In this document: one piece after another, positions 1 through 64,000 of the stretch
Position numbering within the stretch: position 1 is the first letter of the stretch
Layout of the letters: each line of letters begins with the position of its first letter
Assembly: GCF_007066085.1 (NCBI RefSeq)
Contig: NZ_CP041405.1
Coordinates: 1,054,001-1,118,000 of the forward strand
Source of the DNA: Paenibacillus thiaminolyticus
GTDB lineage: Bacteria; Bacillota; Bacilli; Paenibacillales; Paenibacillaceae
Length of the DNA: 64,000 nucleotides
Direction of reading: 5' to 3'
Translations under genes and position numbers: made by a program
Notes under the pieces: generated by a model
What the model saw: the letters and a program-made list of their open reading frames with translations, nothing else
The model's database searches: none
Told to the model about the DNA's origin: nothing

Positions 1-235
1 AATACTCAACTTTGATCCATTGTAAAGAACCGCCACTCCGCTTGCAAGGCTGGATATTAGAATGACCCGTCCATTTTCGACGGTACGCCGCGTCGATCGA
101 CGTCGAAATTCCCTCTAAGTCTCCCGTTCCGCCCCGTATGGTGCACCCATTGTCAACTTGTGCGCTTTCCCGGAAAATAATACCCCGAAGCATCCGGGCT
201 TCGCCAAACAGTCGGCACTCCGATTACAGGCTTCG
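1..235. other. Non-coding left edge
   Basis: I recognise no gene here. An inverted repeat (TTTCGACG at about 79-86, CGTCGAAA at about 101-108) and a smaller GAAGC/GCTTC hairpin near 186-205 lie downstream of the rnz stop. Neither has a clear T-run, so termination of rnz is only a guess. Confidence 0.4.
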
Positions 236-1177
236 CTAGCGGCTATTGTCCGGTTCCATCGCGAGCGGAACGGCAAGCAGGTCGTCGGCGAGCACTGTGG
301 AGGGAAAGATCGCCCTCGCCTCGGCCAGCAAATGAGCCAACGTCTCCTCTTCTTTGTAGCGCGAGCTGAAGTGGTTCAACACCAGCTTGCCCGCGTCGGC
401 CTTCATGGCGATAGCGGCTGCATCCGCGGCGGTGCTGTGGCCGTATTCATGCGCATTGCCGCGCTTATCTTCCATGAACGTAGCTTCATGAACAAGGACA
501 TCCGCCCCTTCCGCCAACCGTACCGCATTCTCGCACGGCCGCGTATCGCCTAATATCGCGACCACCTTCCCCGGTATCGGTTCTCCCAGGACGGCCGCAG
601 CCGCAATGCGCCGCCCGTCCGGCAGCGTGACATCCTCCCCGCGCTTAAGCTTGCCATAGATCGGTCCGGGTGGAATCCCCATCTGCTCAAGCACCTCAAT
701 GCGCAGCTTGCCCGGACGGGCCAGCTCCTCAACCCGGTAGCCATAGGAAGGCACACGGTGATCCAACGGAAGTCCGGTGACCCGGAAGCTGTCGTCGGAC
801 CAGATTAAGCCCGGCCCGATCTCCTGGATATGCAGCGCATAGGGCAAATGCGTATCACTTACTCGAAACGCGGTCTCCATGAATTCGCTCAGCCCTGCCG
901 GTCCGAACACGGTCAACGGGTCAACTCCGCCCTGATAAGCTCTGCTGGACAACAGCCCCGGCAACCCGAATAAATGATCCCCGTGCAAATGCGTAATAAA
1001 AATAAATTCGCACTTGCCAAGCTTCAATGGAGAACGAAGAACTTGATGCTGCGTCCCTTCGCCGCAATCGAACATCCAGAACGTTCCCCGTTCTTCCTGC
1101 AAGCGAAGCACGAGGCTGCTTACATTGCGCCGGGTAGTCGGCATGCCAGCCCCAGTGCCGAGAAAATAAAGATCCAT
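236..1177 (-). CDS. rnz: Ribonuclease Z (tRNA 3' processing endonuclease)
   Basis: A 313-residue zinc-dependent endonuclease that removes 3' trailers from tRNA precursors lacking an encoded CCA. The metallo-beta-lactamase signature HLHGDHLFGLPG lies near residue 63. Further metal-ligand segments are visible: LGDTRP near 210 and HEATF near 230, with NHFSSRY near 268. The length matches bacterial RNase Z (about 307-320). The N-terminus MDLYFLGTGAGMPT is typical of the family and sets the start. It lies 197 bp beyond the metH stop on the same strand, with a metH terminator in between, so it is probably transcribed alone. Confidence 0.95.
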   Translation of the reverse strand: MDLYFLGTGAGMPTTRRNVSSLVLRLQEERGTFWMFDCGEGTQHQVLRSPLKLGKCEFIFITHLHGDHLFGLPGLLSSRAYQGGVDPLTVFGPAGLSEFMETAFRVSDTHLPYALHIQEIGPGLIWSDDSFRVTGLPLDHRVPSYGYRVEELARPGKLRIEVLEQMGIPPGPIYGKLKRGEDVTLPDGRRIAAAAVLGEPIPGKVVAILGDTRPCENAVRLAEGADVLVHEATFMEDKRGNAHEYGHSTAADAAAIAMKADAGKLVLNHFSSRYKEEETLAHLLAEARAIFPSTVLADDLLAVPLAMEPDNSR

Positions 1178-1286
1178 GGCCTTGTCTCCCCCTTTACTTC
1201 ATGATATAAAATAATTTCGGTTACTGATAGTGCATTCGTAGTAAGCTATACCCAACTGCGCTTCGTTCGATTCCGCCCCTGCCCCT

Positions 1287-1332
1287 ACAAAACAAAACCT
1301 CCGCACCAGCCTATAGAGAAAGCGGTGCGGAG
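1287..1332 (-). terminator. Rho-independent terminator of metH
   Basis: CTCCGCACC at 1299-1307 pairs with GGTGCGGAG at 1324-1332. Read on the minus strand the hairpin is followed by TTTTGTTTTG. It lies 43 bp past the metH stop. Confidence 0.8.
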
Positions 1333-1374
1333 TTGCTGTTGTGTGACCCATTATGCTGAAAGGTTCCTTACGCC

Positions 1375-4300
1375 TTATGCCTTATCCACGTTGAAGTACG
1401 TTCCTTGCGGATGAGCGAATACCATCGCGGTGACGGAGGCTTCCGGCTCCATCATGAAGCCTTCCGTTAAGTGCACGCCGATATCCTCCGGCTGCATGAG
1501 GCGGAACAGCGGCTCCTGATCCTCCAGGTTCGGACAGGCCGGATAACCGAACGACACCCGAATGCCCTGGTATCTGGCGCCGAACCGTTCCTTCATCGTC
1601 ATCTCGGCAGGATCGGGGATACCCCATACTTCCCGCATCATGTGGTGAATCCGCTCAGCCAGACCTTCCGCCAGCTCCAACGCCACCGACTGCAGGGCGT
1701 GGGAACGCAGATACTCGCCTTGGTGCTTGAACTCATCAGACCGTTCGCGGACTCCCTTCCCGGCCGTTACGACCAGGAAGCCGACATAATCCATGACGCC
1801 GCTCTCCTTCGATCGCAGGAAATCAGCCAGACACATATAAGGATCGACCTGCTGCCGCGGGAACGTGAAGGTATGGAGCACTTCATCCTGCCGCTCCGGA
1901 TTATAAATATGAATGGAATCCCCTTCCGACTGCGCCGGGAAGAAACGATACATCGCGTTGGCTTGCAGCACGCCGCTCTCCGCTTCCTCGCGCAAAATCC
2001 GATCTACCGTCTCCTTCAGCTCGACCGTCTTCGGATCGCGCTCCTTCAAGCGCTGCTCGACGGACCCGCGCATGCCGAGGTGATGCCCAAGCAGCATCTG
2101 CATATTCACGTACGGAATCACTTGCGGCACGGGTATATTACGCAGCACGTGGCGTTCCAGATCCGGCGGAAGCTGCACCGGCGCTTCCTTGATCGCCGAG
2201 CGGACCGCACGGGTCAGCTTCGGCAGCTTCTGCTCCCCTTCCTCTTCCTTCGCTAGCCGTTCCTTATGGGCACGCAGCTCATCGACGAGAAGCTGCCGTT
2301 CCTCGGCGTTCATCAGCTTGTTCGCCAAGTCCAGCCCCTCCATTGCATCTTTGGCATACAGGACAAGGCCGTCATATTCCGGAATGATCCGGTTTTTCGT
2401 AAATTTGCGCGTCAGCGCCGCGCCGCCGACCATAATCGGCACATCGATGCCGGCGCTCCGCAGATCTTGCGCGGTCACAACCATCTGTTGGGCCGATTTG
2501 ACCAGCAGACCAGATAAGCCAATCGCATCCGGCTTTTCCTTGCGGTAAGCTTCAATCAGTTGTTCAGGCGGAACTTTGATCCCGAGATTAATAATTTCAT
2601 AGCCGTTGTTGGACAGAATGATTTCAACCAGGTTCTTCCCAATATCATGGACGTCGCCTTTTACGGTGGCGAGCAATATTTTCCCCTTGACTGCAGATTC
2701 GTTCTTCTCCATATGCGGCTCGAGGAAGGCAACGGATGCCTTCATCACCTCCGCGCTCTGCAGCACCTCGGCCACGATCAGCTCATTGTTATTGAACAGG
2801 CGGCCAACCTCTTCCATTCCTTTCATCAGCGGGCCGTTAATTATGTCAAGCGGCGGATATTTGTCCAGAGCGAGCGCCAGATCCGGGGTAAGTCCTTCCT
2901 TCGTGCCCTCCACTATATAAGAAGCAAGCCGTTCCTCCAACGGAAGATCGTTCGTTTTCACCTTCTTCTCTACTGCCCGGTTGCGGAACGCGGCCACGAA
3001 CTCGGCAAGCGTCTCGTCATTCGTCTCGTAGAGAAGCGCCTCGGACAGCTTCCGCTCATGCTCCGGTATGGAAGCATATCGCTCCAGCTTCTCCGTGTTG
3101 ACAATCGCGTAGTCGAGTCCCGCCTTGGTGCACTCATATAGAAAGACAGAATTCAGGACTTCCCGGCCGGCCTCCGGCAAGCCGAACGATATGTTGCTGA
3201 CGCCGAGTATCGATTGGCAGCGGGGCATCGCTTCTTTGATGAGGCGGATGCCTTCGATCGTTTCTTTCGCCGAGCCGATATATTGCTCATCCCCGGTTCC
3301 GACCGGGAACACCAGCGGATCGAAGATGATATTTTCCGGCTCGATGCCAAAATCATTGACCAGAATATCATAGGAGCGCTGAGCGACCTCGAGCTTATCC
3401 TCCCGGGTAATGGCCTGACCGCGTTCATCGATCGTGCCGACGACGAGCGATGCGCCATAACGGTGCACTAATGGAACGACATTCTCGAATTTTTCCAGTC
3501 CGTCCTCCAGATTAACCGAGTTAATGATCGCCTTGCCTTGCGTATATTTTAATGCCAGCTCCAACACTTCCGGGTCCGTCGTGTCGATGACGAGCGGCAC
3601 TTTGACCTTCTTTACCACTTCCTGCAAAAACACGCGCATATCTTCTGTCTCATCCCGATCCGGATCCTGAAGGCACACATCGATGACATGAGCTCCGCTC
3701 TTCACTTGGGCACGCGCCACCTCTGCCGCTTCTTCAATCTTGCCTTCCCTGATTAACCGCTTGAACTTGCGCGAGCCCAGCACGTTCGTCCGTTCGCCGA
3801 CCATGTATGGGCGGCTCTCATTCTCGATATATACAGTCTCGATTCCGGATACGGCCGGCGGGTGGCTTCCGGCTTGCTGACGAGGCTCGTATTTATCCAA
3901 CTCCTCCTTCAGCACACGGATATGCTCCGGCGTTGTCCCGCAGCAGCCGCCTGCAATATTCAGCCAGCCCTGTTCGGCGAAGGTGGCGATTTTGCGGGCG
4001 AGCGATTCCGGGGATTCGTGATAATGTCCGTTCTCGTCAGGCAGGCCTGCATTCGGGTAGCAGCTGATCGCCGCCCGGCTAATCGCGGAGAGCGATCGCA
4101 AATGATCGCGCATGAATTCCGGTCCGGTCGCACAGTTCAAGCCGATCGACACCGGATTCAGATGCTCGAGGGAGATATAGAAGGATTCAATATTTTGTCC
4201 GGCAAGGGTCGTTCCCATCGGCTCGATCGTGCCCGAAATCATTAACGGCAGCTTCTGTCCCGTCGTCTCCATCGCGCGTTGAATGGCAATCGAACCGGCT

Positions 4301-4812
4301 TTCACGTTCAACGTGTCTTGAGACGTCTCCAGCAGCAGCGCGTCGACTCCCGCTTCAATGAGCGCCAGGGCTTGTTCGTAATAGGTGTCTACCAGTTGAT
4401 CGAAGGTAACCCCTCCGGTGACCGACAGCGTTTTCGTCGTTGGGCCCATCGCTCCGGCCACGTAGCGCGGCCAATCTGGCGTGCTGAACTTCTTCGCCGC
4501 CTCTACCGCCAGCTTCGCCGCTGCCAGATTCAATTCACGGGCCTGCTCCTGCAGATCGTACTCCGCGAGCACGATGCTGGTCGCGCCGAAGGTGTTCGTC
4601 TCCAGAATGTCAGCTCCGGCTTCAAGGTATTGTTCGTGTATTCGTGAAATGACGTCAGGACGAGTCAGAACGAGCATTTCGTTACATCCGTCCAAATGTT
4701 CGCCTCCGAAATCTTCCGGCGATAAATCCGCCTGCTGAATCATCGTTCCCATCGCACCGTCTAGAATGAGAATACGTTCTTGAAGTCGTTCTTCTAATGT
4801 TGGTTTCTTCAT
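1375..4812 (-). CDS. metH: Cobalamin-dependent methionine synthase
   Basis: About 1145 residues; transfers the methyl group of 5-methyltetrahydrofolate to homocysteine through a cobalamin cofactor. Four modules are readable in order. The homocysteine-binding domain has zinc cysteines in GLNCATG and GGCCGTTPEH (about residues 10-315). The pterin-binding domain begins at NVLGSRKFKRLI (about 345-610). The cobalamin domain carries the DxHxxG loop in KGDVHDIGKNLV (about 725). The C-terminal reactivation domain has GYPACPNLEDQ near 1105. I start at the ATG of MKKPTLEE because GAGGGTGG lies at a suitable distance; a GTG four codons upstream is possible. It is divergent from the acireductone dioxygenase gene. 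No SAM riboswitch fits in the 160-bp gap, unlike many Bacillales met genes. Confidence 0.95.
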   Translation of the reverse strand: MKKPTLEERLQERILILDGAMGTMIQQADLSPEDFGGEHLDGCNEMLVLTRPDVISRIHEQYLEAGADILETNTFGATSIVLAEYDLQEQARELNLAAAKLAVEAAKKFSTPDWPRYVAGAMGPTTKTLSVTGGVTFDQLVDTYYEQALALIEAGVDALLLETSQDTLNVKAGSIAIQRAMETTGQKLPLMISGTIEPMGTTLAGQNIESFYISLEHLNPVSIGLNCATGPEFMRDHLRSLSAISRAAISCYPNAGLPDENGHYHESPESLARKIATFAEQGWLNIAGGCCGTTPEHIRVLKEELDKYEPRQQAGSHPPAVSGIETVYIENESRPYMVGERTNVLGSRKFKRLIREGKIEEAAEVARAQVKSGAHVIDVCLQDPDRDETEDMRVFLQEVVKKVKVPLVIDTTDPEVLELALKYTQGKAIINSVNLEDGLEKFENVVPLVHRYGASLVVGTIDERGQAITREDKLEVAQRSYDILVNDFGIEPENIIFDPLVFPVGTGDEQYIGSAKETIEGIRLIKEAMPRCQSILGVSNISFGLPEAGREVLNSVFLYECTKAGLDYAIVNTEKLERYASIPEHERKLSEALLYETNDETLAEFVAAFRNRAVEKKVKTNDLPLEERLASYIVEGTKEGLTPDLALALDKYPPLDIINGPLMKGMEEVGRLFNNNELIVAEVLQSAEVMKASVAFLEPHMEKNESAVKGKILLATVKGDVHDIGKNLVEIILSNNGYEIINLGIKVPPEQLIEAYRKEKPDAIGLSGLLVKSAQQMVVTAQDLRSAGIDVPIMVGGAALTRKFTKNRIIPEYDGLVLYAKDAMEGLDLANKLMNAEERQLLVDELRAHKERLAKEEEGEQKLPKLTRAVRSAIKEAPVQLPPDLERHVLRNIPVPQVIPYVNMQMLLGHHLGMRGSVEQRLKERDPKTVELKETVDRILREEAESGVLQANAMYRFFPAQSEGDSIHIYNPERQDEVLHTFTFPRQQVDPYMCLADFLRSKESGVMDYVGFLVVTAGKGVRERSDEFKHQGEYLRSHALQSVALELAEGLAERIHHMMREVWGIPDPAEMTMKERFGARYQGIRVSFGYPACPNLEDQEPLFRLMQPEDIGVHLTEGFMMEPEASVTAMVFAHPQGTYFNVDKA

Positions 4813-4833
4813 CCTTCTGCCCACCCTCTGTCA

Positions 4834-4872
4834 AACGTTTAGAACCTAGTTTAACAGAAGTGCAACGTTTAG
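4834..4872. repeat. Direct repeat AACGTTTAG in the metH/mtnD intergenic region
   Basis: The 9-mer AACGTTTAG occurs at 4834-4842 and again at 4864-4872, exactly 30 bp apart, just upstream of metH. Spacing near three helical turns would suit a regulator binding one DNA face. Which protein binds is unknown. Confidence 0.45.
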
Positions 4873-4905
4873 GAAAGACTTGCGATCTTTTCACTCGATT
4901 GGCTC

Positions 4906-4934
4906 TTGCCCATTCATTTCCTGTGTACTATAAT
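4906..4934 (+). promoter_or_regulatory. Probable sigma-A promoter of mtnD
   Basis: TTGCCC at 4906-4911 and a perfect TATAAT at 4929-4934 are separated by 17 bp. The gene starts about 42 bp downstream of the -10. Confidence 0.6.
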
Positions 4935-4975
4935 ACAATCACAATTATTCTGATTATGAAAGTAGGGATTGGCGA

Positions 4976-5518
4976 ATGGCTGAGATTCGGATTCGAAACA
5001 CGAACGAAAAAATTACTGGAGAAGAGAATGTTCGTAAGTTCCTGGAGGGGCAAGGCGTGCTGTATGAGCATTGGAATCCGAACAAATTAGACGCCTCCCT
5101 GCAAGACAAATTTGTGCTGACCGATGACGAGAAGCAGGCGATCCTTGACACATTCGATGACGAAGTCCGTGACTTGGCCGCGCGCAGAGGGTATCGGACA
5201 TGGGACATTATCGCACTCTCCGACGCGACGCCGAATATTGAAGATCTGCTCAAAAAATTCGAGCAAGTTCATACTCATACCGAAGATGAGGTAAGAGCGA
5301 TAACCGCCGGCAACGGCATCTTCGTTATTAAAGGATCCGATGACGTCGGCTATATGGATGTCATTCTGTCTGCGGGCGATGTCATCTCCGTTCCGGAGAA
5401 CAAGCCGCACTATTTCACCTTAATGGAAAATCGCAAAATTGTAGCCGTTCGCTTATTTATCGAAACCGAGGGCTGGATCGCTCATCCGTATGCGGATCCG
5501 TCCTTCCAGCAAGCGTGA
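4976..5518 (+). CDS. mtnD: Acireductone dioxygenase (ARD, methionine salvage)
   Basis: A 180-residue cupin. ARD oxidises acireductone to 2-keto-4-methylthiobutyrate and formate (Fe form), the last ring-independent step before methionine is regenerated. The two family metal motifs are visible: HTHTEDE near residue 99, giving His, His and Glu ligands, and GDVISVPENKPHYF near 140, giving the last His. The N-terminal half (MAEIRIRNTNEKI) also fits ARD proteins from Bacillales. It stands alone here, without the mtnWXB genes. Its divergent partner metH also ends in methionine, so the pair shares one metabolic theme. Confidence 0.85.
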   Translation: MAEIRIRNTNEKITGEENVRKFLEGQGVLYEHWNPNKLDASLQDKFVLTDDEKQAILDTFDDEVRDLAARRGYRTWDIIALSDATPNIEDLLKKFEQVHTHTEDEVRAITAGNGIFVIKGSDDVGYMDVILSAGDVISVPENKPHYFTLMENRKIVAVRLFIETEGWIAHPYADPSFQQA

Positions 5519-5537
5519 TCGGATTGAATGGCCAAAA

Positions 5538-5562
5538 AAGCCCTGTCGCCATGACAGGGCTT
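5538..5562. terminator. Bidirectional terminator between mtnD and the YtkA-like gene
   Basis: AAGCCCTGTC and GACAGGGCTT form a 10-bp stem with a 5-nt loop. An A-run (5534-5539) precedes it, and TTCCTTCCTT follows, so it can serve both convergent genes. Confidence 0.8.
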
Positions 5563-5576
5563 CCTTCCTTGCTTGT

Positions 5577-6029
5577 TTATTTGACTTCGAATTGCTTCTT
5601 CGGCATCGAATGCATATCTCGTGCTGTTACATGGGAGATCACATTATATGTGCCCGCTTTATCAAACGTATGCTCGAATTGATATGTACCATCCTGCGTG
5701 AACGAACCTTCGGCTCGCTCATGCTGTTCTTCCCCTTCCAGCCAATACTCGAACTCCACTTTGTCCGCATCATCCACCGCTTGTTCGTTCTGTGTAACGC
5801 GAGCGGTTATCGTGACAGGCTCATTCGCTTTGACTTCCGCAGGAACCTGCAGGTCTACTTTGATCAAGTCCGGTACCGCCCCATCCTGCCCATGCTCATC
5901 GTGCCCGCTGTGATCGCCGGAGCCATTGTGGCTCGCATGCTCGCCGCCATTGCTATTGCCATTTCCGCAGGCTGCAGCGAAAATAAGCATCAGGCAAAGC
6001 GATAGCGCCAACATTGCCTTCTTCATCAT
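5577..6029 (-). CDS. YtkA/FixH-like lipoprotein
   Basis: About 150 residues. A signal peptide (MMKKAMLALSLCLMLIF) ends at a probable lipidation cysteine in AAACG. A Gly/Asn/His-rich linker with several histidines (HASHNGSGDHSGHDEHG) follows. The C-terminal beta domain resembles YtkA-like proteins (KVDLQVPAEVKANEPVTITA, then GTYQFEHTFDKAGTYNV). The histidine cluster suggests metal contact, but this is inference. I prefer the second ATG pair, because AAGGAG lies about 9 bp upstream of it. A TGTGA-N6-TCACA box lies about 113 bp upstream. Confidence 0.7.
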   Translation of the reverse strand: MMKKAMLALSLCLMLIFAAACGNGNSNGGEHASHNGSGDHSGHDEHGQDGAVPDLIKVDLQVPAEVKANEPVTITARVTQNEQAVDDADKVEFEYWLEGEEQHERAEGSFTQDGTYQFEHTFDKAGTYNVISHVTARDMHSMPKKQFEVK

Positions 6030-6141
6030 GCCCATTCACTCCTTAGCTATTCCAAACCTCTCTATATATTCATTATAAACAACAATACTTCGTAAGATAT
6101 GACTCGATCGGGCTAGATCCTGAACAGTTATGTGACGGTTA

Positions 6142-6157
6142 TGTGACATTCATCACA
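6142..6157. promoter_or_regulatory. Fnr/CRP-type binding site
   Basis: TGTGACATTCATCACA is a perfect TGTGA-N6-TCACA palindrome, the Bacillus Fnr consensus. A second TGTGA half site lies 11 bp upstream at 6131-6135. It is upstream of the YtkA-like lipoprotein, which has a possible -10 TATAAT at 6072-6077 (minus strand). The box centre is then about 84 bp above the likely start of transcription. Confidence 0.55.
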
Positions 6158-6213
6158 TCAAAATCTGCGCATGACAGCTCCGCGGCGTACAATTTGACCC
6201 CCATCAAGCAAGA

Positions 6214-6236
6214 AAGCCCGCCCTTCAGGCAGACTT
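6214..6236 (-). terminator. Probable terminator of the HAD hydrolase gene
   Basis: On the minus strand, AAGTCTGCC and GGGCGGGCTT pair (with G-U pairs) around a short loop, followed by TCTTGCTTG. It lies 18 bp past the stop at 6254. Confidence 0.55.
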
Positions 6237-6253
6237 CCCTATCATTTATAGGC

Positions 6254-7063
6254 TTACTTTAACGCCGCTTGATTTATCGATTCAATCACGCCGATCAGTT
6301 CCATCAAGTTGGTTATCTCGTGTTCGGGCCGGATATTGCCGGTCAATGTCACGCCCTTGCGATTAATCCAGGCATGATGCATTCCAACATTTTGCGCACC
6401 CAATATATCCGTGGTCAGCTTGTCCCCAACCATCAAGCCTTCATGAGGACCGATGCCCAGTAATGACATCGCGTGGCGGAACAGACTCGGTGCAGGCTTC
6501 CCTTCCGGATGATGACCGGAGATGACGATATGATCGAAGAACGGAATGATATCAGGAATGCCATCAAGCTTTTCCTGCTGCAAATCCGGAGCCCCGTTCG
6601 TCAAGAGGAGCAATTGATAATGAGGCTTCAACGCCCGCAAAATATCATACGTCTCCTCATATACGTAAGAACGCGACCGACGTTCGCGCATGAATCGCTC
6701 CGCCAGCTCCGCTCCCAGCGCCTCATCCTCGCACCCTGATTGGCGAAGACCTGTCGTCCATGAGGCGGTCCGGTAAGCCGGCGCCAACTGCTGCAGGCTT
6801 CGGAACTGCTCATGCTCTCCCCCGGTAAAATGCCCCCATAACGCCTCAAAAGGATTGATGCCAATATTGGTCGTGAAGGCGTAGGTTGCATAGGTTTCAT
6901 ATAACGCTCTTGCAGCGTTCCGCACCTCGGTCTCCAATTGTTCCGCGTCTACTCTCGCTGTGGAGTGCGCATAGTGACACACAGCGGCAAAGGCTTCCTC
7001 CACACACCGCTCATCCCACAGCAGCGTGTCATCCAGATCGAATAATACGGCACGTATGGCCAT
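6254..7063 (-). CDS. HAD-superfamily hydrolase (subfamily IA, YsaA-like)
   Basis: 269 residues with the four HAD motifs. DLDDT at residue 9 contains the nucleophile Asp. LLLLTNGAP near 152 is motif II. GKPAP near 191 holds the motif III Lys. MVGDKLTTDILGA near 214 has the acidic motif IV. An all-helical cap (about 20-120) fits type C1. The substrate cannot be read from sequence; phosphatase activity on a small phosphorylated metabolite is the family expectation. It ends 190 bp before the Fnr-type box and starts 33 bp after the downstream end of the membrane-protein gene at 7097, so the two may be co-transcribed. Confidence 0.85.
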   Translation of the reverse strand: MAIRAVLFDLDDTLLWDERCVEEAFAAVCHYAHSTARVDAEQLETEVRNAARALYETYATYAFTTNIGINPFEALWGHFTGGEHEQFRSLQQLAPAYRTASWTTGLRQSGCEDEALGAELAERFMRERRSRSYVYEETYDILRALKPHYQLLLLTNGAPDLQQEKLDGIPDIIPFFDHIVISGHHPEGKPAPSLFRHAMSLLGIGPHEGLMVGDKLTTDILGAQNVGMHHAWINRKGVTLTGNIRPEHEITNLMELIGVIESINQAALK

Positions 7064-7096
7064 TGCGTCTCCCCCCTTGTCTCCACTCTGGCAAAA

Positions 7097-7681
7097 CTAC
7101 TTCTTCGGCTTCACGAAGACGACCTTATCCGACTGCTCCGTCTCCTTGGACTTATCGTTCTTGTCTGCTTTTGAACTCTCTTCGTACGCTATCTGGTTCT
7201 GGGCAGCGAACTGCTGCAGCCGCGCATGCATCGCTTCGATATCATAGCGGTTCATCATACGGGAGAACACCCAGTTCGCGCCTTTGCCGTTCTTTTCAAT
7301 AACGATGAAGCCAGGCTGATACGTTATTTTTTTGATGTCTTCCACTTTGAGCGTACGCAGCCGATTCCATTTTGTCGTGCTTAGTTCGTCTTTCGTGACC
7401 CGTAAAAAGGGCCGGCGCAAAAACAGCATCAATGCCAATGCCAAATAACAAATAACAGTTATCCAGTACAGCGTAGGGGACGGCAGGTTCGTGCCAACAC
7501 TGCCAAGCAGCCCATAAATGATCGTAAACCCGGTCAATATCAAAGGAAGAATAAAATTCCGGCCCTTGAATTCATCGAAAGCAACCGTATGGGAAGCGAT
7601 CCCCGGCTTGCCCTGCTTTTTGCGTTGCTTGTTCAACTGAGCGCTATTGCGCCGTACTTGACGTTCCCAACTACGCGACAT
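7097..7681 (-). CDS. Membrane protein of unknown function with a PH-like tail
   Basis: 194 residues. A basic N-terminus (RNSAQLNKQRKKQGK) precedes two hydrophobic segments (about 44-62 and 68-87). Then comes a beta-rich stretch (RVTKDELSTTKWNRLRTL, then KITYQPGFIVIEK) like the bacterial PH domains that follow paired helices. The C-terminus is charged and low in complexity (SKADKNDKSKETEQSDK). I cannot name a function. It sits between the DUF896 gene and the HAD gene on the same strand. Confidence 0.7.
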   Translation of the reverse strand: MSRSWERQVRRNSAQLNKQRKKQGKPGIASHTVAFDEFKGRNFILPLILTGFTIIYGLLGSVGTNLPSPTLYWITVICYLALALMLFLRRPFLRVTKDELSTTKWNRLRTLKVEDIKKITYQPGFIVIEKNGKGANWVFSRMMNRYDIEAMHARLQQFAAQNQIAYEESSKADKNDKSKETEQSDKVVFVKPKK

Positions 7682-7713
7682 CCCATCCAGACCTCCTATA
7701 TATGCTAAACACT

Positions 7714-7929
7714 CTAATGAACGGTGCTTCCCGGTTGATTGTTCTGTTCGCCTTCTTCGTCTTCCACATAGCGAATGCTGTCCAACTTGTTGCGTACCTG
7801 CTGCCGGAACAATACGAGGTATTGCTCTCTAAGCGCGGCCCGTTCCGCCAGTTCCTCCGAGTTCAGCCCTACGCTCTTATGCTTGCGGGCCAGCTCGTTG
7901 ATGCGCGCGATTAATTTATCCATGTTCAT
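7714..7929 (-). CDS. DUF896 family protein (YnzC-like)
   Basis: 71 residues. MNMDKLIARINELARKHK and the following LNSEELAERAALREQYL match the small helical DUF896 family, whose B. subtilis members (YnzC, YozN) have no settled function. I start at 7929 because GGAGGG lies 6 bp upstream; the open frame runs a further 36 codons upstream without support. In B. subtilis ynzC is also close to lexA and yneA, with the resolvase-like yneB in between. No yneB is present here. Confidence 0.85.
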   Translation of the reverse strand: MNMDKLIARINELARKHKSVGLNSEELAERAALREQYLVLFRQQVRNKLDSIRYVEDEEGEQNNQPGSTVH

Positions 7930-8091
7930 CTTGTACCCTCCATACACTGGTGCATATCTTCTACTTTGACATGCTGCCTCAGCCTTGTCAAGCAAGCTGA
8001 CGGCGAGAGAATACAAGAAGCACGTCTTCGGCCTCAATAGGAGAGAAAAGCGGTGCTGTGAGAAATATGATCCGTCACAGCGGAAATATCG

Positions 8092-8472
8092 TCAAGAAAA
8101 TATCGGCACGTCAATGACGATGCCGGATTGCAGCGTATGCCCTCTTAAATCGTTCAATTGAATAATCTTGTATATGTATTCACGGGTATCCATTCCATTC
8201 GGTTTGTATTCCGTCGCGATCTCCCACAGGCTGTCCCCGGGCTGAACAAGTACGTGCTCCGTAACTACAGAAGGCTGCTCGGATACAATGTCGTCATCCC
8301 CCCATGCTTGGACGATTCCCGCACATAAAAGGAACAACAGAACAAAGAGCAATATCGCTCGAATCATCTTCCTTCTATTATAACGGTTCTGCTCTACAGG
8401 TTGATGCATAGATAATCTTGCTTCCGTTCGATATGCATAATTCCGTCTCGGGTTATATACCACTTGGCTCAT
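8092..8472 (-). CDS. yneA: YneA-like SOS-induced cell division suppressor
   Basis: 126 residues. An N-terminal membrane helix (MIRAILLFVLLFLLCAGIV, about residues 36-56) is followed by a LysM domain (VLVQPGDSLWEIATEY, then YIYKIIQLNDL). This is the architecture of YneA, which delays septation during DNA damage. It is divergent from lexA and has an SOS box in its promoter spacer. I start at MSQVVYNP since GGGGAG lies about 8 bp upstream. It is longer at the N-terminus than B. subtilis YneA (about 105 residues). Confidence 0.85.
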   Translation of the reverse strand: MSQVVYNPRRNYAYRTEARLSMHQPVEQNRYNRRKMIRAILLFVLLFLLCAGIVQAWGDDDIVSEQPSVVTEHVLVQPGDSLWEIATEYKPNGMDTREYIYKIIQLNDLRGHTLQSGIVIDVPIFS

Positions 8473-8515
8473 GTTCGCCCACTCCCCAAACACTTGTTCT
8501 ATTCTTGTTGTCCAT

Positions 8516-8544
8516 AATGTAGCACGAACATACGTTCAGGTCAA
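8516..8544 (-). promoter_or_regulatory. yneA promoter with embedded SOS box
   Basis: On the minus strand TTGACC (8539-8544) and TACATT (8516-8521) are 17 bp apart. The LexA site CGAACATACGTTCA at 8525-8538 fills the spacer, matching the Gram-positive consensus GAAC-N4-GTTC exactly. Confidence 0.8.
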
Positions 8545-8555
8545 CAGTTTTTAAG

Positions 8556-8567
8556 GAACGTGCGTTC
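8556..8567. promoter_or_regulatory. Second perfect LexA (SOS) box
   Basis: GAACGTGCGTTC matches GAAC-N4-GTTC and is palindromic. It lies between the two divergent promoters, 31 bp from the yneA box, and could serve either gene. Confidence 0.75.
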
Positions 8568-8648
8568 TCTTTTTTATTTCCCGAATCCCATTAAGTGACG
8601 TTTCCCGAAAGGAAAACGAAAAAAACCGCATAAAATCAAGGTTTTTTA

Positions 8649-8687
8649 GAACTTACGTTTGTGCGAACGGAGGTTCTATGGTATAAT
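8649..8687 (+). promoter_or_regulatory. lexA promoter with embedded SOS box
   Basis: TTGTGC (8659-8664) and TATAAT (8682-8687) are 17 bp apart. A perfect LexA box CGAACGGAGGTTCT (8664-8677) lies between them. An imperfect copy GAACTTACGTTT sits at 8649-8660 over the -35 region. LexA autoregulation follows directly. Confidence 0.8.
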
Positions 8688-8721
8688 TTTGACAAAAGAG
8701 CATTCATTGGAGTTGATATCT

Positions 8722-9348
8722 TTGTCTAAAATATCAAGTCGACAACAAGCGATCCTTGATTTTATACGTGATGAAGTCCGCACCAAGGGTTATCCTCCTT
8801 CCGTAAGAGAGATCGGGGAAGCTGTCGGCCTCGCATCGAGTTCTACCGTGCACGGCCATCTGGACCGGCTGGAGAAGAAAGGCTTTATCCGCCGGGACCC
8901 AACGAAGCCAAGAGCAATCGAACTGCTGAGCGAACAATCGGATCGCCATTCGGAATTCAGCCATGCCGTGGCACGCGTTCCCGTCATCGGGAAGGTAACG
9001 GCCGGAGAACCGATTACGGCAACAGAGAACATCGAAGATTACTTCCCTCTTCCGGTGCATATGGTGGGAGATGATGACAACATCTTTATGCTATCCGTAG
9101 TCGGCGACAGCATGATCGAAGCCGGAATACATAACGGAGACTACGTTATCGTCCGCCAGCAGCAGACAGCGAACAACGGTGAAATTGTCGTAGCCATGAC
9201 CGAGGAGAACGAAGCAACCGTAAAGACATTCTACAAGGAACGCGATCATATCCGCCTTCAGCCGGAGAATCCGACATTTGAGCCGATCCGGTTGAAGCAT
9301 GTGACGATTTTGGGCAAAGTGATTGGGTTGTTCCGTGATTTTCATTAA
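8722..9348 (+). CDS. lexA: LexA SOS repressor
   Basis: 208 residues from a TTG start. The winged-helix domain ([31 protein letters not shown]) binds SOS boxes. The Ala-Gly cleavage site is in VTAGEPI. The latent protease has Ser in [10 protein letters not shown] and Lys in ATVKTF, so RecA-stimulated self-cleavage should be intact. I use TTG at 8722, since GGAG lies about 9 bp upstream and the promoter -10 at 8682-8687 rules out the upstream ATG. It is divergent from yneA. Confidence 0.95.
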
Positions 9349-9378
9349 TGGTTACAACCAATGGGAGCAAGTGTAAAG

Positions 9379-9423
9379 AAGCCGCTTTGGATACAGCAGT
9401 TCTGTATTCGGAAGCGGCTTTTT
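9379..9423 (+). terminator. lexA terminator
   Basis: AAGCCGCTT (9379-9387) pairs with AAGCGGCTT (9412-9420), with an inner ATACAG/CTGTAT stem. A T-run follows at 9418-9423. Confidence 0.85.
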
Positions 9424-9443
9424 GACGAGTCCGGGCCATATGT

Positions 9444-9845
9444 CATGATTCATTCGGGGGCTGAAGCCGTCGCGTTCGCCAAGGAAGGCGCCGACATCGC
9501 GATGGTGTATTTGAATGAGCATGCCGAGGAAGCAAGCGGCGTCAGGCAGGCCGGACGCGCTGCGTGCTTATCGGTCGCGACATTGGAGAAGAATCGTTCT
9601 GTAACCATACTGTGGAACAGACCGTAAAGGAGCTTGGGAAGCTGGACATATTAGTCAATAATGCTGGCGAACAGCATCCGCTGGAGCGCATCGGTCGCAT
9701 TTCAGATGCACAGCTTCAAAGAATGCCGGTGCAGCGCCCTAGATGACCTGAAAAGCTCGCTCCCAGCTACGTCTATCTGGCAAGTGCTGATTCCTCTTAC
9801 GTCACCGGACAGAGTTTGCATGTCAACGGGGGCGAAATTAAGTAA
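9444..9845 (+). pseudogene. Decayed short-chain dehydrogenase (YhxC/YdaD type)
   Basis: Pieces of an SDR oxidoreductase remain in order. AVAFAKEGADIAMVYLNEHA resembles the end of the Rossmann dinucleotide loop. In another frame come RDIGEESF and KELGKLDILVNNAGEQHPLE, the NNAG motif. After an in-frame TGA at 9744-9746 comes APSYVYLASADSSYVTGQSL, ending HVNGGEIK. The N-terminal TGxxxGIG loop and the catalytic Ser-Tyr-Lys middle are missing. So there is at least one frameshift (about 9565-9590), a large internal deletion and a nonsense codon. Confidence 0.75.
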
Positions 9846-9873
9846 TCATTATTCCTGGTACCGGGCGCTTTTA

Positions 9874-10158
9874 CTAATGCCACCAGGATTCGACAATTTG
9901 ATGCGCAACAGTCGGATCATATCCTTTCCCAATCAGATATGATACGGCTGCCGCTTCGCGCAACGCATGTTCAACCGATATGCAATGTGCTTCCTTTAAT
10001 CCGTTTTGCACCCATGGCTCGACGGTCTGTAATGTTTCCATCTTTAAATGTTGAGTCTCCGAACATTCATGCGGATAGGAATGATGAGGATAAGAATAAG
10101 GGTTCATGTATGACCACGGGTTAAGAGACATTGAATATGGTTGGTATTGGTAACTCAA
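9874..10158 (-). CDS. Small Tyr/Pro-rich protein, possibly spore-associated
   Basis: About 94 residues. The N-terminal third is rich in Tyr, Pro, Ser and His (MNPYSYPHHSYPHEC). The rest is a helical domain (TVEPWVQNGLKEAH, then EHALREAAAVSYLIGKGYDP, ending IVESWWH). I do not recognise the family. The Tyr/His-rich head is reminiscent of spore coat proteins. The start is uncertain: a TTG at 10158 has GAGGGGAG about 10 bp upstream, while the ATG at 10185 has little. Confidence 0.5.
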   Translation of the reverse strand: MSYQYQPYSMSLNPWSYMNPYSYPHHSYPHECSETQHLKMETLQTVEPWVQNGLKEAHCISVEHALREAAAVSYLIGKGYDPTVAHQIVESWWH

Positions 10159-10270
10159 AGAAAAACAACTCCCCTCATAGTTCATACCTCATCATATGCC
10201 TATGGACCAATTATGCTCCAGTTCAAAAACAAATTATTGTAAGTCCTTCCTCCCATTTATCCGGGCATAC

Positions 10271-10299
10271 AAAAACGGCCCTGCTGAATAAGCAGGACC
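10271..10299 (-). terminator. Terminator of the YjcZ-like gene
   Basis: GGCCCTGCT and AGCAGGACC form a stem with one weak pair. The minus strand continues into TTTTT at 10271-10275. Confidence 0.75.
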
Positions 10300-10357
10300 T
10301 TGTACAGTAGGCTGCCTTTAATCGCAAATGCGCAAGGCGCTGACTCATAAAAAACGA

Positions 10358-10462
10358 TTAGTAAATAAATGCACGGGAAACGATTACTAGCAGTATAAAC
10401 AATACCAAAATTACACCTGTCGACGTCCAGAGCCCACCAATACCACAAGTAACTCCACCCAT
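10358..10462 (-). CDS. YjcZ-family sporulation peptide
   Basis: 34 residues: a Gly-rich head with one Cys (MGGVTCGIGGLWTSTG) and then one hydrophobic helix (VILVLFILLVIVSRAFIY). This is the form of the tiny YjcZ-type membrane peptides made in Bacillales sporulation. AAAGGAGG sits 8 bp before the ATG. It has its own terminator. The position of the peptide in the spore is not known from sequence. Confidence 0.8.
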   Translation of the reverse strand: MGGVTCGIGGLWTSTGVILVLFILLVIVSRAFIY

Positions 10463-10600
10463 TCGAGTTACCTCCTTTCACTTGGTACTCCCATGATATT
10501 AGAATTACGGACGGTTTGACTTGGCTATAACCCATAGGCACAAAATTTGGGCCGTTAGTGCGAACGGCGCCCTCAACCGTGACCTTGCTGCTCCCAGGAG

Positions 10601-10625
10601 TGAAAGTGTTGTGCCATCACTTTCA
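10601..10625. other. Stem-loop without T-run
   Basis: TGAAAGTG (10601-10608) pairs with CACTTTCA (10618-10625). There is no flanking T-run, and it lies about 80 bp upstream of the small basic ORF. Confidence 0.35.
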
Positions 10626-10702
10626 GGATAGATACCCCTCAGCTTTAGCACAATCATTTAAAGCAATTACTCATAATGTAATACAGAAAGGAGGTGGCTT
10701 GA

Positions 10703-10798
10703 ATGAGACGTCATCGTAGAACAATCACTGTTGTTCTTAAACGAGGTCAGAAAGTATTGGTAGTGTGTAGAAGAAAACGGAGAAGACATTGTTGGTAA
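10703..10798 (+). CDS. Arg-rich 31-residue peptide
   Basis: The sequence reads MRRHRRTITVVLKRGQ, then KVLVVCRRKRRRHCW: 13 Arg/Lys, two Cys and a C-terminal Trp. AAAGGAGGTGG at 10687-10697 is a near-perfect ribosome binding site at good distance, which is the main reason to believe it is translated. A hairpin (GGAGCACC/GGTGCTCC, 10812-10844) follows the stop. I recognise no family. Nucleic-acid or spore-DNA binding, or membrane activity, would be guesses from charge alone. Confidence 0.5.
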   Translation: MRRHRRTITVVLKRGQKVLVVCRRKRRRHCW

Positions 10799-10811
10799 TT
10801 ACTCATTTGTG

Positions 10812-10844
10812 TGGAGCACCGTAGAACCTTAGCGTTGGTGCTCC
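10812..10844. terminator. Hairpin after the Arg-rich peptide gene
   Basis: GGAGCACC and GGTGCTCC form an 8-bp stem with a 16-nt loop, 14 bp past the stop. The following sequence is only moderately T-rich. Confidence 0.4.
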
Positions 10845-10942
10845 ATCCCTTCCGCTGACGGCCTTGTTCTAGCCTTTCGGCGTCTTCAGATGTAGTGCAG
10901 TTTCTGCTGCCATTGGGGCACCTCCCCCGTGTATATCGTAAG

Positions 10943-10970
10943 AAAAAAAGCCTCGGAGTAATCCGAGGCT
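10943..10970 (-). terminator. Orphan minus-strand terminator
   Basis: AGCCTCGGA/TCCGAGGCT form a 9-bp stem with a 4-nt loop, followed on the minus strand by TTTTTTTC. It lies just past the ruined gene tail at 11015, so it marks where a minus-strand gene once ended. Confidence 0.75.
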
Positions 10971-11014
10971 ACTGAATAACTTGCGGTTTTAACTAAACAA
11001 CTGAATACCGAGAA

Positions 11015-11284
11015 TTATAAGATGGTTGGTATCCCTGAGTTTGGAATATCGGTCGTCTTTTCGCTTTTTAATTCTGCCTTAAAAGCTGGATTTCTTACTC
11101 CATCAGCTTTCGTGTTCTTATCAAATTACTCAAAAATTGCTTTGAGCTACAAGTACTTGAACATCCGAATCGTATCAATTACAGTTCTGCCGTTCTCTCG
11201 ACAATAGTTCTGTTCGAGTTCCTCATACACGAAGGAAAAGTCAATGAGCCCAGTAATTTTGCGCAATATGCTGTCTTTGGGAAC
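11015..11284 (-). pseudogene. Gene fragments including an IS1182-type transposase N-terminus
   Basis: At 11148-11284 (minus) the frame reads VPKDSILRKITGLIDFSFVY, then EELEQNYCRENGR. This closely resembles the N-terminal part of IS1182-family transposases, which begin with a similar KIDKLIDFSFIY pattern. It ends at a TAG. A second scrap at 11015-11116 reads NTKADGVRNPAFKAELKSEK and ends IPNSGIPTIL before a stop; I do not recognise it. Both are far too short to function. The pieces seem to have been spliced together by deletions. Confidence 0.5.
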
Positions 11285-11485
11285 GACCAAGGAACCTCAC
11301 ATGCCCCATTCAACACAAACGAAACCGCAGAAGTTAAGTTACAAAAAACTCAACTATTACTGGCGTTGCAAGGTCAAGCGTATCGCCATCCGGAATCGTT
11401 ATCGTTGTTACTGTCCTGGAAGCATCAGAGAACTCAAAATTCCCAAGATACCCCCAGGGGAGGAGCATAAGTGCCATAGTCTGAC

Positions 11486-11660
11486 TATAAGTCACTCATA
11501 ATCGTATTTTTCAAGTACTCATTAAATTCGGAATATTCATCTTCTGCACTACTCCTTGGATAACTCATGATGACAAGATTATAGGGCAAATTCTCTTTTC
11601 GGTAAGCAGGATGTTTATGTTCGTAAGGGTTTTCTTGAAACTGTTGTAGATATGCTCTTT
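11486..11660 (-). pseudogene. C-terminal gene fragment, unknown family
   Basis: An open frame on the minus strand reads QENPYEHKHPAYRKENLPYN, then LVIMSYPRSSAEDEYSEFNE and YLKNTIMSDL before TAG at 11486-11488. Composition is protein-like, yet no start codon with a binding site is found and a stop lies a few codons upstream. I read it as a decayed 3' end. Confidence 0.3.
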
Positions 11661-11689
11661 ATGGTTGTGCCAATTTTATACGATATTAG

Positions 11690-12132
11690 ATAGAAGTCAC
11701 AAGTTCGCGTATTTTGCCCTTTTCAGGAGCTGCTTCTACTTCATCATCAGTAGGTCTCATCAGTTATTAATTGCATATCGTAATTAAGTCCCGGAGGAGA
11801 TTTCAATGTAAGACTATAATTAAAACGACCTCCATAAGTTTATCTATCAGGTAAAAGTCATTGTCTCCGTAACTTTCAATCGGCTCGATAAATTGAGCAA
11901 AATTGCTACCTCCTTCTGCATCTGATTCGCTTTAGTTCACATCAAAGACTATGGTTTTTGAATGATTCCTGACACAGCCTCCGTACTGTCCTCTTACTGA
12001 GCAGTATTCGGTCGTTGTCATCGTTATAACCCCAACAGGCCCCTTCCCTTTAAGGTCTATTAGGTTAGCCCGAATCGTTAACCCGCTGCTCCCCCATCCA
12101 CTTTCAAGCACCCGGATCAGTATGTGCTCCAT
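11690..12132 (-). pseudogene. Decayed protein gene, unknown family
   Basis: From an ATG at 12132 the frame encodes MEHILIRVLESGWGSSGLTI through RNHSKTIVFDVN. It then meets TAA (11932-11934) and continues in the same frame with SESDAEGGSNFAQFIEPIES and YGDNDFYLIDKL. A frame change follows, to GGRFNYSLTLKSPPGLNYDM. The readable text on both sides of the stop argues for a real gene broken by a nonsense codon and a frameshift. I cannot name the family. Confidence 0.35.
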
Positions 12133-12199
12133 TTTTAAATGAAGACATGGTATTGGACCTACACTTGTAGTTCAGATCGCTGATTCAGCTCGTCTTGCC

Positions 12200-12320
12200 C
12201 TGTTTACCGCATCATGCCCCCGCAGCATGTCATTAAGGCAGTGCAATAAAATACGTTCATCCGCCTCGTAAAACTCCGGAAAAGCCAGATACGCAGATAC
12301 CATTTTGGAAAATTAATTAC
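12200..12320 (-). pseudogene. Short coding-like fragment
   Basis: One minus-strand frame reads VSAYLAFPEFYEADERILLH, then CLNDMLRGHDAVNRARRAES. It has protein-like composition but no start. It is probably a scrap of a lost gene; the family is not recognised. Confidence 0.25.
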
Positions 12321-12348
12321 TATGGTCTCTTTAGATGTGCATCGACAC

Positions 12349-12405
12349 ATTGTATACGTTTGTATACAATTCATAACAAAGTAATATGTATTCAATTGTA
12401 TACAA
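12349..12405 (+). promoter_or_regulatory. Promoter with repeated TTGTATACAA operator
   Basis: The perfect palindrome TTGTATACAA occurs at 12360-12369 and 12396-12405. A third GTATAC core lies at 12352-12357 within ATTGTATACG. A likely -35 (TTGTAT, 12360-12365) and -10 (TAATAT, 12382-12387) are 16 bp apart. One operator therefore covers the -35, and the other sits just before the ribosome binding site. This pattern is typical of MarR- or TetR-like repression; no regulator gene lies beside it. Confidence 0.6.
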
Positions 12406-12420
12406 GTGGAGGGTTTTAAA

Positions 12421-12810
12421 ATGAAAGATGAAGTATTTAGAGATTTTAAGAAAGAGAGACATCATCATGGTGAACGTTACAAAGGAAAAGATAGTTCACA
12501 CCAGCGGGGTCCAAAAACCTTTCGACGTGGGAGGGCAATTGCTTTTTTAGAGATGTTGAATCTTAAGCGTTCCACCATTAAACAACAGTTAGATCAACCA
12601 GAGTTTGAATCGATTCATCAAATTTTAGTTGGTGAATTAAAAGCCATCGATATGGTAATCAACGAATTTATTCAGTTATTTGAAATACACATAAGTGAAG
12701 CCATGGAAATACCCAAGACAAAGAATGAAGAAACGGAAACTTCTGTGTCGGAAAGCAAAGAGTTTAAAGCTAAAGATGAGAAAGGAAGTGAATCTGATGA
12801 AACAAATTAA
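12421..12810 (+). CDS. Unknown charged protein, first gene of a two-gene operon
   Basis: 129 residues. The basic N-terminus contains HHHGERYKGKD and GPKTFRRGRAIAFLEMLNLK. A helical middle follows (LKRSTIKQQLDQPEFESIHQ, then ELKAIDMVINEFIQLFEIH). The acidic tail (KNEETETSVSESKEFKAKDE) looks disordered. Similar small proteins occur beside drug-resistance or methyltransferase genes in Bacillales, as far as I recall, but no function is established. It starts at ATG 12421 because GTGGAGGG lies 8 bp upstream. The stop overlaps the next gene by 14 bp, implying translational coupling. The region is AT-richer than the flanking core genes. Confidence 0.7.
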   Translation: MKDEVFRDFKKERHHHGERYKGKDSSHQRGPKTFRRGRAIAFLEMLNLKRSTIKQQLDQPEFESIHQILVGELKAIDMVINEFIQLFEIHISEAMEIPKTKNEETETSVSESKEFKAKDEKGSESDETN

Positions 12811-13435
12811 CAGTTATATCGATTCCGTATTTTATAAGCAAGATGCTCTTTTGGAGGATGTTATTTCATCCATACAAGAAAACGGAATGCCCGCCATATC
12901 GGTATCTCCTTCCTCTGGAAAACTCCTGACGATGCTTGTTTCCATTTCAAGGGCTAAAAATGTGTTGGAAATAGGGGCTCTGGGGGGCTACAGCGGGCTT
13001 TGCCTGGCCAGGGGATTCGGTATCGAAGGAAAATTAACCTCCCTTGAATTAGAGGAAGGTTACGCAGAATTAGCATACAGCAATCTTTCTAAAGCTGGCT
13101 TTGGTAATCAAGTCACCTATGTTACCGGACCGGCTTTGCAAAGTCTTGAAAAATTAGTTGCCAACAATAAACAATATGATTTTTTCTTTATTGATGCTGA
13201 CAAGGAAAATTACGAAACTTACCTGACATATTGCATTAGTCTCGCGGAAGCGGGCGCTTTAATCGTTAGTGATAACGTACTGGCAGGCGGCACGGTAGCG
13301 GATCAGGACGCTCAGCCTAAGCGTTATACAGAAATAATGAAGAAATTCAATAAAACCGTGGCCAATCATCCTCAATTAGAATCACTGCTTATTCCAATAG
13401 GTGATGGGATGACCGTTTCCAAAGTTAAAAAATAA
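12797..13435 (+). CDS. Class I O-methyltransferase (COMT/CCoAOMT type)
   Basis: 212 residues. SAM-binding motif I is VLEIGALGGYSGLCLARG near residue 56. Motif II has the acidic residue in LTSLELEEGYAELA. FFFIDADKENYETYL near 130 is the metal-binding Asp segment of cation-dependent O-methyltransferases, followed by GALIVSDNVLAGGTVAD. The enzyme should methylate a catechol-like hydroxyl; the substrate is unknown. It starts inside the previous gene (ATG 12797) with AAGGAAGTG upstream. The shared operon and operators suggest induction by a small molecule. Confidence 0.85.
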   Translation: MKQINSYIDSVFYKQDALLEDVISSIQENGMPAISVSPSSGKLLTMLVSISRAKNVLEIGALGGYSGLCLARGFGIEGKLTSLELEEGYAELAYSNLSKAGFGNQVTYVTGPALQSLEKLVANNKQYDFFFIDADKENYETYLTYCISLAEAGALIVSDNVLAGGTVADQDAQPKRYTEIMKKFNKTVANHPQLESLLIPIGDGMTVSKVKK

Positions 13436-13503
13436 AGGATAACGGAAAAATAATATTTCGTTCAGCCGAGTTCCAATACGAATGGAATTGTTGAGAACCA
13501 CAG

Positions 13504-13540
13504 AAGAGCCGGAATGGCAAATACCTCTACGGCTCTTTAT
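13504..13540 (+). terminator. Terminator of the O-methyltransferase operon
   Basis: AAGAGCCG (13504-13511) pairs with CGGCTCTT (13530-13537), followed by TTATACT. Confidence 0.65.
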
Positions 13541-13612
13541 ACTCATAATTTTTTGTGGGCATTTGAGGGTATCGACCCGAATGACGCAAAAAATCTTCCC
13601 GTGCCCCCACAG

Positions 13613-13638
13613 TAAAAAAACCTCGATGCCTTAGAGGT
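13613..13638 (-). terminator. Probable former glnA terminator
   Basis: On the minus strand ACCTC and GAGGT pair around a 9-nt loop and run into TTTTTTT (13613-13619). It lies 15 bp beyond the displaced copy of the glnA 3' end. It was therefore presumably the glnA terminator before the element inserted. Confidence 0.5.
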
Positions 13639-13652
13639 CCAAGGGCTTCGAT

Positions 13653-13706
13653 AATTAATATAAGGTCATATATTGATCGCGTTCCCACTGATGAACCTGT
13701 GTGCGG
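13653..13706. repeat. Distal attachment-site repeat (copy of glnA 3' end)
   Basis: 54 bp identical, apart from one T/C difference at 13672, to 16557-16610, which holds the last codons and stop of glnA. The two copies are in direct orientation and bracket 2.85 kb with an integrase remnant, as expected for attL and attR of an element that recombines into the 3' end of glnA. Confidence 0.8.
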
Positions 13707-13811
13707 GTTTAAGTTTTTGCTTTTCACACAGTTGCATATTACTTGAAAAACCTTATAATAACAGGCTTTTTCGTAATCGGGAACATTATGTAACTTCATA
13801 TGACTTCTTAA

Positions 13812-13832
13812 TTGTGGGTGGTTTTGTGGGTG
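13812..13832 (+). promoter_or_regulatory. Paired TTGTGGGTG sites (integrase arm-type sites)
   Basis: TTGTGGGTG at 13812-13820 and 13824-13832. The same 9-mer recurs as a pair at 16457-16465 and 16468-16476 and inverted at 16507-16515, close to the other end of the element. Short direct repeats at both ends are typical arm sites of tyrosine integrases of the Tn916/ICE kind. Confidence 0.55.
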
Positions 13833-13959
13833 ATTCGTACCATAAAAATAGCCCCGGAGTGATCCGGAGCTTCAGGTTGAGACAAACCCTCGCGAAATAC
13901 TGCAGCCCCGGGAGTTCTTTATGTTCTTTGTCCATATTTCAAATACGAAGTTCAAATTA

Positions 13960-14279
13960 TCAGATGGGTGACAGCCTTCCAGGTCCAGGTCGCCATTTTT
14001 TTGAGGTCATGGCAGCAAAAACTCGCTCTATTGTCTCCTTTCGCCCCGCATACATTCGTTGTTTTCCTCTGTTTGGCGAAGGTGGTCTGCCTCTTCAACA
14101 TATTCAGCCCAAACATATCGCTTGATGCGTTTCACTGCATCTTTACTCTCACATTGTGTCCGGAGCGGACAAGCTTGGCAGATTGGCGGGTTCGAGCGAT
14201 ACATTTTAACCGTCACGATTCGTTGTTTCGTAAAACAGTAGCGCATTTGCTGGACATAGGGAACAGCCGTAGTGTTCAT
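13960..14279 (-). pseudogene. IS1182-family transposase, C-terminal remnant
   Basis: The minus strand encodes MYRSNPPICQACPLRTQCES, then VWAEYVEEADHLRQTEEN. This is the zinc-cysteine and HLR segment of IS1182-type transposases. It then breaks frame near 14035 and continues as YAGRKETIERVFAAMTSKKW, matching the RKETIERVFAD motif that follows in intact relatives. Sequence after that is unrelated. N-terminal domains are absent, so it is a fossil. It lies within the att-bounded segment. Confidence 0.7.
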
Positions 14280-14402
14280 CGTCTCAACGTGTACTTGTAC
14301 ATATCTATCTCCCCCTTAGAGGGCCCGAAGGCCCTTAATGTAAACATGTATATTCCTTTAACAATTGGGTCCTGGTCATGAGAAATCTGCTTCGTGCCAT
14401 CA

Positions 14403-14600
14403 TCACAGTATTCGTGTGGATGTACCATTTGTATCTTCGTAGTGGACATAGATCATTTCATATCCATCGAGGCTTTCGAACAGGCAGAAGTGCTTGTGTG
14501 CTACCTTTTCTGCTTTATTCATACCTCTTTCCCCGCATAATACAACACGTTTCTGGGCATTCGTCCAATTCATTTTGTAGGCGACTGCATAGAATGCCAT
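14403..14600 (-). CDS. Doubtful small ORF
   Basis: 65 residues (MAFYAVAYKMNWTNAQKRVV, later NKAEKVAHKHFCLFESLDGY, ending EDTNGTSTRIL). Composition is protein-like, but there is no ribosome binding site, and the region upstream is the ribosome binding site of the opposite-strand gene at 14626. It may be a remnant. The family is not recognised. Confidence 0.3.
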   Translation of the reverse strand: MAFYAVAYKMNWTNAQKRVVLCGERGMNKAEKVAHKHFCLFESLDGYEMIYVHYEDTNGTSTRIL

Positions 14601-14625
14601 ATAAATTATTTGGGAGGTAATTATT

Positions 14626-14910
14626 TTGAGTAGTCATCCAATGATGCATCAAATGCCTTATATGCACCACAAGTCCTATATGCACCACAAGCCATATATG
14701 CATCACAAGCCTATCGTGGTTTATCCTGTAAATCCTTGCGTTGTTGAAGCTTTAATGTGCCAAATTGGAAATGTTGTTATTCTGGAAACCACACGTGGTA
14801 GAATCGACGGATGTGTCCTGGATGTCAAACAAGACCATGTTTTGCTCGAACAAAGAAAAAAGAAATTTTTTGTCCGCATTGCAGAAATCGTTTGGATCAT
14901 GCCAGAATAA
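14626..14910 (+). CDS. DUF2642-like protein with His-rich repeats
   Basis: 94 residues from a TTG start, with GGGAGGT 8 bp upstream. The head repeats YMHHK three times (about residues 12-28, six-residue period). The tail (IGNVVILETTRGRIDGCVLD, then DHVLLEQRKKKFFVRIAEIV) resembles the DUF2642/YuzF family of small Sm-like beta proteins linked to sporulation in Bacillus. The His-rich repeat head is unusual and could bind metal or coat components. It appears to be the only intact gene inside the att-bounded segment. Confidence 0.65.
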   Translation: MSSHPMMHQMPYMHHKSYMHHKPYMHHKPIVVYPVNPCVVEALMCQIGNVVILETTRGRIDGCVLDVKQDHVLLEQRKKKFFVRIAEIVWIMPE

Positions 14911-14925
14911 TTTGTGATATATGTC

Positions 14926-14944
14926 GGGGAGGTTCACCCTCCCC
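14926..14944 (+). terminator. Hairpin after the DUF2642-like gene
   Basis: GGGGAGG and CCTCCCC form a 7-bp stem with a 5-nt loop, 16 bp past the stop. The T-run is short. Confidence 0.5.
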
Positions 14945-15188
14945 TTAGGTGCTGAGCGCCCATAGATTTAATATTCGAGGAATCAACTGCATCCGCCGAT
15001 GTCGAAGAGGTCAATCTGCATCTCATTCTCGATTTCGTGATTTAGTCCCTAATCGGATACGGCTCGCCGACACGCTTCATAAAGCTGTATTGCTGAACCT
15101 TCCTGTATTCATTGACTGTGCTGCCGGCAGGATGGATTTACAGTTTAAGCCTTAGAGAGGCATAGTTCGCAAAAAACAATCGAGCTCA

Positions 15189-15346
15189 GGCTGTTGAGAA
15201 AGTCCAAGGGATTTTGTGGCACTTTATTTTTTATGTGGTGGATCTCGTCTCTCCGTAGAAAAAATCGATTTAAAACGCTAAGGGTCCAAGTTTTGAGTAG
15301 GAAAATGGACAATCTCCACCCCTTCGTAAAAAATTTTCCAACGGCC
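15189..15346. mobile_element. MITE-like element, copy A
   Basis: 158 bp. The left end GGCTGTTGAGAAA and the right end TTTTCCAACGGCC are near-inverse of each other. The inside shares blocks with copy B at 15745-15893: a GGGATTTT segment, CATTTTTTAT or close to it, TCGTCTCTC, and CTCCACCCCTTCGTAAAA. There is no coding capacity. Terminal inverted repeats, small size and two copies in 560 bp fit a miniature inverted-repeat element moved by a transposase elsewhere. Confidence 0.65.
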
Positions 15347-15375
15347 ATTTCCCTAGACACGTCTATCCGGTAGGC

Positions 15376-15614
15376 GAATTCCGCAAAACTGCACGATTTC
15401 TCCAAGCACGCCTATTCGGTAAGCGAAATCCTGCGCCAATACAGCAATTCGATATGGACGACTTTACCAGAAAGGGAATCCTGCAAAACTGCAGGAATTT
15501 CACCCGTTTCGCTTTGACTTGAAGCAAAAGGGCCTAAAATGATGTAGATTTGCAGCAATTCCTCGGGATGTGGACTCATTGAGCCGAAATTCCTGTAAAA
15601 TAGAAGCAATTCCC
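15376..15614. repeat. Five imperfect hairpin repeats, about 50-bp period
   Basis: Units begin near 15376, 15425, 15476, 15537 and 15586. The best copy (15476-15501) holds CCTGCAAAACTGCAGG, a 6-bp stem with a 4-nt loop extended by AAT/ATT. Other copies keep the flanking GAAWTCC and GCAATTCC with a degraded core. There is no coding frame. They lie between the two MITE copies. Confidence 0.55.
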
Positions 15615-15634
15615 TCCACACGTTCAAGCCCCAG

Positions 15635-15710
15635 GAGGCAACGATGCCTCCAGAAGGCAATGATGCATCTTGAAGGCGATGATGCATCTTGAAGGCGATG
15701 ATGCCCCCAG
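15635..15710. repeat. Four 19-bp tandem repeats
   Basis: Units at 15635, 15654, 15673 and 15692. The middle units are AAGGCGATGATGCATCTTG with one change; the outer ones vary (GATGCCTCCAG, GATGCCCCCAG). The array lies between the hairpin repeats and MITE copy B. Confidence 0.8.
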
Positions 15711-15744
15711 GATCCGACGCGGTCTCTTGGATCCCGTAAAATTA

Positions 15745-15893
15745 GGCCGTTGAGAAGTATTGGGGGATTTTCGCCACTTCATTTTTTATATCGTGGAGCT
15801 CGTCTCTCAGTAGAAAATATTCTGAGTGCCAAGTTTAGATTGTGTAAATGGACATCTCCACCCCTTCGTAAAAAACAGGCTTTTCCAACGGCC
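15745..15893. mobile_element. MITE-like element, copy B
   Basis: 149 bp, starting GGCCGTTGAGAA and ending TTTTCCAACGGCC. It is in the same orientation as copy A. It directly abuts the surviving integrase text (from about 15894), so it probably truncated that gene or marks a deletion endpoint. Confidence 0.65.
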
Positions 15894-16454
15894 TGGAGCT
15901 GCACGAGTATAATATTAAACAACAAATCAAGCCATATTTCAAAGAAATTTTGCTAAAAGATATCAAGCCGATAATGTTCCAGAAATCAATTCAAGACCTT
16001 GGAATATCACGGCGAAGAATAAAAGAACTGTTCGGGGACATCAAAACGTATCGCTCTACTCGCGTAATTTCAATGAGTCAGTCTTTACCAATGATCTACG
16101 TTATCACATGAACTGCAAAATCAAAACAAGCTTGTCCTAAATGATGCATACCACCACGATCTGAATCTGGTACTATGTCGAGAAGACGGAAATTTCATGC
16201 CAAAATCATCACTCTTTAATGCCTTCTCCAGGATTCTGAATCGCGCCGGATTACCGCCATTGCCGATCCATTCGCTGCGCCATACCCACGCAGTCATATT
16301 GCTTGAGAGCGGCGCCGATATGAAGTATGTCCAGGAACGGCTTGGCCACGGAAGTATTCAAATTACATCGGACGTGTACGCCCACGTATCCAAAAAACTT
16401 GAGGCTACGAATATGGACAAGTTTGAGAATCACCTCAAAAACATTCTCGAATAA
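15894..16454 (+). pseudogene. Tyrosine integrase, truncated and rearranged
   Basis: The first piece reads LELHEYNIKQQIKPYFKEIL, then LKDIKPIMFQKSIQDL, the core-binding domain of ICE/phage integrases. It jumps without most of the middle to FGDIKTYRSTRVISMSQSL and then, after a 1-base shift near 16115, to NKLVLNDAYHHDLNLVLCRE. The C-terminal catalytic part (16197-16454) is intact. HSLRHTHAVIL carries the HxxR box, LGHGSIQITSDVY the following His and the nucleophile Tyr. The N-terminus ends at MITE copy B. It points toward glnA and stops 103 bp before the att repeat, the usual position for an integrase next to its site. Confidence 0.8.
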
Positions 16455-16456
16455 AA

Positions 16457-16515
16457 TTGTGGGTGTTTTGTGGGTGCTCCACTCCGCTACCTTCCCCGCA
16501 TCATTTCACCCACAA
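16457..16515. promoter_or_regulatory. Integrase arm-type sites near the glnA-side end
   Basis: TTGTGGGTG at 16457-16465 and 16468-16476, and its inverse CACCCACAA at 16507-16515. The first two overlap the codon after the integrase stop and repeat the spacing seen at 13812-13832 within one base. Confidence 0.55.
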
Positions 16516-16519
16516 ATTA

Positions 16520-16552
16520 AAAATCCCCAGAAGCCTTACGGCTCTAGGGATT
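16520..16552 (-). terminator. Present glnA terminator, inside the element end
   Basis: On the minus strand AATCCC-AGAGCC pairs with GGCTTCT-GGGATT, followed by TTTAATTTG. It lies 6 bp past the glnA stop but outside the 54-bp repeat, so it belongs to the inserted side. Confidence 0.75.
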
Positions 16553-16556
16553 AAAG

Positions 16557-16610
16557 AATTAATATAAGGTCATATACTGATCGCGTTCCCACTGATGAAC
16601 CTGTGTGCGG
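16557..16610. repeat. Proximal attachment-site repeat (glnA 3' end)
   Basis: The in-gene copy of the 54-bp direct repeat also found at 13653-13706. It covers the glnA stop codon and the last 16-17 codons, so integration left the enzyme's coding sequence whole. Confidence 0.8.
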
Positions 16611-17887
16611 TACATATCCCATTCGATTTCCTTCAGCTCCATGAAGTGCTGCAGCGCATGCTCGCCGAGCGAATCACAAATGATCTCGTCGCGGAGCAAT
16701 GCTTCCAGCGCTTCCTTGAGGCTGGATGGCAAGCTTGGGATGCCTTCCGCTTCGCGCTCTTCGTCCGTCATCACGTAGATATTCCGGTCAGTCGGCGCTG
16801 GCAGGTCGGATTTTTTCTTGATTCCGTCCAATCCCGCATTCAGAATAGCGGCCAACGCCAAATACGGGTTCGCCGACGGATCCGGGTTGCGCACCTCAAC
16901 CCGTGTGCTGAGACCGCGGGATGCGGGAATGCGAACCATCGGGCTGCGATTGCTTGCGGACCAAGCGACGTAGCATGGAGCCTCATATCCCGGAACGAGC
17001 CGCTTATAGGAGTTGACTGTCGGATTCGTTATGGCCGCGAAGCCGCGGGCATGCTTCAATACCCCGGCCATGAAGCGGCGGGCATCATCGCTCAAGCCCA
17101 GCTTATCCTTCTCGTCATAGAACGCATTCTCCTTGCCCTGGAACAGCGAGATGTTGCAGTGCATGCCGGAGCCGTTCACGCCGAACAACGGCTTCGCCAT
17201 GAAGGTGGCGTGCAGGCCATGCTGGCGCGCGATCGTCTTCACGACGAGCTTGAAGGTCTGGATCTGGTCAGCGGCCTTGATGGCGTTCGCGTACTTGAAA
17301 TCAATCTCATGCTGCCCCGGCGCCACTTCATGGTGGGAAGCTTCGATTTCAAAGCCCATTTCCTCCAGCTTCAATACAATCTCGCGACGGCAGTTCTCCC
17401 CCAGATCCGTCGGGGCCAAATCGAAATACCCGCCCTGATCGTTCAGCTCCATCGTCGGATTGCCCTTCTCATCCGTCTTGAACAGGAAGAACTCCGGCTC
17501 CGGTCCGACATTCATCGCCGTATAGCCCATTTCTTGCGCTTCCTTCAGCGCCCGCTTCAGAATGCCGCGCGGACATCCGGCGAACGGAACTCCGTCTGTT
17601 GTATATACGTCACAAATCAACCGTGCTACACGATCTTCCGTTACCCATGGGAATACCACCCAAGTATCCAGATCAGGCACCAGATACATATCTGATTCTT
17701 CAATCCGCACATAACCTTCGATAGAAGAGCCGTCAAACATCATTTTGTTGTCCAGCGCCTTGTTCAATTGGCTTACCGGGATCTCCACATTCTTGATCGT
17801 TCCCAGCAAATCCGTAAATTGAAGCCGGATAAATCGTACATTTTGTTCTTCCGCGATGCGTACAATGTCTTCTCTGGTGTAACCCAT
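16559..17887 (-). CDS. glnA: Glutamine synthetase, type I-alpha
   Basis: 442 residues; condenses glutamate and ammonia with ATP to give glutamine. EPEFFLF near 130 and [12 protein letters not shown] near 240 hold metal and substrate ligands. NRSPMVRIP near 317 is an ATP/phosphate-contact segment. The length fits the Bacillus-type GSI-alpha, which is not adenylylated and is instead feedback inhibited and sensed by GlnR. It follows glnR at 44 bp with a strong AAGGAG, so the two form the glnRA operon. Its 3' end is the target of an integrated element. Confidence 0.97.
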
Positions 17888-17931
17888 GGAGTAACATCTC
17901 CTTCTTGTGAACCTGGATTAGATTGGTTTGA

Positions 17932-18342
17932 TCACTTCGTGAAGAAACGAGACAGTTCACCTTGAATCAATGACACTTGACCCGGTCTATTTCCGGAAAT
18001 GAGCTGCTGCTTCAGCATTCGATGCAGTTGAGTCTCCGACAGTTCCTTGCGTTTGCTTTCCGAATCTTCGCTTAGCACGGTCGCCTCCTCGGATTCCTTG
18101 GAGACCGGATTCAGCACTTGCTTGATCCCGGCGATGTTCACACCCTTCTCAATAAGCGCCTTAATCTCCAGCAGCCGCTCTACATCATTGAATGAGAATA
18201 GACGCTGGTTGCCGGATGTGCGTGCAGGCATAATCAATTCATGCTGCTCGTAGTAACGAATCTGCCTTGCGGTCAAATCCGTCAGCTTCATTACGATGCC
18301 GATTGGAAACAAAGCCATATTTCTGCGAATTTCATCCCCCAC
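17932..18342 (-). CDS. glnR: GlnR, MerR-family nitrogen repressor
   Basis: 136 residues. The MerR helix-turn-helix MKLTDLTARQIRYYEQHEL is followed by NQRLFSFNDVERLLEIKALI. The C-terminal tail is the part that in GlnR senses feedback-inhibited glutamine synthetase. The alignment of GDEIRRNMALFPIGIV with Bacillus GlnR supports the GTG start at 18342. It is first in the operon and has a perfect GlnR box upstream, so it is autoregulated. Confidence 0.93.
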   Translation of the reverse strand: MGDEIRRNMALFPIGIVMKLTDLTARQIRYYEQHELIMPARTSGNQRLFSFNDVERLLEIKALIEKGVNIAGIKQVLNPVSKESEEATVLSEDSESKRKELSETQLHRMLKQQLISGNRPGQVSLIQGELSRFFTK

Positions 18343-18382
18343 CGCTCATCAACCTTCCTCTGGTGATCCCTTGCTTCCCTTC

Positions 18383-18432
18383 ATTGTATCTCCCGTTCAA
18401 ATAGGTGTCAACAGATGTCAGAAAAACTGACA
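18383..18432 (-). promoter_or_regulatory. glnRA promoter and GlnR operator
   Basis: On the minus strand TTGACA (18406-18411) and TACAAT (18383-18388) are 17 bp apart. The palindrome TGTCA-N7-TGACA at 18416-18432 matches the GlnR/TnrA consensus TGTNA-N7-TNACA and lies just above the -35. Confidence 0.85.
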
Positions 18433-18438
18433 GAAAAA

Positions 18439-19698
18439 TCAGGACAGCTTCAGCAGCCCCCGCTCCACCATCGCGGACAATGCGGTCATCGCTCCCAGCT
18501 TCGCATGCGCATAAGTCAAGCCGCCCTGCATGTACGCCGTATACGGCTCCCTTATCGGCGCATCCGCCGACAGCTCCAGGCTCCCGCCCTGGATGAAGGT
18601 GCCGGCCGCCATAATAACCGGGTGCTCGTAGCCGGGCATTTCCCAAGGCACTGGCACGACATGGGCGTCGACGGCGGATGCCTTTTGAATCCCTTGCACG
18701 AAGGCGATCAGATGCTCGGCGGAATCGAAGCGGATCGCCTGGATCAGATCCGTCCGCGGTGCCGACCAGTGCGGGGACGATTCGAATCCGAGCTCCTCGA
18801 ACATAGCCGCCGCAAAGACGCTGCCGCGCACGGCTTGTCCCACGATGCTCGGCGCAAGGAACAGTCCTTGGTACATGGCGCGCGTCATGCCAAGCATCGC
18901 CCCAACCTCGCCGCCGATGCCCGGTGCGGACAGACGTGCCGCCGCCGCTTCCACGAAGCGCCGCTTGCCGGCGATATAGCCTCCGGTCTCGGCGATGCCG
19001 CCCCCCGGATTTTTGATAAGGGAACCGGCAATGATATCCGCTCCGGCCTCCGTCGGCTCCAGCCGTTCCGTAAATTCGCCGTAGCAGTTATCGACGAACA
19101 CGATTGCATCCGGGATCAGCCGCTTGACTTGGGTAACCATGTCCGCGATCTCATCGACGCGGAACGATGTCCGCCAGGCGTAGCCACGCGAGCGCTGAAT
19201 GCCGATCACTCTGGTTCGCGGCGAGATCCGCCGCTCAACCTCCGCCCAATTGACCTGCCCTTCATCCGACAGCTCCACCTCGCCGTACTGAATGCCCCAG
19301 TCGCGAAGCGAGCCGGTCCCGTCGCCTTCCTGACCAATCACCTTGTGCAATGTATCATAAGGTGTTCCGGTAATATACAGCAGTTCATCACCCGGGCGGA
19401 GCACGGCGAACAGAGCGGTCGCGATCGTATGCGTCCCCGATACGAAATGAGGCCGCACAAGCGCCGCCTCCGCGCCGAATACGTCGGCATAGACCTCATC
19501 CAGCACTTCTCTGCCCCGATCATTGTAGCCGTAGCCCGTCGATCCGGCAAAATGATAATCGCTTACCTGATGCCGCTGAAAAGCCTGAATGACCTTCCAT
19601 TGGTTCTGTTCCGCAATCGACTCGATGTCCCGGACCCGATCCTTGATTTTCTCCTCTACCCGTTCTGCCAGCTTCATCATCTCATCTGTAAATTGCAT
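18439..19698 (-). CDS. PLP enzyme of the aluminium-resistance/Met gamma-lyase-like family (YnbB)
   Basis: About 419 residues. A fold-type I PLP enzyme of the family called methionine gamma-lyase-like or aluminium resistance protein. GSTGYGYNDRGRE near residue 50 is a typical early loop. FVDNCYGEFTE near 205 has the Asp that contacts the PLP ring. AGSLIKNPGGG near 233 carries the likely Schiff-base Lys. The reaction is not established for these proteins. I choose the ATG of MQFTDEMMKL. It lies between hflX and glnR as ynbB does in B. subtilis. Confidence 0.85.
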   Translation of the reverse strand: MQFTDEMMKLAERVEEKIKDRVRDIESIAEQNQWKVIQAFQRHQVSDYHFAGSTGYGYNDRGREVLDEVYADVFGAEAALVRPHFVSGTHTIATALFAVLRPGDELLYITGTPYDTLHKVIGQEGDGTGSLRDWGIQYGEVELSDEGQVNWAEVERRISPRTRVIGIQRSRGYAWRTSFRVDEIADMVTQVKRLIPDAIVFVDNCYGEFTERLEPTEAGADIIAGSLIKNPGGGIAETGGYIAGKRRFVEAAAARLSAPGIGGEVGAMLGMTRAMYQGLFLAPSIVGQAVRGSVFAAAMFEELGFESSPHWSAPRTDLIQAIRFDSAEHLIAFVQGIQKASAVDAHVVPVPWEMPGYEHPVIMAAGTFIQGGSLELSADAPIREPYTAYMQGGLTYAHAKLGAMTALSAMVERGLLKLS

Positions 19699-19754
19699 GA
19701 TCCATTCATTCCCCTTGTTCCGACAACGCACTTCCCAACAAGCTCCCGTTGTAC

Positions 19755-21038
19755 TTATGATAGATAAGGCTCCAGCTTGTAGCTATGGAGCTCTGCCTCC
19801 GCTCGATCGAGACGAACGGTCAACTGTACATTCTGGCCGTCCGCTTCCTGCTCCAGCACTTCGCCAATGCGATGAGCAAGCGCAATCAGATCGCCGCGTG
19901 CGCCCGGCAGCCGGTAGGTTACCGTGCGGCCCGACAGATGCTGCTGCACGGCAAGCCGCACCTGTTCAAGATCGGCTTCGTCGTACGCGCTGATCAAGAA
20001 ATGGCTCTCATCCAAAGGCAGCATCTGGCGCTGCTCTTCGATGCACATATCCTTCTTATTATACAGCACAATCTGCGGCTTTGCCCCGGCGCCCAATTGC
20101 TGCAAAATATCATCGACGACCCGCATCTGCTCCTCCCGCATCAGAGAAGAGGCATCCACGACATGCAGAATGAGGTCCGCCTCATTTACTTCCTCCAGCG
20201 TCGCGCGGAATGAAGCGACAAGCTCATGCGGCAAATGCTGAATGAAGCCGACCGTATCCGTCAAAATCGTTAACTTGCCGTTCGGAAGCTCCCATTGCCG
20301 GGAGGTCGGATCCAGCGTGGCGAACAGCTGGTTCTCCACGTAGACATCCGCTTCCGTCAGCTGGCGTAGCAGCGTCGACTTGCCTGCGTTCGTATAGCCG
20401 ACGAGCGCCACTTGAATCGCGCCGCTCTTCTTGCGGCGCTCGCGATAGACGCCGCGATGCCGGACGACCTCTTCCAGCTGGCGCTTCAGATCGGAGATGC
20501 GCCGCCGGATATGGCGCCGATCGGTCTCCAGCTTCGTCTCCCCCGGCCCGCGCGTTCCAATGCCGCCTCCTAGCCGGGATAAATTGCGTCCATGGCCCGA
20601 TAACCGCGGCAGCAGATAAGATAGCTGTGCAAGTTCAACTTGAATAATCCCCTCTCTTGTCTTCGCACGCTGTGCAAATATATCCAGGATCAGCTGTGTC
20701 CGGTCAATAATCTTCACATCGAGCGCTTCTTCCAGATTGCGCACCTGGGCGCCGGACAACTCCTGATCGAAGATGGCGGTCGTCGCGTCAAGCTCCGCGA
20801 TGACCGCTCCCAGTTCAGCAACCTTGCCTTTGCCTATGAACCATCTCGGATCGGCGCTCTCCCGCTGCTGCATCATGACCGACAGCACGGCAACGCCGGC
20901 CGTCTCCGCCAGCTGCACCAATTCCTGCAAGGAATCCTCCGGACGAAGCCGGCTTCGCCGGACTTCATCCGTAATGAGTGTCACCAAGACCGCACGGTCT
21001 TGAATATGTTGAGAAGTCTCATAGAACGTTCTTCGCAT
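19755..21038 (-). CDS. hflX: HflX GTPase (ribosome-associated)
   Basis: 427 residues. An N-terminal HflX domain (LIFDQELSGAQVRNLE-like segment at 88-105) and a glycine-rich linker (GGGIGTRGPGETKLE near 165) precede the G domain. The G domain has GYTNAGKST (G1), TLDPTSR, DTVGFIQHLP (G3) and YNKKD (G4). Family members split or rescue stalled 70S ribosomes under stress. The start has AAGGAG about 12 bp upstream. Confidence 0.93.
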   Translation of the reverse strand: MRRTFYETSQHIQDRAVLVTLITDEVRRSRLRPEDSLQELVQLAETAGVAVLSVMMQQRESADPRWFIGKGKVAELGAVIAELDATTAIFDQELSGAQVRNLEEALDVKIIDRTQLILDIFAQRAKTREGIIQVELAQLSYLLPRLSGHGRNLSRLGGGIGTRGPGETKLETDRRHIRRRISDLKRQLEEVVRHRGVYRERRKKSGAIQVALVGYTNAGKSTLLRQLTEADVYVENQLFATLDPTSRQWELPNGKLTILTDTVGFIQHLPHELVASFRATLEEVNEADLILHVVDASSLMREEQMRVVDDILQQLGAGAKPQIVLYNKKDMCIEEQRQMLPLDESHFLISAYDEADLEQVRLAVQQHLSGRTVTYRLPGARGDLIALAHRIGEVLEQEADGQNVQLTVRLDRAEAELHSYKLEPYLS

Positions 21039-21098
21039 GCATTGAAGGTCTCCTTCATGTCATAGTGGCCGCTTCCCGCTTCTGTACCCCAGTATACC

Positions 21099-22082
21099 TC
21101 ATTTGCGCTCCCATTTTAAATCTTCCGGACGAAGCGTCATCAGTTCCAGCTTGCCCGGCGACTGTTCCGGGTAGGTCTGCAGCAAGCGCACCGCTTGATT
21201 GCGCATCGCCTTCTCCATAACGTTGCGCACGAACCGCGCGTTGCTGAACAAGTTGGAAGACATAATTTTCTCGTCCAGAATGACGTTCTTCAGCTGCGAG
21301 AGCGATTGCGGCATCAACACATAATCCTGTTCCTTGGCAATGGATTCTGCAATCAACAGCAGCTGATCGACCGTATAATCGGGGAACTCGACTTGAATCG
21401 GAAAGCGGGAGGGCAACCCGGAATTGGTTTGCATCAACCAGTCCATTTCTTCCGAATAGCCTGCCAAGATCAGAACGAACTGGTTCTTCTGATCTTCCAT
21501 CGCTTTTACTAGTGTGTCCACAGCTTCCTTGCCGAAATCTTTCTCGCCGCCGCGAGCCAGGCTATACGCTTCGTCAATGAACAAGACGCCGCCCATCGCC
21601 TTTTTGATCAAGTCACGTGTCTTTTGCGCCGTATGTCCTATATATTCCCCAACCAGATCCGCGCGCTCCACTTCGAGCAGATGGCCTTTGCTCAGCAATC
21701 CGAGCTGCTGGAACATTTTCGCCATAATCCGGGCAACCGTCGTCTTGCCCGTCCCCGGGTTCCCTTTAAAAATCATATGATAGACATGCGAGTGACATGT
21801 GAGGCCCGCTTCCTGGCGGCGGCGATTCATTTGCAGAATGGCATAGAGCTCAAACGCAATCTCCTTCATATGCTCCAGACCGACGAGCCGGTCCAGCTCC
21901 TTGCGGATGTCGGCAAAAGGCCCTTCTGCCTGCATGGCCGACTGATCCTGACCGGCCGTCCGGGCCTGATCCGGCTGAGCCGCGGACTCAGCCGGCGTGT
22001 CCACCGGACGGATGACGACATTAATTTGACGCGAAGGTCTTGTTTCTGCGTTCGATCCGGCCGCTTTGAGTCGTACGTTCAT
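21099..22082 (-). CDS. spoVK: SpoVK-like AAA ATPase
   Basis: About 327 residues. A variable, Pro/Ala-rich N-terminus precedes one AAA module with Walker A GNPGTGKTT, Walker B GVLFIDEAYSL, and downstream LPSRFPIQVEFPDY. CbxX/CfxQ-type ATPases of this kind include stage V sporulation protein K, needed for spore maturation; its target is unknown. I start at MNVRLKAAG, with GAAAGGG 7 bp upstream, instead of the ATG 23 codons earlier. The neighbours (hflX, ynbB, glnRA) match the B. subtilis spoVK region. Confidence 0.88.
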   Translation of the reverse strand: MNVRLKAAGSNAETRPSRQINVVIRPVDTPAESAAQPDQARTAGQDQSAMQAEGPFADIRKELDRLVGLEHMKEIAFELYAILQMNRRRQEAGLTCHSHVYHMIFKGNPGTGKTTVARIMAKMFQQLGLLSKGHLLEVERADLVGEYIGHTAQKTRDLIKKAMGGVLFIDEAYSLARGGEKDFGKEAVDTLVKAMEDQKNQFVLILAGYSEEMDWLMQTNSGLPSRFPIQVEFPDYTVDQLLLIAESIAKEQDYVLMPQSLSQLKNVILDEKIMSSNLFSNARFVRNVMEKAMRNQAVRLLQTYPEQSPGKLELMTLRPEDLKWERK

Positions 22083-22183
22083 ATGCGTCACCCTTTCGAC
22101 GTTCAACTCCCGATCCTGCCATCCCGAGGCAGAACCGTCTATGTTGTTCAATATATTCTAGCGTCGAACAGGTTATTAGAAGT

Positions 22184-22819
22184 TTACGGAATCCACAACT
22201 CGTCCCATTTCCATTTCGTATAGGCCAACGATTCACGGCTGCGGTACCATAGCGGAGACAGCACCTCGCTGTTAACCGTTACAACCTGCGGCTGGTCATA
22301 ATGGAGCGCCTGCGCGATCTCCAACGCGCGCATGCCGTGGAAATCATGCGTCACGATCGTGGCCGACGTCCAGCCTCGCTCTTGCATCATGCGCTGGCTG
22401 AAGCGGAGATTTTCCAGCGTGCTCGTCGACTCGCCTTCCAGTACGATGCGATCTTCGCTTACCCCGTGATCGATCAAATAGTGAGCCATGCCTTCGGCTT
22501 CCGTGAAGTTCGCATCCGGGCGATCCAACCCTCCGGACACGATAATATAATCGAAGCGCCCCTCCTTGTACAGCTCAAGCGCTTTGTTCAGCCGCTCCCG
22601 CAAGCCCGGACTCGGTTCGTCTCCCCAGAGCGAAGCGCCCAGCACGATGCCAATGTCCGTGCGGACGGGCTGTACCACATCAGGCATCGACGCTATCTTC
22701 CACTGTGTATAGGCCAACCACAGAAGGCCTGCGAACAGCAGCGTTCCGGCAAGTGACAGCAGCCTCGCCCGCAATCTGCCCTTATTTGTATGTACGCCAA
22801 GCTCTTGTCCTTGAATCAT
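22184..22819 (-). CDS. YdcF/SanA-like DUF218 membrane protein
   Basis: 211 residues. One N-terminal helix (LLSLAGTLLFAGLLWLAYT) is followed by the DUF218 domain. IGIVLGASLW near 61, VSGGLDRPDANFTEAEGM near 100 and LEGESTSTLENLRFSQRMM near 130 are conserved landmarks. The family includes SanA and ElyC, linked to envelope integrity; the biochemical activity is not settled. It follows the PBP terminator and precedes spoVK. Confidence 0.85.
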   Translation of the reverse strand: MIQGQELGVHTNKGRLRARLLSLAGTLLFAGLLWLAYTQWKIASMPDVVQPVRTDIGIVLGASLWGDEPSPGLRERLNKALELYKEGRFDYIIVSGGLDRPDANFTEAEGMAHYLIDHGVSEDRIVLEGESTSTLENLRFSQRMMQERGWTSATIVTHDFHGMRALEIAQALHYDQPQVVTVNSEVLSPLWYRSRESLAYTKWKWDELWIP

Positions 22820-22850
22820 GCGCGGCTCACTCCTCCTTGTTCAAAAGAAA

Positions 22851-22874
22851 AGCGCGCAATTCCACATTGCGCGC
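22851..22874. terminator. Hairpin between the PBP and ydcF-like genes
   Basis: GCGCGCAAT and ATTGCGCGC form a 9-bp stem around TCCAC. On the minus strand it ends in GCTTTTCTTTTG, so it should terminate the PBP transcript. Confidence 0.8.
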
Positions 22875-22897
22875 TTCCTCTGATGCTTAGAAATGCA

Positions 22898-25504
22898 TTA
22901 ATCATTTCCGTTGCCGTTATTTCCGTTACGGCCAAAGCCATGGCCGTTGCCCTCTCCGTTGTTGCCATGAACGGCCTGATCCTGCCCCGGATCCGGAGCT
23001 TCGAAGCTATTCTGATCCGGCGGAGTCGACGTCTCCGTTTGATCAGGTACCACGGTTCCAGGCACCGTGCCCGTATCATCCCCGTCGCCGGACGGATCGG
23101 AACCGTCAGGGTCAGGAGGAAACGGATCAACCGATCCGTCCGGGTCTCCCCCCGGATCCGGAGGATCTACGATCGGCGGTTCCGGTGTTTCTGGCGTTTC
23201 CGGTATTTGGATTTCTTCTTCCTCGATCTTGACCGTGGCGACATTGGAACGGGCCGATTCCTCGTCCCCGCTTACCGCCGTTACCACATAAGAATACGTC
23301 TCGCCGGCGAATACGCCGATATCTTCCGCATTCGTTACCTTCAGTCCAGACAGCAACTTCGTGTAATCCTGTTCGGCGGAAGACTTCCGGTACAAATTGT
23401 AGACGATGTTCTCGCCTTGTACCGGCTGCCAGCTCAGCGATACCGTCTTCGTCGCTTCCGAGTAGGAAGCGGTCAGACCGCTGACCTTCTGCACCGGATC
23501 AGGCTGCTTCTCGACATCGTCCGGCTTCCCGAAGGAACCGGACTTCCGGTCCTTCAGCGCCTTGCCCATCACTTCGCTGAACATGCGCGAAGGCACCCGG
23601 CTGCTCTCAAGCAGCACGTGATCGCGGTCCGTCTTGTCATATCCCATCCATACCGCCGCCGTCCATTCCGGCGTATAGCCGACGAACCATGCATCCCGGT
23701 CGCCCGGTCCGTCATAGCCCGGAACCGAATGCTGTGTCGTTCCCGTCTTGCCCGCTACCTGTCGGCCGCTGATCTGCGCCTGGGTACCGGTGCCGCTTTT
23801 CACGACATCCGTAAGCATCTCGGTCATATAATAGGCAGTCTGCTCGCTCATAACCTTCATCGGCTTCGGCACATGATACGTGAAATAATCATGCCCCTTG
23901 CGGTCCACAATCTTCGCCACAGCGTAAGAAGGATAATAATTGCCTCCATTGGCGAATGCATTATAGGCGGTGGCCATATTAATCGGCGTCACGCCATGCG
24001 TCATCCCGCCTAATGCAATCGACAAGTTGAAATCGTCATTCGTTAACGGAATGCCCAAGCTCTTGGCAAATTCAAAGCCAGTCTTCAATTTAATCTCATT
24101 GAGCAGCCAGACCGCCGGAATATTGATCGAGCGTCTGACCGCTTCCTTCATATCGACGCTAGTCGTATAGCCGCCCAGGTTAGTCGGACTATAGCCGTTG
24201 AAGGATTGCTTCTCGTTGCTCAGCTTCGACCACGGGAACCATTTGCCGGTCTCCAGCGCCGGGGCGTAGGACACAATCGGCTTGAAGGCCGAACCCGGCT
24301 GCCGGGTGATGGTCGCCCGGTTCAATCCTTTACGGGCATAGTCTCGTCCGCCCATCATCGCCAGGATTGCGCCATTCTTATGATCCGTAATGACCATCGC
24401 GCCCTGTACCTTCGTCTCGTCCTTGCTCTTCTCGAACATTGCGTCGTTATTGAAGGCGTCGTACATGATACGCTGCGCATTCGCGTCCAGCGTCGTATAG
24501 ATCTGGTAGCCGCCGCGGAACAACTGGTCTTCGGTAAGACCGGTCCTCTCCACGATTTCCTCTACCATATAATCAAGATAAGAATAATACGCTTCTTCGG
24601 TATTGCTGTCGGCCGCGCCTTCATCCTTGGTCTCTACCGGCACATAATCGACCGCAGACGCTTCATCCCGCTCCTGCGCTGTAATATAGCCCTGCTCGTA
24701 CATCAGCTGGAGCACGACCTGGCGGCGTTCCTTCGAGCGCTCCGGATTATTGATCGGATTGTAATGGGTCGGCGCCTTCGGAATGGCCGCCAACGTAGCA
24801 ATTTGCCATAATTCAAGCTGATTGAGATCTTCCGTACCGAAGTAAGTTTTCGATGCGGCGATAATGCCATAGGCCCGTTTTCCGAAGAAAATACGGTTCA
24901 AATACATCGTCAAAATTTCGTCTTTGGTAAAATGATTCTCCAGCGCCAGCGCGATGGACACCTCGGTCGCCTTACGGAAGAAAGTCTTGTCGCTGGTCAG
25001 GAACATGTTCTTCGCCAGCTGCTGGGTAATGGTACTTCCGCCCTCGGCCAAGCTTCGCGACACAATATCCTTCACCATAGCACGCCCGATGGACCATAGG
25101 TCGACCCCGCGGTGCTCGTTGAAGCGCCGGTCCTCCGTTGCGATGAACGCATCGCGGACGCGCTGCGGAATATCTTCCGGCTCGGCAATCTCCCGATGCT
25201 CAATCCCTTTGCCCAGATGGGCGATTACATTATTATTGCTGTCATATACGGTGGAGATTTCAGCCATCTCGAACATGTCGGCGTCCTTATACTCGCGCAT
25301 CAGCCGCTCCCCGTTCAGCAAGATGAACAGATAACCGCCAACCGCGATAAAGGCGGCAAACGCAGCCATAAAAAACGATAGCCAGAAGGTTTTGCGCCAA
25401 CTCCACTTGCTGCGTTTCTTCGGAGGCTTCCCCTTTCCTTTCCCCTTAGTTGGCACCGGTGTGCGCGTGCGTGTACGCTGGGGAGGTTGCTTCTCTCTCG
25501 TCAT
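22898..25504 (-). CDS. Class A penicillin-binding protein (PBP1A type)
   Basis: About 868 residues; makes and cross-links peptidoglycan. A basic cytoplasmic head and a membrane helix (TFWLSFFMAAFAAFIAVGGY) precede the GT51 domain (EDRRFNEHRGVD, GGSTITQQLAKN). The transpeptidase has SAFK in RQPGSAFKPIV, SIN and KTGTT. A fibronectin type III-like domain follows (LTASYSEATKTVSLSWQP onward). The tail is rich in Pro/Asp/Gly and ends in an Asn/Gly run. I start at MTREKQPP because GGGAG lies 8-10 bp upstream; a GTG eight codons earlier overlaps that site. Confidence 0.93.
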   Translation of the reverse strand: MTREKQPPQRTRTRTPVPTKGKGKGKPPKKRSKWSWRKTFWLSFFMAAFAAFIAVGGYLFILLNGERLMREYKDADMFEMAEISTVYDSNNNVIAHLGKGIEHREIAEPEDIPQRVRDAFIATEDRRFNEHRGVDLWSIGRAMVKDIVSRSLAEGGSTITQQLAKNMFLTSDKTFFRKATEVSIALALENHFTKDEILTMYLNRIFFGKRAYGIIAASKTYFGTEDLNQLELWQIATLAAIPKAPTHYNPINNPERSKERRQVVLQLMYEQGYITAQERDEASAVDYVPVETKDEGAADSNTEEAYYSYLDYMVEEIVERTGLTEDQLFRGGYQIYTTLDANAQRIMYDAFNNDAMFEKSKDETKVQGAMVITDHKNGAILAMMGGRDYARKGLNRATITRQPGSAFKPIVSYAPALETGKWFPWSKLSNEKQSFNGYSPTNLGGYTTSVDMKEAVRRSINIPAVWLLNEIKLKTGFEFAKSLGIPLTNDDFNLSIALGGMTHGVTPINMATAYNAFANGGNYYPSYAVAKIVDRKGHDYFTYHVPKPMKVMSEQTAYYMTEMLTDVVKSGTGTQAQISGRQVAGKTGTTQHSVPGYDGPGDRDAWFVGYTPEWTAAVWMGYDKTDRDHVLLESSRVPSRMFSEVMGKALKDRKSGSFGKPDDVEKQPDPVQKVSGLTASYSEATKTVSLSWQPVQGENIVYNLYRKSSAEQDYTKLLSGLKVTNAEDIGVFAGETYSYVVTAVSGDEESARSNVATVKIEEEEIQIPETPETPEPPIVDPPDPGGDPDGSVDPFPPDPDGSDPSGDGDDTGTVPGTVVPDQTETSTPPDQNSFEAPDPGQDQAVHGNNGEGNGHGFGRNGNNGNGND

Positions 25505-25602
25505 CGTAACCGACTCCCTTTTGTTCACAGAAATGAGTTCTCTCTACTCTATCTCCTACGATTTGCATGCTATCCAGCACCTGATGGGACGTGCAATGAA
25601 AA

Positions 25603-25624
25603 GAACAACCCTTCAGGGTTGTTC
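25603..25624 (-). terminator. hfq terminator
   Basis: GAACAACCCT and AGGGTTGTTC form a 10-bp stem with a 2-nt loop as written; on the minus strand TTTTCATTG follows. Confidence 0.75.
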
Positions 25625-25698
25625 GGCAGCGGACTATACCATTAGACGCAAAACAGGGGCGAAAAGTTGCATTGCTTCTCTTCGGCCCCCGCTAAAAC

Positions 25699-25941
25699 TT
25701 ATTGCGTGTCGTTCTGATGATCCTGCATCAGGGATACGTTACGCTGCGGCGTAAACGTGGAAATGGCGTGTTTATACACCATTTGCTGGCGGCCGTCACT
25801 GTCTATGACGATGGTAAAGTTGTCAAATGCGCGGATAACCCCGCGAATCTGGAACCCATTCGTTAAATACACCGTCACCGGGATGCTCTCCTTGCGCAAT
25901 TGGTTCAAAAACGTGTCCTGGATATTAATAGATTTATTCAT
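25699..25941 (-). CDS. hfq: Hfq RNA chaperone
   Basis: 80 residues from [20 protein letters not shown]. The Sm1 motif is [20 protein letters not shown], and Sm2 is YKHAISTF. These form the hexameric ring that binds A-rich and U-rich RNA. The start at 25941 is set by GGGGG about 7 bp upstream and by homology. It is directly downstream of miaA (50 bp), the common bacterial miaA-hfq order. Confidence 0.95.
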
Positions 25942-25990
25942 CGTCCGTACCCCCATAATCATAAGGTTGTGTTGAAATATATTCAACCTC

Positions 25991-26953
25991 TTACCGAAAC
26001 TTTCCTGCTATGATTTTACAAAGTCGATCGAAATGTTCGTCCGCACGCTCCACATCGGTCACATCCACCCATTCAATATCTTGCATGCGGCGGAACCATG
26101 ACAGCTGACGCTTCGCAAAACGCCGCGTATCTCGCTTTAATCGTTCGACGGCGGCCTCCAGCGACATTTCATTCTCCAAATACGCTGCGATTTCCTTGTA
26201 CCCCAGCCCCTGCATGGAGATGAGCTGGCGCGAGTAGCCTGCATCGAGCAAGCGGCGCACTTCCTCAATCAGTCCGTCCCGGATCATGATGTCGATTCGA
26301 TCCTCAATACGTTTATATAGCATCTGCCGGTCCATTGTCAAACCGATTAAGCACAGGTCATACGGAGACGTCTTCTGTTGGCCTGCAAGCTGCGAAGACA
26401 GCGTCTGGCCGGTCAGATGGTAAATCTCCAACGCCCGTACGACCCGCCGCTGATCATTCGGATGCAGCCGATTCGCCGTTACCGGGTCAACGGCCTGCAG
26501 CTTGGCGTGCAGCGCTTCAGGGCCATGAGCGAGCGCAAATTCGTTCATTTCCCGGCGAAAAGCCTCGTCCGAACCGGCATCGCTGAACTCGAAGCTGTAG
26601 CAGACCGATTCCACATACAAGCCGGTCCCCCCGACAATGAACGGCATCCGATCCCGTGCGGTGATATCGTCAATCAGATGACGGCATCGCTCCTGGAACT
26701 CGGCGACGGAGAAGGCATAATCCGGATCATGGATATCCAGAAGATGATGAGGTATCCCCCTTCTCTCCTCCAGCGGCAGCTTCGCGGTGCCGATATCCAT
26801 CCCACGGTATACCTGCATGCTGTCGCCGGATATAATCTCGCACTCGTAGGCATGAGCCACATCCAGGCTCAGGTTCGTCTTGCCAACTGCCGTAGGGCCG
26901 ACGAGCACGAGCAGCCTTGGCCTAGTTGGCGACGTTGTTGCCGGCAATGTCAA
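25991..26953 (-). CDS. miaA: tRNA dimethylallyltransferase
   Basis: 320 residues; adds an isopentenyl group to A37 of tRNAs that read UNN codons. [11 protein letters not shown] near 19 is the P-loop. [18 protein letters not shown] near 41 binds substrate. GGTGLYVES near 107 and the C-terminal [12 protein letters not shown] are family signatures. The first 32 bp overlap the end of the upstream methyltransferase gene, so translation is coupled. Confidence 0.95.
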
Positions 26954-27716
26954 TCACTCCATATGCTAATTTCGTCCCGGTGTGCACGATCCGTTCAAAT
27001 CCGAGCCGTCCGAATTCCTCGCTGCCACGCAACTCCTTCATGACGACCGTCTTCCGGGCCACGCGGCAAGCTTCGCGAATCGCTTCCGGCTTCACCGCTC
27101 CCGGATTGGCCAATGCGCGCAGCGGATCGATCGATGCCGATTCCTTCACCGGTTCACGGAACATCGGATCGAAATAGACAATGTCCACCGAACGGTCGGG
27201 AAGGCTGCGCAGCCATCCCACATGATCGGCCTGCTTCAGCAAGATGCGGCGCATCGCTTCATTGACGGATTCAATGCTGCTCTCATACAAGTGAAGGCCT
27301 TCGTGCAGCAGGGTAAAAAGCGCCTGCTCGCTCTCCAGAGCCGTCACGCGGCCCGCTTCGCCCACGACATGGGAGAAGACGAGCGCATCGGATCCGAGAC
27401 CAGCCGTGCAATCCAGCACCTCATCGCCCGGTTGGGCGCGGCTGGCGGCAACCATCGTGTCCCCTTCGCCGGCCAGCAGCCGCTTGATACGGACATAGGC
27501 CATGCTGGGGTGATAGATCAGCTCGGTTACCCCTAGCTTCGTATATCGTACATCCTTATTGCGGTAGACGACAAATTCATCGTCCCCGTACCGGTTCCGA
27601 AGAGCGGCCAGCGTGCATCTGCGGCGCTCGACGAACCGGTGGCCGAACGTCTCGGCCATCTTCCGGGCGCGTTCCCTTATGTGCGGGGAGGTCTTATCCC
27701 CCGTAGTTACAATCAT
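26922..27716 (-). CDS. Class I SAM methyltransferase (RsmJ/YpiP-like)
   Basis: 264 residues. The N-terminal region (TTGDKTSPHIRERARKMAET) is characteristic. SAM motif I is DEVLDCTAGLGSDALVFSHV near 98. The catalytic-type motif DIVYFDPMF near 180 resembles the DPMF/DPPY of RsmJ-like enzymes, which methylate 16S rRNA G1516 in E. coli. The Gram-positive YpiP group has no proven target. It overlaps miaA by 32 bp and lies 56 bp from mutL. Confidence 0.8.
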   Translation of the reverse strand: MIVTTGDKTSPHIRERARKMAETFGHRFVERRRCTLAALRNRYGDDEFVVYRNKDVRYTKLGVTELIYHPSMAYVRIKRLLAGEGDTMVAASRAQPGDEVLDCTAGLGSDALVFSHVVGEAGRVTALESEQALFTLLHEGLHLYESSIESVNEAMRRILLKQADHVGWLRSLPDRSVDIVYFDPMFREPVKESASIDPLRALANPGAVKPEAIREACRVARKTVVMKELRGSEEFGRLGFERIVHTGTKLAYGVIDIAGNNVAN

Positions 27717-27772
27717 GAGCTCCTCCTCATTATATACGCTTCAGAAAGGGAAACACAAATGCGGCAACCGCA

Positions 27773-29905
27773 TTACATGACCCGCTTGAACATTTTCTCC
27801 AGATCATAGGTCGTGAATTTGACGACGATCGGGCGCCCGTGCGGGCAAGTATACGGCTGGCGGCATGCGGCCAGCCGGGCCAGCAGCGCTTCCGCCTCCG
27901 CCTCGGTCAAGCGCTGGTTGGCCTTGATCGAGGCTTTGCACGAGCACATAATCGCCGAAGCCTCTCTCAGCTTGCCGACATCCGGCACTTTTTCGCGCAG
28001 CACCCAATCCGTCATCTCCCGCACGAGATCGGCTTCCTCTCCGTTCGGGAACCAGTGCGGATACGACCGGACGAGGAAGGTCTGCCCTCCGAACGGCTCC
28101 AGCCGGATGCCTGCCTGCTCCAGCAGGTGCAACCGATCTCGTATTCGCGCGGCTTCCGCCGTCGTGAACTCCAGCGTCAACGGCAGCAGCAGCTCCTGCG
28201 ACGCCTCCTCGGGATGCCCGAAGCGCTCGTAATAATATTCATAATTGATGCGTTCATGGGCCGCATGCTGATCGATCAGATACAACCCCTCCGCATTGGA
28301 TGCGATGAGATACGTCCCATGCAGCTGGCCGATAAGCTCGACGGCCGGGAATGGCGGCAGCTCCGCCTCCGGCGGCTTGCCCGGGCCGGCTTGCCATGCC
28401 GCCTGAACACCCGCCTGGCGGAAGCCGGACGGCGGCCGGTTCGGCGCTGGCGCCGGGGCAGCAGCACCGGAACGCGGGCTTCCGCTCCCGCCGGCATAGC
28501 TTCCGCGGGACTCGCGCACCGCTTCCGGCTCCCGCATCGGCCCGGCATCCGGCTCAGGCTCCCGCTCCGCTTGCACAGCATCCCGGCGGCCATAGTCCGC
28601 CTCCGGAGCAGCCGCCTGGCCGCTCTCCGCTGGCACTGCCCCCGCCCCAGCGCTCCGCTCTGCATCGACTGCAGGCTTCACTCCGGTGCGGTCAAGCTCA
28701 ACCCCTGCCAGATCCGGACCCGGACCAGGGGCAGGAGCCTCGCTCTCGGGCGGAAGCGGCGGCAGATCCGGCTCCGCTGACGGAACGAGCGCGCCCATCG
28801 GCTTGAGCCGGGGCTCGTCGCGGCCGCCGGCCAGCGGCGCGGCCGCCCACTGCCATTCCGTCTGCTCGACATAAGTCCGCACCTTCGCCTTGTCCGGAGC
28901 GGCCTGCGGAATGAGCGCCTGCTGCAGCAAAATGTCGCGCAGCGTAGACGCGATAAATTCGCACAGCTCCGGCTCCTTGCTGAACCGGACCTCCAGCTTC
29001 GCCGGATGCACATTGACATCAACCAGTGTCGGATGCATCCGCACGTGGAGGACGATCATCGGGAACCGGTTAATCGGCAACAGCGTATGGTACGCCTTCA
29101 GTACCGCCTGATTCAAGGCGAAGCTGCGCACATAGCGCCCGTTCACGAACCAGGACATCGCGTTGCGGTTCGATCGGGTCAGCTCCGGCTTCCCGATATA
29201 GCCCTCCAGCTTGTAATCCAGCTGCTCCGCCTCCACCGGCACCATGCTCTTCGCCGTCTGCACGCCGTACACCGCCGCGATCACCTGCTGCAAATCGCCG
29301 TTGCCGATCGTCTGCAGCAGCAAATTATCATTATGCTTCAACGTGAACGCAATCTGCGGATAGGCGAGCGACAGCCGGTATATGTAGTCGGAGATATGCC
29401 CGAGCTCGGTCTGCACCGTCTTCATATATTTCAAGCGGGCGGGCGTATTGTAGAACAAATCGCGGACGGCGATATCCGTCCCCTGCATCGACTGCGCCGG
29501 CTCGGATGCTTGTGCGGTTCCTCCTTCTATCGTCAGCTTCCGCCCGAGGCCGCTGTCATCCGCGCAGCTTGTGAGCTCCACCCGCGCCACGGCGGCAATG
29601 CTGGGCAAGGCCTCCCCGCGGAAGCCGAGGCTGCGGATCGCGAACAGATCCTTGCCTGAAGCGATCTTGCTCGTGGCGTGGCGCTGGAAGGCGTTCTCCA
29701 CATCGTCTTCCCCGATTCCGGATCCGTTGTCCTTGACCCGAATCAACTGGAGCCCGCCCTCCTCGACGGTCACATCAATCCGGGTGCTCCCGGCGTCGAT
29801 CGAATTTTCCACCAATTCCTTGACGACGGAGGAAGGCCGTTCCACGACCTCGCCAGCCGCAATCTGATTGGCGATATGCTCGTCCAATATATGAATGACG
29901 GCCAT
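27773..29905 (-). CDS. mutL: DNA mismatch repair protein MutL
   Basis: 710 residues. The GHKL ATPase head has ELVENSIDAGSTRID, DNGSGI and GFRGEALPSI. A long, Pro/Ala/Glu-rich linker (about 345-490) is low in complexity. The C-terminal endonuclease has DQHAAHERINYE near 530, and CPHGRP near 690 is the zinc-site motif. QELLLPL near 556 resembles the clamp-binding segment of Bacillus MutL. Nicking activity and clamp contact are therefore expected. It is 13 bp from mutS. Confidence 0.95.
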   Translation of the reverse strand: MAVIHILDEHIANQIAAGEVVERPSSVVKELVENSIDAGSTRIDVTVEEGGLQLIRVKDNGSGIGEDDVENAFQRHATSKIASGKDLFAIRSLGFRGEALPSIAAVARVELTSCADDSGLGRKLTIEGGTAQASEPAQSMQGTDIAVRDLFYNTPARLKYMKTVQTELGHISDYIYRLSLAYPQIAFTLKHNDNLLLQTIGNGDLQQVIAAVYGVQTAKSMVPVEAEQLDYKLEGYIGKPELTRSNRNAMSWFVNGRYVRSFALNQAVLKAYHTLLPINRFPMIVLHVRMHPTLVDVNVHPAKLEVRFSKEPELCEFIASTLRDILLQQALIPQAAPDKAKVRTYVEQTEWQWAAAPLAGGRDEPRLKPMGALVPSAEPDLPPLPPESEAPAPGPGPDLAGVELDRTGVKPAVDAERSAGAGAVPAESGQAAAPEADYGRRDAVQAEREPEPDAGPMREPEAVRESRGSYAGGSGSPRSGAAAPAPAPNRPPSGFRQAGVQAAWQAGPGKPPEAELPPFPAVELIGQLHGTYLIASNAEGLYLIDQHAAHERINYEYYYERFGHPEEASQELLLPLTLEFTTAEAARIRDRLHLLEQAGIRLEPFGGQTFLVRSYPHWFPNGEEADLVREMTDWVLREKVPDVGKLREASAIMCSCKASIKANQRLTEAEAEALLARLAACRQPYTCPHGRPIVVKFTTYDLEKMFKRVM

Positions 29906-29918
29906 CTCGGATTCCCCC

Positions 29919-32717
29919 TTATTCGTTCTTCAGCCCGCGTGCCCGCTTCATGAACGCGTGCAGCGCGTTCATCGCCTCGAGCGGCGTGAGCGACAGCACG
30001 TCGACTTCCTGCAGCTCGGCAATCAACACATCGGCCTGCCGGTTCCGCCGCTGCTCCTCCTTCGTGACCGGAGCGGTTGGAGCAGCCGAAGCCGTCGCCG
30101 CCGCGGATTCCTCCCAGCCGAACAGCGACAGCTGCTCGACGGCGCCGCTTGCGGCCGTTCCCGCTTCCCGCACCGGCGCCGGCTCCGCAACCAACCCCTT
30201 GGCCGCGCCTTCCTCTGCAACCGACGTCGGCTCGGCCTGCTCCCGCACCCGATCCGGCAGTACCTGCCGCTCCGCCTGTGCTATGCCAGCGTCGACCGAA
30301 GCTGTCTCCCCGGTCTCCCGCGGCGCTCCCGTCTCATACGTCTTCAACAGATCATAGGAGCGATGGATAATCGAATCCGGCAGCCCGGCCAGCTTCGCGC
30401 AGTAGATGCCGTAGCTTGTGCTCGCCGCTCCCGGAATCAGCTTCCGCAGGAAGGTTACTTGATTCCCGCTCTCCTGAACCGCCATACAGACGTTGCGCAA
30501 GCCGCACAACCGTTCCTCCAGGTGCGCCAGCTCGTGGAAATGGGTCGATACGAGCGCCTTGCAGCCGATCTCGTCGTGCACGAACTCGATCACGGCTTGA
30601 GCAATCGACATCCCTTCGCTCGTCGACGTTCCCCGTCCGAGCTCATCGATAATAACCAAGCTCCGGCGCGTCGCCTTCGCGGTCATCACCTGGATGTCCA
30701 TCATCTCCACCATGAAGGTGCTCTGGCCGCCAATTAGATCATCCGCCGCGCCGATGCGGGTGAAGATCCGATCGACTATCGGCATGACCGCCCGATCGGC
30801 CGGCACGAAGGCGCCCATCTGAGTCAAAATCGACATCAGCGCGACCTGGCGCATATAAGTGCTCTTCCCGGCCATGTTCGGCCCGGTAATGAGCAGCATG
30901 GCTGCGGCCTGCTCCTCCAGCACGGTATCGTTCGCCATGAACGAGCCGCTCTCCATGACCGCTTCCACCACCGGATGGCGCCCGCCTTCGATATGCATAT
31001 CATAGCCGTCGGTAACCTCAGGACGGACGAAGCGGTGCGCCGCGCCGACCGCCGCCAGCGACTGATACACGTCAATCTCCGCGATCGCCTCGGCCAGCGT
31101 CTGCAGCCTCCGGATCTGCTCGCCGATGCGCTGGCGCAGCTGGCTGAACAGATCGTATTCCAGCCCGATCATTTTATCTTCCGCTTCCAGGATGAGCGCT
31201 TCCTTCTCCTTCAGCTCCGGCGTAATGAACCTCTCTGCGTTCGCCAACGTCTGCTTCCGCTCATAGCGGCCCTCCGGCAGCGCCTGCAGATTCGATCGGG
31301 TAACCTCGATATAATAGCCAAACACTTTGTTATAGCCGACCTTCAGCGACTTGATGCCCGTCTCTTCCCGTTCGCGGCGTTCCAGCTCCGCGATCCACTG
31401 CTTGCCGTTCACGCTCGCTTCCCGCAGCTTGTCCAAATGCGCGTCATAACCCGCCTTGATGATGCCGCCGTCGCGTACCGACACGGGCGGTTCCTCGACG
31501 ATGGCGCGATCGATCCATGCCACGATATCCTGGCAGTCGTCCAGGCCGGACACCCGCTCGCGCAGGGTCGCCGAATCGGTCTCGGCGCAGCACCGCTTCA
31601 AGCCCGGCACCCGCTCCAAGGAATGCTTCAGCGCGATCAGATCGCGGCCGTTCGCGGTGCCGAACGCAATCCGGCTGACGAGACGCTCCAGATCGTACAC
31701 CTGATGAAGCTGCTCCCGGATATCCTCGCGCCAGATCATATGATGATACAGCGTCTCCACCGCTTCGAGCCGCGCCTCGATCGCCCGCTTGTTCATGAGC
31801 GGCTTGTCAATCCAGCGGCGCAGCAGCCGGCCTCCCATCGACGTCTGTGTCCGATCGAGCAGCCAGAGGAGCGAGCCCTTCTTCGCCCGCTCGCGCACCG
31901 TCTCCGTCAACTCCAGATTGCGGCGCGTGAACGGATCGAGGACCAGATATTGATCCGGCTCGTACGTCCGCACCTGGGTCAGCTGAGACAATGAGCGCTT
32001 CTGCGTCTCGGCCAGATACGACATCAGCAGCGCTAGCGCCTGACGGCGTTCCGGTTCGAGCCGCATCCATGCCGCCTCGCCGAATTGCCGCTGAGCAAGC
32101 GTCTCATCCCGCTTCGTCCAAGGAGTGAACAGAACCGGCTTGCTCCACGCCTTCGTCACCGGCCGCGCCTCGTCCAGCACTCGCTCGGCGCCGAGAATCT
32201 CCGTCGGCGCATACACGTTCAGCTCGTCCAGCAGCCAAGACTGGCCGGCCGGGGCTGACGTCGCCGTCACCTCGCCGGTCGACAGATCGCAGGCGGCCAG
32301 GGCATACATGCCTTCATGCTCCGTCAGGCAGAGCAAATAATGATTGGCCTTCTCGTCAATCATCTTCCCTTCCATAATCGTGCCCGGGGTGATGATGCGC
32401 ACGATCTCGCGGCGCACGACCCCCTTCGCGGCCGACGGATCCTCCATCTGCTCGCAGATGGCGACCCGGTACCCCTTCTCGATCAGCCGCTGTATGTAAC
32501 TGTCGGCGGAATGATACGGAACGCCGCACATCGGGATCCGGTCTTCCGTCCCGCTGCTGCCCCGTCCGGTGAGCGTAATCTCCAGCTCCTTGGCCGCCAC
32601 AATTGCGTCGTCATTGAACATTTCATAGAAATCGCCGAGGCGGAAAAACAAAATTGCGTCCTCCGCCTGCTGCTTAATCGCCAAATACTGCTCCATCATC
32701 GGCGTCATCTTCGCCAT
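29919..32717 (-). CDS. mutS: DNA mismatch repair protein MutS
   Basis: 932 residues, somewhat longer than typical (about 850-900). The mismatch-binding head has FFRLGDFYEMF, the Phe-x-Glu motif. The ATPase has GPNMAGKSTYMRQ and the DELGRGTSTSEG Walker B. The region 770-870 is an Ala/Glu-rich linker that holds VEQLSLFGWE near 855, a good match to the sliding-clamp motif QLSLF. The last helix pair is the dimerisation end. It forms an operon with mutL. Confidence 0.96.
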   Translation of the reverse strand: MAKMTPMMEQYLAIKQQAEDAILFFRLGDFYEMFNDDAIVAAKELEITLTGRGSSGTEDRIPMCGVPYHSADSYIQRLIEKGYRVAICEQMEDPSAAKGVVRREIVRIITPGTIMEGKMIDEKANHYLLCLTEHEGMYALAACDLSTGEVTATSAPAGQSWLLDELNVYAPTEILGAERVLDEARPVTKAWSKPVLFTPWTKRDETLAQRQFGEAAWMRLEPERRQALALLMSYLAETQKRSLSQLTQVRTYEPDQYLVLDPFTRRNLELTETVRERAKKGSLLWLLDRTQTSMGGRLLRRWIDKPLMNKRAIEARLEAVETLYHHMIWREDIREQLHQVYDLERLVSRIAFGTANGRDLIALKHSLERVPGLKRCCAETDSATLRERVSGLDDCQDIVAWIDRAIVEEPPVSVRDGGIIKAGYDAHLDKLREASVNGKQWIAELERREREETGIKSLKVGYNKVFGYYIEVTRSNLQALPEGRYERKQTLANAERFITPELKEKEALILEAEDKMIGLEYDLFSQLRQRIGEQIRRLQTLAEAIAEIDVYQSLAAVGAAHRFVRPEVTDGYDMHIEGGRHPVVEAVMESGSFMANDTVLEEQAAAMLLITGPNMAGKSTYMRQVALMSILTQMGAFVPADRAVMPIVDRIFTRIGAADDLIGGQSTFMVEMMDIQVMTAKATRRSLVIIDELGRGTSTSEGMSIAQAVIEFVHDEIGCKALVSTHFHELAHLEERLCGLRNVCMAVQESGNQVTFLRKLIPGAASTSYGIYCAKLAGLPDSIIHRSYDLLKTYETGAPRETGETASVDAGIAQAERQVLPDRVREQAEPTSVAEEGAAKGLVAEPAPVREAGTAASGAVEQLSLFGWEESAAATASAAPTAPVTKEEQRRNRQADVLIAELQEVDVLSLTPLEAMNALHAFMKRARGLKNE

Positions 32718-32778
32718 TAAACACCCTCCGATACCTGACCTTGAATCGTCCTCATTATATCAAAAAAAGAGCGCAGAC

Positions 32779-34341
32779 TCACGCTTTGACCGCGCCTTCC
32801 TTCCGGATGGCCCATGTCTGGCGGATATCTGCGCGCTCATTCCACCGCCAGGCCGAATCGATGCGGCGGGCCAAGGAGCGGATGAGGGCCTGCTCCCGCT
32901 CGCTCCCGGTTCCACCTCCGGCAGAGACGGCTTCATACTCCAGCGCGGCCAGCAGCCCCTGCACCGCGGCCCGGGCAATCGGACGCAGCTCCTCCGCCGG
33001 CCGGCCGGCGTGATAGGCCCGGATGACACGGTCGCGCAGACTGTCGCGCCGCTTCAAGCGATGACTGTGCCTGACGGCCGCGTTCATCAGGGCCAGCACT
33101 TCCTGCGCCAGATCGGGCGAGAACAGGAAGCTGGGCAGCGTCCGGTATTCGAAGCCGCCGGCCCCGCCATGCTCCTGCAGGCGGACGTCGCCGAACGTTC
33201 CGTAGCGAGGCCGCCGTGACGCGCCGGACGGGTCCTCCAAGGCGGCTACCGGCACGGCGACATAAGTATCCAGCACCCGCACGAGCTCGGACGTCAGCGG
33301 CAGCCCGCTCAGATGGATATGTCCGCCGAGCGGGAAACGGCCGAGCGGCAGGCCGCCGGCAAGCCACTCCAGCGCGGCGCCTTCCTCCGCCGCTTCGAGG
33401 CTGCGGCGGGCTTCCGCCATCGCGGCGGCGATATTGCGCACGAGCTGCGCGGGACTCGGGGCAGGATCGGGCCGCAGCTCCATCAGCGGGAAGCGCACCT
33501 GCCCCCCGATGCGCACCGCATCGCAGCCCGCCCGGCCGCCCCGTGGCAGATAGCGGCTCGCCGCAATTAGCTTGCGCCGGCGCGCATCGTGCAGCACGAG
33601 CTCCGCATCGAGCCCCAGCAGGAGCGAGCCCGGCCGGGCGCGGGCAGACTGCTGTTCGGCGGCCGCCTTGGCCCAGGAAGCGGCGTAGCGCTCCAGCACC
33701 CATGCCGGGAGGGGCGCCGGAACGGGCTCTACCCGCTCGATGGCGTCGCCGGGGCGGGGCTCCTCCAGGACGCCTGCGGGCGCATCGGCCTCTTCGGCGG
33801 CGGGGCAGCAGCGGAGCGTGACCGCCCCCGTGTCGCGGCCGAGCGCATATACCGCCCGCACAGCGAGCCGGGCCAGCCGCAGGTAGGGCGGCCGCTTCCA
33901 ATCGTCCAGCAGGCGGTAGAAATAGCCGCCGGACGGCGCCTGGAAGCATTGCGCCGCCGCGACCGCTTCAAGCTGGCTCACCCAGAAGCAGAGCGTGCGC
34001 ACGAAGCCGGGGCCGGACGGCTCGCTTCCCGGCTCGTCGTCCCAGGCGGCCCTGTCCAGCACGGGCAGTCCCCACAGCCGCAGCCGGTCCCGCATCGCAG
34101 GCCCGCTCCATGACCCGGCATGGCGGTTCAAAATCATCCGCTTGGCGCCAGCGGAGCCAATGCCAGCCGCCGCGTCCGGCAGGCGGGCGGCATCAGGCGC
34201 CTGCAGCCAGAGGACATCGACGCCCGGCGGCGCTTCGGCTGCCTTCGGACGCAGCGCTGCGGCATAACGCCGCCATTGACGATATCCGGCGGCATGATCG
34301 GTATACAGACAGACACCGCCGCCCAATTCCAGACGTTGCAT
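32779..34341 (-). CDS. phiEco32-type COOH-NH2 ligase (amidoligase-like) protein
   Basis: 520 residues. The C-terminal half resembles the putative amidoligases first described around phage phiEco32, relatives of glutamine synthetase/gamma-GCS ligases: GLDAELVLHDARRR near 244, FPLMELRPDPAPS near 283, GGHIHLSGLPL near 340, and YGTFGDVRLQ followed by GFEYRTLPSFL near 385. These supply the expected Glu/His metal and nucleotide ligands. The N-terminal half (1-230) is Ala/Arg-rich and unrecognised. It starts 62 bp after a terminator and ends 61 bp before mutS. Its position next to cotE suggests a spore-coat or peptide-modifying role, which is inference. Confidence 0.7.
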   Translation of the reverse strand: MQRLELGGGVCLYTDHAAGYRQWRRYAAALRPKAAEAPPGVDVLWLQAPDAARLPDAAAGIGSAGAKRMILNRHAGSWSGPAMRDRLRLWGLPVLDRAAWDDEPGSEPSGPGFVRTLCFWVSQLEAVAAAQCFQAPSGGYFYRLLDDWKRPPYLRLARLAVRAVYALGRDTGAVTLRCCPAAEEADAPAGVLEEPRPGDAIERVEPVPAPLPAWVLERYAASWAKAAAEQQSARARPGSLLLGLDAELVLHDARRRKLIAASRYLPRGGRAGCDAVRIGGQVRFPLMELRPDPAPSPAQLVRNIAAAMAEARRSLEAAEEGAALEWLAGGLPLGRFPLGGHIHLSGLPLTSELVRVLDTYVAVPVAALEDPSGASRRPRYGTFGDVRLQEHGGAGGFEYRTLPSFLFSPDLAQEVLALMNAAVRHSHRLKRRDSLRDRVIRAYHAGRPAEELRPIARAAVQGLLAALEYEAVSAGGGTGSEREQALIRSLARRIDSAWRWNERADIRQTWAIRKEGAVKA

Positions 34342-34405
34342 CGCCTCGTCCCCCGTTCATCATGATGATCCCGATTGCCTGTATGCGGCAATTCGGCAAA
34401 TTTTC

Positions 34406-34432
34406 AAAAAAAAGGAGGGCTCCCGCCCTCTT
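34406..34432 (-). terminator. cotE terminator
   Basis: GAGGGC/GCCCTC form a 6-bp stem around TCCC. On the minus strand it is followed by TTTTTTTT. It separates cotE from the amidoligase-like gene. Confidence 0.8.
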
Positions 34433-34537
34433 CGATGATGCTGCTGCTGCATATGCATAAGTATGAAGTTCAACGGATGAGGGCTTCAGGATGTTATCCG
34501 GGATATCTCCGCAGGCGGTGAGGGTCTGCGGACCTAA

Positions 34538-35098
34538 TCACAACTCCTCATCCGTTATATCCGGATCCAGATCGTCGAACTCATCGTCCTGGATGCCGAA
34601 ATCAAAGTCCTTGTCTTCGAAATCGTTGCAACCGTTCGGGCAGACGCGCACACATACCTTAGTCTCCGCTATCATCTCTACCGCGAATTCCCGCTCCACG
34701 CGAATCGTAACCCCTGTCCCTGACGAGGAGACGCTGGCCTCGACGCAATTCGGCTCTTGGATCGCCTCAGCCGCTACCTCTTCCGTCGTTCGGCGATGCT
34801 TCGGATCGACATAAGACAATCCGACCAGCTCCACGTAGGATACCGTCTCCTTGGCTACATCCGTCTGGGAATTGTTGTCGTACGAATACCAGATGTTGAT
34901 GTCATACGTGCCGATGACCTCAATTCCATCTCCGGCCCTCACCGATTCATATTGATGATTGATAATCCAGGCTCCCAGTATACTCGTCGGATGATGAGGC
35001 GGAGTGACGGTATGTGTAACGACGGAGAACTTGCGACCTTTGCCGCAGACTGCTTTCGTGATTATCTCACGGCAGTGGTGTTTATCTGAAATTGCCAT
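34538..35098 (-). CDS. cotE: CotE outer spore coat morphogenetic protein
   Basis: 186 residues. CREIITKAVCGKGRKFSVVT and SILGAWIINHQYESVRAGDG match CotE, which organises the outer coat around the forespore. NIWYSYDNNSQTDVAKETVS is another conserved block. The C-terminal tail is very acidic (DFEDKDFDFGIQDDEFDDLD), as in Bacillus CotE. The start at MAISDKHH is set by GGAGGAGG 7 bp upstream. In B. subtilis cotE is next to mutSL, an order kept here apart from one inserted gene. Confidence 0.92.
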   Translation of the reverse strand: MAISDKHHCREIITKAVCGKGRKFSVVTHTVTPPHHPTSILGAWIINHQYESVRAGDGIEVIGTYDINIWYSYDNNSQTDVAKETVSYVELVGLSYVDPKHRRTTEEVAAEAIQEPNCVEASVSSSGTGVTIRVEREFAVEMIAETKVCVRVCPNGCNDFEDKDFDFGIQDDEFDDLDPDITDEEL

Positions 35099-35128
35099 CG
35101 TGTGGACCTCCTCCATACAATCATTCAA

Positions 35129-35491
35129 TAAAGTGTATGCAGGACGTGGGCGAATGTTGAATAGACAGATTTAAATATAGAGAAAAAAGATATATGCTTC
35201 GGAATCCAGCTTCTATACCGAAGCGGCGCGGGCGCTGCGCCAGCGGTCATATCATGATGTCGCGCCGGAGATATGCGGCTCGCGGCCGCCGCGCTTCTCC
35301 TTATTGCCGACGGAGATTCTAGCGATGCGGCATTTCCGGGAACCGCCGATTTCTACCGCGCCTGCACTTCTTCCACTATTCCATCCTTTTGCGAACATAG
35401 CGAGCAAGAAAGAGAGAGTCCGTTCCGCACCGTCATACATAGTATATCTTTATGATGGAAGAGACTGTCCGCATGCCACCGGCAGGCCAAT
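35129..35491. other. Non-coding gap between cotE and the exporter gene
   Basis: No supported gene. The right half is GC-rich and has only short open frames without ribosome binding sites. The AT-rich part at 35165-35195 probably holds the cotE promoter, but I cannot assign a sigma factor. Confidence 0.4.
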
Positions 35492-36478
35492 TCAGGCGGC
35501 CAGTTGTTTTTTTTGTTTGTCCTTTTTTGCGATCTTCAGGAAGCTGTACAGTTCGCGATTCAGCTGCAGCACTGCGGAGCGGACTTCGAATTCCTGCCGC
35601 GTCGCCGGCAGATCCATCGCCCGGAACAGCCCCTCCAGCTCCAGCAGCAGCTGTTCGGTCTTGCCCGTATAGTGCGGCTCCTTCACGTCGCGGCTGAGCT
35701 GATCGAATAGCTTGGCCACCAACAGACATTGCGGAAGCTGCTCATATACCTGCGAGATAAGCTGCATCATATTTTGCACATGGTCGAGCTGCGTCTTGCG
35801 CATATAGAAATAGACCAGCCACCGTTCGTCCTCCCGCACGTCGTCGGAACGAAGCAGCAAATTTTCAAGCGCCCGGGAGGCGAGCCGGATGCCTTCGTCG
35901 GCCGAGGCGTTCGCCTCGATAATTTCGCGCCCGTCCCATGCGTATGAGGGATCGCGGAGACAGCGGCTGATCTGCTGAAAAATGCGGGAGAAGCGCTCGT
36001 CGACATCACTCCGAATCCGAACGAGCTTATCTTCCTCGCTCGGCATGTAAATCAGATTGACCAGGGACGCGGAACCGAGGCCGACGAGCAGCAGCACGAC
36101 CTCATTGAGCACCCCCGTTAGCGTCAAAGTGCCTGCGCCATAAATATGGAAGGTGACGACCGAACTCGTCACAATGCCTTCTTTGAAATTGAGCCGTACA
36201 ATGACCGGAAAAGCCAACAATATGTATAAAGCCAGTACCCACAGATGAAAGCCGAGCAGTCCGAACAGAAGCGACGCCATAAGCAGTCCGACGAGCGAGG
36301 CGAAAAAGCGGGCCGAGACGGTCTGGATGCTCCGCTTCCGCGTCACATCGACTCCCAAAATAGCCAACAGGCCCGCACCGAGCGGGTTGGGGCTTCCTAT
36401 CAGCCCAGCTGTAATGATCGCGCAGATCGAGGCGATTGCCGTCTTGATGACACGAATGCCGACAAATCGGAAAATCAT
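35492..36478 (-). CDS. Aromatic acid exporter-like membrane protein (ArAE/FUSC family)
   Basis: About 328 residues. The N-terminal half has four to six membrane segments (VIKTAIASICAIITAGLIGS, GAGLLAILGVDVTRKRS and following). The C-terminal half is a long soluble helical domain (residues about 160-328) with the ArAE_1_C look. A Lys/Gln-rich end (KKDKQKKQLAA) closes it. The substrate is unknown. It starts at MIFRFVGIRV, since AAGGAG lies 8 bp upstream. It is a single-gene unit. Confidence 0.8.
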   Translation of the reverse strand: MIFRFVGIRVIKTAIASICAIITAGLIGSPNPLGAGLLAILGVDVTRKRSIQTVSARFFASLVGLLMASLLFGLLGFHLWVLALYILLAFPVIVRLNFKEGIVTSSVVTFHIYGAGTLTLTGVLNEVVLLLVGLGSASLVNLIYMPSEEDKLVRIRSDVDERFSRIFQQISRCLRDPSYAWDGREIIEANASADEGIRLASRALENLLLRSDDVREDERWLVYFYMRKTQLDHVQNMMQLISQVYEQLPQCLLVAKLFDQLSRDVKEPHYTGKTEQLLLELEGLFRAMDLPATRQEFEVRSAVLQLNRELYSFLKIAKKDKQKKQLAA

Positions 36479-36623
36479 AGAAATGCTCCTTGCTGTAAAA
36501 GGATTAGGTAGACTTTCATTATAATCTACAATCCCCTTGCATACCAAACATTTCGTGGTGATCGGACTTCACCGCCGGAGAGGGCGGCAGCGTTGTTCCG
36601 CACTCCACCTGCCGCCCTGCGGC

Positions 36624-37463
36624 TTACGATCGGTTCAACCATGCCCGTTCCAGATAGGCGACTCCCTGGTACATCAAGGTCGCCACCACGGCGATAATGA
36701 CCAAAGACGCCATCACCAAAGTGAAATTGAACACCTGGAAGCCATAAATAATCAAATAGCCGAGTCCGATCTTGGAGACGAGAAATTCTCCTACGATAAC
36801 GCCGACCCAGGCCAATCCGACATTCACCTTCAGCGTCGATACGATTGCCGGGAAGGAGGCCGGCAGGATGACTTTGCTGAAAATGACGCTTTTGCCTCCG
36901 CCGAACACCCGCACGACCTTAATATAATTCGGGTCGACCTCCCGGAAGCTGTTGTATACGACGATCGTCGTGATGATGACCGTGATCGATAACGTCGTGG
37001 CGACGATTGCCGCGAAGCCAGCTCCGAAGCCAACGATGAAGAGCGGCCCAAGCGCCACCTTCGGCATGCTGTTGAAGACGACCATGTACGGATCCAACAC
37101 TCGTGCCAGGAAGTCCGACCGCCAGATCACGACGGCCAGCAGCGTGCCGAATAACGTCCCCAGCACAAACCCGGCAACCGTCTCCCCGACCGTCATCCCG
37201 AGATGCGGCCAGATCGACCCGTCGGCAAAGTCCTGCACAATCTGCTCCCATACCTTGCTTGGATAGCTGAACAGCAGCACGTCGATCCATTTCATGCGGC
37301 CGGCCAGCTCCCACAGTCCAACGCAAGCGATGAGAATAGCCGTTTGGGTAAGCAAGACGATCCAGGTCCTTTTCCGGCGGTCGGCCCGATAGCGCGAATA
37401 TGTCCGTGCGAGCAACTGACTGGATTCCTCGGCCGCTCTGTTTATCTCAGTTCCGCTCTGCAT
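36624..37463 (-). CDS. ABC importer permease (SsuC/TauC type)
   Basis: About 279 residues with six hydrophobic segments. The loop ALGPLFIVGFGAGFAAIVAT carries a version of the EAA motif that touches the ATPase. The sequence GSIWPHLGMTVGETVAGFVL is typical of the sulfonate/nitrate/taurine and HMP permeases. The start MQSGTEIN has AAGGAGG upstream and overlaps the ATPase gene by 17 bp. The operon order is substrate-binding protein, ATPase, permease. Confidence 0.85.
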   Translation of the reverse strand: MQSGTEINRAAEESSQLLARTYSRYRADRRKRTWIVLLTQTAILIACVGLWELAGRMKWIDVLLFSYPSKVWEQIVQDFADGSIWPHLGMTVGETVAGFVLGTLFGTLLAVVIWRSDFLARVLDPYMVVFNSMPKVALGPLFIVGFGAGFAAIVATTLSITVIITTIVVYNSFREVDPNYIKVVRVFGGGKSVIFSKVILPASFPAIVSTLKVNVGLAWVGVIVGEFLVSKIGLGYLIIYGFQVFNFTLVMASLVIIAVVATLMYQGVAYLERAWLNRS

Positions 37464-38244
37464 GTTCGCCCTCCTTTCCGTCCGATGCCTCCAGCTCTTT
37501 CCACAGCTCATGGAACATCTCGTTGAAGCCGGGCTGCTCTCTGGCAAAGAAGGGCTGCGCCTCCCGTATCGCATCCGGGATAGTGAAGGCTTTGCGCATG
37601 CTGCCGGGATCGCGATTGAGCACGATCACCCGGTCGCTGACCGCAATGGCCTCCGACAGATCGTGCGTTACCAGCACGGCGGTCTTCCGCCGGGCCTTCA
37701 ATGTATCGACGACCAGATCCTCCAGCTGCAGCTTCGTCTGATAATCGAGCGCGGAGAACGGTTCATCCAGCAAGAGCAGCTCCGGCGAGGTCGCCAGCGT
37801 CCGCACGAGCGCGACCCGCTGCCGCATGCCTCCGGACAGCTGATGCGGATATGACGCTTCCGTACCGCCCAATCCCATTCCGTTCAGTAAATCCCGCACC
37901 AGCTCCTCCGATTCCCGATTCCACCGCTTCGTCAGCTCAAGGCCGAGGCTCGCATTTTCCAGAATCGTGCGCCACGGATACAAATAGTCGCTTTGCAGCA
38001 TGTAACCGACCCGCGGCGAAGGTCCCGCGACCGCATTGCCATAGACGCGGACGCTGCCATGCGTCGGCTCCAGCAGCCCGGCAATAATGGAGAGGATCGT
38101 CGTCTTGCCACAGCCGCTCGGCCCGACCAGACTGACGAATTCCCCCGGCATAATCATGACGGACAGCCGCTCAATCGCAAGCTTCGCTTCGCGTTCCGTC
38201 ACATAGACATGAGTGACTTGAGACATTTCTACCGCTGGGATCAC
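37447..38244 (-). CDS. ABC importer ATPase (SsuB/TauB type)
   Basis: 265 residues. Walker A is GPSGCGKTTILS, Q-loop MLQSDYLYPW, signature LSGGMRQRVAL, Walker B LLLDEPFSALD, and the H-loop LVTHDLSEA. Sequence and length fit the nitrate/sulfonate/taurine group. It is 29 bp downstream of the substrate-binding protein gene. Confidence 0.9.
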   Translation of the reverse strand: MIPAVEMSQVTHVYVTEREAKLAIERLSVMIMPGEFVSLVGPSGCGKTTILSIIAGLLEPTHGSVRVYGNAVAGPSPRVGYMLQSDYLYPWRTILENASLGLELTKRWNRESEELVRDLLNGMGLGGTEASYPHQLSGGMRQRVALVRTLATSPELLLLDEPFSALDYQTKLQLEDLVVDTLKARRKTAVLVTHDLSEAIAVSDRVIVLNRDPGSMRKAFTIPDAIREAQPFFAREQPGFNEMFHELWKELEASDGKEGEHAERN

Positions 38245-38273
38245 GCGTCCGCCTCCTTCATTCTGTCCGTCAG

Positions 38274-39281
38274 CTACTTCACCTGCCGCTTGGCTTCCTC
38301 CGCAAATTCATTATTGACGATCCGGCCATACTCGATCCGTTCTTTCAATTCGCCCGCCGAGTCGAGCACATCCAGCAGATTGCTCCACTCCTTATCGTCC
38401 AGCACCGGATCGGCCGCGAAGGAGCCCTGTTCCTTATACCGCTTCACCGAGCTGACGACAATGTCCCGATCCGTATCCTTGAAGAACGGCATAATAACAT
38501 CGGCGATCGCTTCCGGCGATTCCGACTCCACCCACTTCTGCGCCTTATAGACCGCATTGGTGAACTTCTGAGCCGCTTCCTTGTTCTTCGTCAGATAGCT
38601 CTGCTTCGTCATGAAGACCGTATACGGCAGCAGTCCGCTCTCCACGCCGAACGAAGCGACGACCGCCCCTTTTCCTTCCTTCTCGAAAATGGACGCCTGC
38701 GGTTCGAACAGCTGCACGTACTCCCCTGTGCCCGAAGCGAATGCAGAGGCGACGTTGGCAAAATCAATATTTTGAATCAGCTCCAGATCGCCGTGCGGAT
38801 CGATGCCATGCTTTTTCAGCGTGAACTCGCCAGCCATTTGCGGCATGCCGCCTTTGCGCTGTCCGAGGAACACCTTGCCCTTCAGATCATTCCAATCGAA
38901 GGTGCCTTCGGCATGGCGTGCCATCAGGAACGTGCCATCGGTCTGCGTCAGCTGCGAGAAGTTGATCACCGGGTCTTCCGCTCCTTGCTGCGCGACATAG
39001 ACTGACGTCTCCGAGCCGACAAGCGCGACGTCGATCGCTCCGGAGAGCAGCGCCGTCATCGTCTTGTCTCCCCCGAACGTCGTCTGCAGCTCCACCTCCA
39101 GTCCCTCTGCCTCGAAAAATCCTTTGCCCATCGCGACATATTCTGGCGCATAAAAGATCGACCGGGTCACTTCCCCGACCTTCACCTTCATTTTGTCACT
39201 TTTGCCTCCGCAAGCCCCCAGCACTGCCGAGCACAGCAGCAGCACGGCGAGCACGGTGAAGCCAAGCCGTCTATGCTTCAT
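38274..39281 (-). CDS. ABC importer substrate-binding lipoprotein
   Basis: About 335 residues. The signal peptide ends at lipobox VLGACGG. The NMT1/SsuA-like body has YAPEYVAMGKGFFEAEGLEV and LLSGAIDVALVGSETSVYVA, typical of periplasmic-binding proteins for sulfonates, nitrate or thiamine precursors. I cannot decide the ligand: no TPP riboswitch or sulfonate monooxygenase gene is nearby. Start MKHRRLGF is supported by GAGGAGGG. Confidence 0.85.
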   Translation of the reverse strand: MKHRRLGFTVLAVLLLCSAVLGACGGKSDKMKVKVGEVTRSIFYAPEYVAMGKGFFEAEGLEVELQTTFGGDKTMTALLSGAIDVALVGSETSVYVAQQGAEDPVINFSQLTQTDGTFLMARHAEGTFDWNDLKGKVFLGQRKGGMPQMAGEFTLKKHGIDPHGDLELIQNIDFANVASAFASGTGEYVQLFEPQASIFEKEGKGAVVASFGVESGLLPYTVFMTKQSYLTKNKEAAQKFTNAVYKAQKWVESESPEAIADVIMPFFKDTDRDIVVSSVKRYKEQGSFAADPVLDDKEWSNLLDVLDSAGELKERIEYGRIVNNEFAEEAKRQVK

Positions 39282-39433
39282 CGAATGATCCCTCCTCTGC
39301 GGGTAAAATAAAAACCGTTGCTCCGCTCCTGCTCCCGCTGTCCTTCCAGCCGTGCCGGCCCGGCCGCCGGAGATCATGTTCACGGATATTGCATCGTATG
39401 CAGGCGGTGAATAAATGGTTATTCGCACAGCAC

Positions 39434-39476
39434 GAAGAAGCCGCATCATTCCCTTGCGGGATGACGCGGCTTCTTC
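39434..39476 (-). terminator. Strong hairpin after the M32 carboxypeptidase gene
   Basis: GAAGAAGCCGC (39434-39444) pairs with GCGGCTTCTTC (39466-39476), with an inner CATTCCC/GGGATG stem. There is no long T-run, so termination is likely but not certain. Confidence 0.6.
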
Positions 39477-39510
39477 GCGAGCTCGGTTCGTTGCCGTTTT
39501 CAATTATAGA

Positions 39511-41028
39511 TTACAGGCTATATACATCCTTCATTTTAGCCGACAAGTAATCGACCAAATATTGCGGGTTCAACGCTTCCCCCGTCACCTGCATCACGAT
39601 CTCGGCAGGCGTAAGCAGCTTGCCGTGCTGATAAATGCGCTCGGTCAGCCACTCCTTAATCGCCAGCAGCTCGCCGCTGGCGATCCGGTCCTCCACATCC
39701 GGCATGCCTCGATGCAGCGCATGCATGAACTGAGCCGCATACATATTGCCGAGCGAATAAGACGGGAAGTAGCCGAATCCGCCGCCCGACCAATGGACAT
39801 CCTGAAGCACGCCTTCTCCCGCATGCTTCGGACGAACGCCAAGATACGATTCATACTTATCATTCCATACATCCGGAAGATCGTCCACGGACAAGCCTTC
39901 GTTGAACAGCATTTTCTCGATTTCATAGCGGATAATAATATGTAGGTTATAAGTGACTTCGTCCGCTTCAATCCGGATCAGCGACGGCTCCACCCGGTTC
40001 ACCGCCCGGTACACCATCTCGTCGGTCACTTGTCCGAGCTGGAACGGGAAGGTCTGCTGCACCTGTCCATAGTATCTTGACCAGAAGGCGCGGCTCCGCC
40101 CAATCAGATTTTCCCAGAAGCGCGACTGGGATTCATGAATCCCCATCGAGGTGCCGGACGCCAGCGGCGTGCCTGCGTATTTTCCGCTAATATTTTGCTC
40201 GTACAGCGCATGTCCGCCTTCATGAAGCGAGCTGAATATCGCATCGGCCATATCATGCGTCTTATAATGCGTCGTAATCCGCACATCGCCCGGATTGAGC
40301 CCGATCGCGAACGGATGAACGCTCTCGTCGAGTCGGCCGGCATCGAAATCGTAGCCGATCTCCTTCAGCAAGTAATGGCTGATCGCCTTTTGCCCTTCAA
40401 TCGGGAACTCCTGGAAGAGAAAATCCGCGGCCGGCTGCTTGCCGGAGGCTTGGACCGACTGCACGAGCGGAACGAGCTGATCCCGGAGCCGTCCGAATAT
40501 TGAATCCAGCTTGGCTACCGTCATATCCGGCTCATAGGCGTCCAGCAGCGTATCATAGCGCGTATCCCGCACGCCCCAGTAATCGATGAATTGCTGGGTC
40601 TTCGCTACGATGTCCCGCAAGTACGGCTTGAACGATTCGTAATCTCCCTTTTGCTTCGCATCCTCCCACAGCGTCTCGGCATGAGAGGTCAGCACGACAT
40701 ACTCCTGATGAAGCTTCGGCGGGATAAGCCGGCTGCGATTGTATTCCTTGCGGGCGTCCTTCACCATTTTGCGATCCGCCTGACTCAACGAATCGAGCAT
40801 GCCAGGCTGCTCCAATTCATCCAGACAGTTCCCCATCTCTGGAGAGACGGACAGTGAGAACATCTCTGCCGCCAGCGCGCCGATGGCGTGGGCCCGCTGC
40901 TCCGCCCCTTTGCGCGGGGCGCCTGTCCGCAGATCCCACTGCATGAGGCCCAACGCTTCCTCATAACTTTTCATTTTCGTCAACATATCGTGAAATTGCT
41001 CCAACACCGGATGTTCGTTTGTGCTCAT
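39511..41028 (-). CDS. Carboxypeptidase, M32 family
   Basis: 505 residues. The metallopeptidase motif HEGGHALYEQ near 267 supplies two His and the catalytic Glu, and HESQSRFWENLIGRS near 295 gives the third ligand. This matches thermostable carboxypeptidase 1 (M32), which trims C-terminal residues in the cytoplasm. The ATG of MSTNEHPV is preferred to a TTG two codons earlier, as AGGTGAG is nearer the right distance. Confidence 0.92.
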   Translation of the reverse strand: MSTNEHPVLEQFHDMLTKMKSYEEALGLMQWDLRTGAPRKGAEQRAHAIGALAAEMFSLSVSPEMGNCLDELEQPGMLDSLSQADRKMVKDARKEYNRSRLIPPKLHQEYVVLTSHAETLWEDAKQKGDYESFKPYLRDIVAKTQQFIDYWGVRDTRYDTLLDAYEPDMTVAKLDSIFGRLRDQLVPLVQSVQASGKQPAADFLFQEFPIEGQKAISHYLLKEIGYDFDAGRLDESVHPFAIGLNPGDVRITTHYKTHDMADAIFSSLHEGGHALYEQNISGKYAGTPLASGTSMGIHESQSRFWENLIGRSRAFWSRYYGQVQQTFPFQLGQVTDEMVYRAVNRVEPSLIRIEADEVTYNLHIIIRYEIEKMLFNEGLSVDDLPDVWNDKYESYLGVRPKHAGEGVLQDVHWSGGGFGYFPSYSLGNMYAAQFMHALHRGMPDVEDRIASGELLAIKEWLTERIYQHGKLLTPAEIVMQVTGEALNPQYLVDYLSAKMKDVYSL

Positions 41029-41173
41029 TTGCAAAACTCACCTCATTTTTCTTGATTCTACGGGCGCTCCTGCTGCCGTTTCCGCTCACCTCTTGATGAT
41101 ACGTGGTGTTCGGGATATAATCAACTTTCAAAAGCGGCATTCCCGCTGCAGCTCTGAAGAAGGAGTTGGTACT

Positions 41174-41548
41174 ATGTCAGTCAGCATCGAAGTGACGCCG
41201 GGAGCAGAGGAAGCGTTGAGACGGAAGCTGGACGGGCCGTCCGGCGAAGCAGGCTATATCAAGCTCATCTATGATACGGATGGATGCGGATGCGCGGTGA
41301 ACGGGGTTCCCGCCCTCTGGCTGGTGAGGGAACGGGGCGCCTGCGATGAGGACCTTCCGAATAACGCAAGCCTGCCCATGCTGCTCGGCCGCCATCAGGC
41401 TGTATTTTATGAAGATCGCATGAAGCTCGATGCCGGAGCGATTGCCGGATCCTTCGTGCTCAGCAGTCCGCAGCAGATCTATTCGACACATGTCATTTGC
41501 TCGGATCGGCGCACGGCTTCCGAGGCATCTTCAGAGGAGGAATATTGA
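41174..41548 (+). CDS. HesB/IscA-like protein (YqkB type)
   Basis: 124 residues. The beta-rich HesB-like fold is indicated by VTPGAEEALRRKLDG and IKLIYDTDGCGCAVNGVPAL. The GCGC pair may bind metal, but the three-Cys A-type carrier pattern (Cx(n)CGC) is not present, so Fe-S carrier activity is unproven. Its TGA overlaps the carbonic anhydrase ATG by one base, a tight operon. Confidence 0.75.
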   Translation: MSVSIEVTPGAEEALRRKLDGPSGEAGYIKLIYDTDGCGCAVNGVPALWLVRERGACDEDLPNNASLPMLLGRHQAVFYEDRMKLDAGAIAGSFVLSSPQQIYSTHVICSDRRTASEASSEEEY

Positions 41549-42180
41549 TGAAGAACAACATGGAATCCATTTTGGAATTCAACAAGCAATTCGTGGACAA
41601 GCGGGAATACGAGCAGTTTTTGACGAACAAGTACCCGGACAAAAAGATGGCTATTATTACCTGCATGGATACCCGGCTCGTCGAGCTGCTTCCCCGGGCG
41701 ATGAATCTGCGCAACGGCGATGCCAAAATCATCAAAAACGCGGGCGCCATTATTTCGCAGCCGTTCGGCAGCGTCGTGCGCAGCGTGCTCGTCGCCATCT
41801 ATGAGCTGGGAGCGAATGAAGTCGTCGTCGTCGGGCATTATGGATGCGGCATGACCGGGCTGAATTCCGAGGGCATTATCGAGAAGGCGAAGGCAAGAGG
41901 AGTTCAGGATGTCGTCCTGGACACGCTCACCAATTCAGGCATCAAGCTTCACCATTGGCTTCGCGGATTCGACAACGTCCATGAGGGCGTGTTGAACAGC
42001 GTGCGCATTTTGCGGAAGCACCCGCTGCTGCCGAACGATATCCCCGTGCATGGCATGGTCATTCATCCGGATACCGGCGCTCTGGAATGGGTAGCGGACG
42101 GCTACCGCTACCTGGAGGATCTCCAATCCGATCCGGAACTGGCGGACAAGGAGACGCATACCCCTTCGGCCACCCGTTGA
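41548..42180 (+). CDS. Beta-carbonic anhydrase
   Basis: 210 residues; interconverts CO2 and bicarbonate. Zinc ligands are Cys in ITCMDTRL (with its Asp-Arg dyad), and His and Cys in VVGHYGCGMTGL near 105. IIKNAGAIIS near 72 is the usual strand/loop. The form is that of the short bacterial beta class. The start is ATG 41548, just after GGAGG, overlapping the HesB-like gene's stop. Confidence 0.9.
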   Translation: MKNNMESILEFNKQFVDKREYEQFLTNKYPDKKMAIITCMDTRLVELLPRAMNLRNGDAKIIKNAGAIISQPFGSVVRSVLVAIYELGANEVVVVGHYGCGMTGLNSEGIIEKAKARGVQDVVLDTLTNSGIKLHHWLRGFDNVHEGVLNSVRILRKHPLLPNDIPVHGMVIHPDTGALEWVADGYRYLEDLQSDPELADKETHTPSATR

Positions 42181-42192
42181 TCTAACGGCGAC

Positions 42193-42235
42193 AGCTCCTG
42201 GCTCAGAACATCCGGTTCTGCTCCAGGAGCTTTCG
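42193..42235. terminator. Bidirectional terminator between cah and the COG0523 gene
   Basis: AGCTCCTGG (42193-42201) pairs with CCAGGAGCT (42223-42231) around an inner CAGAAC/GTTCTG hairpin. It lies between convergent genes. Confidence 0.75.
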
Positions 42236-42238
42236 TAG

Positions 42239-43216
42239 TTATTGGCATATATCGCAGAAGGAGCGCTCCAGTTCGGCGACATCCATCTGTTCGCCGATCA
42301 TGACGAGAACATCCTCCACCTCGCCCTGCGGCATAATGGGAACGAACTCGGTCGCCCGGTACGCGTACTGAAACATATAGCGCTTCGTCGTATCGGTGAA
42401 GGTGACGATTCCCTTCGCCCGGTATACGTTCGAGGGCTGTCCAAGCAGCCAGCGCTCGAACCTCTCGCTATCGACCGCTCGCGGAATGGCTCGCGTCCAC
42501 ACGGTAACCTTGTCGTGCGCGTGATGCCTTGACGCGCAGCCAGGCTTCGCCTCTTGCTCTACGGGGGCATCCCCCGTCCGAATCGCATCCTGCCATCTTG
42601 AACGGTCGATGGCGGCCCGCTCGGTAACGAGCATGTCGGCCTCGGCATTCCATGCGCGGAGCTCACGCTGTACCGCTTCCAACTGCGCTTCATTCACCCG
42701 ATCGGCCTTGTTCACCAGAATGAGCTGAGCCGCGCGGACCTGCTCCTGCAGGAGATTCATCAGCTTGCGGTTCGGCTTTTCCCCTTCGTCAAGCATCGCG
42801 GCAAGATGAGAAGCATCGGCCAAGGTCACGATATGATTCAATACGACATCGGAATACAGCGATATCTCCGTAATCGAGTCGACCAGCTCCATCGGCTGGG
42901 CGATGCCGGTACATTCCACATAGATGATGTCGGGACGCTCCGACTGAACCAGTTCGTACAGCTTGAGACTGAAATCGCCCCGCATCGAGCAGCAGATGCA
43001 TCCGTTCAGCAGCTCGGTCATCGCCACGTCCTCAGGCAGCAGCTGCCCGTCCAGATTCACCTCGCCGACCTCATTCATGACAACAGCCGGCTTCATGCCC
43101 GCATCAAGGCTCCATTGCAGCCATTGCTGAAGGAGTGTCGTCTTGCCGCTCCCGAGGAAGCCCGCCAGGATAACGACGGGAATTTTTTGTGCCTTGTCTG
43201 ATATTGCGTTCGCCAT
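42239..43216 (-). CDS. G3E GTPase, CobW/COG0523 family (putative metal chaperone)
   Basis: About 325 residues. GFLGSGKTTLLQQW is the P-loop. NGCICCSMRGDF near 85 contains the CxCC motif that binds zinc or another metal. ECTGIAQP and LVNKADRV (G4) follow. A linker with His (HHAHDK) precedes a CobW C-terminal domain (IVTFTDTTKRYMFQYAY). Members insert metal into client enzymes. It faces a zinc carbonic anhydrase, which makes that enzyme a candidate client; this is inference. Start MANAISDK. Confidence 0.88.
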   Translation of the reverse strand: MANAISDKAQKIPVVILAGFLGSGKTTLLQQWLQWSLDAGMKPAVVMNEVGEVNLDGQLLPEDVAMTELLNGCICCSMRGDFSLKLYELVQSERPDIIYVECTGIAQPMELVDSITEISLYSDVVLNHIVTLADASHLAAMLDEGEKPNRKLMNLLQEQVRAAQLILVNKADRVNEAQLEAVQRELRAWNAEADMLVTERAAIDRSRWQDAIRTGDAPVEQEAKPGCASRHHAHDKVTVWTRAIPRAVDSERFERWLLGQPSNVYRAKGIVTFTDTTKRYMFQYAYRATEFVPIMPQGEVEDVLVMIGEQMDVAELERSFCDICQ

Positions 43217-43287
43217 TACGTACTCTACCCCATTTCCACTTGCCTGAACTCGCAGCAACCGCATCGCGGGTTGATGTTGAATACTGC

Positions 43288-43316
43288 TTGCAAATATGTA
43301 ATCAATTACATATAAT
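43288..43316 (+). promoter_or_regulatory. padR promoter with built-in PadR operator
   Basis: TTGCAA (43288-43293) and TATAAT (43311-43316) are 17 bp apart. The palindrome ATATGTAATCAATTACATAT (43294-43313) fills the spacer and includes ATGT-N8-ACAT, the PadR consensus. Autorepression is implied. Confidence 0.85.
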
Positions 43317-43390
43317 GGAATGTGAAAAGGTCTGTCCGTTCCCCTTTGCGGCGGGACGCAGACCCATTCCTGTATTGGAGGTTGTCCCCC

Positions 43391-43933
43391 GTGCTTAATA
43401 CATTATCTTACGGACTACTCGGACTTCTTGCAAGCGAGTCTTGCTCCGGTTATGATCTAATGCTTCGCATCCAGCCGTTCTGGCAGGCGAAGCACAGCCA
43501 GATCTACCCGCTGCTGGCCAAGCTGGAGCGGGAAGGCTACGTTCAATATGTGCGCATTGAACAGAAGGACAAGCCGGATAAGAAGGTCTATTCGCTGACC
43601 GAACAGGGGAAGCAGGCGGTCTTGGACTGGTTGGGCGAGCCGCCGGCGGAGCAGTTGTCCCGCGACGAGCTCAGCCTGAAGGCCAAGTGCATCTGGATGA
43701 TCGATCGTGAACTCGCCATTCCTTTGTTCCTGACACGCAAGAAGCAGCTGGAGACGAAAATCGCTTACCATGAAAAGCTGCTGCAGCGCATTCCCGAGGA
43801 AGAGCGTCATGTCCGCTCCAAAAAGTTCGGAAGCTACATTTTGCTGCACCGCGCGATCTCGCTCGCGACGGCCCAGATCGAATGGTGCCGCTGGGTCGTC
43901 CGGATGCTGGAGGAAGAGGACTCGACCTCCTAA
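43391..43933 (+). CDS. PadR-family transcriptional regulator
   Basis: 180 residues from a GTG start (GGAGG 9 bp upstream). The winged helix is visible in NTLSYGLLGLLASESCSGYD and SQIYPLLAKLEREGYV, with wing KKVYSLTEQGKQA. The C-terminal helical (Vir_act_alpha_C-like) dimerisation domain fits PadR subfamily 1, which senses phenolic acids. No phenolic acid decarboxylase gene is adjacent, so the effector is unknown. Confidence 0.9.
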   Translation: MLNTLSYGLLGLLASESCSGYDLMLRIQPFWQAKHSQIYPLLAKLEREGYVQYVRIEQKDKPDKKVYSLTEQGKQAVLDWLGEPPAEQLSRDELSLKAKCIWMIDRELAIPLFLTRKKQLETKIAYHEKLLQRIPEEERHVRSKKFGSYILLHRAISLATAQIEWCRWVVRMLEEEDSTS

Positions 43934-43975
43934 GACGGCGCGGCCGGCATGCGCCTCCCCTGGCGGAACGGGATT

Positions 43976-44521
43976 CTACGGACGCCCCTGCTTCCGGTTC
44001 CGCCCCTTCAGGCGCTGGGCCGCCCTGCGCGCCGCAATGACCGGTTCGCGGTCCCTCAGCTTATGACGATGAAGGATGCTCTCGTCTTGCTCGCTTCCCG
44101 TGCGGCACCACTGCCAGCCCAAGGCCTGGCAACGGGCTTCGCATTGAGCGGCCAGCTCCGGATCGGCAATAGGGAAGTTCCACTCGGCATACGTCCGCTC
44201 CGGCGCACCCCCTTGACGATACGACTCCACCCGCTCCGACAATTGGGCGATAAGCTCCGAGCCGTCGATCCCCAGTTGCGACCACGCAACCTCCGGAGCA
44301 TGCGCAAGCGCGCTGCGCAGCATTTTGCCGGCCCCGGCCAGATTGCCTCTGCGCTCATGGTACAAGCCGACCGCAATCTGCACGAGAGTCAGCCACCAGA
44401 CTTTCCGTTCAGCCGATGACTCCGCCTTCCAGTGCTCCTCCATAATCTCGTGGCATTCGAACCAATCCCTCGTGCCGTGGAATTCCAGCATATAGTCGAT
44501 GTACGCTAGCGGATAATCCAT
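43976..44521 (-). CDS. DUF309 family protein
   Basis: 181 residues. FHGTRDWFECHEIMEEHW near residue 13 is the hallmark of DUF309 proteins (B. subtilis YpuF), a helical family of unknown activity with conserved His/Glu that could hold a metal. LVQIAVGLYHERRGNLAGA is the second conserved block. The C-terminus is longer and basic (RAAQRLKGRNRKQGRP). Confidence 0.85.
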   Translation of the reverse strand: MDYPLAYIDYMLEFHGTRDWFECHEIMEEHWKAESSAERKVWWLTLVQIAVGLYHERRGNLAGAGKMLRSALAHAPEVAWSQLGIDGSELIAQLSERVESYRQGGAPERTYAEWNFPIADPELAAQCEARCQALGWQWCRTGSEQDESILHRHKLRDREPVIAARRAAQRLKGRNRKQGRP

Positions 44522-44720
44522 TCGGATCCTCCTCTCATCTATCCGGATTTATCTTCCCTTGAATAATAAAATAGTAAAAAATCCGCCTTAACGGATCCTA
44601 GTTTCTATGATTAGCGGCACAGACAATTTCATTGTAACAAGTTCAATATTTTTTTGAAACCTCTTTCGGAACAGCCCGTATTAGTATCGGATACAACTAA
44701 TCTACTGGAGGAGGCAGTTC

Positions 44721-45158
44721 ATGCGTAAATGGATTATCGTTATGATGGCGTTCCTGCTCGTGTTTGCGGTGACAACGCCATCGCTGGTGGATGCCAAGCG
44801 AGGGGGATCATTCCGTTCGGGCGTGAAGAAGTATCAACCCGCCCCGAAGAAAGCGGAGACGAACAACCAAGTGAATCGTTCGGACACAACCGGCAATACC
44901 AAGACAACCGGCACGAACACGACGGGGAACCGCGGATTTTTTAGCGGAGGCAGCTTCATGAAGGGCCTGATGATCGGCGGGCTGGCCGGCATGCTGTTCG
45001 GCGGGTTGTTCGGCAACATGGGCTTCTTCGGAGAAATATTGGGATTGCTGGTGAATCTCATGGCGCTCTTCGCCCTGTTCATGCTCGTCGTCATGATCTT
45101 CCGTAAATTCAAGGATCGCCGCAAGCCGCCGCGGCCGGACAGCGGGCGGTGGAACTAA
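44721..45158 (+). CDS. Small Tim44-like membrane protein
   Basis: 145 residues. A signal peptide (MRKWIIVMMAFLLVFAVTTP) ends near SLVDAKRGG. A Lys/Asn/Thr-rich linker follows (KTTGTNTTGNRGFFSGGSFM). Two hydrophobic stretches then come: GLMIGGLAGMLFGGLFGNMG and ILGLLVNLMALFALFMLVVM. The end is basic. Such proteins are often labelled Tim44-like in Bacillales, but no function is known. The next gene begins directly after the stop, so the two form one unit. Confidence 0.75.
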   Translation: MRKWIIVMMAFLLVFAVTTPSLVDAKRGGSFRSGVKKYQPAPKKAETNNQVNRSDTTGNTKTTGTNTTGNRGFFSGGSFMKGLMIGGLAGMLFGGLFGNMGFFGEILGLLVNLMALFALFMLVVMIFRKFKDRRKPPRPDSGRWN

Positions 45159-45449
45159 ATGCAGCTTCGCATTAGTATGGATGAGATCGTGAACGCCGTG
45201 TGCTTGCACCTGGCGATGCGCAGACAGGTTCAACCGACGGATATTGAAGTCGAGCTCTGTTGGGATGAGGAACACGGATTCACCGCCGAGGTATGGGTGA
45301 ACGGGCGTCATCAATATTTGGTCGAGATGAACCTGCTGGAAGCGATCGAGCAATACGTCCACAAGGAATACGGGCAGCGTGCCTTCCGGCACCAGATTCG
45401 CCTGGAAGTGGATGATGAGATCTGGGCTCAAGTCGACACCGGCTTATAA
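45159..45449 (+). CDS. YxcD family protein (DUF2653)
   Basis: 96 residues: ISMDEIVNAVCLHLAMRRQV, then VELCWDEEHGFTAEVWVNGR and AIEQYVHKEY. This matches the YxcD family, small cytoplasmic proteins of unknown role. The ATG follows the previous stop with no gap, and the ribosome binding site is within the upstream gene. Confidence 0.8.
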   Translation: MQLRISMDEIVNAVCLHLAMRRQVQPTDIEVELCWDEEHGFTAEVWVNGRHQYLVEMNLLEAIEQYVHKEYGQRAFRHQIRLEVDDEIWAQVDTGL

Positions 45450-45659
45450 TCGCTGCGGACAGGGGGGCGTGCAAGAACTGCGCCTTCCCTGCCTCCGGCA
45501 TCACATTCATAGATGCAGTTCGCACATTCATACATGTAAGCGGCAGACAGGAAAACGAATACGTTTTTCACGTTTCGCCGTTTTTTTCATCATTTTCTGC
45601 CTCCATTTCATGCCTTGGGTAACATTTTTTTTCGATTTGTAACAACATTGTCTTATGAT

Positions 45660-45701
45660 TTTAATGTTCATTTAATGTTCCTTTCGTAGAATAACTATAA
45701 C
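45660..45701 (+). promoter_or_regulatory. Promoter with 11-bp direct repeats
   Basis: TTTAATGTTC occurs at 45660-45669 and 45671-45680, an 11-bp period. A -10 (TATAAC) lies at 45696-45701, and no good -35 exists where the second repeat sits. This arrangement is typical of activation by OmpR/PhoP-type regulators. Confidence 0.5.
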
Positions 45702-45736
45702 GGAAATAATCAGAAGTTGAAGGAGGTCCGTTACAG

Positions 45737-45970
45737 ATGAAAACTGTCTTTATCGATTTTCAGGAGCGTAAAATTCCCGTGTTTTGCACAAATATATCGC
45801 ACAAAAATACATTCTCGTTATTAATGGAAGCTTTGAATACGAAGGTGCGTACAGGCAAGAAAGCCATCAAGACCTGTCTCGAATCCTTGATCAGCATCGA
45901 GATCATCGGGTCAGAGGCGATCCTGCACTCCAAGCGGGAGATGGACTCGCTCGCGCTGTCACTGTATTGA
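45737..45970 (+). CDS. Small protein, faintly HPr-like
   Basis: 77 residues with AAGGAGG 10 bp before the ATG. The C-terminal half (TGKKAIKTCLESLISIEIIG, then MDSLALSLY) recalls the HPr pattern GK-x-x-x-KS-x-x-x-x-x-SL. The HPr phosphorylation histidine and the ARPA motif are absent, so sugar-PTS function is unlikely. Role unknown. A terminator follows and the response-regulator gene lies 238 bp downstream. Confidence 0.6.
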   Translation: MKTVFIDFQERKIPVFCTNISHKNTFSLLMEALNTKVRTGKKAIKTCLESLISIEIIGSEAILHSKREMDSLALSLY

Positions 45971-46031
45971 GCCGGACTGGACATGTCCTCCGCCTTGAAT
46001 CGAATAGGGAACTTCGCCTGAACCTGAATCG

Positions 46032-46066
46032 CGGCGTCTGTCCTCACATCGGACAGGCGCCGTTTT
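46032..46066 (+). terminator. Terminator after the small HPr-like gene
   Basis: CGGCGTCTGTCC pairs with GGACAGGCGCCG (12 bp, one wobble) and TTTTATG follows. Confidence 0.8.
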
Positions 46067-46208
46067 ATGTCGGAACGCCCCTACCCTGCTCGGGCCGCGA
46101 GATGGAGGCCGCTCGCCTCCACTTATTCCTATGAAAACGCATGTATAGATTGTCATCATCTGACAACATTCGCTATAATGGGAAGAAGAGCGGAGGGGAT
46201 GACCGGTA

Positions 46209-46910
46209 ATGAATGACGTACGGATATTAATCGTTGATGACGAATGGGAAATCACCGAGCTTATCTCGCTGTATTTGAGGCGAGAAGGGTACCAGGTCTT
46301 CGTGGCGGATAACGGATATTCTGCCTTGCATATGGTCAAGGAGACCAATCCGGATCTTATCATTCTCGATATTTTGCTGAAGTCGCTGGATGGCTATGAA
46401 GTGTGCAAGGAAATACGCAAAACTTCCTCCGTCCCGATCCTGTTTATCAGCTGTAAAAGCGAGGACATAGATATTATAATGGGTCTGACCGTAGGCGGCG
46501 ATGATTATATCACGAAGCCGTTCAGCCCCGGCCAACTGGTGGCCAGAGTCAAGGCTCACTTGCGCAGAACGTTGCAATCCTACTCTATCCTGCCTTCACC
46601 TTCTGCCCACCAATTGCATTATGGCGAACTCGAGATCAATCTGCTCAGCCACGACGTGAAGGTCGGCGGCAGGACGGTCTCGCTGTCCGCGAAGGAATTC
46701 GATCTGTTGACCTATCTCGCCAAATCCCCGAACAAAGTATTTAAGCTCGAACAGCTGTATCAGCATATCTGGAATTCCGAGAGCTTCGGCGACACGCGCA
46801 CGTTGATGGTGCACATTAGCAATCTGCGGAAAAAAATCGAGCGCGATCCCGCCCACCCCCGTTATATCGTCACCGTTCGAGGCGTAGGCTACAAGTTTCA
46901 ATATGAATAA
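46209..46910 (+). CDS. OmpR/PhoB-family response regulator (orphan)
   Basis: 233 residues. The receiver has acidic pocket VDDEWE, phospho-acceptor Asp in LIILDILLK (about residue 53), and Lys in DYITKPF. The winged-helix output domain has VSLSAKEFDLLTYLAK and YIVTVRGVGYKFQ. No histidine kinase gene is adjacent, so it is an orphan. The direct repeats at 45660-45680 are a possible target. Confidence 0.92.
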   Translation: MNDVRILIVDDEWEITELISLYLRREGYQVFVADNGYSALHMVKETNPDLIILDILLKSLDGYEVCKEIRKTSSVPILFISCKSEDIDIIMGLTVGGDDYITKPFSPGQLVARVKAHLRRTLQSYSILPSPSAHQLHYGELEINLLSHDVKVGGRTVSLSAKEFDLLTYLAKSPNKVFKLEQLYQHIWNSESFGDTRTLMVHISNLRKKIERDPAHPRYIVTVRGVGYKFQYE

Positions 46911-47045
46911 AACCGGCGCAAGTTGCCCGTATGAAGCCGATGAAGCCATGCGGGCATGTTTGCATGCGGATTTTCTGGCGCCCGCCGTTCGGTTATAGTA
47001 CAATAACGCTTAGTGACTGAAGTCAGAAAGGAAGTAGTGCACGAT

Positions 47046-47909
47046 ATGTATATGGCAAAAGATTGGCAAGATTATGAGGTCATCGATACCGGGAACGGTG
47101 AGAAATTGGAGCGCTGGGGCGATGTTATCCTGCGCCGCCCGGATCCGCAAATTATATGGCCTATCGAACGGGAAGCGAAGCATTGGCATCAGGTTCACGG
47201 CCACTACCACCGCAGCTCTTCGGGAGGCGGCAGCTGGGACATGAAGAAGCCGATCCCGGAACGCTGGTCGATACAGTACCGCGACTTGAAGTTCCATATC
47301 CGCCCGACCAACTTCAAGCATACCGGGCTGTTCCCGGAGCAAGCGGTGAACTGGGCCTGGATGATGGAAAAAATATCGCAAGCGAACCGCCCGATCAAAG
47401 TGCTGAATCTGTTCGCCTATACGGGCGGCGCGACCGTCGCATGCGCTTATGCGGGTGCAGAAGTATGCCATGTGGACGCCGCCAAAGGGATGGTGCAGTG
47501 GGCCAAAGAAAATGTGCAATTGTCCGGCCTTGTCTCCCGTCCGGTTCGCTTCATAACGGATGACGTGTTCAAATTCGTGCAGCGGGAGGAGCGCCGCGGC
47601 AACAAGTATGATGCCATTATTATGGACCCTCCATCGTACGGGAGAGGACCTGGCGGTGAAACGTGGAAGCTGGAGCAGAGCTTGTATCCGTTCCTGGCCT
47701 CCTGCATGAAAATTATGTCGGACACCCCATTGTTCCTGTTAATCAACTCGTATACGACCGGGCTCTCCCCGTCCGTACTGAACAATATGCTCAGCATGAC
47801 GATGAAGAAGCGGTACGGAGGAAAGATTACAAGCGGCGAGATCGGACTGCCAATCACGCAGTCCGGACTGGTGCTTCCATGCGGTATCCTGGGCCGCTGG
47901 GAGGCGTGA
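47046..47909 (+). CDS. Class I rRNA methyltransferase (RlmI/RlmK-like)
   Basis: About 287 residues. LNLFAYTGGATVACAYAGAE near 118 is SAM motif I, with HVDAAKGMVQWAKENVQLSG after it. IIMDPPSYGRGPGGETW near 193 is the catalytic DPPSY segment. These fit SAM-dependent methyltransferases of the 23S rRNA cytosine/guanine group; the exact site is not known. Its stop lies 5 bp before the next gene's start, so coupled expression is likely. Confidence 0.85.
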   Translation: MYMAKDWQDYEVIDTGNGEKLERWGDVILRRPDPQIIWPIEREAKHWHQVHGHYHRSSSGGGSWDMKKPIPERWSIQYRDLKFHIRPTNFKHTGLFPEQAVNWAWMMEKISQANRPIKVLNLFAYTGGATVACAYAGAEVCHVDAAKGMVQWAKENVQLSGLVSRPVRFITDDVFKFVQREERRGNKYDAIIMDPPSYGRGPGGETWKLEQSLYPFLASCMKIMSDTPLFLLINSYTTGLSPSVLNNMLSMTMKKRYGGKITSGEIGLPITQSGLVLPCGILGRWEA

Positions 47910-47914
47910 CTCCG

Positions 47915-48604
47915 GTGCCGAACATAGACGTCCTGTACGAAGACAATCATGTCATCGTCGTCGTGAAGCCGCCGAATCTGCTGTCTCAGGCCGATGATAC
48001 CGGGGATATGGACATGCTCACGGCGATCAAGCAGGATTTGAAGATACGCCACAACAAGCCGGGCAATGTATATCTCGGCCTCGTTCACCGGCTGGATCGT
48101 CCCGTCGGCGGCGCGATGGTGTTCGCGAAGACATCGAAGGCGGCCTCCCGGCTGTCCGATACGGTCCGCAAGCGGGAGTTGGGCAAGGAGTATATCACCG
48201 TCGTGCATGGCGTCCCTGCCTCCCGGCACGGCACCTTGAAGCATACACTGCTCAAGGATGCCCGGACCAATACCGTCCGCGTCGTGCCGCCCGGCACGGC
48301 GGGAGGCAAGGAAGCGGTGCTCGACTATGACGTGCTTGGAAGCGCCGAAGGGATGTCGCTTGTCCGGATCGCGCTGCACACCGGGAGACCGCACCAGATC
48401 CGCGTGCAGATGAAGCAGTTGGGCTGCCCGCTATACGGAGATCAGAAGTACGGGGCCGAGCTTAATCGGCCGGGACAGCAGCTCGCGCTATGGTCGCGGC
48501 GGTTGACCTTTGCCCATCCGGTTACGAAGACGGAGTTGGAGTTCTATTCCACCCCGCCTCATGAATACCCTTGGACCATATGGAAGGACAGCATCCTTGG
48601 CTGA
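47915..48604 (+). CDS. RluA-family pseudouridine synthase
   Basis: 229 residues from a GTG start with GGGAGG 10 bp upstream. VHRLDRPVGGAMVFAKT near 53 carries the catalytic Asp of the HRLD motif. GRPHQIRVQMKQLG near 155 and QLALWSRRLTFAHPVT near 190 are family landmarks. It has no S4 domain and is short, like the YlyB/YjbO minimal forms. The substrate RNA cannot be read from the sequence. It pairs with an rRNA methyltransferase gene. Confidence 0.88.
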   Translation: MPNIDVLYEDNHVIVVVKPPNLLSQADDTGDMDMLTAIKQDLKIRHNKPGNVYLGLVHRLDRPVGGAMVFAKTSKAASRLSDTVRKRELGKEYITVVHGVPASRHGTLKHTLLKDARTNTVRVVPPGTAGGKEAVLDYDVLGSAEGMSLVRIALHTGRPHQIRVQMKQLGCPLYGDQKYGAELNRPGQQLALWSRRLTFAHPVTKTELEFYSTPPHEYPWTIWKDSILG

Positions 48605-48637
48605 TGCTGCCTGCGTCTTAAGGGAAGGGAGTGGCAT

Positions 48638-49984
48638 ATGATGAACAAGTATCGATTCAAATTCGACAAGAGATTCATTTATGCAATGCTGGTCATCCTG
48701 CTGCTGACCGCCTGCGGATCTCTCGCCCCTAATCCTCATGCCCATCAGGGGCAGGCAGCCGCGCTGGAGGCCGGAGAGGAGAAGCAGACGGACGAGGACA
48801 CATTCGAGGAAGCGGTGCCTGCCTCGGCAGACAAGACAGGCCAGACGGACGAGATGGACGAGACGGACACCGCCGCGAAAGCGGAAGAGCCCGCCGCTGA
48901 AGCCGAACCGTATACGCTGAGCGGAAGGCTCCTGGCTGTAGGCGATATAATGATGCATTCGCCGCAGTTCCCGGCATATCTGAATCCGAAGACGGGACAG
49001 TATGATTTCCGCGGGTTCTTCACGAACGTGAAGCCGATACTGAAGGAAGCCGACTGGTGCTGGGCAAATCTCGAGACCCCTTTGCTTGGGGGCGAGAAGG
49101 TGTATACGGGCTACCCGATGTTCAATGCCCCGCCCGAGCTGGCCGACGCGCTGAAGGATGCCGGCTTCAACATCGTCACCGCCGCGAACAATCATACATT
49201 GGACCGGCGGGAACGCGGAGCGCTGCGAACGAGAGAAGTGCTCAAGGATCGCGGCCTCGTCACGAAGGGCATCTCGGCTTCCCTGTGGGAATCCAAGCAG
49301 CCGACATTGATGGACAAGAACGGGATAACGATGGGTATTCTTGCTTATACATACGGAACGAACGGAATCCCGCTTCCTAAGGATAAGCCGTACCTCGTCT
49401 CCCTCATTGACGAAAAGCGCATGATTGAAGATATTCAGAAGACCCGTTCGGCCGGGGCCGATGTCGTGGTCATCGCCCTGCATTTCGGAACCGAGTACGA
49501 GCCGAATCCGAACAAAGAACAGACCCGGCTAGCGCGCAAGCTCGTCCAAGCCGGAGCCGACATCATTCTTGGCTCGCACCCGCATGTGCTTCAGCCTTAT
49601 GAGCGCTTGACCGTCAAAGATAAGCACGGCCAGACGCGGGAGGGACTTATTATTTATTCACTAGGCAACTTTATATCGAATCAACGGGGAGACGGCAAAG
49701 ATGTCGGTGTCATCTTCGGTGTCACAATTGAGATGCATATGCCGGAAGGAACAATCGAGCTGAAGGAAATTTCGGCTGAGCCGACATGGGTGCATATTAA
49801 TGGGCCGCATGAAAAACGTAAATACAGCGTCATTCCTCTATCCTCAGTCTTGAAGGATAAAACGGATACACGGTTCACCAAGCAGCAACGGCAGCAGATG
49901 TCCAACATGAAGCAGCGGGCAGCCAGACATGTCTCTTCCATGTCCGAGGTGCCGGTGCTGCTGCAGGCACTGCCGGCCCGCTAG
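48638..49984 (+). CDS. CapA-family lipoprotein (PgsA-like)
   Basis: 448 residues. The signal peptide ends at lipobox LLTAC. An acidic, Asp/Glu/Thr-rich linker (about 35-95) precedes the calcineurin-like CapA domain: AVGDIMMHSPQF, NLETPLLGG, AANNHTLDRRERGA, GSHPHVLQPYE and YSLGNFISNQ. Such proteins take part in poly-gamma-glutamate or other capsule assembly. pgsBC is not nearby, so the role here is open. Confidence 0.88.
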   Translation: MMNKYRFKFDKRFIYAMLVILLLTACGSLAPNPHAHQGQAAALEAGEEKQTDEDTFEEAVPASADKTGQTDEMDETDTAAKAEEPAAEAEPYTLSGRLLAVGDIMMHSPQFPAYLNPKTGQYDFRGFFTNVKPILKEADWCWANLETPLLGGEKVYTGYPMFNAPPELADALKDAGFNIVTAANNHTLDRRERGALRTREVLKDRGLVTKGISASLWESKQPTLMDKNGITMGILAYTYGTNGIPLPKDKPYLVSLIDEKRMIEDIQKTRSAGADVVVIALHFGTEYEPNPNKEQTRLARKLVQAGADIILGSHPHVLQPYERLTVKDKHGQTREGLIIYSLGNFISNQRGDGKDVGVIFGVTIEMHMPEGTIELKEISAEPTWVHINGPHEKRKYSVIPLSSVLKDKTDTRFTKQQRQQMSNMKQRAARHVSSMSEVPVLLQALPAR

Positions 49985-50019
49985 CGCGAACGTCGCGGCG
50001 CTTCCAGCCTCTCGGGAAT

Positions 50020-50478
50020 TCAACGCTTCGTACCGGCCGCTACCGCCTCCGTATCGGGTGCAGGGGCGGCCGGCTTGTTCGCCAGCTTCCCCAGCAGCAG
50101 AATGAGCAGCTGCTGATTATGGGTGGAGATGCGATGCAGGGTATCATTCCAATACGATTCCCGAATCTCGATGCCGCGCCGCATCTCTTGTTCTCCGAAC
50201 GGGGTAGCCTGAATCCACACGATTCGCCGATCGACCGAGTCGCGTTCACGCATAATGAGCGCATTCTTCTCCATTCGATCGAGCAATGTCGTAATCGCTG
50301 CCGGAGTCGTCGCCAGGTGCGGCAGCAGATCGGAAGGCTTCACCTTGCCGTACTCCGCCACCAGCTCAAGCACGACGAGCTGGCTTTCCGTCAGACTAGG
50401 CGCCAGCGCTTCATCCATAACCCCCTTGTAATCCTTCGACAACTTCGACCATAGCTTGGCAAATTCGGTTGCATGCAT
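50020..50478 (-). CDS. MarR-family transcriptional regulator
   Basis: 152 residues. LTESQLVVLELVAEYGKVKP and LATTPAAITTLLDRMEKNAL form the recognition helices, with wing RERDSVDRRIVWIQAT. The C-terminus is Ala/Pro-rich. The regulated genes are not identified, as it lies alone between the CapA gene and a 56-residue ORF. Confidence 0.9.
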   Translation of the reverse strand: MHATEFAKLWSKLSKDYKGVMDEALAPSLTESQLVVLELVAEYGKVKPSDLLPHLATTPAAITTLLDRMEKNALIMRERDSVDRRIVWIQATPFGEQEMRRGIEIRESYWNDTLHRISTHNQQLLILLLGKLANKPAAPAPDTEAVAAGTKR

Positions 50479-50723
50479 ATCCGCTGCTTCCCCCTTTTCT
50501 CCGTGCCGAGTTCAATTACGAGAATATCCGATTCCCAAAAACAAGTAAATTATACCACATGATCCACGCGCGGTCATCACTCCAGCCACGCTCGCGTCCA
50601 TTGTTCCCTTCTGCCAGCGTGGTTCCGGGCCCGATTCGGCACGCTGCGGGCCCGGTGCGCATAAGATAGCACATGGGCGAATGTCCCGCCTAATCCCATA
50701 CCGAATGGCGAGGAGGAATGCTG

Positions 50724-50894
50724 ATGAAGTTCACCGATGACGAGCTAATCCACAAGGCCGTGAGGGCCGGATTCTTGCAGCAAGACCCGCAGTGGGTCGA
50801 CCGGCTCGATGAACCGGTGCCCCTGCGGGTCCTATTAGAATGGATAATCCGAATGCATGATGATCTGTATCCTCCGCACAAGCCGTTTGACTAA
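50724..50894 (+). CDS. 56-residue protein of unknown function
   Basis: The product starts [20 protein letters not shown], continues [20 protein letters not shown] and ends [13 protein letters not shown]. An excellent AGGAGGAA site lies 5-7 bp upstream. The acidic helical sequence looks genuine, and I recall similar short proteins in Paenibacillus, without a function. Its stop overlaps the parC stop by 4 bp, tail to tail. Confidence 0.7.
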
Positions 50895-53338
50895 TCCCCG
50901 CGCGGTCCGATCACGACCGTCGCTGCGATCTCTTCCCCTTTGTCCATTGGCACGAGAGAGCGGCCATGCGCCTTCCGGTCCATCAATGGCGCCTGTTCGG
51001 TCAGCAGCGTATGGGCATGTCCCGCATCGGTAATGAACGTAATCGGATAGGCGGTCTTGCTGAAGAAGGCGCCGATCAGGCGGGATCCGTTCGGTTTCAC
51101 CCGCTTGCCCTCTTTGAACTCGAAGGTGGCGATCCCTTTGCCGCCGCGTCCTTGGGTCGGATAGTCGAGCAGCAGCGAGCGCTTGCCCCATCCGAGATCC
51201 GACATGACCGTTATTTCTCCTTCGTCTCCAATGACCTGAATCGCCGCAGCTACTTCATCGTCTTCCTTCAGTTGGATGCCGCGCACGCCGCCGGCGGCCC
51301 GTCCCATCAGGCTGACCTCTTCTTCGGCGAAGCGGATGGACATCCCGAGCTTCGTCACGAGCATGAGATCATGCGAGCCGTCGCTCGGCAGCACCGTCAG
51401 CACTTCGTCGGCGTTCGCGACCTTGCAAGCCGCGATCGCCCCGGAACGATTCGTCTCATACTCCTTGAGCAAGGTTCGCTTCACCTGGCCTCGCCGGGTG
51501 ACGAACAACAAGGAGGAGTGCTCATCGGCGAACGATTTGACAGGAATGACGCTGACAATGCGATCTTCCTTCCCGATCGGAATCACATTCACGATCGCCG
51601 TGCCATTATCCTTCCATTTGAATTCGGGCAGCAGATGAACCGGCAGCGAGAAATATTGCCCCCGCTGCGTAAACAGCAGCAGCCGATCCAACGTATTGAC
51701 CTCGAACACATGGCGGATATAGTCGCCTTCCTTCACGCCGGAGCCTTCCCACTCCCCGCCCGAACGGGTGAACGAGAGCAGACTCGTTCGCTTGATATAG
51801 CCTTCGTTCGAGAGCGTTACGATGACATCCTCGGCATTGACGATCACTTCCAGGTTGACCTTAATCTCCTCGACCTCGCCCTGGATGACTGACCGTCTGT
51901 CGATGCCATATTTATTGCGAATCTCGTTCAGTTCCTTCTTGATCACAGAGAACAGCTTGCGCTCATTGTCCAGTATTGAACGGAACTCCGTAATTTTTTT
52001 CCGGATTTCGTCAAGCTCCTTCGTCAGGGCTGTCAGCTCCAGATTGGTGAGACGGTATAATTGCAAGGTCAGGATCGCATCGGCCTGACGCTCCGTGAAG
52101 CCGTACTTGTCCATCAGATTAGCTTGCGCATCCTGGCGGTTCTTGGAGCCCTTAATCGTCGCGATGACGTCGTCCAAAATATCGAGCGCTTTGACCAAGC
52201 CTTCAAGCACATGAGCCCGGTCCTCCAATTTGTTCAGATCGTAACGGGTGCGGTTCGTTACGACTTCCTTCTGATGGCTGACGTACTGCTCCAGCATCGG
52301 CTTGAGGCCGAGCTGCTGCGGCGCCTTGTTCACGATCGCGACCATATTGAAGTTGTAGACGATTTGGAGATCCGTCTTTTTCAGCAAATAATTCAGAATT
52401 CCGGTCGAATCCGCATCCTTCTTCAGCTCTACGACGATCCGCAGGCCGTCCCGGCCGCTCTCGTCCCGAACCTCAGCAATGCCGTCCACCTTCTTTTCCA
52501 GCCGGATGTTCTCCATGGACGTGACAAGCCGCGCTTTGACGACTTGATACGGAATCTCTGTAATGACAATCTGCTGCTTGCCGCCGCGGATATCCTCGAT
52601 CTCCGTCTTTGCCCGAATGTAAATGCGGCCCTTGCCGGTCCGATAAGCATCGCGAATTCCGTCTTCCCCCATAATAATCCCGCCGGTCGGGAAATCTGGC
52701 CCGTGCACGATCTGCATCAGATCGTCCAGCTCCATCGCCGGCTTGTCGATCAATGCGGTGCAAGCATCGATGACCTCGCGCAAATTGTGGGTGGGAATCT
52801 CGGTTGCGAAGCCGGAAGAAATCCCGCTGACCCCGTTCACAAGCAAATTAGGAAAGCGCGCGGGCAGTACGGTAGGCTCCTTATCCGTATTATCGAAGTT
52901 CGGACGGAACTGGACCGTATCCTTCTCAATATCTCTCAACAGCTCCATCGCTATCGGAGACAGCCGGGCTTCCGTATACCGCATCGCAGCTGCCGGATCG
53001 TCATCCTGCGAGCCCCAGTTGCCGTGCCCGTCTACGAGCACATGCCCCATCTTCCAAGGCTGGGCCATGCGCACCATGCCGTCATAAATCGACGCGTCCC
53101 CGTGCGGATGGTAGTTCCCCATCACATCCCCGACGGTCTTCGCCGACTTGCGGTACGGCTTGTCCGGCGTATTGCCGGATTCATACATCGCATACAGAAT
53201 GCGGCGCTGGACCGGCTTGAGGCCGTCCCTGACATCGGGAATCGCTCGATCCTGGATAATATATTTGGAGTACCGGCCGAACCGGTCGCCGACGACATCT
53301 TCCAGAAACGCTGGTTTGAATTGTTCCGATACGCTCAT
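50891..53338 (-). CDS. parC: DNA topoisomerase IV subunit A
   Basis: 815 residues. The breakage-reunion domain has [20 protein letters not shown] near 68 and the active-site Tyr in [12 protein letters not shown] near 121. The N-terminal [20 protein letters not shown] and the C-terminal pinwheel blades ([25 protein letters not shown]) are more like ParC (GrlA) than GyrA, which carries a GyrA box. It decatenates daughter chromosomes. It starts 15 bp after parE. Confidence 0.94.
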
Positions 53339-53353
53339 CAGTTTCTCACCTTT

Positions 53354-55345
53354 CTATTCCTCGAACTCCGCAAAATCCACATTCTCCACGATCCAGCGCT
53401 TGCGCGGCTCCACCTTGTCGCCCATCAGCGTCGACACTCTGCGCTCCGCCTTGGCTGCATCCTCGATGCGAACCTGCAGCAGCGTGCGGGTCTCCGGATC
53501 CATGGTCGTCTCCCAGAGCTGTTCGGGATTCATTTCCCCGAGCCCTTTGTACCGCTGAATCTCGGCGCTCGATCCGAATTGCTTCATATAGTTGCTTAGC
53601 TGCTCATCCGTCCAGGCGTAGCGTACCGAGACATGCTTCCCTTTTTTATGCGTAATTTTAAATAAAGGAGGCTGCGCAATGTACACCTTGCCTTGGTCGA
53701 TCAGCGGCTTCATATAACGGTAGAAGAATGTCAGCAGCAGCACCTGAATGTGCGCGCCGTCGGTATCGGCATCGGTCATGATGATGATCTTGGCGTAGTT
53801 GCTCTCATCCGCCTCGAATTCCGTGCCAACGCCCGCTCCGATCGCGTGAATGATCGTGCGGTACTCGTCGTTTTTCAAGATATCCGCCAGCTTGGCTTTT
53901 TCCGGATTCAACGGCTTGCCCTTTAGCGGCAATATCGCCTGGAAGCGCGAATCCCTGCCCTGCTTCGCCGATCCGCCTGCCGAGTCCCCTTCGACGATGA
54001 AGAGTTCATTGCGCGTATAATCCTTCGACTGGGCTGGCGTCAGCTTCCCGTTCAGATTCGAGCTCTCGCTCCGCTTCTTTCCGCTGCGCACTTCTTCTCT
54101 CGCTTTGCGCGCCGCCTCGCGCGCCTTGGAGGCCTGGATCGCCTTCTTGACGAGCATCTGGGCGACTTGCGGATTTTCCTCCAGGAAAATGCTCATATGC
54201 TCGGACACGACCGTATCGACCGCACTGCGGGCAGACGCGCTGCCCAGTTGATCCTTCGTCTGTCCGACGAACTCGACATCCGACATTTTCACGTTGATGA
54301 CGGCCATCATGCCTTCGCGCAGGTCGTTGCCGTCGAGATTTTTGTCCTTCTCCTTCAGCAAGCTGTTCTTGCGCGCATATTCATTCATCACCCGCGTGTA
54401 GGCGGTCTTGAAGCCCGTCTCGTGCGTGCCGCCGCCGCGAGTCGGAATCGAGTTGACGAACGAAGCGATCGTCTCCGTATAGCCATCATTATACTGGAGA
54501 GCGACCTCCACTTCCGTCTCATCCTTCTCGGCAGCGAAATGAACGACTTCATTGAGCACGCTCTTGCCTTCATTCAAGAAGCGAACAAATTCGCTTGCCC
54601 CGCCTTCATAGCAGAAGGTATCCTCCTTGCCGGTCCGCTCATCCTTCAGAGCGACCTTCAGACCGGAATTGAGAAAGGCAATCTCCTGCAGCCGCTCCGC
54701 CAGGTTGTCATAGCTCAAATGAATGTTGCCATGGAACACTTTGGCATCCGGCTTGAAGGTCACCTTCGTGCCGGTCTTGTTCGTATTTCCGATAATCTCG
54801 AGACCGGTCACCGGTTCCCCGACATGCTCCGTCCCGTTCTCATCCGTCCACGATTCGAAGCGTTGTCTATGAATATGTCCGTCCCGGTAAATCTCCACCA
54901 CAAGCCACTCCGAGAGCGCGTTCGTGACCGAAGCGCCGACCCCGTGCAAGCCGCCTGATTTTTTATAGCCCGCGCCGCCGAATTTGCCCCCTGCGTGCAG
55001 CACCGTATAGACGACCTGCGGCGTCGGAACGCCGGTCTTATGCATGCCTGTCGGGATGCCGCGTCCGTTGTCACGGACCGTCACCGACTGGTCTTTATGA
55101 ATCGTTACATCGATCTGGGAGCAGAATTTGGCCAAATGCTCATCCACGGCATTATCCACGATCTCCCATACCAGATGATGCAGACCTGAGGAACTCGTAC
55201 TGCCTATGTACATGCCCGGCCGCTTGCGAACAGCGACAAGCCCTTCCAGTACCTGTATATCGTCCGCTCCATATTCCCCGTTCCGGTTCCCCGATGCTCC
55301 CTCGTTGCCCGGCAGCTGTTTGAACAAATCGATTTGCTCGACCAT
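53354..55345 (-). CDS. parE: DNA topoisomerase IV subunit B
   Basis: 663 residues. The GHKL ATPase has VLEGLVAVRKRPGMYIGS, EIVDNAVDEHL and DNGRGIPTGMH. The TOPRIM domain has VEGDSAGGSAKQGRDSRF and IIMTDADTDGAH. The end is RYKGLGEMNPEQLWETTMDP. With parC it forms the second type II topoisomerase; gyrAB lie elsewhere. Confidence 0.95.
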   Translation of the reverse strand: MVEQIDLFKQLPGNEGASGNRNGEYGADDIQVLEGLVAVRKRPGMYIGSTSSSGLHHLVWEIVDNAVDEHLAKFCSQIDVTIHKDQSVTVRDNGRGIPTGMHKTGVPTPQVVYTVLHAGGKFGGAGYKKSGGLHGVGASVTNALSEWLVVEIYRDGHIHRQRFESWTDENGTEHVGEPVTGLEIIGNTNKTGTKVTFKPDAKVFHGNIHLSYDNLAERLQEIAFLNSGLKVALKDERTGKEDTFCYEGGASEFVRFLNEGKSVLNEVVHFAAEKDETEVEVALQYNDGYTETIASFVNSIPTRGGGTHETGFKTAYTRVMNEYARKNSLLKEKDKNLDGNDLREGMMAVINVKMSDVEFVGQTKDQLGSASARSAVDTVVSEHMSIFLEENPQVAQMLVKKAIQASKAREAARKAREEVRSGKKRSESSNLNGKLTPAQSKDYTRNELFIVEGDSAGGSAKQGRDSRFQAILPLKGKPLNPEKAKLADILKNDEYRTIIHAIGAGVGTEFEADESNYAKIIIMTDADTDGAHIQVLLLTFFYRYMKPLIDQGKVYIAQPPLFKITHKKGKHVSVRYAWTDEQLSNYMKQFGSSAEIQRYKGLGEMNPEQLWETTMDPETRTLLQVRIEDAAKAERRVSTLMGDKVEPRKRWIVENVDFAEFEE

Positions 55346-55530
55346 TCCAGCTCCTCCTTCAATCCTTCATTCAAATGCATCTGTTCATAATCAAAAGAAA
55401 ATCTGTCGCACCCGTAGGAAAGGAGAACACTCCCACCATGTATATCGTCCGGATGCAAACAGATGTTACGCCTTCTTGATAAGTTTGTCCGAAAATCTTT
55501 ACGAACAAGGAAAACAAGTACTTGTATATT

Positions 55531-56520
55531 CTAATTCAATATATCCTGTTTCGTAAAGACGCGGAATGCGACAATCAATCCGGCAGCCCCCCATACCGTT
55601 AGTACGGCGAGGGAGAACGGCAGCGTCATTCCTTCCACGGGAGCCGGGGTTCCCGCCAAATAATCCGTCAGCTTCAGGTTAATCATGAATAAATATTTTG
55701 CTGCCGGCCAGGAAGAGGCCATGTTGTAAAGAATCGATCCGGCGATCAAGGTTGCCATCAGCGTCACGATGCTGGCCGCCGTACTCCGGACAAGCACCGA
55801 TATCATGAAGCCGAGCGCGGCGACGACAATGCTCGAGAACCAGACAAGTCCGAGCTGCATCAGCATATAGAGCCAGGAAGGCACCGTATGCACCGTCTCG
55901 AAATTGACATCCGTTCCGGTCAAGGAGAAGCCGGTGAATATCGGATAGGTCCAGCCGCCGTAACCGAAGACGAGCCCGGAGATAAGATAAGACAGCAGCG
56001 CTGTCAATAATACGATGATGCCGGTGAACATCATGAGCACAATCCATTTGCTCAGCAGCACCTTCCAGCGCCGGATCGGCCGGGTCAGCAGCATTTTGAT
56101 CGTGCCTGTCGAACGTTCCGAGGACACGATGTCGCTCGCAATCGCCATGACAAGCAGCGGAATGAAGAGCGTAACGGCATTATCCAAAAAGGTACGCGTA
56201 AAGGTAACCCCATTCGGGTCGCTCGGATTGATATCATGATCAAGATTATATTGAAGCTGCTGCAGCACGATGCGCCGGTACTTCTTCCACTCCTCCGGAA
56301 CCCGGTCGCTTCCGAGCGAGTTCTGGATGTCCGTAATCCGCTGCTGCAGCTCCAGACGCCAGTCTTGGTTGAATTTTTCACGATTGTTTTCCACGGTTTT
56401 CATTTGCGCGTAGGTGAAGACCGGAATAATAATGATGAGGATAAGCAGGATGACATAGAAGCGGTTCTTCCTCAACACTTTGATCGTCTCGTTCTGAATC
56501 AAAGGCAACAGGCTACTCAA
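55531..56520 (-). CDS. ABC exporter permease (ABC-2 type)
   Basis: 329 residues. Membrane segments are at about 20-38 (FYVILLILIIIIPVFTYAQ) and five more in the C-terminal half. A large soluble loop (about 45-110) follows the first helix, common in bacitracin/lantibiotic-type and NatB-like permeases. IVSSERSTGTIKMLLTRPIR near 131 is the conserved coupling segment. The substrate is unknown. It overlaps the ATPase gene by 8 bp. Confidence 0.85.
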   Translation of the reverse strand: MSSLLPLIQNETIKVLRKNRFYVILLILIIIIPVFTYAQMKTVENNREKFNQDWRLELQQRITDIQNSLGSDRVPEEWKKYRRIVLQQLQYNLDHDINPSDPNGVTFTRTFLDNAVTLFIPLLVMAIASDIVSSERSTGTIKMLLTRPIRRWKVLLSKWIVLMMFTGIIVLLTALLSYLISGLVFGYGGWTYPIFTGFSLTGTDVNFETVHTVPSWLYMLMQLGLVWFSSIVVAALGFMISVLVRSTAASIVTLMATLIAGSILYNMASSWPAAKYLFMINLKLTDYLAGTPAPVEGMTLPFSLAVLTVWGAAGLIVAFRVFTKQDILN

Positions 56521-57478
56521 TGCGCTCCCCCTCCGTTATTTCCAAAAATAGCTGTTCCAGGGTCGGCATGATGCGTTGGATTCCTTCCACTTCGATGCCC
56601 GCATCCAGCAAGCTTCGGTTCAGCCCGGCAATCTGTTCCGGAGCCGTCTCCGTCAAAATCGCGTCCTCCGGCAGCCCGACGAGCGCCGCGGCATCGATGA
56701 CGCCCTCTTCCCGGCTGTAGAACCGGACCGCACCGCTGCGCTCCAGAATCTCCCGCGCCTTGGCGGCCGGCTGTGCCTGCCAGATAACGAATTGATTCCT
56801 TCCGGTCAACAGCCCTTCGACATCATCGACAGCCAGCACCTTCCCGCGGCTAATAATCGCGACCCGATCGCACATCAGCTGAATCTCGCTTAGCAAATGA
56901 CTGGAGACGAACACGGCCATGCCGCTGTCCGCCAGCTCGCGAATGAAGGCGCGGAGCTCCTTGATGCCGAGCGGGTCCAGCCCGTTCGTCGGCTCATCCA
57001 GAATAAGCAGCCTCGGCTGTCCGAGCAGCGCCTGCGCGATGCCGAGGCGCTGCCTCATGCCGAGCGAATAGGTCTTGACCCGATCATGGATCCGGTTGGA
57101 CAGGCCAACGATGTCGACGACCTCTTGAATTCGTTCGGGTCCCAGCTCCGGCATCATGCGGGCGAAATGTTCTAAATTTTCCCACCCGGTCAAAAAGTTA
57201 TACATCTCCGGGTTCTCGACAATCGATCCCACATAGCGCAAGGCCCGCTCCGGCTCGCGATTCACATCGAATCCGCACACTTGAATGCGCCCGGATGTCG
57301 GCTTAATGAGATCGACCAGCATGCGGATCGTTGTCGTCTTGCCCGACCCGTTCGGGCCGAGAAAGCCGAAGATTTCCCCTGCCCGCACATCGAAAGTGAC
57401 ATCGTTAATGATTGACTTGCGGCCGATCCGCTTCACGACCTGCTGCACCGACAGGACGATGGATGAATCCATGCTCAT
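56513..57478 (-). CDS. ABC exporter ATPase
   Basis: 321 residues. Walker A GPNGSGKTTTIRML, signature YSLGMRQRLGIA and Walker B LLILDEPTNGLDPLG. The C-terminal 90 residues form the usual ABC-2 ATPase extension. With the downstream permease it forms a two-gene export unit, possibly for peptide antibiotics or sodium; the sequence does not decide. Confidence 0.88.
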   Translation of the reverse strand: MSMDSSIVLSVQQVVKRIGRKSIINDVTFDVRAGEIFGFLGPNGSGKTTTIRMLVDLIKPTSGRIQVCGFDVNREPERALRYVGSIVENPEMYNFLTGWENLEHFARMMPELGPERIQEVVDIVGLSNRIHDRVKTYSLGMRQRLGIAQALLGQPRLLILDEPTNGLDPLGIKELRAFIRELADSGMAVFVSSHLLSEIQLMCDRVAIISRGKVLAVDDVEGLLTGRNQFVIWQAQPAAKAREILERSGAVRFYSREEGVIDAAALVGLPEDAILTETAPEQIAGLNRSLLDAGIEVEGIQRIMPTLEQLFLEITEGERIE

Positions 57479-57502
57479 AAGCTTCCTCCTCTCACGCGAT
57501 CC

Positions 57503-58324
57503 TTACCGGATACTCTGGACGATGCGCTCCGCGATCGCCTGATAGCCTTCCCCGTTCGGGTGAAAATGATCCGAAGACAAATAACTTCCGATATTGTGCT
57601 GGAACAAATCGGTCGTCGGCACGAGCAGCATGTTCTCGTCCTGATTAATGATGCGGAACGCCTCATCATTCCATTTCTGCACGACTGTATTCCCGATCTG
57701 CCGCATTTCCTTCAGATCCGCGAACGGATTGTACAGCCCGACATAGACGATAAGCGCATCCTTATTCCAACGGCGAATGCCCTCCAAAATCCGCTTCAGA
57801 TCTGCAGTCCCCTTCTCCGTCTTCGCCAGCAGCGCACGCTCATCCATCGCGGACGGACTCATCTGCTCACTCTGCGCACTCTGGAACAGATCGTTGCCGC
57901 CAATGGTCAGCAGAATGACATTCGCCTTCTTCAGCACGTACCCGGTGCTCTCCTGCTCAACCCGTTCGGCTAACTGCTCTGCCCTCAAGCCGTTAATTCC
58001 CATATTATTAAGCAGCGTGACCGGCTTATCCGTACCTTCCTTCAGCAATGACACCGTACGGCGAACGTACCCCTCTCCCGTACCGTCACCAGTGCCTCTC
58101 GTCAGCGAATCGCCGAGCGACGCTATCAGCAGCTCCTTCGATCGGCTCGTCTCCTCAACAGGAGGCAGCTTCATCTCCGGCTTATCCGTGAACGGCACAG
58201 ACGCCGGCCGCAAAATATCCGCTACCCCGAAGCCAAAACCGATGATAAGCAGAACCGTGGACAAACATCCGAATATAACAATCCAACTCCATAATTGCGA
58301 GATTGGTCTGCGCTGCATATCCAT
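57503..58324 (-). CDS. SGNH/GDSL hydrolase, membrane-anchored
   Basis: 273 residues. An N-terminal helix (LWSWIVIFGCLSTVLLIIGF) anchors it outside the membrane. Block I has the nucleophile Ser in ASLGDSLTRGTG, block III is ILLTIGGNDLF, and block V is DHFHPNGEGYQ with the catalytic Asp and His. It resembles B. subtilis YpmR. The substrate (lipid, cell-wall ester) is unknown. It lies 25 bp upstream of the ABC ATPase gene on the same strand, so it may be co-transcribed. Confidence 0.85.
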   Translation of the reverse strand: MDMQRRPISQLWSWIVIFGCLSTVLLIIGFGFGVADILRPASVPFTDKPEMKLPPVEETSRSKELLIASLGDSLTRGTGDGTGEGYVRRTVSLLKEGTDKPVTLLNNMGINGLRAEQLAERVEQESTGYVLKKANVILLTIGGNDLFQSAQSEQMSPSAMDERALLAKTEKGTADLKRILEGIRRWNKDALIVYVGLYNPFADLKEMRQIGNTVVQKWNDEAFRIINQDENMLLVPTTDLFQHNIGSYLSSDHFHPNGEGYQAIAERIVQSIR

Positions 58325-58402
58325 CCTCCCTCACCATCTTTGCCCGGGTATTCCGGATCTCCGCCTAAAGATGGCCGACATGTTACGTATACTGCCATGC
58401 GA

Positions 58403-58433
58403 TTGACAATACATGCTATATTGTTTTAGAATA
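58403..58433 (+). promoter_or_regulatory. Promoter-like sequence pointing into the repeat region
   Basis: A perfect TTGACA at 58403-58408 is followed by TAGAAT at 58428-58433 (19-bp spacer, longer than ideal) or TTTAGA with 17 bp. No gene lies downstream on this strand, so any transcript would be non-coding. Confidence 0.35.
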
Positions 58434-58547
58434 CCTGTTCCCGTACCGATTTGCAAACGAGTCCCTTACGTTTTGCAAAACAAAGCCGCTCCCCGGAGCA
58501 ATTTGGTTAGTTCCCGCCCCTTCCTCAACCCTTCACTGTTCTTTTCA

Positions 58548-59306
58548 CCATTCTCCCATTCGCTCAGGACCATCCCTTCTCTGGTTGTCATAGATGTCTT
58601 CTCCCAACCTATCAGGAGTTACTCCGGTATCCATTGATGCATTCTCCCTTCTAATCAGGTCGCTCTGTTTCACTTTGGCGCATTCTCCCTTCTCGTCAGG
58701 ACTTTCTATTCCCTTTTACGCTTATCCCTTCTCATAAGACTGTCTCTATTCTTGTCAATCGCCATCCTTCTAGTTTTGCGACTCTAACCGCTCTCTGCAC
58801 TCTTCCTTCCACACAGGTTCGTCCAGGTGCACCTCTCACAGTGCCTTTTGGGTATTATCCCGTTCAATCAGCCTCAACGTGATCATCATTTTAAGGATTC
58901 AATAATTTATCATTGAACCCTTACATAATGAACCAAGACTTTGTTTCCAATCGAGAAATGGACAGCAATAATACTGAACTTTCAGGAGAAAAGCCGTTCG
59001 GGACCCACCATTCTGAGCAATGGGGAGAATATGTATAAGAGGTTCAGCGCAGACCCAAGCATTGACTTATTCCACCTTCATTTTCTATCTACACTGCACT
59101 TCCATCTTCACCTGCGCCTGACTGGATGGGAGATTGCTTATAAGCGGCTTCTTGCATTTCTAGGCCGATTTTCTGAGCACTGGGGAGAGTGCAGTTGAGC
59201 ATCCGCATCGATTGCGCCGTTCCCGATTTGCCATAGAGAGTCATGAAAAGAAAGTCGCTATCAATGACTTTACGACCCCATAATTTCTGAGCATAGCGGG
59301 GATTCC
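58548..59306. repeat. Dispersed 22-bp repeat family
   Basis: Five copies on the minus strand start at 58548, 58596, 58639, 58680 and 58720 (40-48 bp apart). Three on the plus strand start at 59011, 59171 and 59285. Read in one orientation they approximate TYCTGA-N5-NGGGAGAATGC: TCCTGAGCGAATGGGAGAAT at the first, TTCTGAGCAATGGGGAGAAT at 59011, TCCTGACGAGAAGGGAGAAT at 58680. Intervening sequence is not conserved. Confidence 0.6.
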
Positions 59307-59326
59307 GGCCCCGGTGCCTTTCCACA

Positions 59327-59410
59327 GCAAAAAAGCTCCATCCACGGAACCTCCCAACTCGCTTGCGCGGTCCAGGTCGATTCGGGCGAATGGAGCCATC
59401 TTTTTTCAGC
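59327..59410 (-). terminator. Terminator region of the exporter operon
   Basis: GCTCCAT (59335-59341) and ATGGAGC (59391-59397) are inverted, with A-run before and T-run after, enclosing about 50 nt. On the minus strand the last arm is followed by TTTTTTGC. A branched hairpin is likely. Confidence 0.55.
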
Positions 59411-61273
59411 TTACATATATTTATATTGGGCGGCGACGAGGCCGTAGTACGTTCCTTGCTTCGTCATCAGTTCTTGATGGGTCCCCTGCTCCTGAATCAC
59501 CCCGTGATCCAAGACGATGATGTTATCGCAGTGGCGAATCGTCGACAGCCTGTGGGCAATGATGAACGAAGTCCGGCCCTGCAGCAGCGTCTTCAGCGCC
59601 TCCTGGATTTTCAACTCGGTCTCGGTGTCGATACTGGCCGTCGCCTCATCTAGAATCAGAATGCGCGGATTCGCCAGCAGCGCCCGAGCGAACGAGAGCA
59701 GTTGCCGCTGTCCCATAGAGAGCAGATTGCCCCGCTCCTGCACTTCGGTGTCATACCCGTCCTTCAGCTTGACGATGAAGTCATGGGCGAATACCGCCTT
59801 GGCGGCCGCTTCGACCTCCGCATCCGTAGCATCAAGCCGGCCGAAGCGGATATTGTCGCGAATCGTGCCCGAGAAGATGAACGTATCCTGCAGCACGATG
59901 CCGATCTGGGAGCGAAGACTTTCCAGTGTCACATCCCGGATATCGATGCCGTCAACGAGTACGCGGCCTTCTGTCGGATCGTAGAACCGGCTGAGCAGGC
60001 TGATGATCGTGCTTTTTCCTGAGCCGGTATGTCCGACGAGAGCAATCGATTCGCCCGCTTTGGCGGACAGCGAGATGTTGCGCAGCGCCGGGCGGCCTTT
60101 CTCGTATTCGAACACAATGTTTTCGAAATTCACGTCGCCGTGCACTTCCGGCATCTTTCGCGCTTGATCCTTTTCCGCGATGGTCGGGCGCTCATCCATG
60201 AATTCGAAGATGCGCTCCGACGAAGCCATACCGATCAGCATCTGCGAATACATCTGGCCGAGCCGGTTGATCGGCTCCCAGAAGTTCCCGATATATTGTG
60301 CGAAGGCGAACAGAATACCGACCGTAATCGCCTCGGTCTGCACGAGATGCGAGCCGAGCATGAACAGGATGAACGCTCCGATAGCACTCGTAATCTCGAT
60401 AACCGGTCCGAACGTCTGGTTCATGGCGGACGCCCGATCCCATGATTTCTTGTTGACCTGGTTCATGTGATCGAAATATTCCATGTTCGCTTGCTCTTGC
60501 GTGTACGCCTGCGTTACCCGGATGCCTTGAATCGCTTCGTTCAAATGAGAGTTAATGCGCGACTGCTTGATGCGCACATCCTGCCAAGCGAAACGGATCT
60601 TTTTGCGCAGCTTGGTCGAGATCAGGAACATAATCGGCACGGTAATCATGACGGCGACCGCTAACTGCACATTAAGGAACAGCAAAATGATGATGATCCC
60701 GAGCAACTGCAAGCAGTCTACAAGGGTATTAATTGCTCCGTTCGTGAACAGATCCTGGAGCGAGTTGACGTCGTTGGTAATCCGAACGAGTACGGAACCC
60801 GCCGGACGTTTGTCATAGAAATGAAAGGACAGCTTCTGAATATGCTTGAACAGGTCTGCCCGCAGATCGTAAATGATCCGCTGTCCGATCACGTTCATGA
60901 ACTTGATGCGGAACGCGTTGGCCGCCCATTGCACGAGGTACAGGCCGAATACCGTTCCGGCAATAATATAGAGCAGCCGTGTCGACGGATCCCCGACCGC
61001 CGGCTGTATCGCATGGTCGATCGCGTAGCTGATGAGGAAAGGGATCGCCAGCTTCGTAATGGTGCCCAGCACCATCATGATGATCAGCACCGGCAGCAGC
61101 TGCTTGCGGTATGGCTTCATATAGACGAGCAAGCGGCGCATTTGGGCCCAGTTGAACGGCTTCTCGATAATCTCGTCATCCTGATAGACGAACCGGGATC
61201 GCTTCTGTGATGTATCCTGCGGAGTCTCCCGCCCCTTCCGGCCGGCGGCAGCCGCTTCGTTCATCGCGCTCAT
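59411..61273 (-). CDS. Multidrug ABC half-transporter with canonical ATP site (BmrD/YheH-like)
   Basis: 620 residues. An N-terminal extension (residues 1-55) precedes six membrane helices and an ATPase domain with Walker A GHTGSGKSTIISL, signature LLSMGQRQLLSFARAL and Walker B ILILDEATASID, with the full catalytic Glu. It overlaps the upstream half-transporter by 4 bp. The partner has a degenerate Walker B, so together they look like heterodimeric exporters such as BmrCD. Confidence 0.88.
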   Translation of the reverse strand: MSAMNEAAAAGRKGRETPQDTSQKRSRFVYQDDEIIEKPFNWAQMRRLLVYMKPYRKQLLPVLIIMMVLGTITKLAIPFLISYAIDHAIQPAVGDPSTRLLYIIAGTVFGLYLVQWAANAFRIKFMNVIGQRIIYDLRADLFKHIQKLSFHFYDKRPAGSVLVRITNDVNSLQDLFTNGAINTLVDCLQLLGIIIILLFLNVQLAVAVMITVPIMFLISTKLRKKIRFAWQDVRIKQSRINSHLNEAIQGIRVTQAYTQEQANMEYFDHMNQVNKKSWDRASAMNQTFGPVIEITSAIGAFILFMLGSHLVQTEAITVGILFAFAQYIGNFWEPINRLGQMYSQMLIGMASSERIFEFMDERPTIAEKDQARKMPEVHGDVNFENIVFEYEKGRPALRNISLSAKAGESIALVGHTGSGKSTIISLLSRFYDPTEGRVLVDGIDIRDVTLESLRSQIGIVLQDTFIFSGTIRDNIRFGRLDATDAEVEAAAKAVFAHDFIVKLKDGYDTEVQERGNLLSMGQRQLLSFARALLANPRILILDEATASIDTETELKIQEALKTLLQGRTSFIIAHRLSTIRHCDNIIVLDHGVIQEQGTHQELMTKQGTYYGLVAAQYKYM

Positions 61274-63042
61274 GCTCTCACCTGCTCTCTCATGCCTGCC
61301 GCAGCGCCCTGCAACTGGTCAGCATATTGAATATGGTAGACATCCTGATAAGTGCCCGGCACCTGAATCAATTCGTCGTGCGTGCCGCGTTGAATAATCT
61401 CACCCTTGTCGAGGACGATAATCTCATCCGCATGGCGCAGAGAAGAAATGCGATGCGCGATGATGAATACCGTGCGCCCCTTCATCACCTCTTGGAAGCC
61501 GGCTTGAATCTCATGCTCAGTCTCCATGTCTACGGCACTGGTCGCATCATCAAGAATAAGCACCTTCGGATCCTTCAGCAGCGCTCGAGCGATCGCGATC
61601 CGCTGCTTCTGGCCTCCGGAGAGGCCGAGTCCGCGTTCCCCGACAATCGTATCGTAGCCGAGCGGGAACTCCATGATGAAGTCATGCGCCTTAGACAGCT
61701 TGGCTACCCGAATGACATCCTCCATCGTCACGTCATCGCGCCCGTAGGCGATATTATTATAAATGGAAGAAGAGAACAGGAACGTCTCCTGGAATACGGC
61801 CGCCATCTGGGTGCGCAGACTTTGAATATCCACATTACGGATATCCTGCCCATCCAACATAATGCTTCCCTGCTTCACGTCATAGGCCCGCATCAACAGC
61901 TGGATAATCGTCGTTTTCCCCGAACCGGTTCCACCGAGAAGACCGATGACCTTGCCGGGCTCCGCATCAATCGTCACATTGCGGATGGCGTCCACATCGC
62001 CTTCATAGCGGAATGTCACGTCATTGAACTGGACATGGCCTGTGACCTGGCTGTCATTGAGCACAATCGCATCCTTCCGGTTCTCAACGTCTACCGGCGT
62101 GTCCAGAAGTTCCAGCACCCGTTCGCCGGACGCTTTCGATTGTGTATAGTTGTTAATATGGAAGCCGACGCCCCACATTGGTCCGATAATGTACCAGATC
62201 ATGCTGAAGAACGATACCAGTTCACCAAGAGACATTGAACGGTTGATAACCTTCGTTCCCCCAACCGCGATGAGGAGTACGATACAGAAGCAGGCCAGCA
62301 TTTCCATTAAGGGAAAATAACGCCCCCATAAGGTCGATGCATAGATTTGGTTTGCCTTGTACGCCTCGTTCCGATCCGAGAACTTATCGACTTCATGGCT
62401 CTCGCGCGCGAACGATTTGACAGTGCGCACACCGGTAATATTCTCCTGGACCGCCGTCGTCAATTGGCTGAATGCAATCCGCATTTCCCGGAAAGCCGGA
62501 TGAATTTTGGATTCGAAGCGGAAGGCAACGAACACGAGCAGCGGAATGGAGACAAGGGTAGTTAGCGTTAACCCCCAATCGATCGAAAACATCATCGCCG
62601 CGCCGAAGACCACCATCAGCACCATATTCAGGATCTGAGCGAACCCGAATCCGATAAAGTTGCGAATCGCTTCCAAATCGGCGGTCAGGCGAGACATCAG
62701 GTCGCCGGTTCTTGCTTTGTCATAATAGCGGAATGATAAAAATTGCAGCTTGCGATAGCAGGCGCCCCTCATTTCATAGGCCACATGATTCCCCAGGCGT
62801 CCGCCAAAAAATCCGTGCATAAATTGCAAAATGCCTTTGATGCTGACAACGACGACTACCGTTATGGCCAGCCAAGGCACCAATTCGAACCGCTTTTTTG
62901 CTATCACGTCGTCGATTAGAATGCGCAGCAGATTGGGATAAACCAATCCGAGCGCCGTCGCGACAATCAAGCAAAACACCGATGCGAACAGCAGGCCTCG
63001 TTTGGGCCAGTAGAACGAGCCGAGCTGTTTGAAGACGTTCAT
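61270..63042 (-). CDS. Multidrug ABC half-transporter with degenerate ATP site (BmrC/YheI-like)
   Basis: 590 residues. Six membrane helices in the first 310 residues; ATPase with Walker A GGTGSGKTTIIQL, signature GLGLSGGQKQRIAIARAL and Walker B VLILDDATSAVD, where Asp replaces the catalytic Glu. That substitution is the mark of the non-canonical half in heterodimers. The order (degenerate half first) equals yheI-yheH in B. subtilis. There is no leader peptide ORF that I can support. Confidence 0.88.
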   Translation of the reverse strand: MNVFKQLGSFYWPKRGLLFASVFCLIVATALGLVYPNLLRILIDDVIAKKRFELVPWLAITVVVVVSIKGILQFMHGFFGGRLGNHVAYEMRGACYRKLQFLSFRYYDKARTGDLMSRLTADLEAIRNFIGFGFAQILNMVLMVVFGAAMMFSIDWGLTLTTLVSIPLLVFVAFRFESKIHPAFREMRIAFSQLTTAVQENITGVRTVKSFARESHEVDKFSDRNEAYKANQIYASTLWGRYFPLMEMLACFCIVLLIAVGGTKVINRSMSLGELVSFFSMIWYIIGPMWGVGFHINNYTQSKASGERVLELLDTPVDVENRKDAIVLNDSQVTGHVQFNDVTFRYEGDVDAIRNVTIDAEPGKVIGLLGGTGSGKTTIIQLLMRAYDVKQGSIMLDGQDIRNVDIQSLRTQMAAVFQETFLFSSSIYNNIAYGRDDVTMEDVIRVAKLSKAHDFIMEFPLGYDTIVGERGLGLSGGQKQRIAIARALLKDPKVLILDDATSAVDMETEHEIQAGFQEVMKGRTVFIIAHRISSLRHADEIIVLDKGEIIQRGTHDELIQVPGTYQDVYHIQYADQLQGAAAGMREQVRA

Positions 63043-63392
63043 CGGACTTCTCCTCCCTAACTATCTTTCGTGGTGGCTGCTCAAACCATCTGTCCCCGCC
63101 GACGCGGCACACCGGAACGAATCGGAAGGCAAACATTTTGAACGCGCACTCATTAGATGTATTGCAGTTTATCATCGGCCCCATCCAACGGCAAAACGGC
63201 AATTCGCTCATAATTCCGGCTATGACTTCCTATTTCGAGAATTCAGATAACGAATCCGATGATCTCTTTTAAATCATCTGATTTCCTTCGATCCTAGCCG
63301 CTAGAGACACAATAACGCTTACCCCGTTCATACGTGGTAAGCGTTATCTTCGAATTGATGCCTTTTTGATATAGAAACCCGTTCAACTCATC
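63043..63392. other. Intergenic region upstream of the exporter operon
   Basis: No gene. It should hold the exporter promoter; I see no clear -10/-35 pair. A strong hairpin lies at 63312-63347. Confidence 0.4.
63312..63347. terminator. Strong hairpin after the dynamin-like gene
   Basis: ATAACGCTTACC and GGTAAGCGTTAT form a perfect 12-bp stem with a 12-nt loop, 45 bp past the stop at 63393. The T-run is weak. Confidence 0.65.
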
Positions 63393-64000
63393 TCATTCCA
63401 ACGTGCGCCGCACCGCCTCGATCGCTTCACGCAGCGGCTCGGCGTCATAGTCCGTCCGCGATGCTTCATCAAGACGCTCGGCATGGGCGCGAAGCGCATC
63501 CTCCCATTGTCCGCGCAACAGTTGGGCGGTCTGGCCCATCTGCTGCAGCGCATGTTCCGCGAACGCGTCGCGATGGTCGCGCACGGTCAGTTGAATCGCC
63601 TGCGACGCTTTCTCTTCGAGCGCCTGACGAAGCGCATCGCGCCCTCCTCCTTCGAAGAAGGCTTTGGCATTGCGGAAATAAGAGCGCAGCCAGCGGACCG
63701 ATACGTCCGCAGGTTCGGCAGGCTCTTGTACCTCCGGCGTCGGCCACGACTCCAGCGGTTCCGCTGCCAAGGCGAAGCCGGGAAGCTGCTGCTCGCAATG
63801 CTCGAGCAGACGCGCACGCTGTGCCTGCACGATCCGCTTGGCCGTCTGCTCCAACCGAAGCGACGTCGCGTACAGCTCATTGGACAGCTCCTTGCGGAAC
63901 AGACGCAGCCATTCGCGGTAACACCGCTCCAGCGCGGCGTCGCCGCCGCGAGCATCCTGCCGCAGAGAGGCCGGATTGAACGCGTATGCAAAGCTGTCAT
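63393..64000 (-). CDS. C-terminal part of a probable dynamin-like protein (cut by window edge)
   Basis: About 202 residues are visible in frame, running past the right edge without a start. The text (LERCYREWLRLFRKELSNEL, LYATSLRLEQTAKRIVQAQR, then a helical, Glu/Ala/Arg-rich tail ending EAIEAVRRTLE) suits the stalk end of large bacterial dynamins such as DynA. No GTPase motif is inside the window, so the assignment is tentative. The ATG at 63854 is internal. Confidence 0.45.
   Translation of the reverse strand, partial: DSFAYAFNPASLRQDARGGDAALERCYREWLRLFRKELSNELYATSLRLEQTAKRIVQAQRARLLEHCEQQLPGFALAAEPLESWPTPEVQEPAEPADVSVRWLRSYFRNAKAFFEGGGRDALRQALEEKASQAIQLTVRDHRDAFAEHALQQMGQTAQLLRGQWEDALRAHAERLDEASRTDYDAEPLREAIEAVRRTLE

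What the first reader, a model, noticed from the sequence alone, without database searches (positions are those of the whole stretch)
13653..16610. Carcass of an integrative element that uses the glnA 3' end as its target
A 54-bp sequence from the last codons of glnA is repeated in direct orientation at 13653-13706 with one mismatch. The enclosed 2.85 kb holds a tyrosine integrase relic beside the glnA-side copy. This is the classic attL/attR arrangement, but the 3' end of a glutamine synthetase gene is not among the commonly described targets (tRNA, guaA, rpsI, rplL and others). Element cargo is almost wholly gone.
Basis: partly seen in the sequence, partly recalled or inferred. Interest (0 to 1): 0.75.

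Follow-up and report, generated by a model that had tools for sequence, protein, structure and literature searches.

The report
Decayed prophage at glnA landing site
The 2.9 kb between two copies of the end of the glutamine synthetase gene looks like the rotted remnant of a bacterial virus that once inserted there, and the same gene end turns out to be a landing site used again and again in Bacillus-like bacteria.

Summary
The 54-bp repeat (13653-13706, 16557-16610, one mismatch) is real and found at 2 places only in the 6.6-Mb genome. It covers the last 17 glnA codons with the stop. Inside lies a dead tyrosine integrase: residues ~126-223, with Arg201, are gone and a 709-bp dispersed repeat sits in the gene.

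The site is no curiosity. Of the 80 nearest integrase relatives kept from species-level genomes, 77 have glnA or its 3' end downstream. In 398 class-level genomes it is 18 of 19 held loci at >=50% identity, own included. Two occupants (51 and 56 kb) carry phage head and tail genes. Nine genomes, own included, have paired glnA-end copies. Bacillus phage SPbetaL5 carries the glnA end behind its integrase, as an attP would. Ten relatives look unoccupied.

The elements seem to bring their own terminator and arm sites, so glnA is restored and the site stays usable. The glnA-lexA gap ranges from 70 bp to 72 kb.

Known mechanism; glnA-side prophages are mentioned in print, but I found no account of a dedicated integrase lineage.

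The parts
16559..17887 (-). glnA, type I glutamine synthetase, intact; its 3' end is the target
   Evidence: 442-aa ORF; found in 19 of 19 genomes of the genus and 118 of 118 of the family sample
16557..16610 (-). glnA-proximal copy of the att core (attR): last 17 codons, stop, 2 nt
   Evidence: 98% identical to the distal copy; such pairs in 9 genomes, own included
13653..13706 (-). distal copy of the att core (attL)
   Evidence: still encodes 16 of 16 C-terminal GlnA residues
16518..16553 (-). terminator-like hairpin with T run behind glnA, inferred to be supplied by the element
   Evidence: sequence seen directly; similar stretches behind glnA at occupied or scarred sites of other genera, mostly different ones at empty sites (by eye)
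16457..16515 (.). arm-type sites: TTGTGGGTG twice, 11 bp apart (16457-16465, 16468-16476), and one inverted copy (16507-16515)
   Evidence: positions; pattern score 16 of 16; same layout in 50 of 61 loci with an open integrase, 0-1 in each of 20 base-composition shuffles
16113..16454 (+). integrase relic, C-terminal piece (residues ~265-378), with the H-R-H-Y part of the active site
   Evidence: 85% identical over 110 aa to an open integrase of G009; PF00589
15992..16090 (+). integrase relic, piece for residues ~224-256, in another frame than the C-terminal piece
15896..16015 (+). integrase relic, piece for residues ~82-125; residues ~126-223 including Arg201 are missing after it
   Evidence: 78% identity over 46 aa
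15107..15186 (+). probable 5' integrase remnant left of the dispersed repeat
   Evidence: local DNA alignment score 62, maximum 46 in 300 shuffles
15187..15895 (.). 709-bp dispersed MITE-like repeat inserted in the integrase gene; 5-bp target duplication GAGCT (15182-15186, 15896-15900)
   Evidence: 48 match rows in the own genome, the window copy included; ends and duplication
14626..14910 (+). DUF2642 ORF inside the element, origin unclear
   Evidence: PF10842, E 1.8e-18; no PHROG match
14031..14279 (-). fragment of an IS1182-family transposase
   Evidence: NF033551, E 1.4e-8, 34.1 bits, far below its cut-off of 270
13544..13652 (.). older scar outside the distal copy: terminator-like stretch and decayed arm region of an earlier occupant
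   Evidence: 71-73% identical to the integrase-glnA spacer of two relatives and 68-70% to the sites of G008 and G016; against it, the arm-pattern scan finds nothing here at either setting
12806..13435 (+). O-methyltransferase, chromosomal marker on the far side of the element
   Evidence: PF01596; same side in G008, G009 and G016; not found in the held stretch of G007
8659..9348 (+). lexA (named by likeness, recalled), the convergent neighbour of glnA
   Evidence: convergent in 107 of 107 same-contig pairs

Best explanation
13653-16610 is a decayed prophage (or another element with the same phage-type integrase) that entered by site-specific recombination between its attP and the 3' end of glnA. 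The attP carries a copy of the last ~17 glnA codons, then the element's own terminator, then three arm-type integrase sites (two direct, 11 bp apart, one inverted ~50 bp on), then the integrase gene. After crossover inside the shared core, glnA is rebuilt with the element's terminator behind it and stays functional; the original 3' end moves to the far side as attL. Because glnA again ends in a full core, the site can be used again. Here the element later lost nearly everything: a MITE-like repeat entered the integrase, part of the integrase was deleted, and the phage genes went. Shown by sequence: repeat pair, dead integrase, arm pattern, relatives with open integrases at the same place, empty sites, a glnA end on a phage record. 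Inferred: the recombination itself, the place of strand exchange (probably within the 20 nt, CAYCARTGGGAACGCGATCA, that never differ between the paired copies), the element origin of the terminator, the order of decay, and that the window's own element was a phage.
For: Repeat at 2 places only in the genome. Genus: 11 of 11 integrase rows at >=71% identity are beside glnA or a detached copy of its end, 0 of 37 at <=49%. Named genomes: 77 of the 80 loci kept (of 164 relatives) have glnA or its end downstream, mostly 100-120 bp from the integrase stop. Class sample: 18 of 19 held loci at >=50% identity, own included. Family sample: 11 rows in 9 genomes at >=55% identity, all at glnA or a copy of its end; the single 36% row is elsewhere. 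Paired cores in 9 genomes, 49-51 of the last 51 nt identical. Occupants of 51 and 56 kb: 10 of 10 chosen proteins match head, tail, packaging or lysis families. SPbetaL5 and a 33-kb circular Bacillus replicon carry the glnA end behind the integrase. Arm pattern in 50 of 61 loci, 0-1 per shuffle; 0 of 10 empty sites.
Against: No phage structural gene was found in the window (13 of 17 ORFs scanned), so a satellite or island with the same integrase is not excluded for this copy. The nearest element-free relatives (G008, G016) are scarred and hold a shared stretch of ~650 bp between glnA and the methyltransferase that the window lacks. Three of 80 relatives (L077, L123, L127) showed no glnA end, nor did one of 19 in the class sample (L280). 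In 3 of 19 genomes of the genus (G002, G004, G017) the site shows no arm pattern even at the relaxed setting. The G009 pair lies on two contigs. The 80 loci were chosen by likeness to glnA-type integrases. Recombination was not observed.
Confidence: 0.94

Rival explanations
1. The second copy arose by a local duplication or rearrangement of the glnA end (slippage, IS-driven), with an unrelated integrase relic nearby.
For: An IS1182 fragment and a MITE-like repeat lie in the interval.
Against: The integrase is at glnA in 77 of 80 relatives, the arm layout recurs in 50 of 61, and paired cores bound prophage DNA in G014 and G001.
Confidence: 0.02
2. The carcass is from an ICE, genomic island or phage satellite that shares the integrase, not from a phage.
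For: No phage structural gene was found here; the integrase also sits on a 33-kb circular Bacillus replicon typed as a plasmid, whose annotated neighbours include a phage antirepressor and an ImmA/IrrE peptidase.
Against: The two occupants scanned have head and tail genes; in G009 the integrase lies beside a repressor-like and a metallo-protease-like protein of PHROG families.
Confidence: 0.2
3. Two elements, not one: the distal core belongs to an older, separate insertion and the material between is a composite of two or more relics.
For: Tandem arrangements exist: detached glnA ends with a second integrase relic behind them in G009 and G014, and two integrase loci 60 kb apart on one P. ottowii contig. 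The window keeps an older scar at 13544-13652.
Against: The element end next to the distal core (from 13707) resembles that of G009 (74% over 125 bp) and a 46-bp stretch of G007, as expected for one left end; no third core copy is in the genome.
Confidence: 0.2

Closest known systems
dusA-associated integrases and islands (Farrugia et al. 2015, PMC4482086; abstract, outline and one passage seen)
   Same: A tyrosine integrase family tied to one conserved protein-coding gene, shared by diverse prophages and islands.
   Different: The target there is the 5' end of dusA and the hosts are Proteobacteria; here it is the 3' end of glnA in Bacilli. The passage names one member beside a glutamate-ammonia ligase gene in Rhodobacter sphaeroides; not followed up.
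[quoted passage not shown] passages seen)
   Same: Prophages of 47-49 kb reported as integrated downstream of glnA.
   Different: Only the position is stated in the passages seen; whether the integrase is of this family was not tested.
S. aureus site between glnA (femC) and the next gene in macaque isolates (PMC9570271; passages seen)
   Same: Phage-specific genes reported on one side of glnA.
   Different: The authors call the identification not safe; no att sites or integrase in the passages seen.
SPbeta-like phages (PMC8270828; passages seen)
   Same: Bacillus temperate phages with defined att sites; SPbetaL5 is classed in Spbetavirus.
   Different: The passages give spsM, kamA and intergenic sites, with sprA as integration gene; SPbetaL5 carries a tyrosine integrase with a glnA end behind it.
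Islands at the 3' end of guaA (passage) and at tRNA genes (recalled)
   Same: Integration into the end of a gene that the element restores (recalled).
   Different: Different gene. I recall no account of an element-supplied terminator as a constant part.

Membership tests
Phage-type tyrosine integrase (Arm-DNA-bind_4 / SAM-like / Phage_integrase) | Phage_integrase catalytic domain | tested here: met
   Relic 16113-16451: PF00589, E 6.1e-16; PHROG integrase families
Phage-type tyrosine integrase (Arm-DNA-bind_4 / SAM-like / Phage_integrase) | Complete catalytic set R-K-H-R-H-Y (recalled) | tested here: not met
   Residues ~126-223 with Arg201 are missing; the pieces for K241, H317, R320, H343 and Y353 remain. 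The relic is a dead descendant; three open relatives carry all domains
glnA-3'-end integrating elements (defined here) | Direct repeat of the glnA 3' end at both ends | tested here: met
   13653-13706 / 16557-16610
glnA-3'-end integrating elements (defined here) | Integrase gene convergent to glnA, stop about 100-120 bp from the glnA stop | tested here: met
   Stop at 16454, glnA stop at 16559: 104 bp between; relatives
glnA-3'-end integrating elements (defined here) | Two direct arm sites 11 bp apart and one inverted | tested here: met
   Window glnA side scores 16 of 16; 50 of 61 relatives
Temperate tailed phage | Head, tail and packaging genes | tested here: not met
   None among 13 of 17 ORFs of 60 aa or more scanned in the interval; present in the occupants of G014 and G001
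Temperate tailed phage | Excision and circularisation | not testable with these tools
   Needs a bench assay; a glnA end on SPbetaL5 and on a circular replicon is indirect support for the family
Integrative and conjugative element | Relaxase and conjugation genes | tested here: inconclusive
   None among the same 13 ORFs in Pfam, but the element is gutted, so absence says little

The most novel reading that the evidence does not exclude
One old integrase lineage has followed the glnA 3' end through much of the class Bacilli. Its phages do not merely restore glnA: they replace its last codons and its terminator with their own, leave the site usable, and so turn the gap between the nitrogen gene glnA and the SOS repressor gene lexA into a self-renewing landing pad that records successive occupants as stacked scars. 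The phage-supplied 3' end may change glnA expression in the lysogen.
Probability: 0.3. Interest if true: 0.7.

Novelty: new member of a known kind. Interest (0 to 1): 0.5.

Why it matters
It adds glnA, the central ammonium-assimilation gene, to the well-supported integration targets, with a set of markers (integrase, core, arms, terminator) by which such prophages can be bounded exactly. In the family sample 57 of 107 glnA-lexA gaps exceed 2 kb; part of that DNA may be phage debris, which was shown only for the loci examined. A constant core with changing arm motifs is a natural set for testing how integrases keep one target while their arm sites change, and the site may serve as a non-disruptive integration site for vectors in laboratory Bacillus strains.

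Tried and rejected
Arm co-evolution: I asked whether arm motifs follow the N-terminal domain of the integrase (50 loci). Arm similarity correlates with it given the catalytic domain (partial r 0.245), but as well with the catalytic domain given the N-terminal one (0.274), so this is inconclusive. The arm scan found nothing on the window's distal scar; that scar rests on homology alone, and my notebook's phrase that all sites of the genus carry arm relics is too strong (16 of 19 at the relaxed setting, which had no shuffle control of its own). No tRNA gene and no Rfam family at gathering score in the window, so an RNA gene as target is not supported. A tree of 40 integrases chosen by me put all 30 glnA-labelled rows and 2 others on one side of a branch (98/96) from 8 others; the label needs 2 changes, the root is a midpoint, the bootstrap had not settled. 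Literature: ten searches were answered. Passages or outlines were opened in eight papers; those of PMC11318856, PMC12441131, PMC5585140 and PMC10516654 had no bearing. None that I saw describes a dedicated integrase lineage at glnA. The library lacks most subscription journals, and the SPbeta comparative paper that I recalled is not held.
Full report
OBSERVATION. The window is G000:C1:1054001-1118000 of a 6.6-Mb single-contig genome. The 54-bp repeat lies at 13653-13706 and 16557-16610 with one mismatch, and a search of the genome found these 2 places only. It holds the last 17 codons of glnA with the stop, plus 2 nt. The distal copy still reads 16 of 16 C-terminal residues.

INSIDE. The integrase relic is beside the glnA side (PF00589, E 6.1e-16). 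Against an open 378-aa integrase from G009 (L059:8397-9530; Arm-DNA-bind_4, SAM-like and Phage_integrase domains) the pieces match residues ~80-125, 224-256 and 265-376. Residues ~126-223, with Arg201, are missing, and the C-terminal piece is in another frame. A 709-bp repeat (15187-15895) sits in the gene with a GAGCT duplication; DNA left of it resembles the 5' part of the integrase gene (score 62, maximum of 300 shuffles 46). The genome search gave 48 match rows for this repeat, the window copy included. Also inside: a DUF2642 ORF and an IS1182 transposase fragment. Of 17 ORFs of 60 aa or more that overlap the interval, 13 were scanned; ten gave no Pfam and no PHROG match.

GENUS. In 19 genomes, 48 integrase rows were listed at E<=1e-10. 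By coordinates, all 11 rows at 71% identity or more lie beside glnA (9) or beside a detached copy of its end (2, in G009 and G014); none of the 37 rows at 49% or less does. Detached glnA ends were found in G000, G001, G007, G009 and G014. The two copies are about 51 kb apart in G014 and 56 kb in G001. Five chosen ORFs of each gave PHROG matches: terminase, portal, major head protein, tape measure and endolysin in G014; terminase, portal, tail sheath, tape measure and baseplate in G001. They are different phages with the same integrase family (66% and 65% identical to that of G009) at the same site. In G009 the gene's neighbours match repressor and metallo-protease PHROGs.

EMPTY SITES. G016 and G008 have no integrase trace between glnA and the same O-methyltransferase, apart from one row at E 0.28. 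They are not pristine: behind glnA they carry a terminator-like stretch and arm motifs, 68-70% like window 13544-13652 over about 110-130 bp, and share some 650 bp that the window lacks. In the genus 12 of 19 glnA-side sites show the arm pattern at the strict setting and 16 of 19 at the relaxed one; G002, G004 and G017 show none. In other genera of the family, 10 of 10 loci with gaps of 70-944 bp show none at either setting. By eye most of those ten have terminators of other sequence; L249 has one that looks like the type at occupied sites.

FAMILY. glnA and lexA lie on one contig in 107 of 118 genomes and are convergent in all 107 (coordinates typed from the tables; the second glnA-like hits of G027 and G034 were dropped). 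The gap is 70 bp to 71.7 kb, median 2.2 kb; 25 are under 500 bp, 57 over 2 kb, 27 over 5 kb, 5 over 20 kb. The integrase was found at E<=1e-60 in 10 of 118 genomes: 11 rows in 9 genomes at 55% or more identity, all at glnA or at the detached copy in G014; one row at 36%, on another contig than glnA. G003, G010 and G014 are also in the genus count. In G069, G112, G049, G092 and G040 a distal copy of the core was found; for the other genomes with this integrase outside the genus (G077) no distal copy appeared in the 9.2 kb held.

WIDER. In one-genome-per-species contigs the 80 best loci were kept of 164 relatives. tblastn finds glnA or its end in 75 of 80; pattern searches add L131 and L143, a copy with 3 mismatches to the pattern. 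L077, L123 and L127 remain. In L096 glnA is 1.5 kb away. Genera include Paenibacillus, Brevibacillus, Bacillus, Domibacillus, Halobacillus, Oceanobacillus, Peribacillus and Planomicrobium. The query alignment was made of glnA-type integrases, so this set is chosen by similarity. The class sample is less biased: 52 of 398 genomes had a match at E<=1e-50 (at most 4 candidates per genome were scored); 30 loci were held; 18 of 19 at 50% or more identity, own included, have glnA beside them, and 3 of 11 below 50%. The exception is L280. The three are L283 (46%, with stops) and L287 and L291 (37 and 36%); by eye L287 and L291 have similarly spaced motifs. The class sample overlaps the family sample in G049 and G069. 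In IMG/VR loci 14 of 80 showed the glnA end downstream; many of those contigs end soon after the integrase, and I did not count how many.

attP. Bacillus phage SPbetaL5 (56% identity) and a 33-kb circular B. glycinifermentans replicon (57.5%) carry a copy of the Bacillus glnA end behind the integrase, followed by a hairpin-like stretch and arm-like motifs; a Cytobacillus replicon has the integrase 108 bp from a whole glnA. So the attP predicted from the window has a counterpart on a phage record.

MECHANISM. Core pairs from 9 genomes share 49-51 of the last 51 nt (which mends an off-by-one for G014; the G009 pair is on two contigs). The longest stretch without a mismatch in all nine pairs is 20 nt, CAYCARTGGGAACGCGATCA, positions -39 to -20 from the end of the stop codon; strand exchange probably falls there (inference). 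Arm layout: two direct copies 11 bp apart and one inverted copy about 50 bp on, in 50 of 61 loci with an open integrase frame (of the 80) against 0-1 in each of 20 base-composition shuffles. The motif itself varies (GTGGGT, GGGGGC, GGTCA, TCGGGC and others). That the terminator comes with the element follows from its likeness across genera at occupied or scarred sites and its absence at most empty ones; this is inference by eye. That the site stays usable is supported by detached cores followed by a second integrase relic in G009 and G014 and by an older arm region in G069 and G049.

KNOWN OR NEW. Gene-end integration that restores the gene is a known kind (recalled). Glutamine-synthetase-side prophages are mentioned in Macrococcus (PMC12016501, passages) and, as unsafe, in S. 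aureus (PMC9570271, passages); dusA integrases (PMC4482086, abstract and one passage) are the nearest published parallel of a target-dedicated family. In some searches I found no description of this lineage. Verdict: reader supported; ordinary mechanism, wider than suspected, moderate interest.

Noticed in passing
window 15187-15895: A 709-bp non-coding dispersed repeat, 48 match rows in the genome at 73-100% identity, with imperfect inverted ends (CAGGCTGTTGAGAAAG / CTTTTCCAACGGCCTG) and, by eye, short target duplications at several of 14 further copies; MITE-like, partner transposase unknown.
   Followed up: partly
window 15631-15725: Five tandem 19-bp units inside that repeat, 68-100% alike.
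   Followed up: no
window 9349-12400: Long low-coding stretch between lexA and the methyltransferase with short ORFs, only partly shared among relatives; possibly more debris of earlier occupants.
   Followed up: no
window 14626-14910: DUF2642 ORF with an N-terminal run of YMHHK-like repeats inside the carcass; cargo or host gene not decided.
   Followed up: no
L055 and L087/L137: Tandem integrases at glnA: a second integrase relic behind a detached glnA end in G014, and two integrase loci 60 kb apart on one Paenibacillus ottowii contig, one of them with the glnA end only.
   Followed up: partly
L287, L291: Integrases only 36-37% identical, from genomes of 2.2-2.6 Mb of one other family, also beside glnA; the glnA habit may be much older or have arisen twice.
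   Followed up: partly
L061 7303-8139: In G007 a degraded glnA-end copy and, 0.7 kb away, a 46-bp stretch that resembles the window's element end.
   Followed up: no
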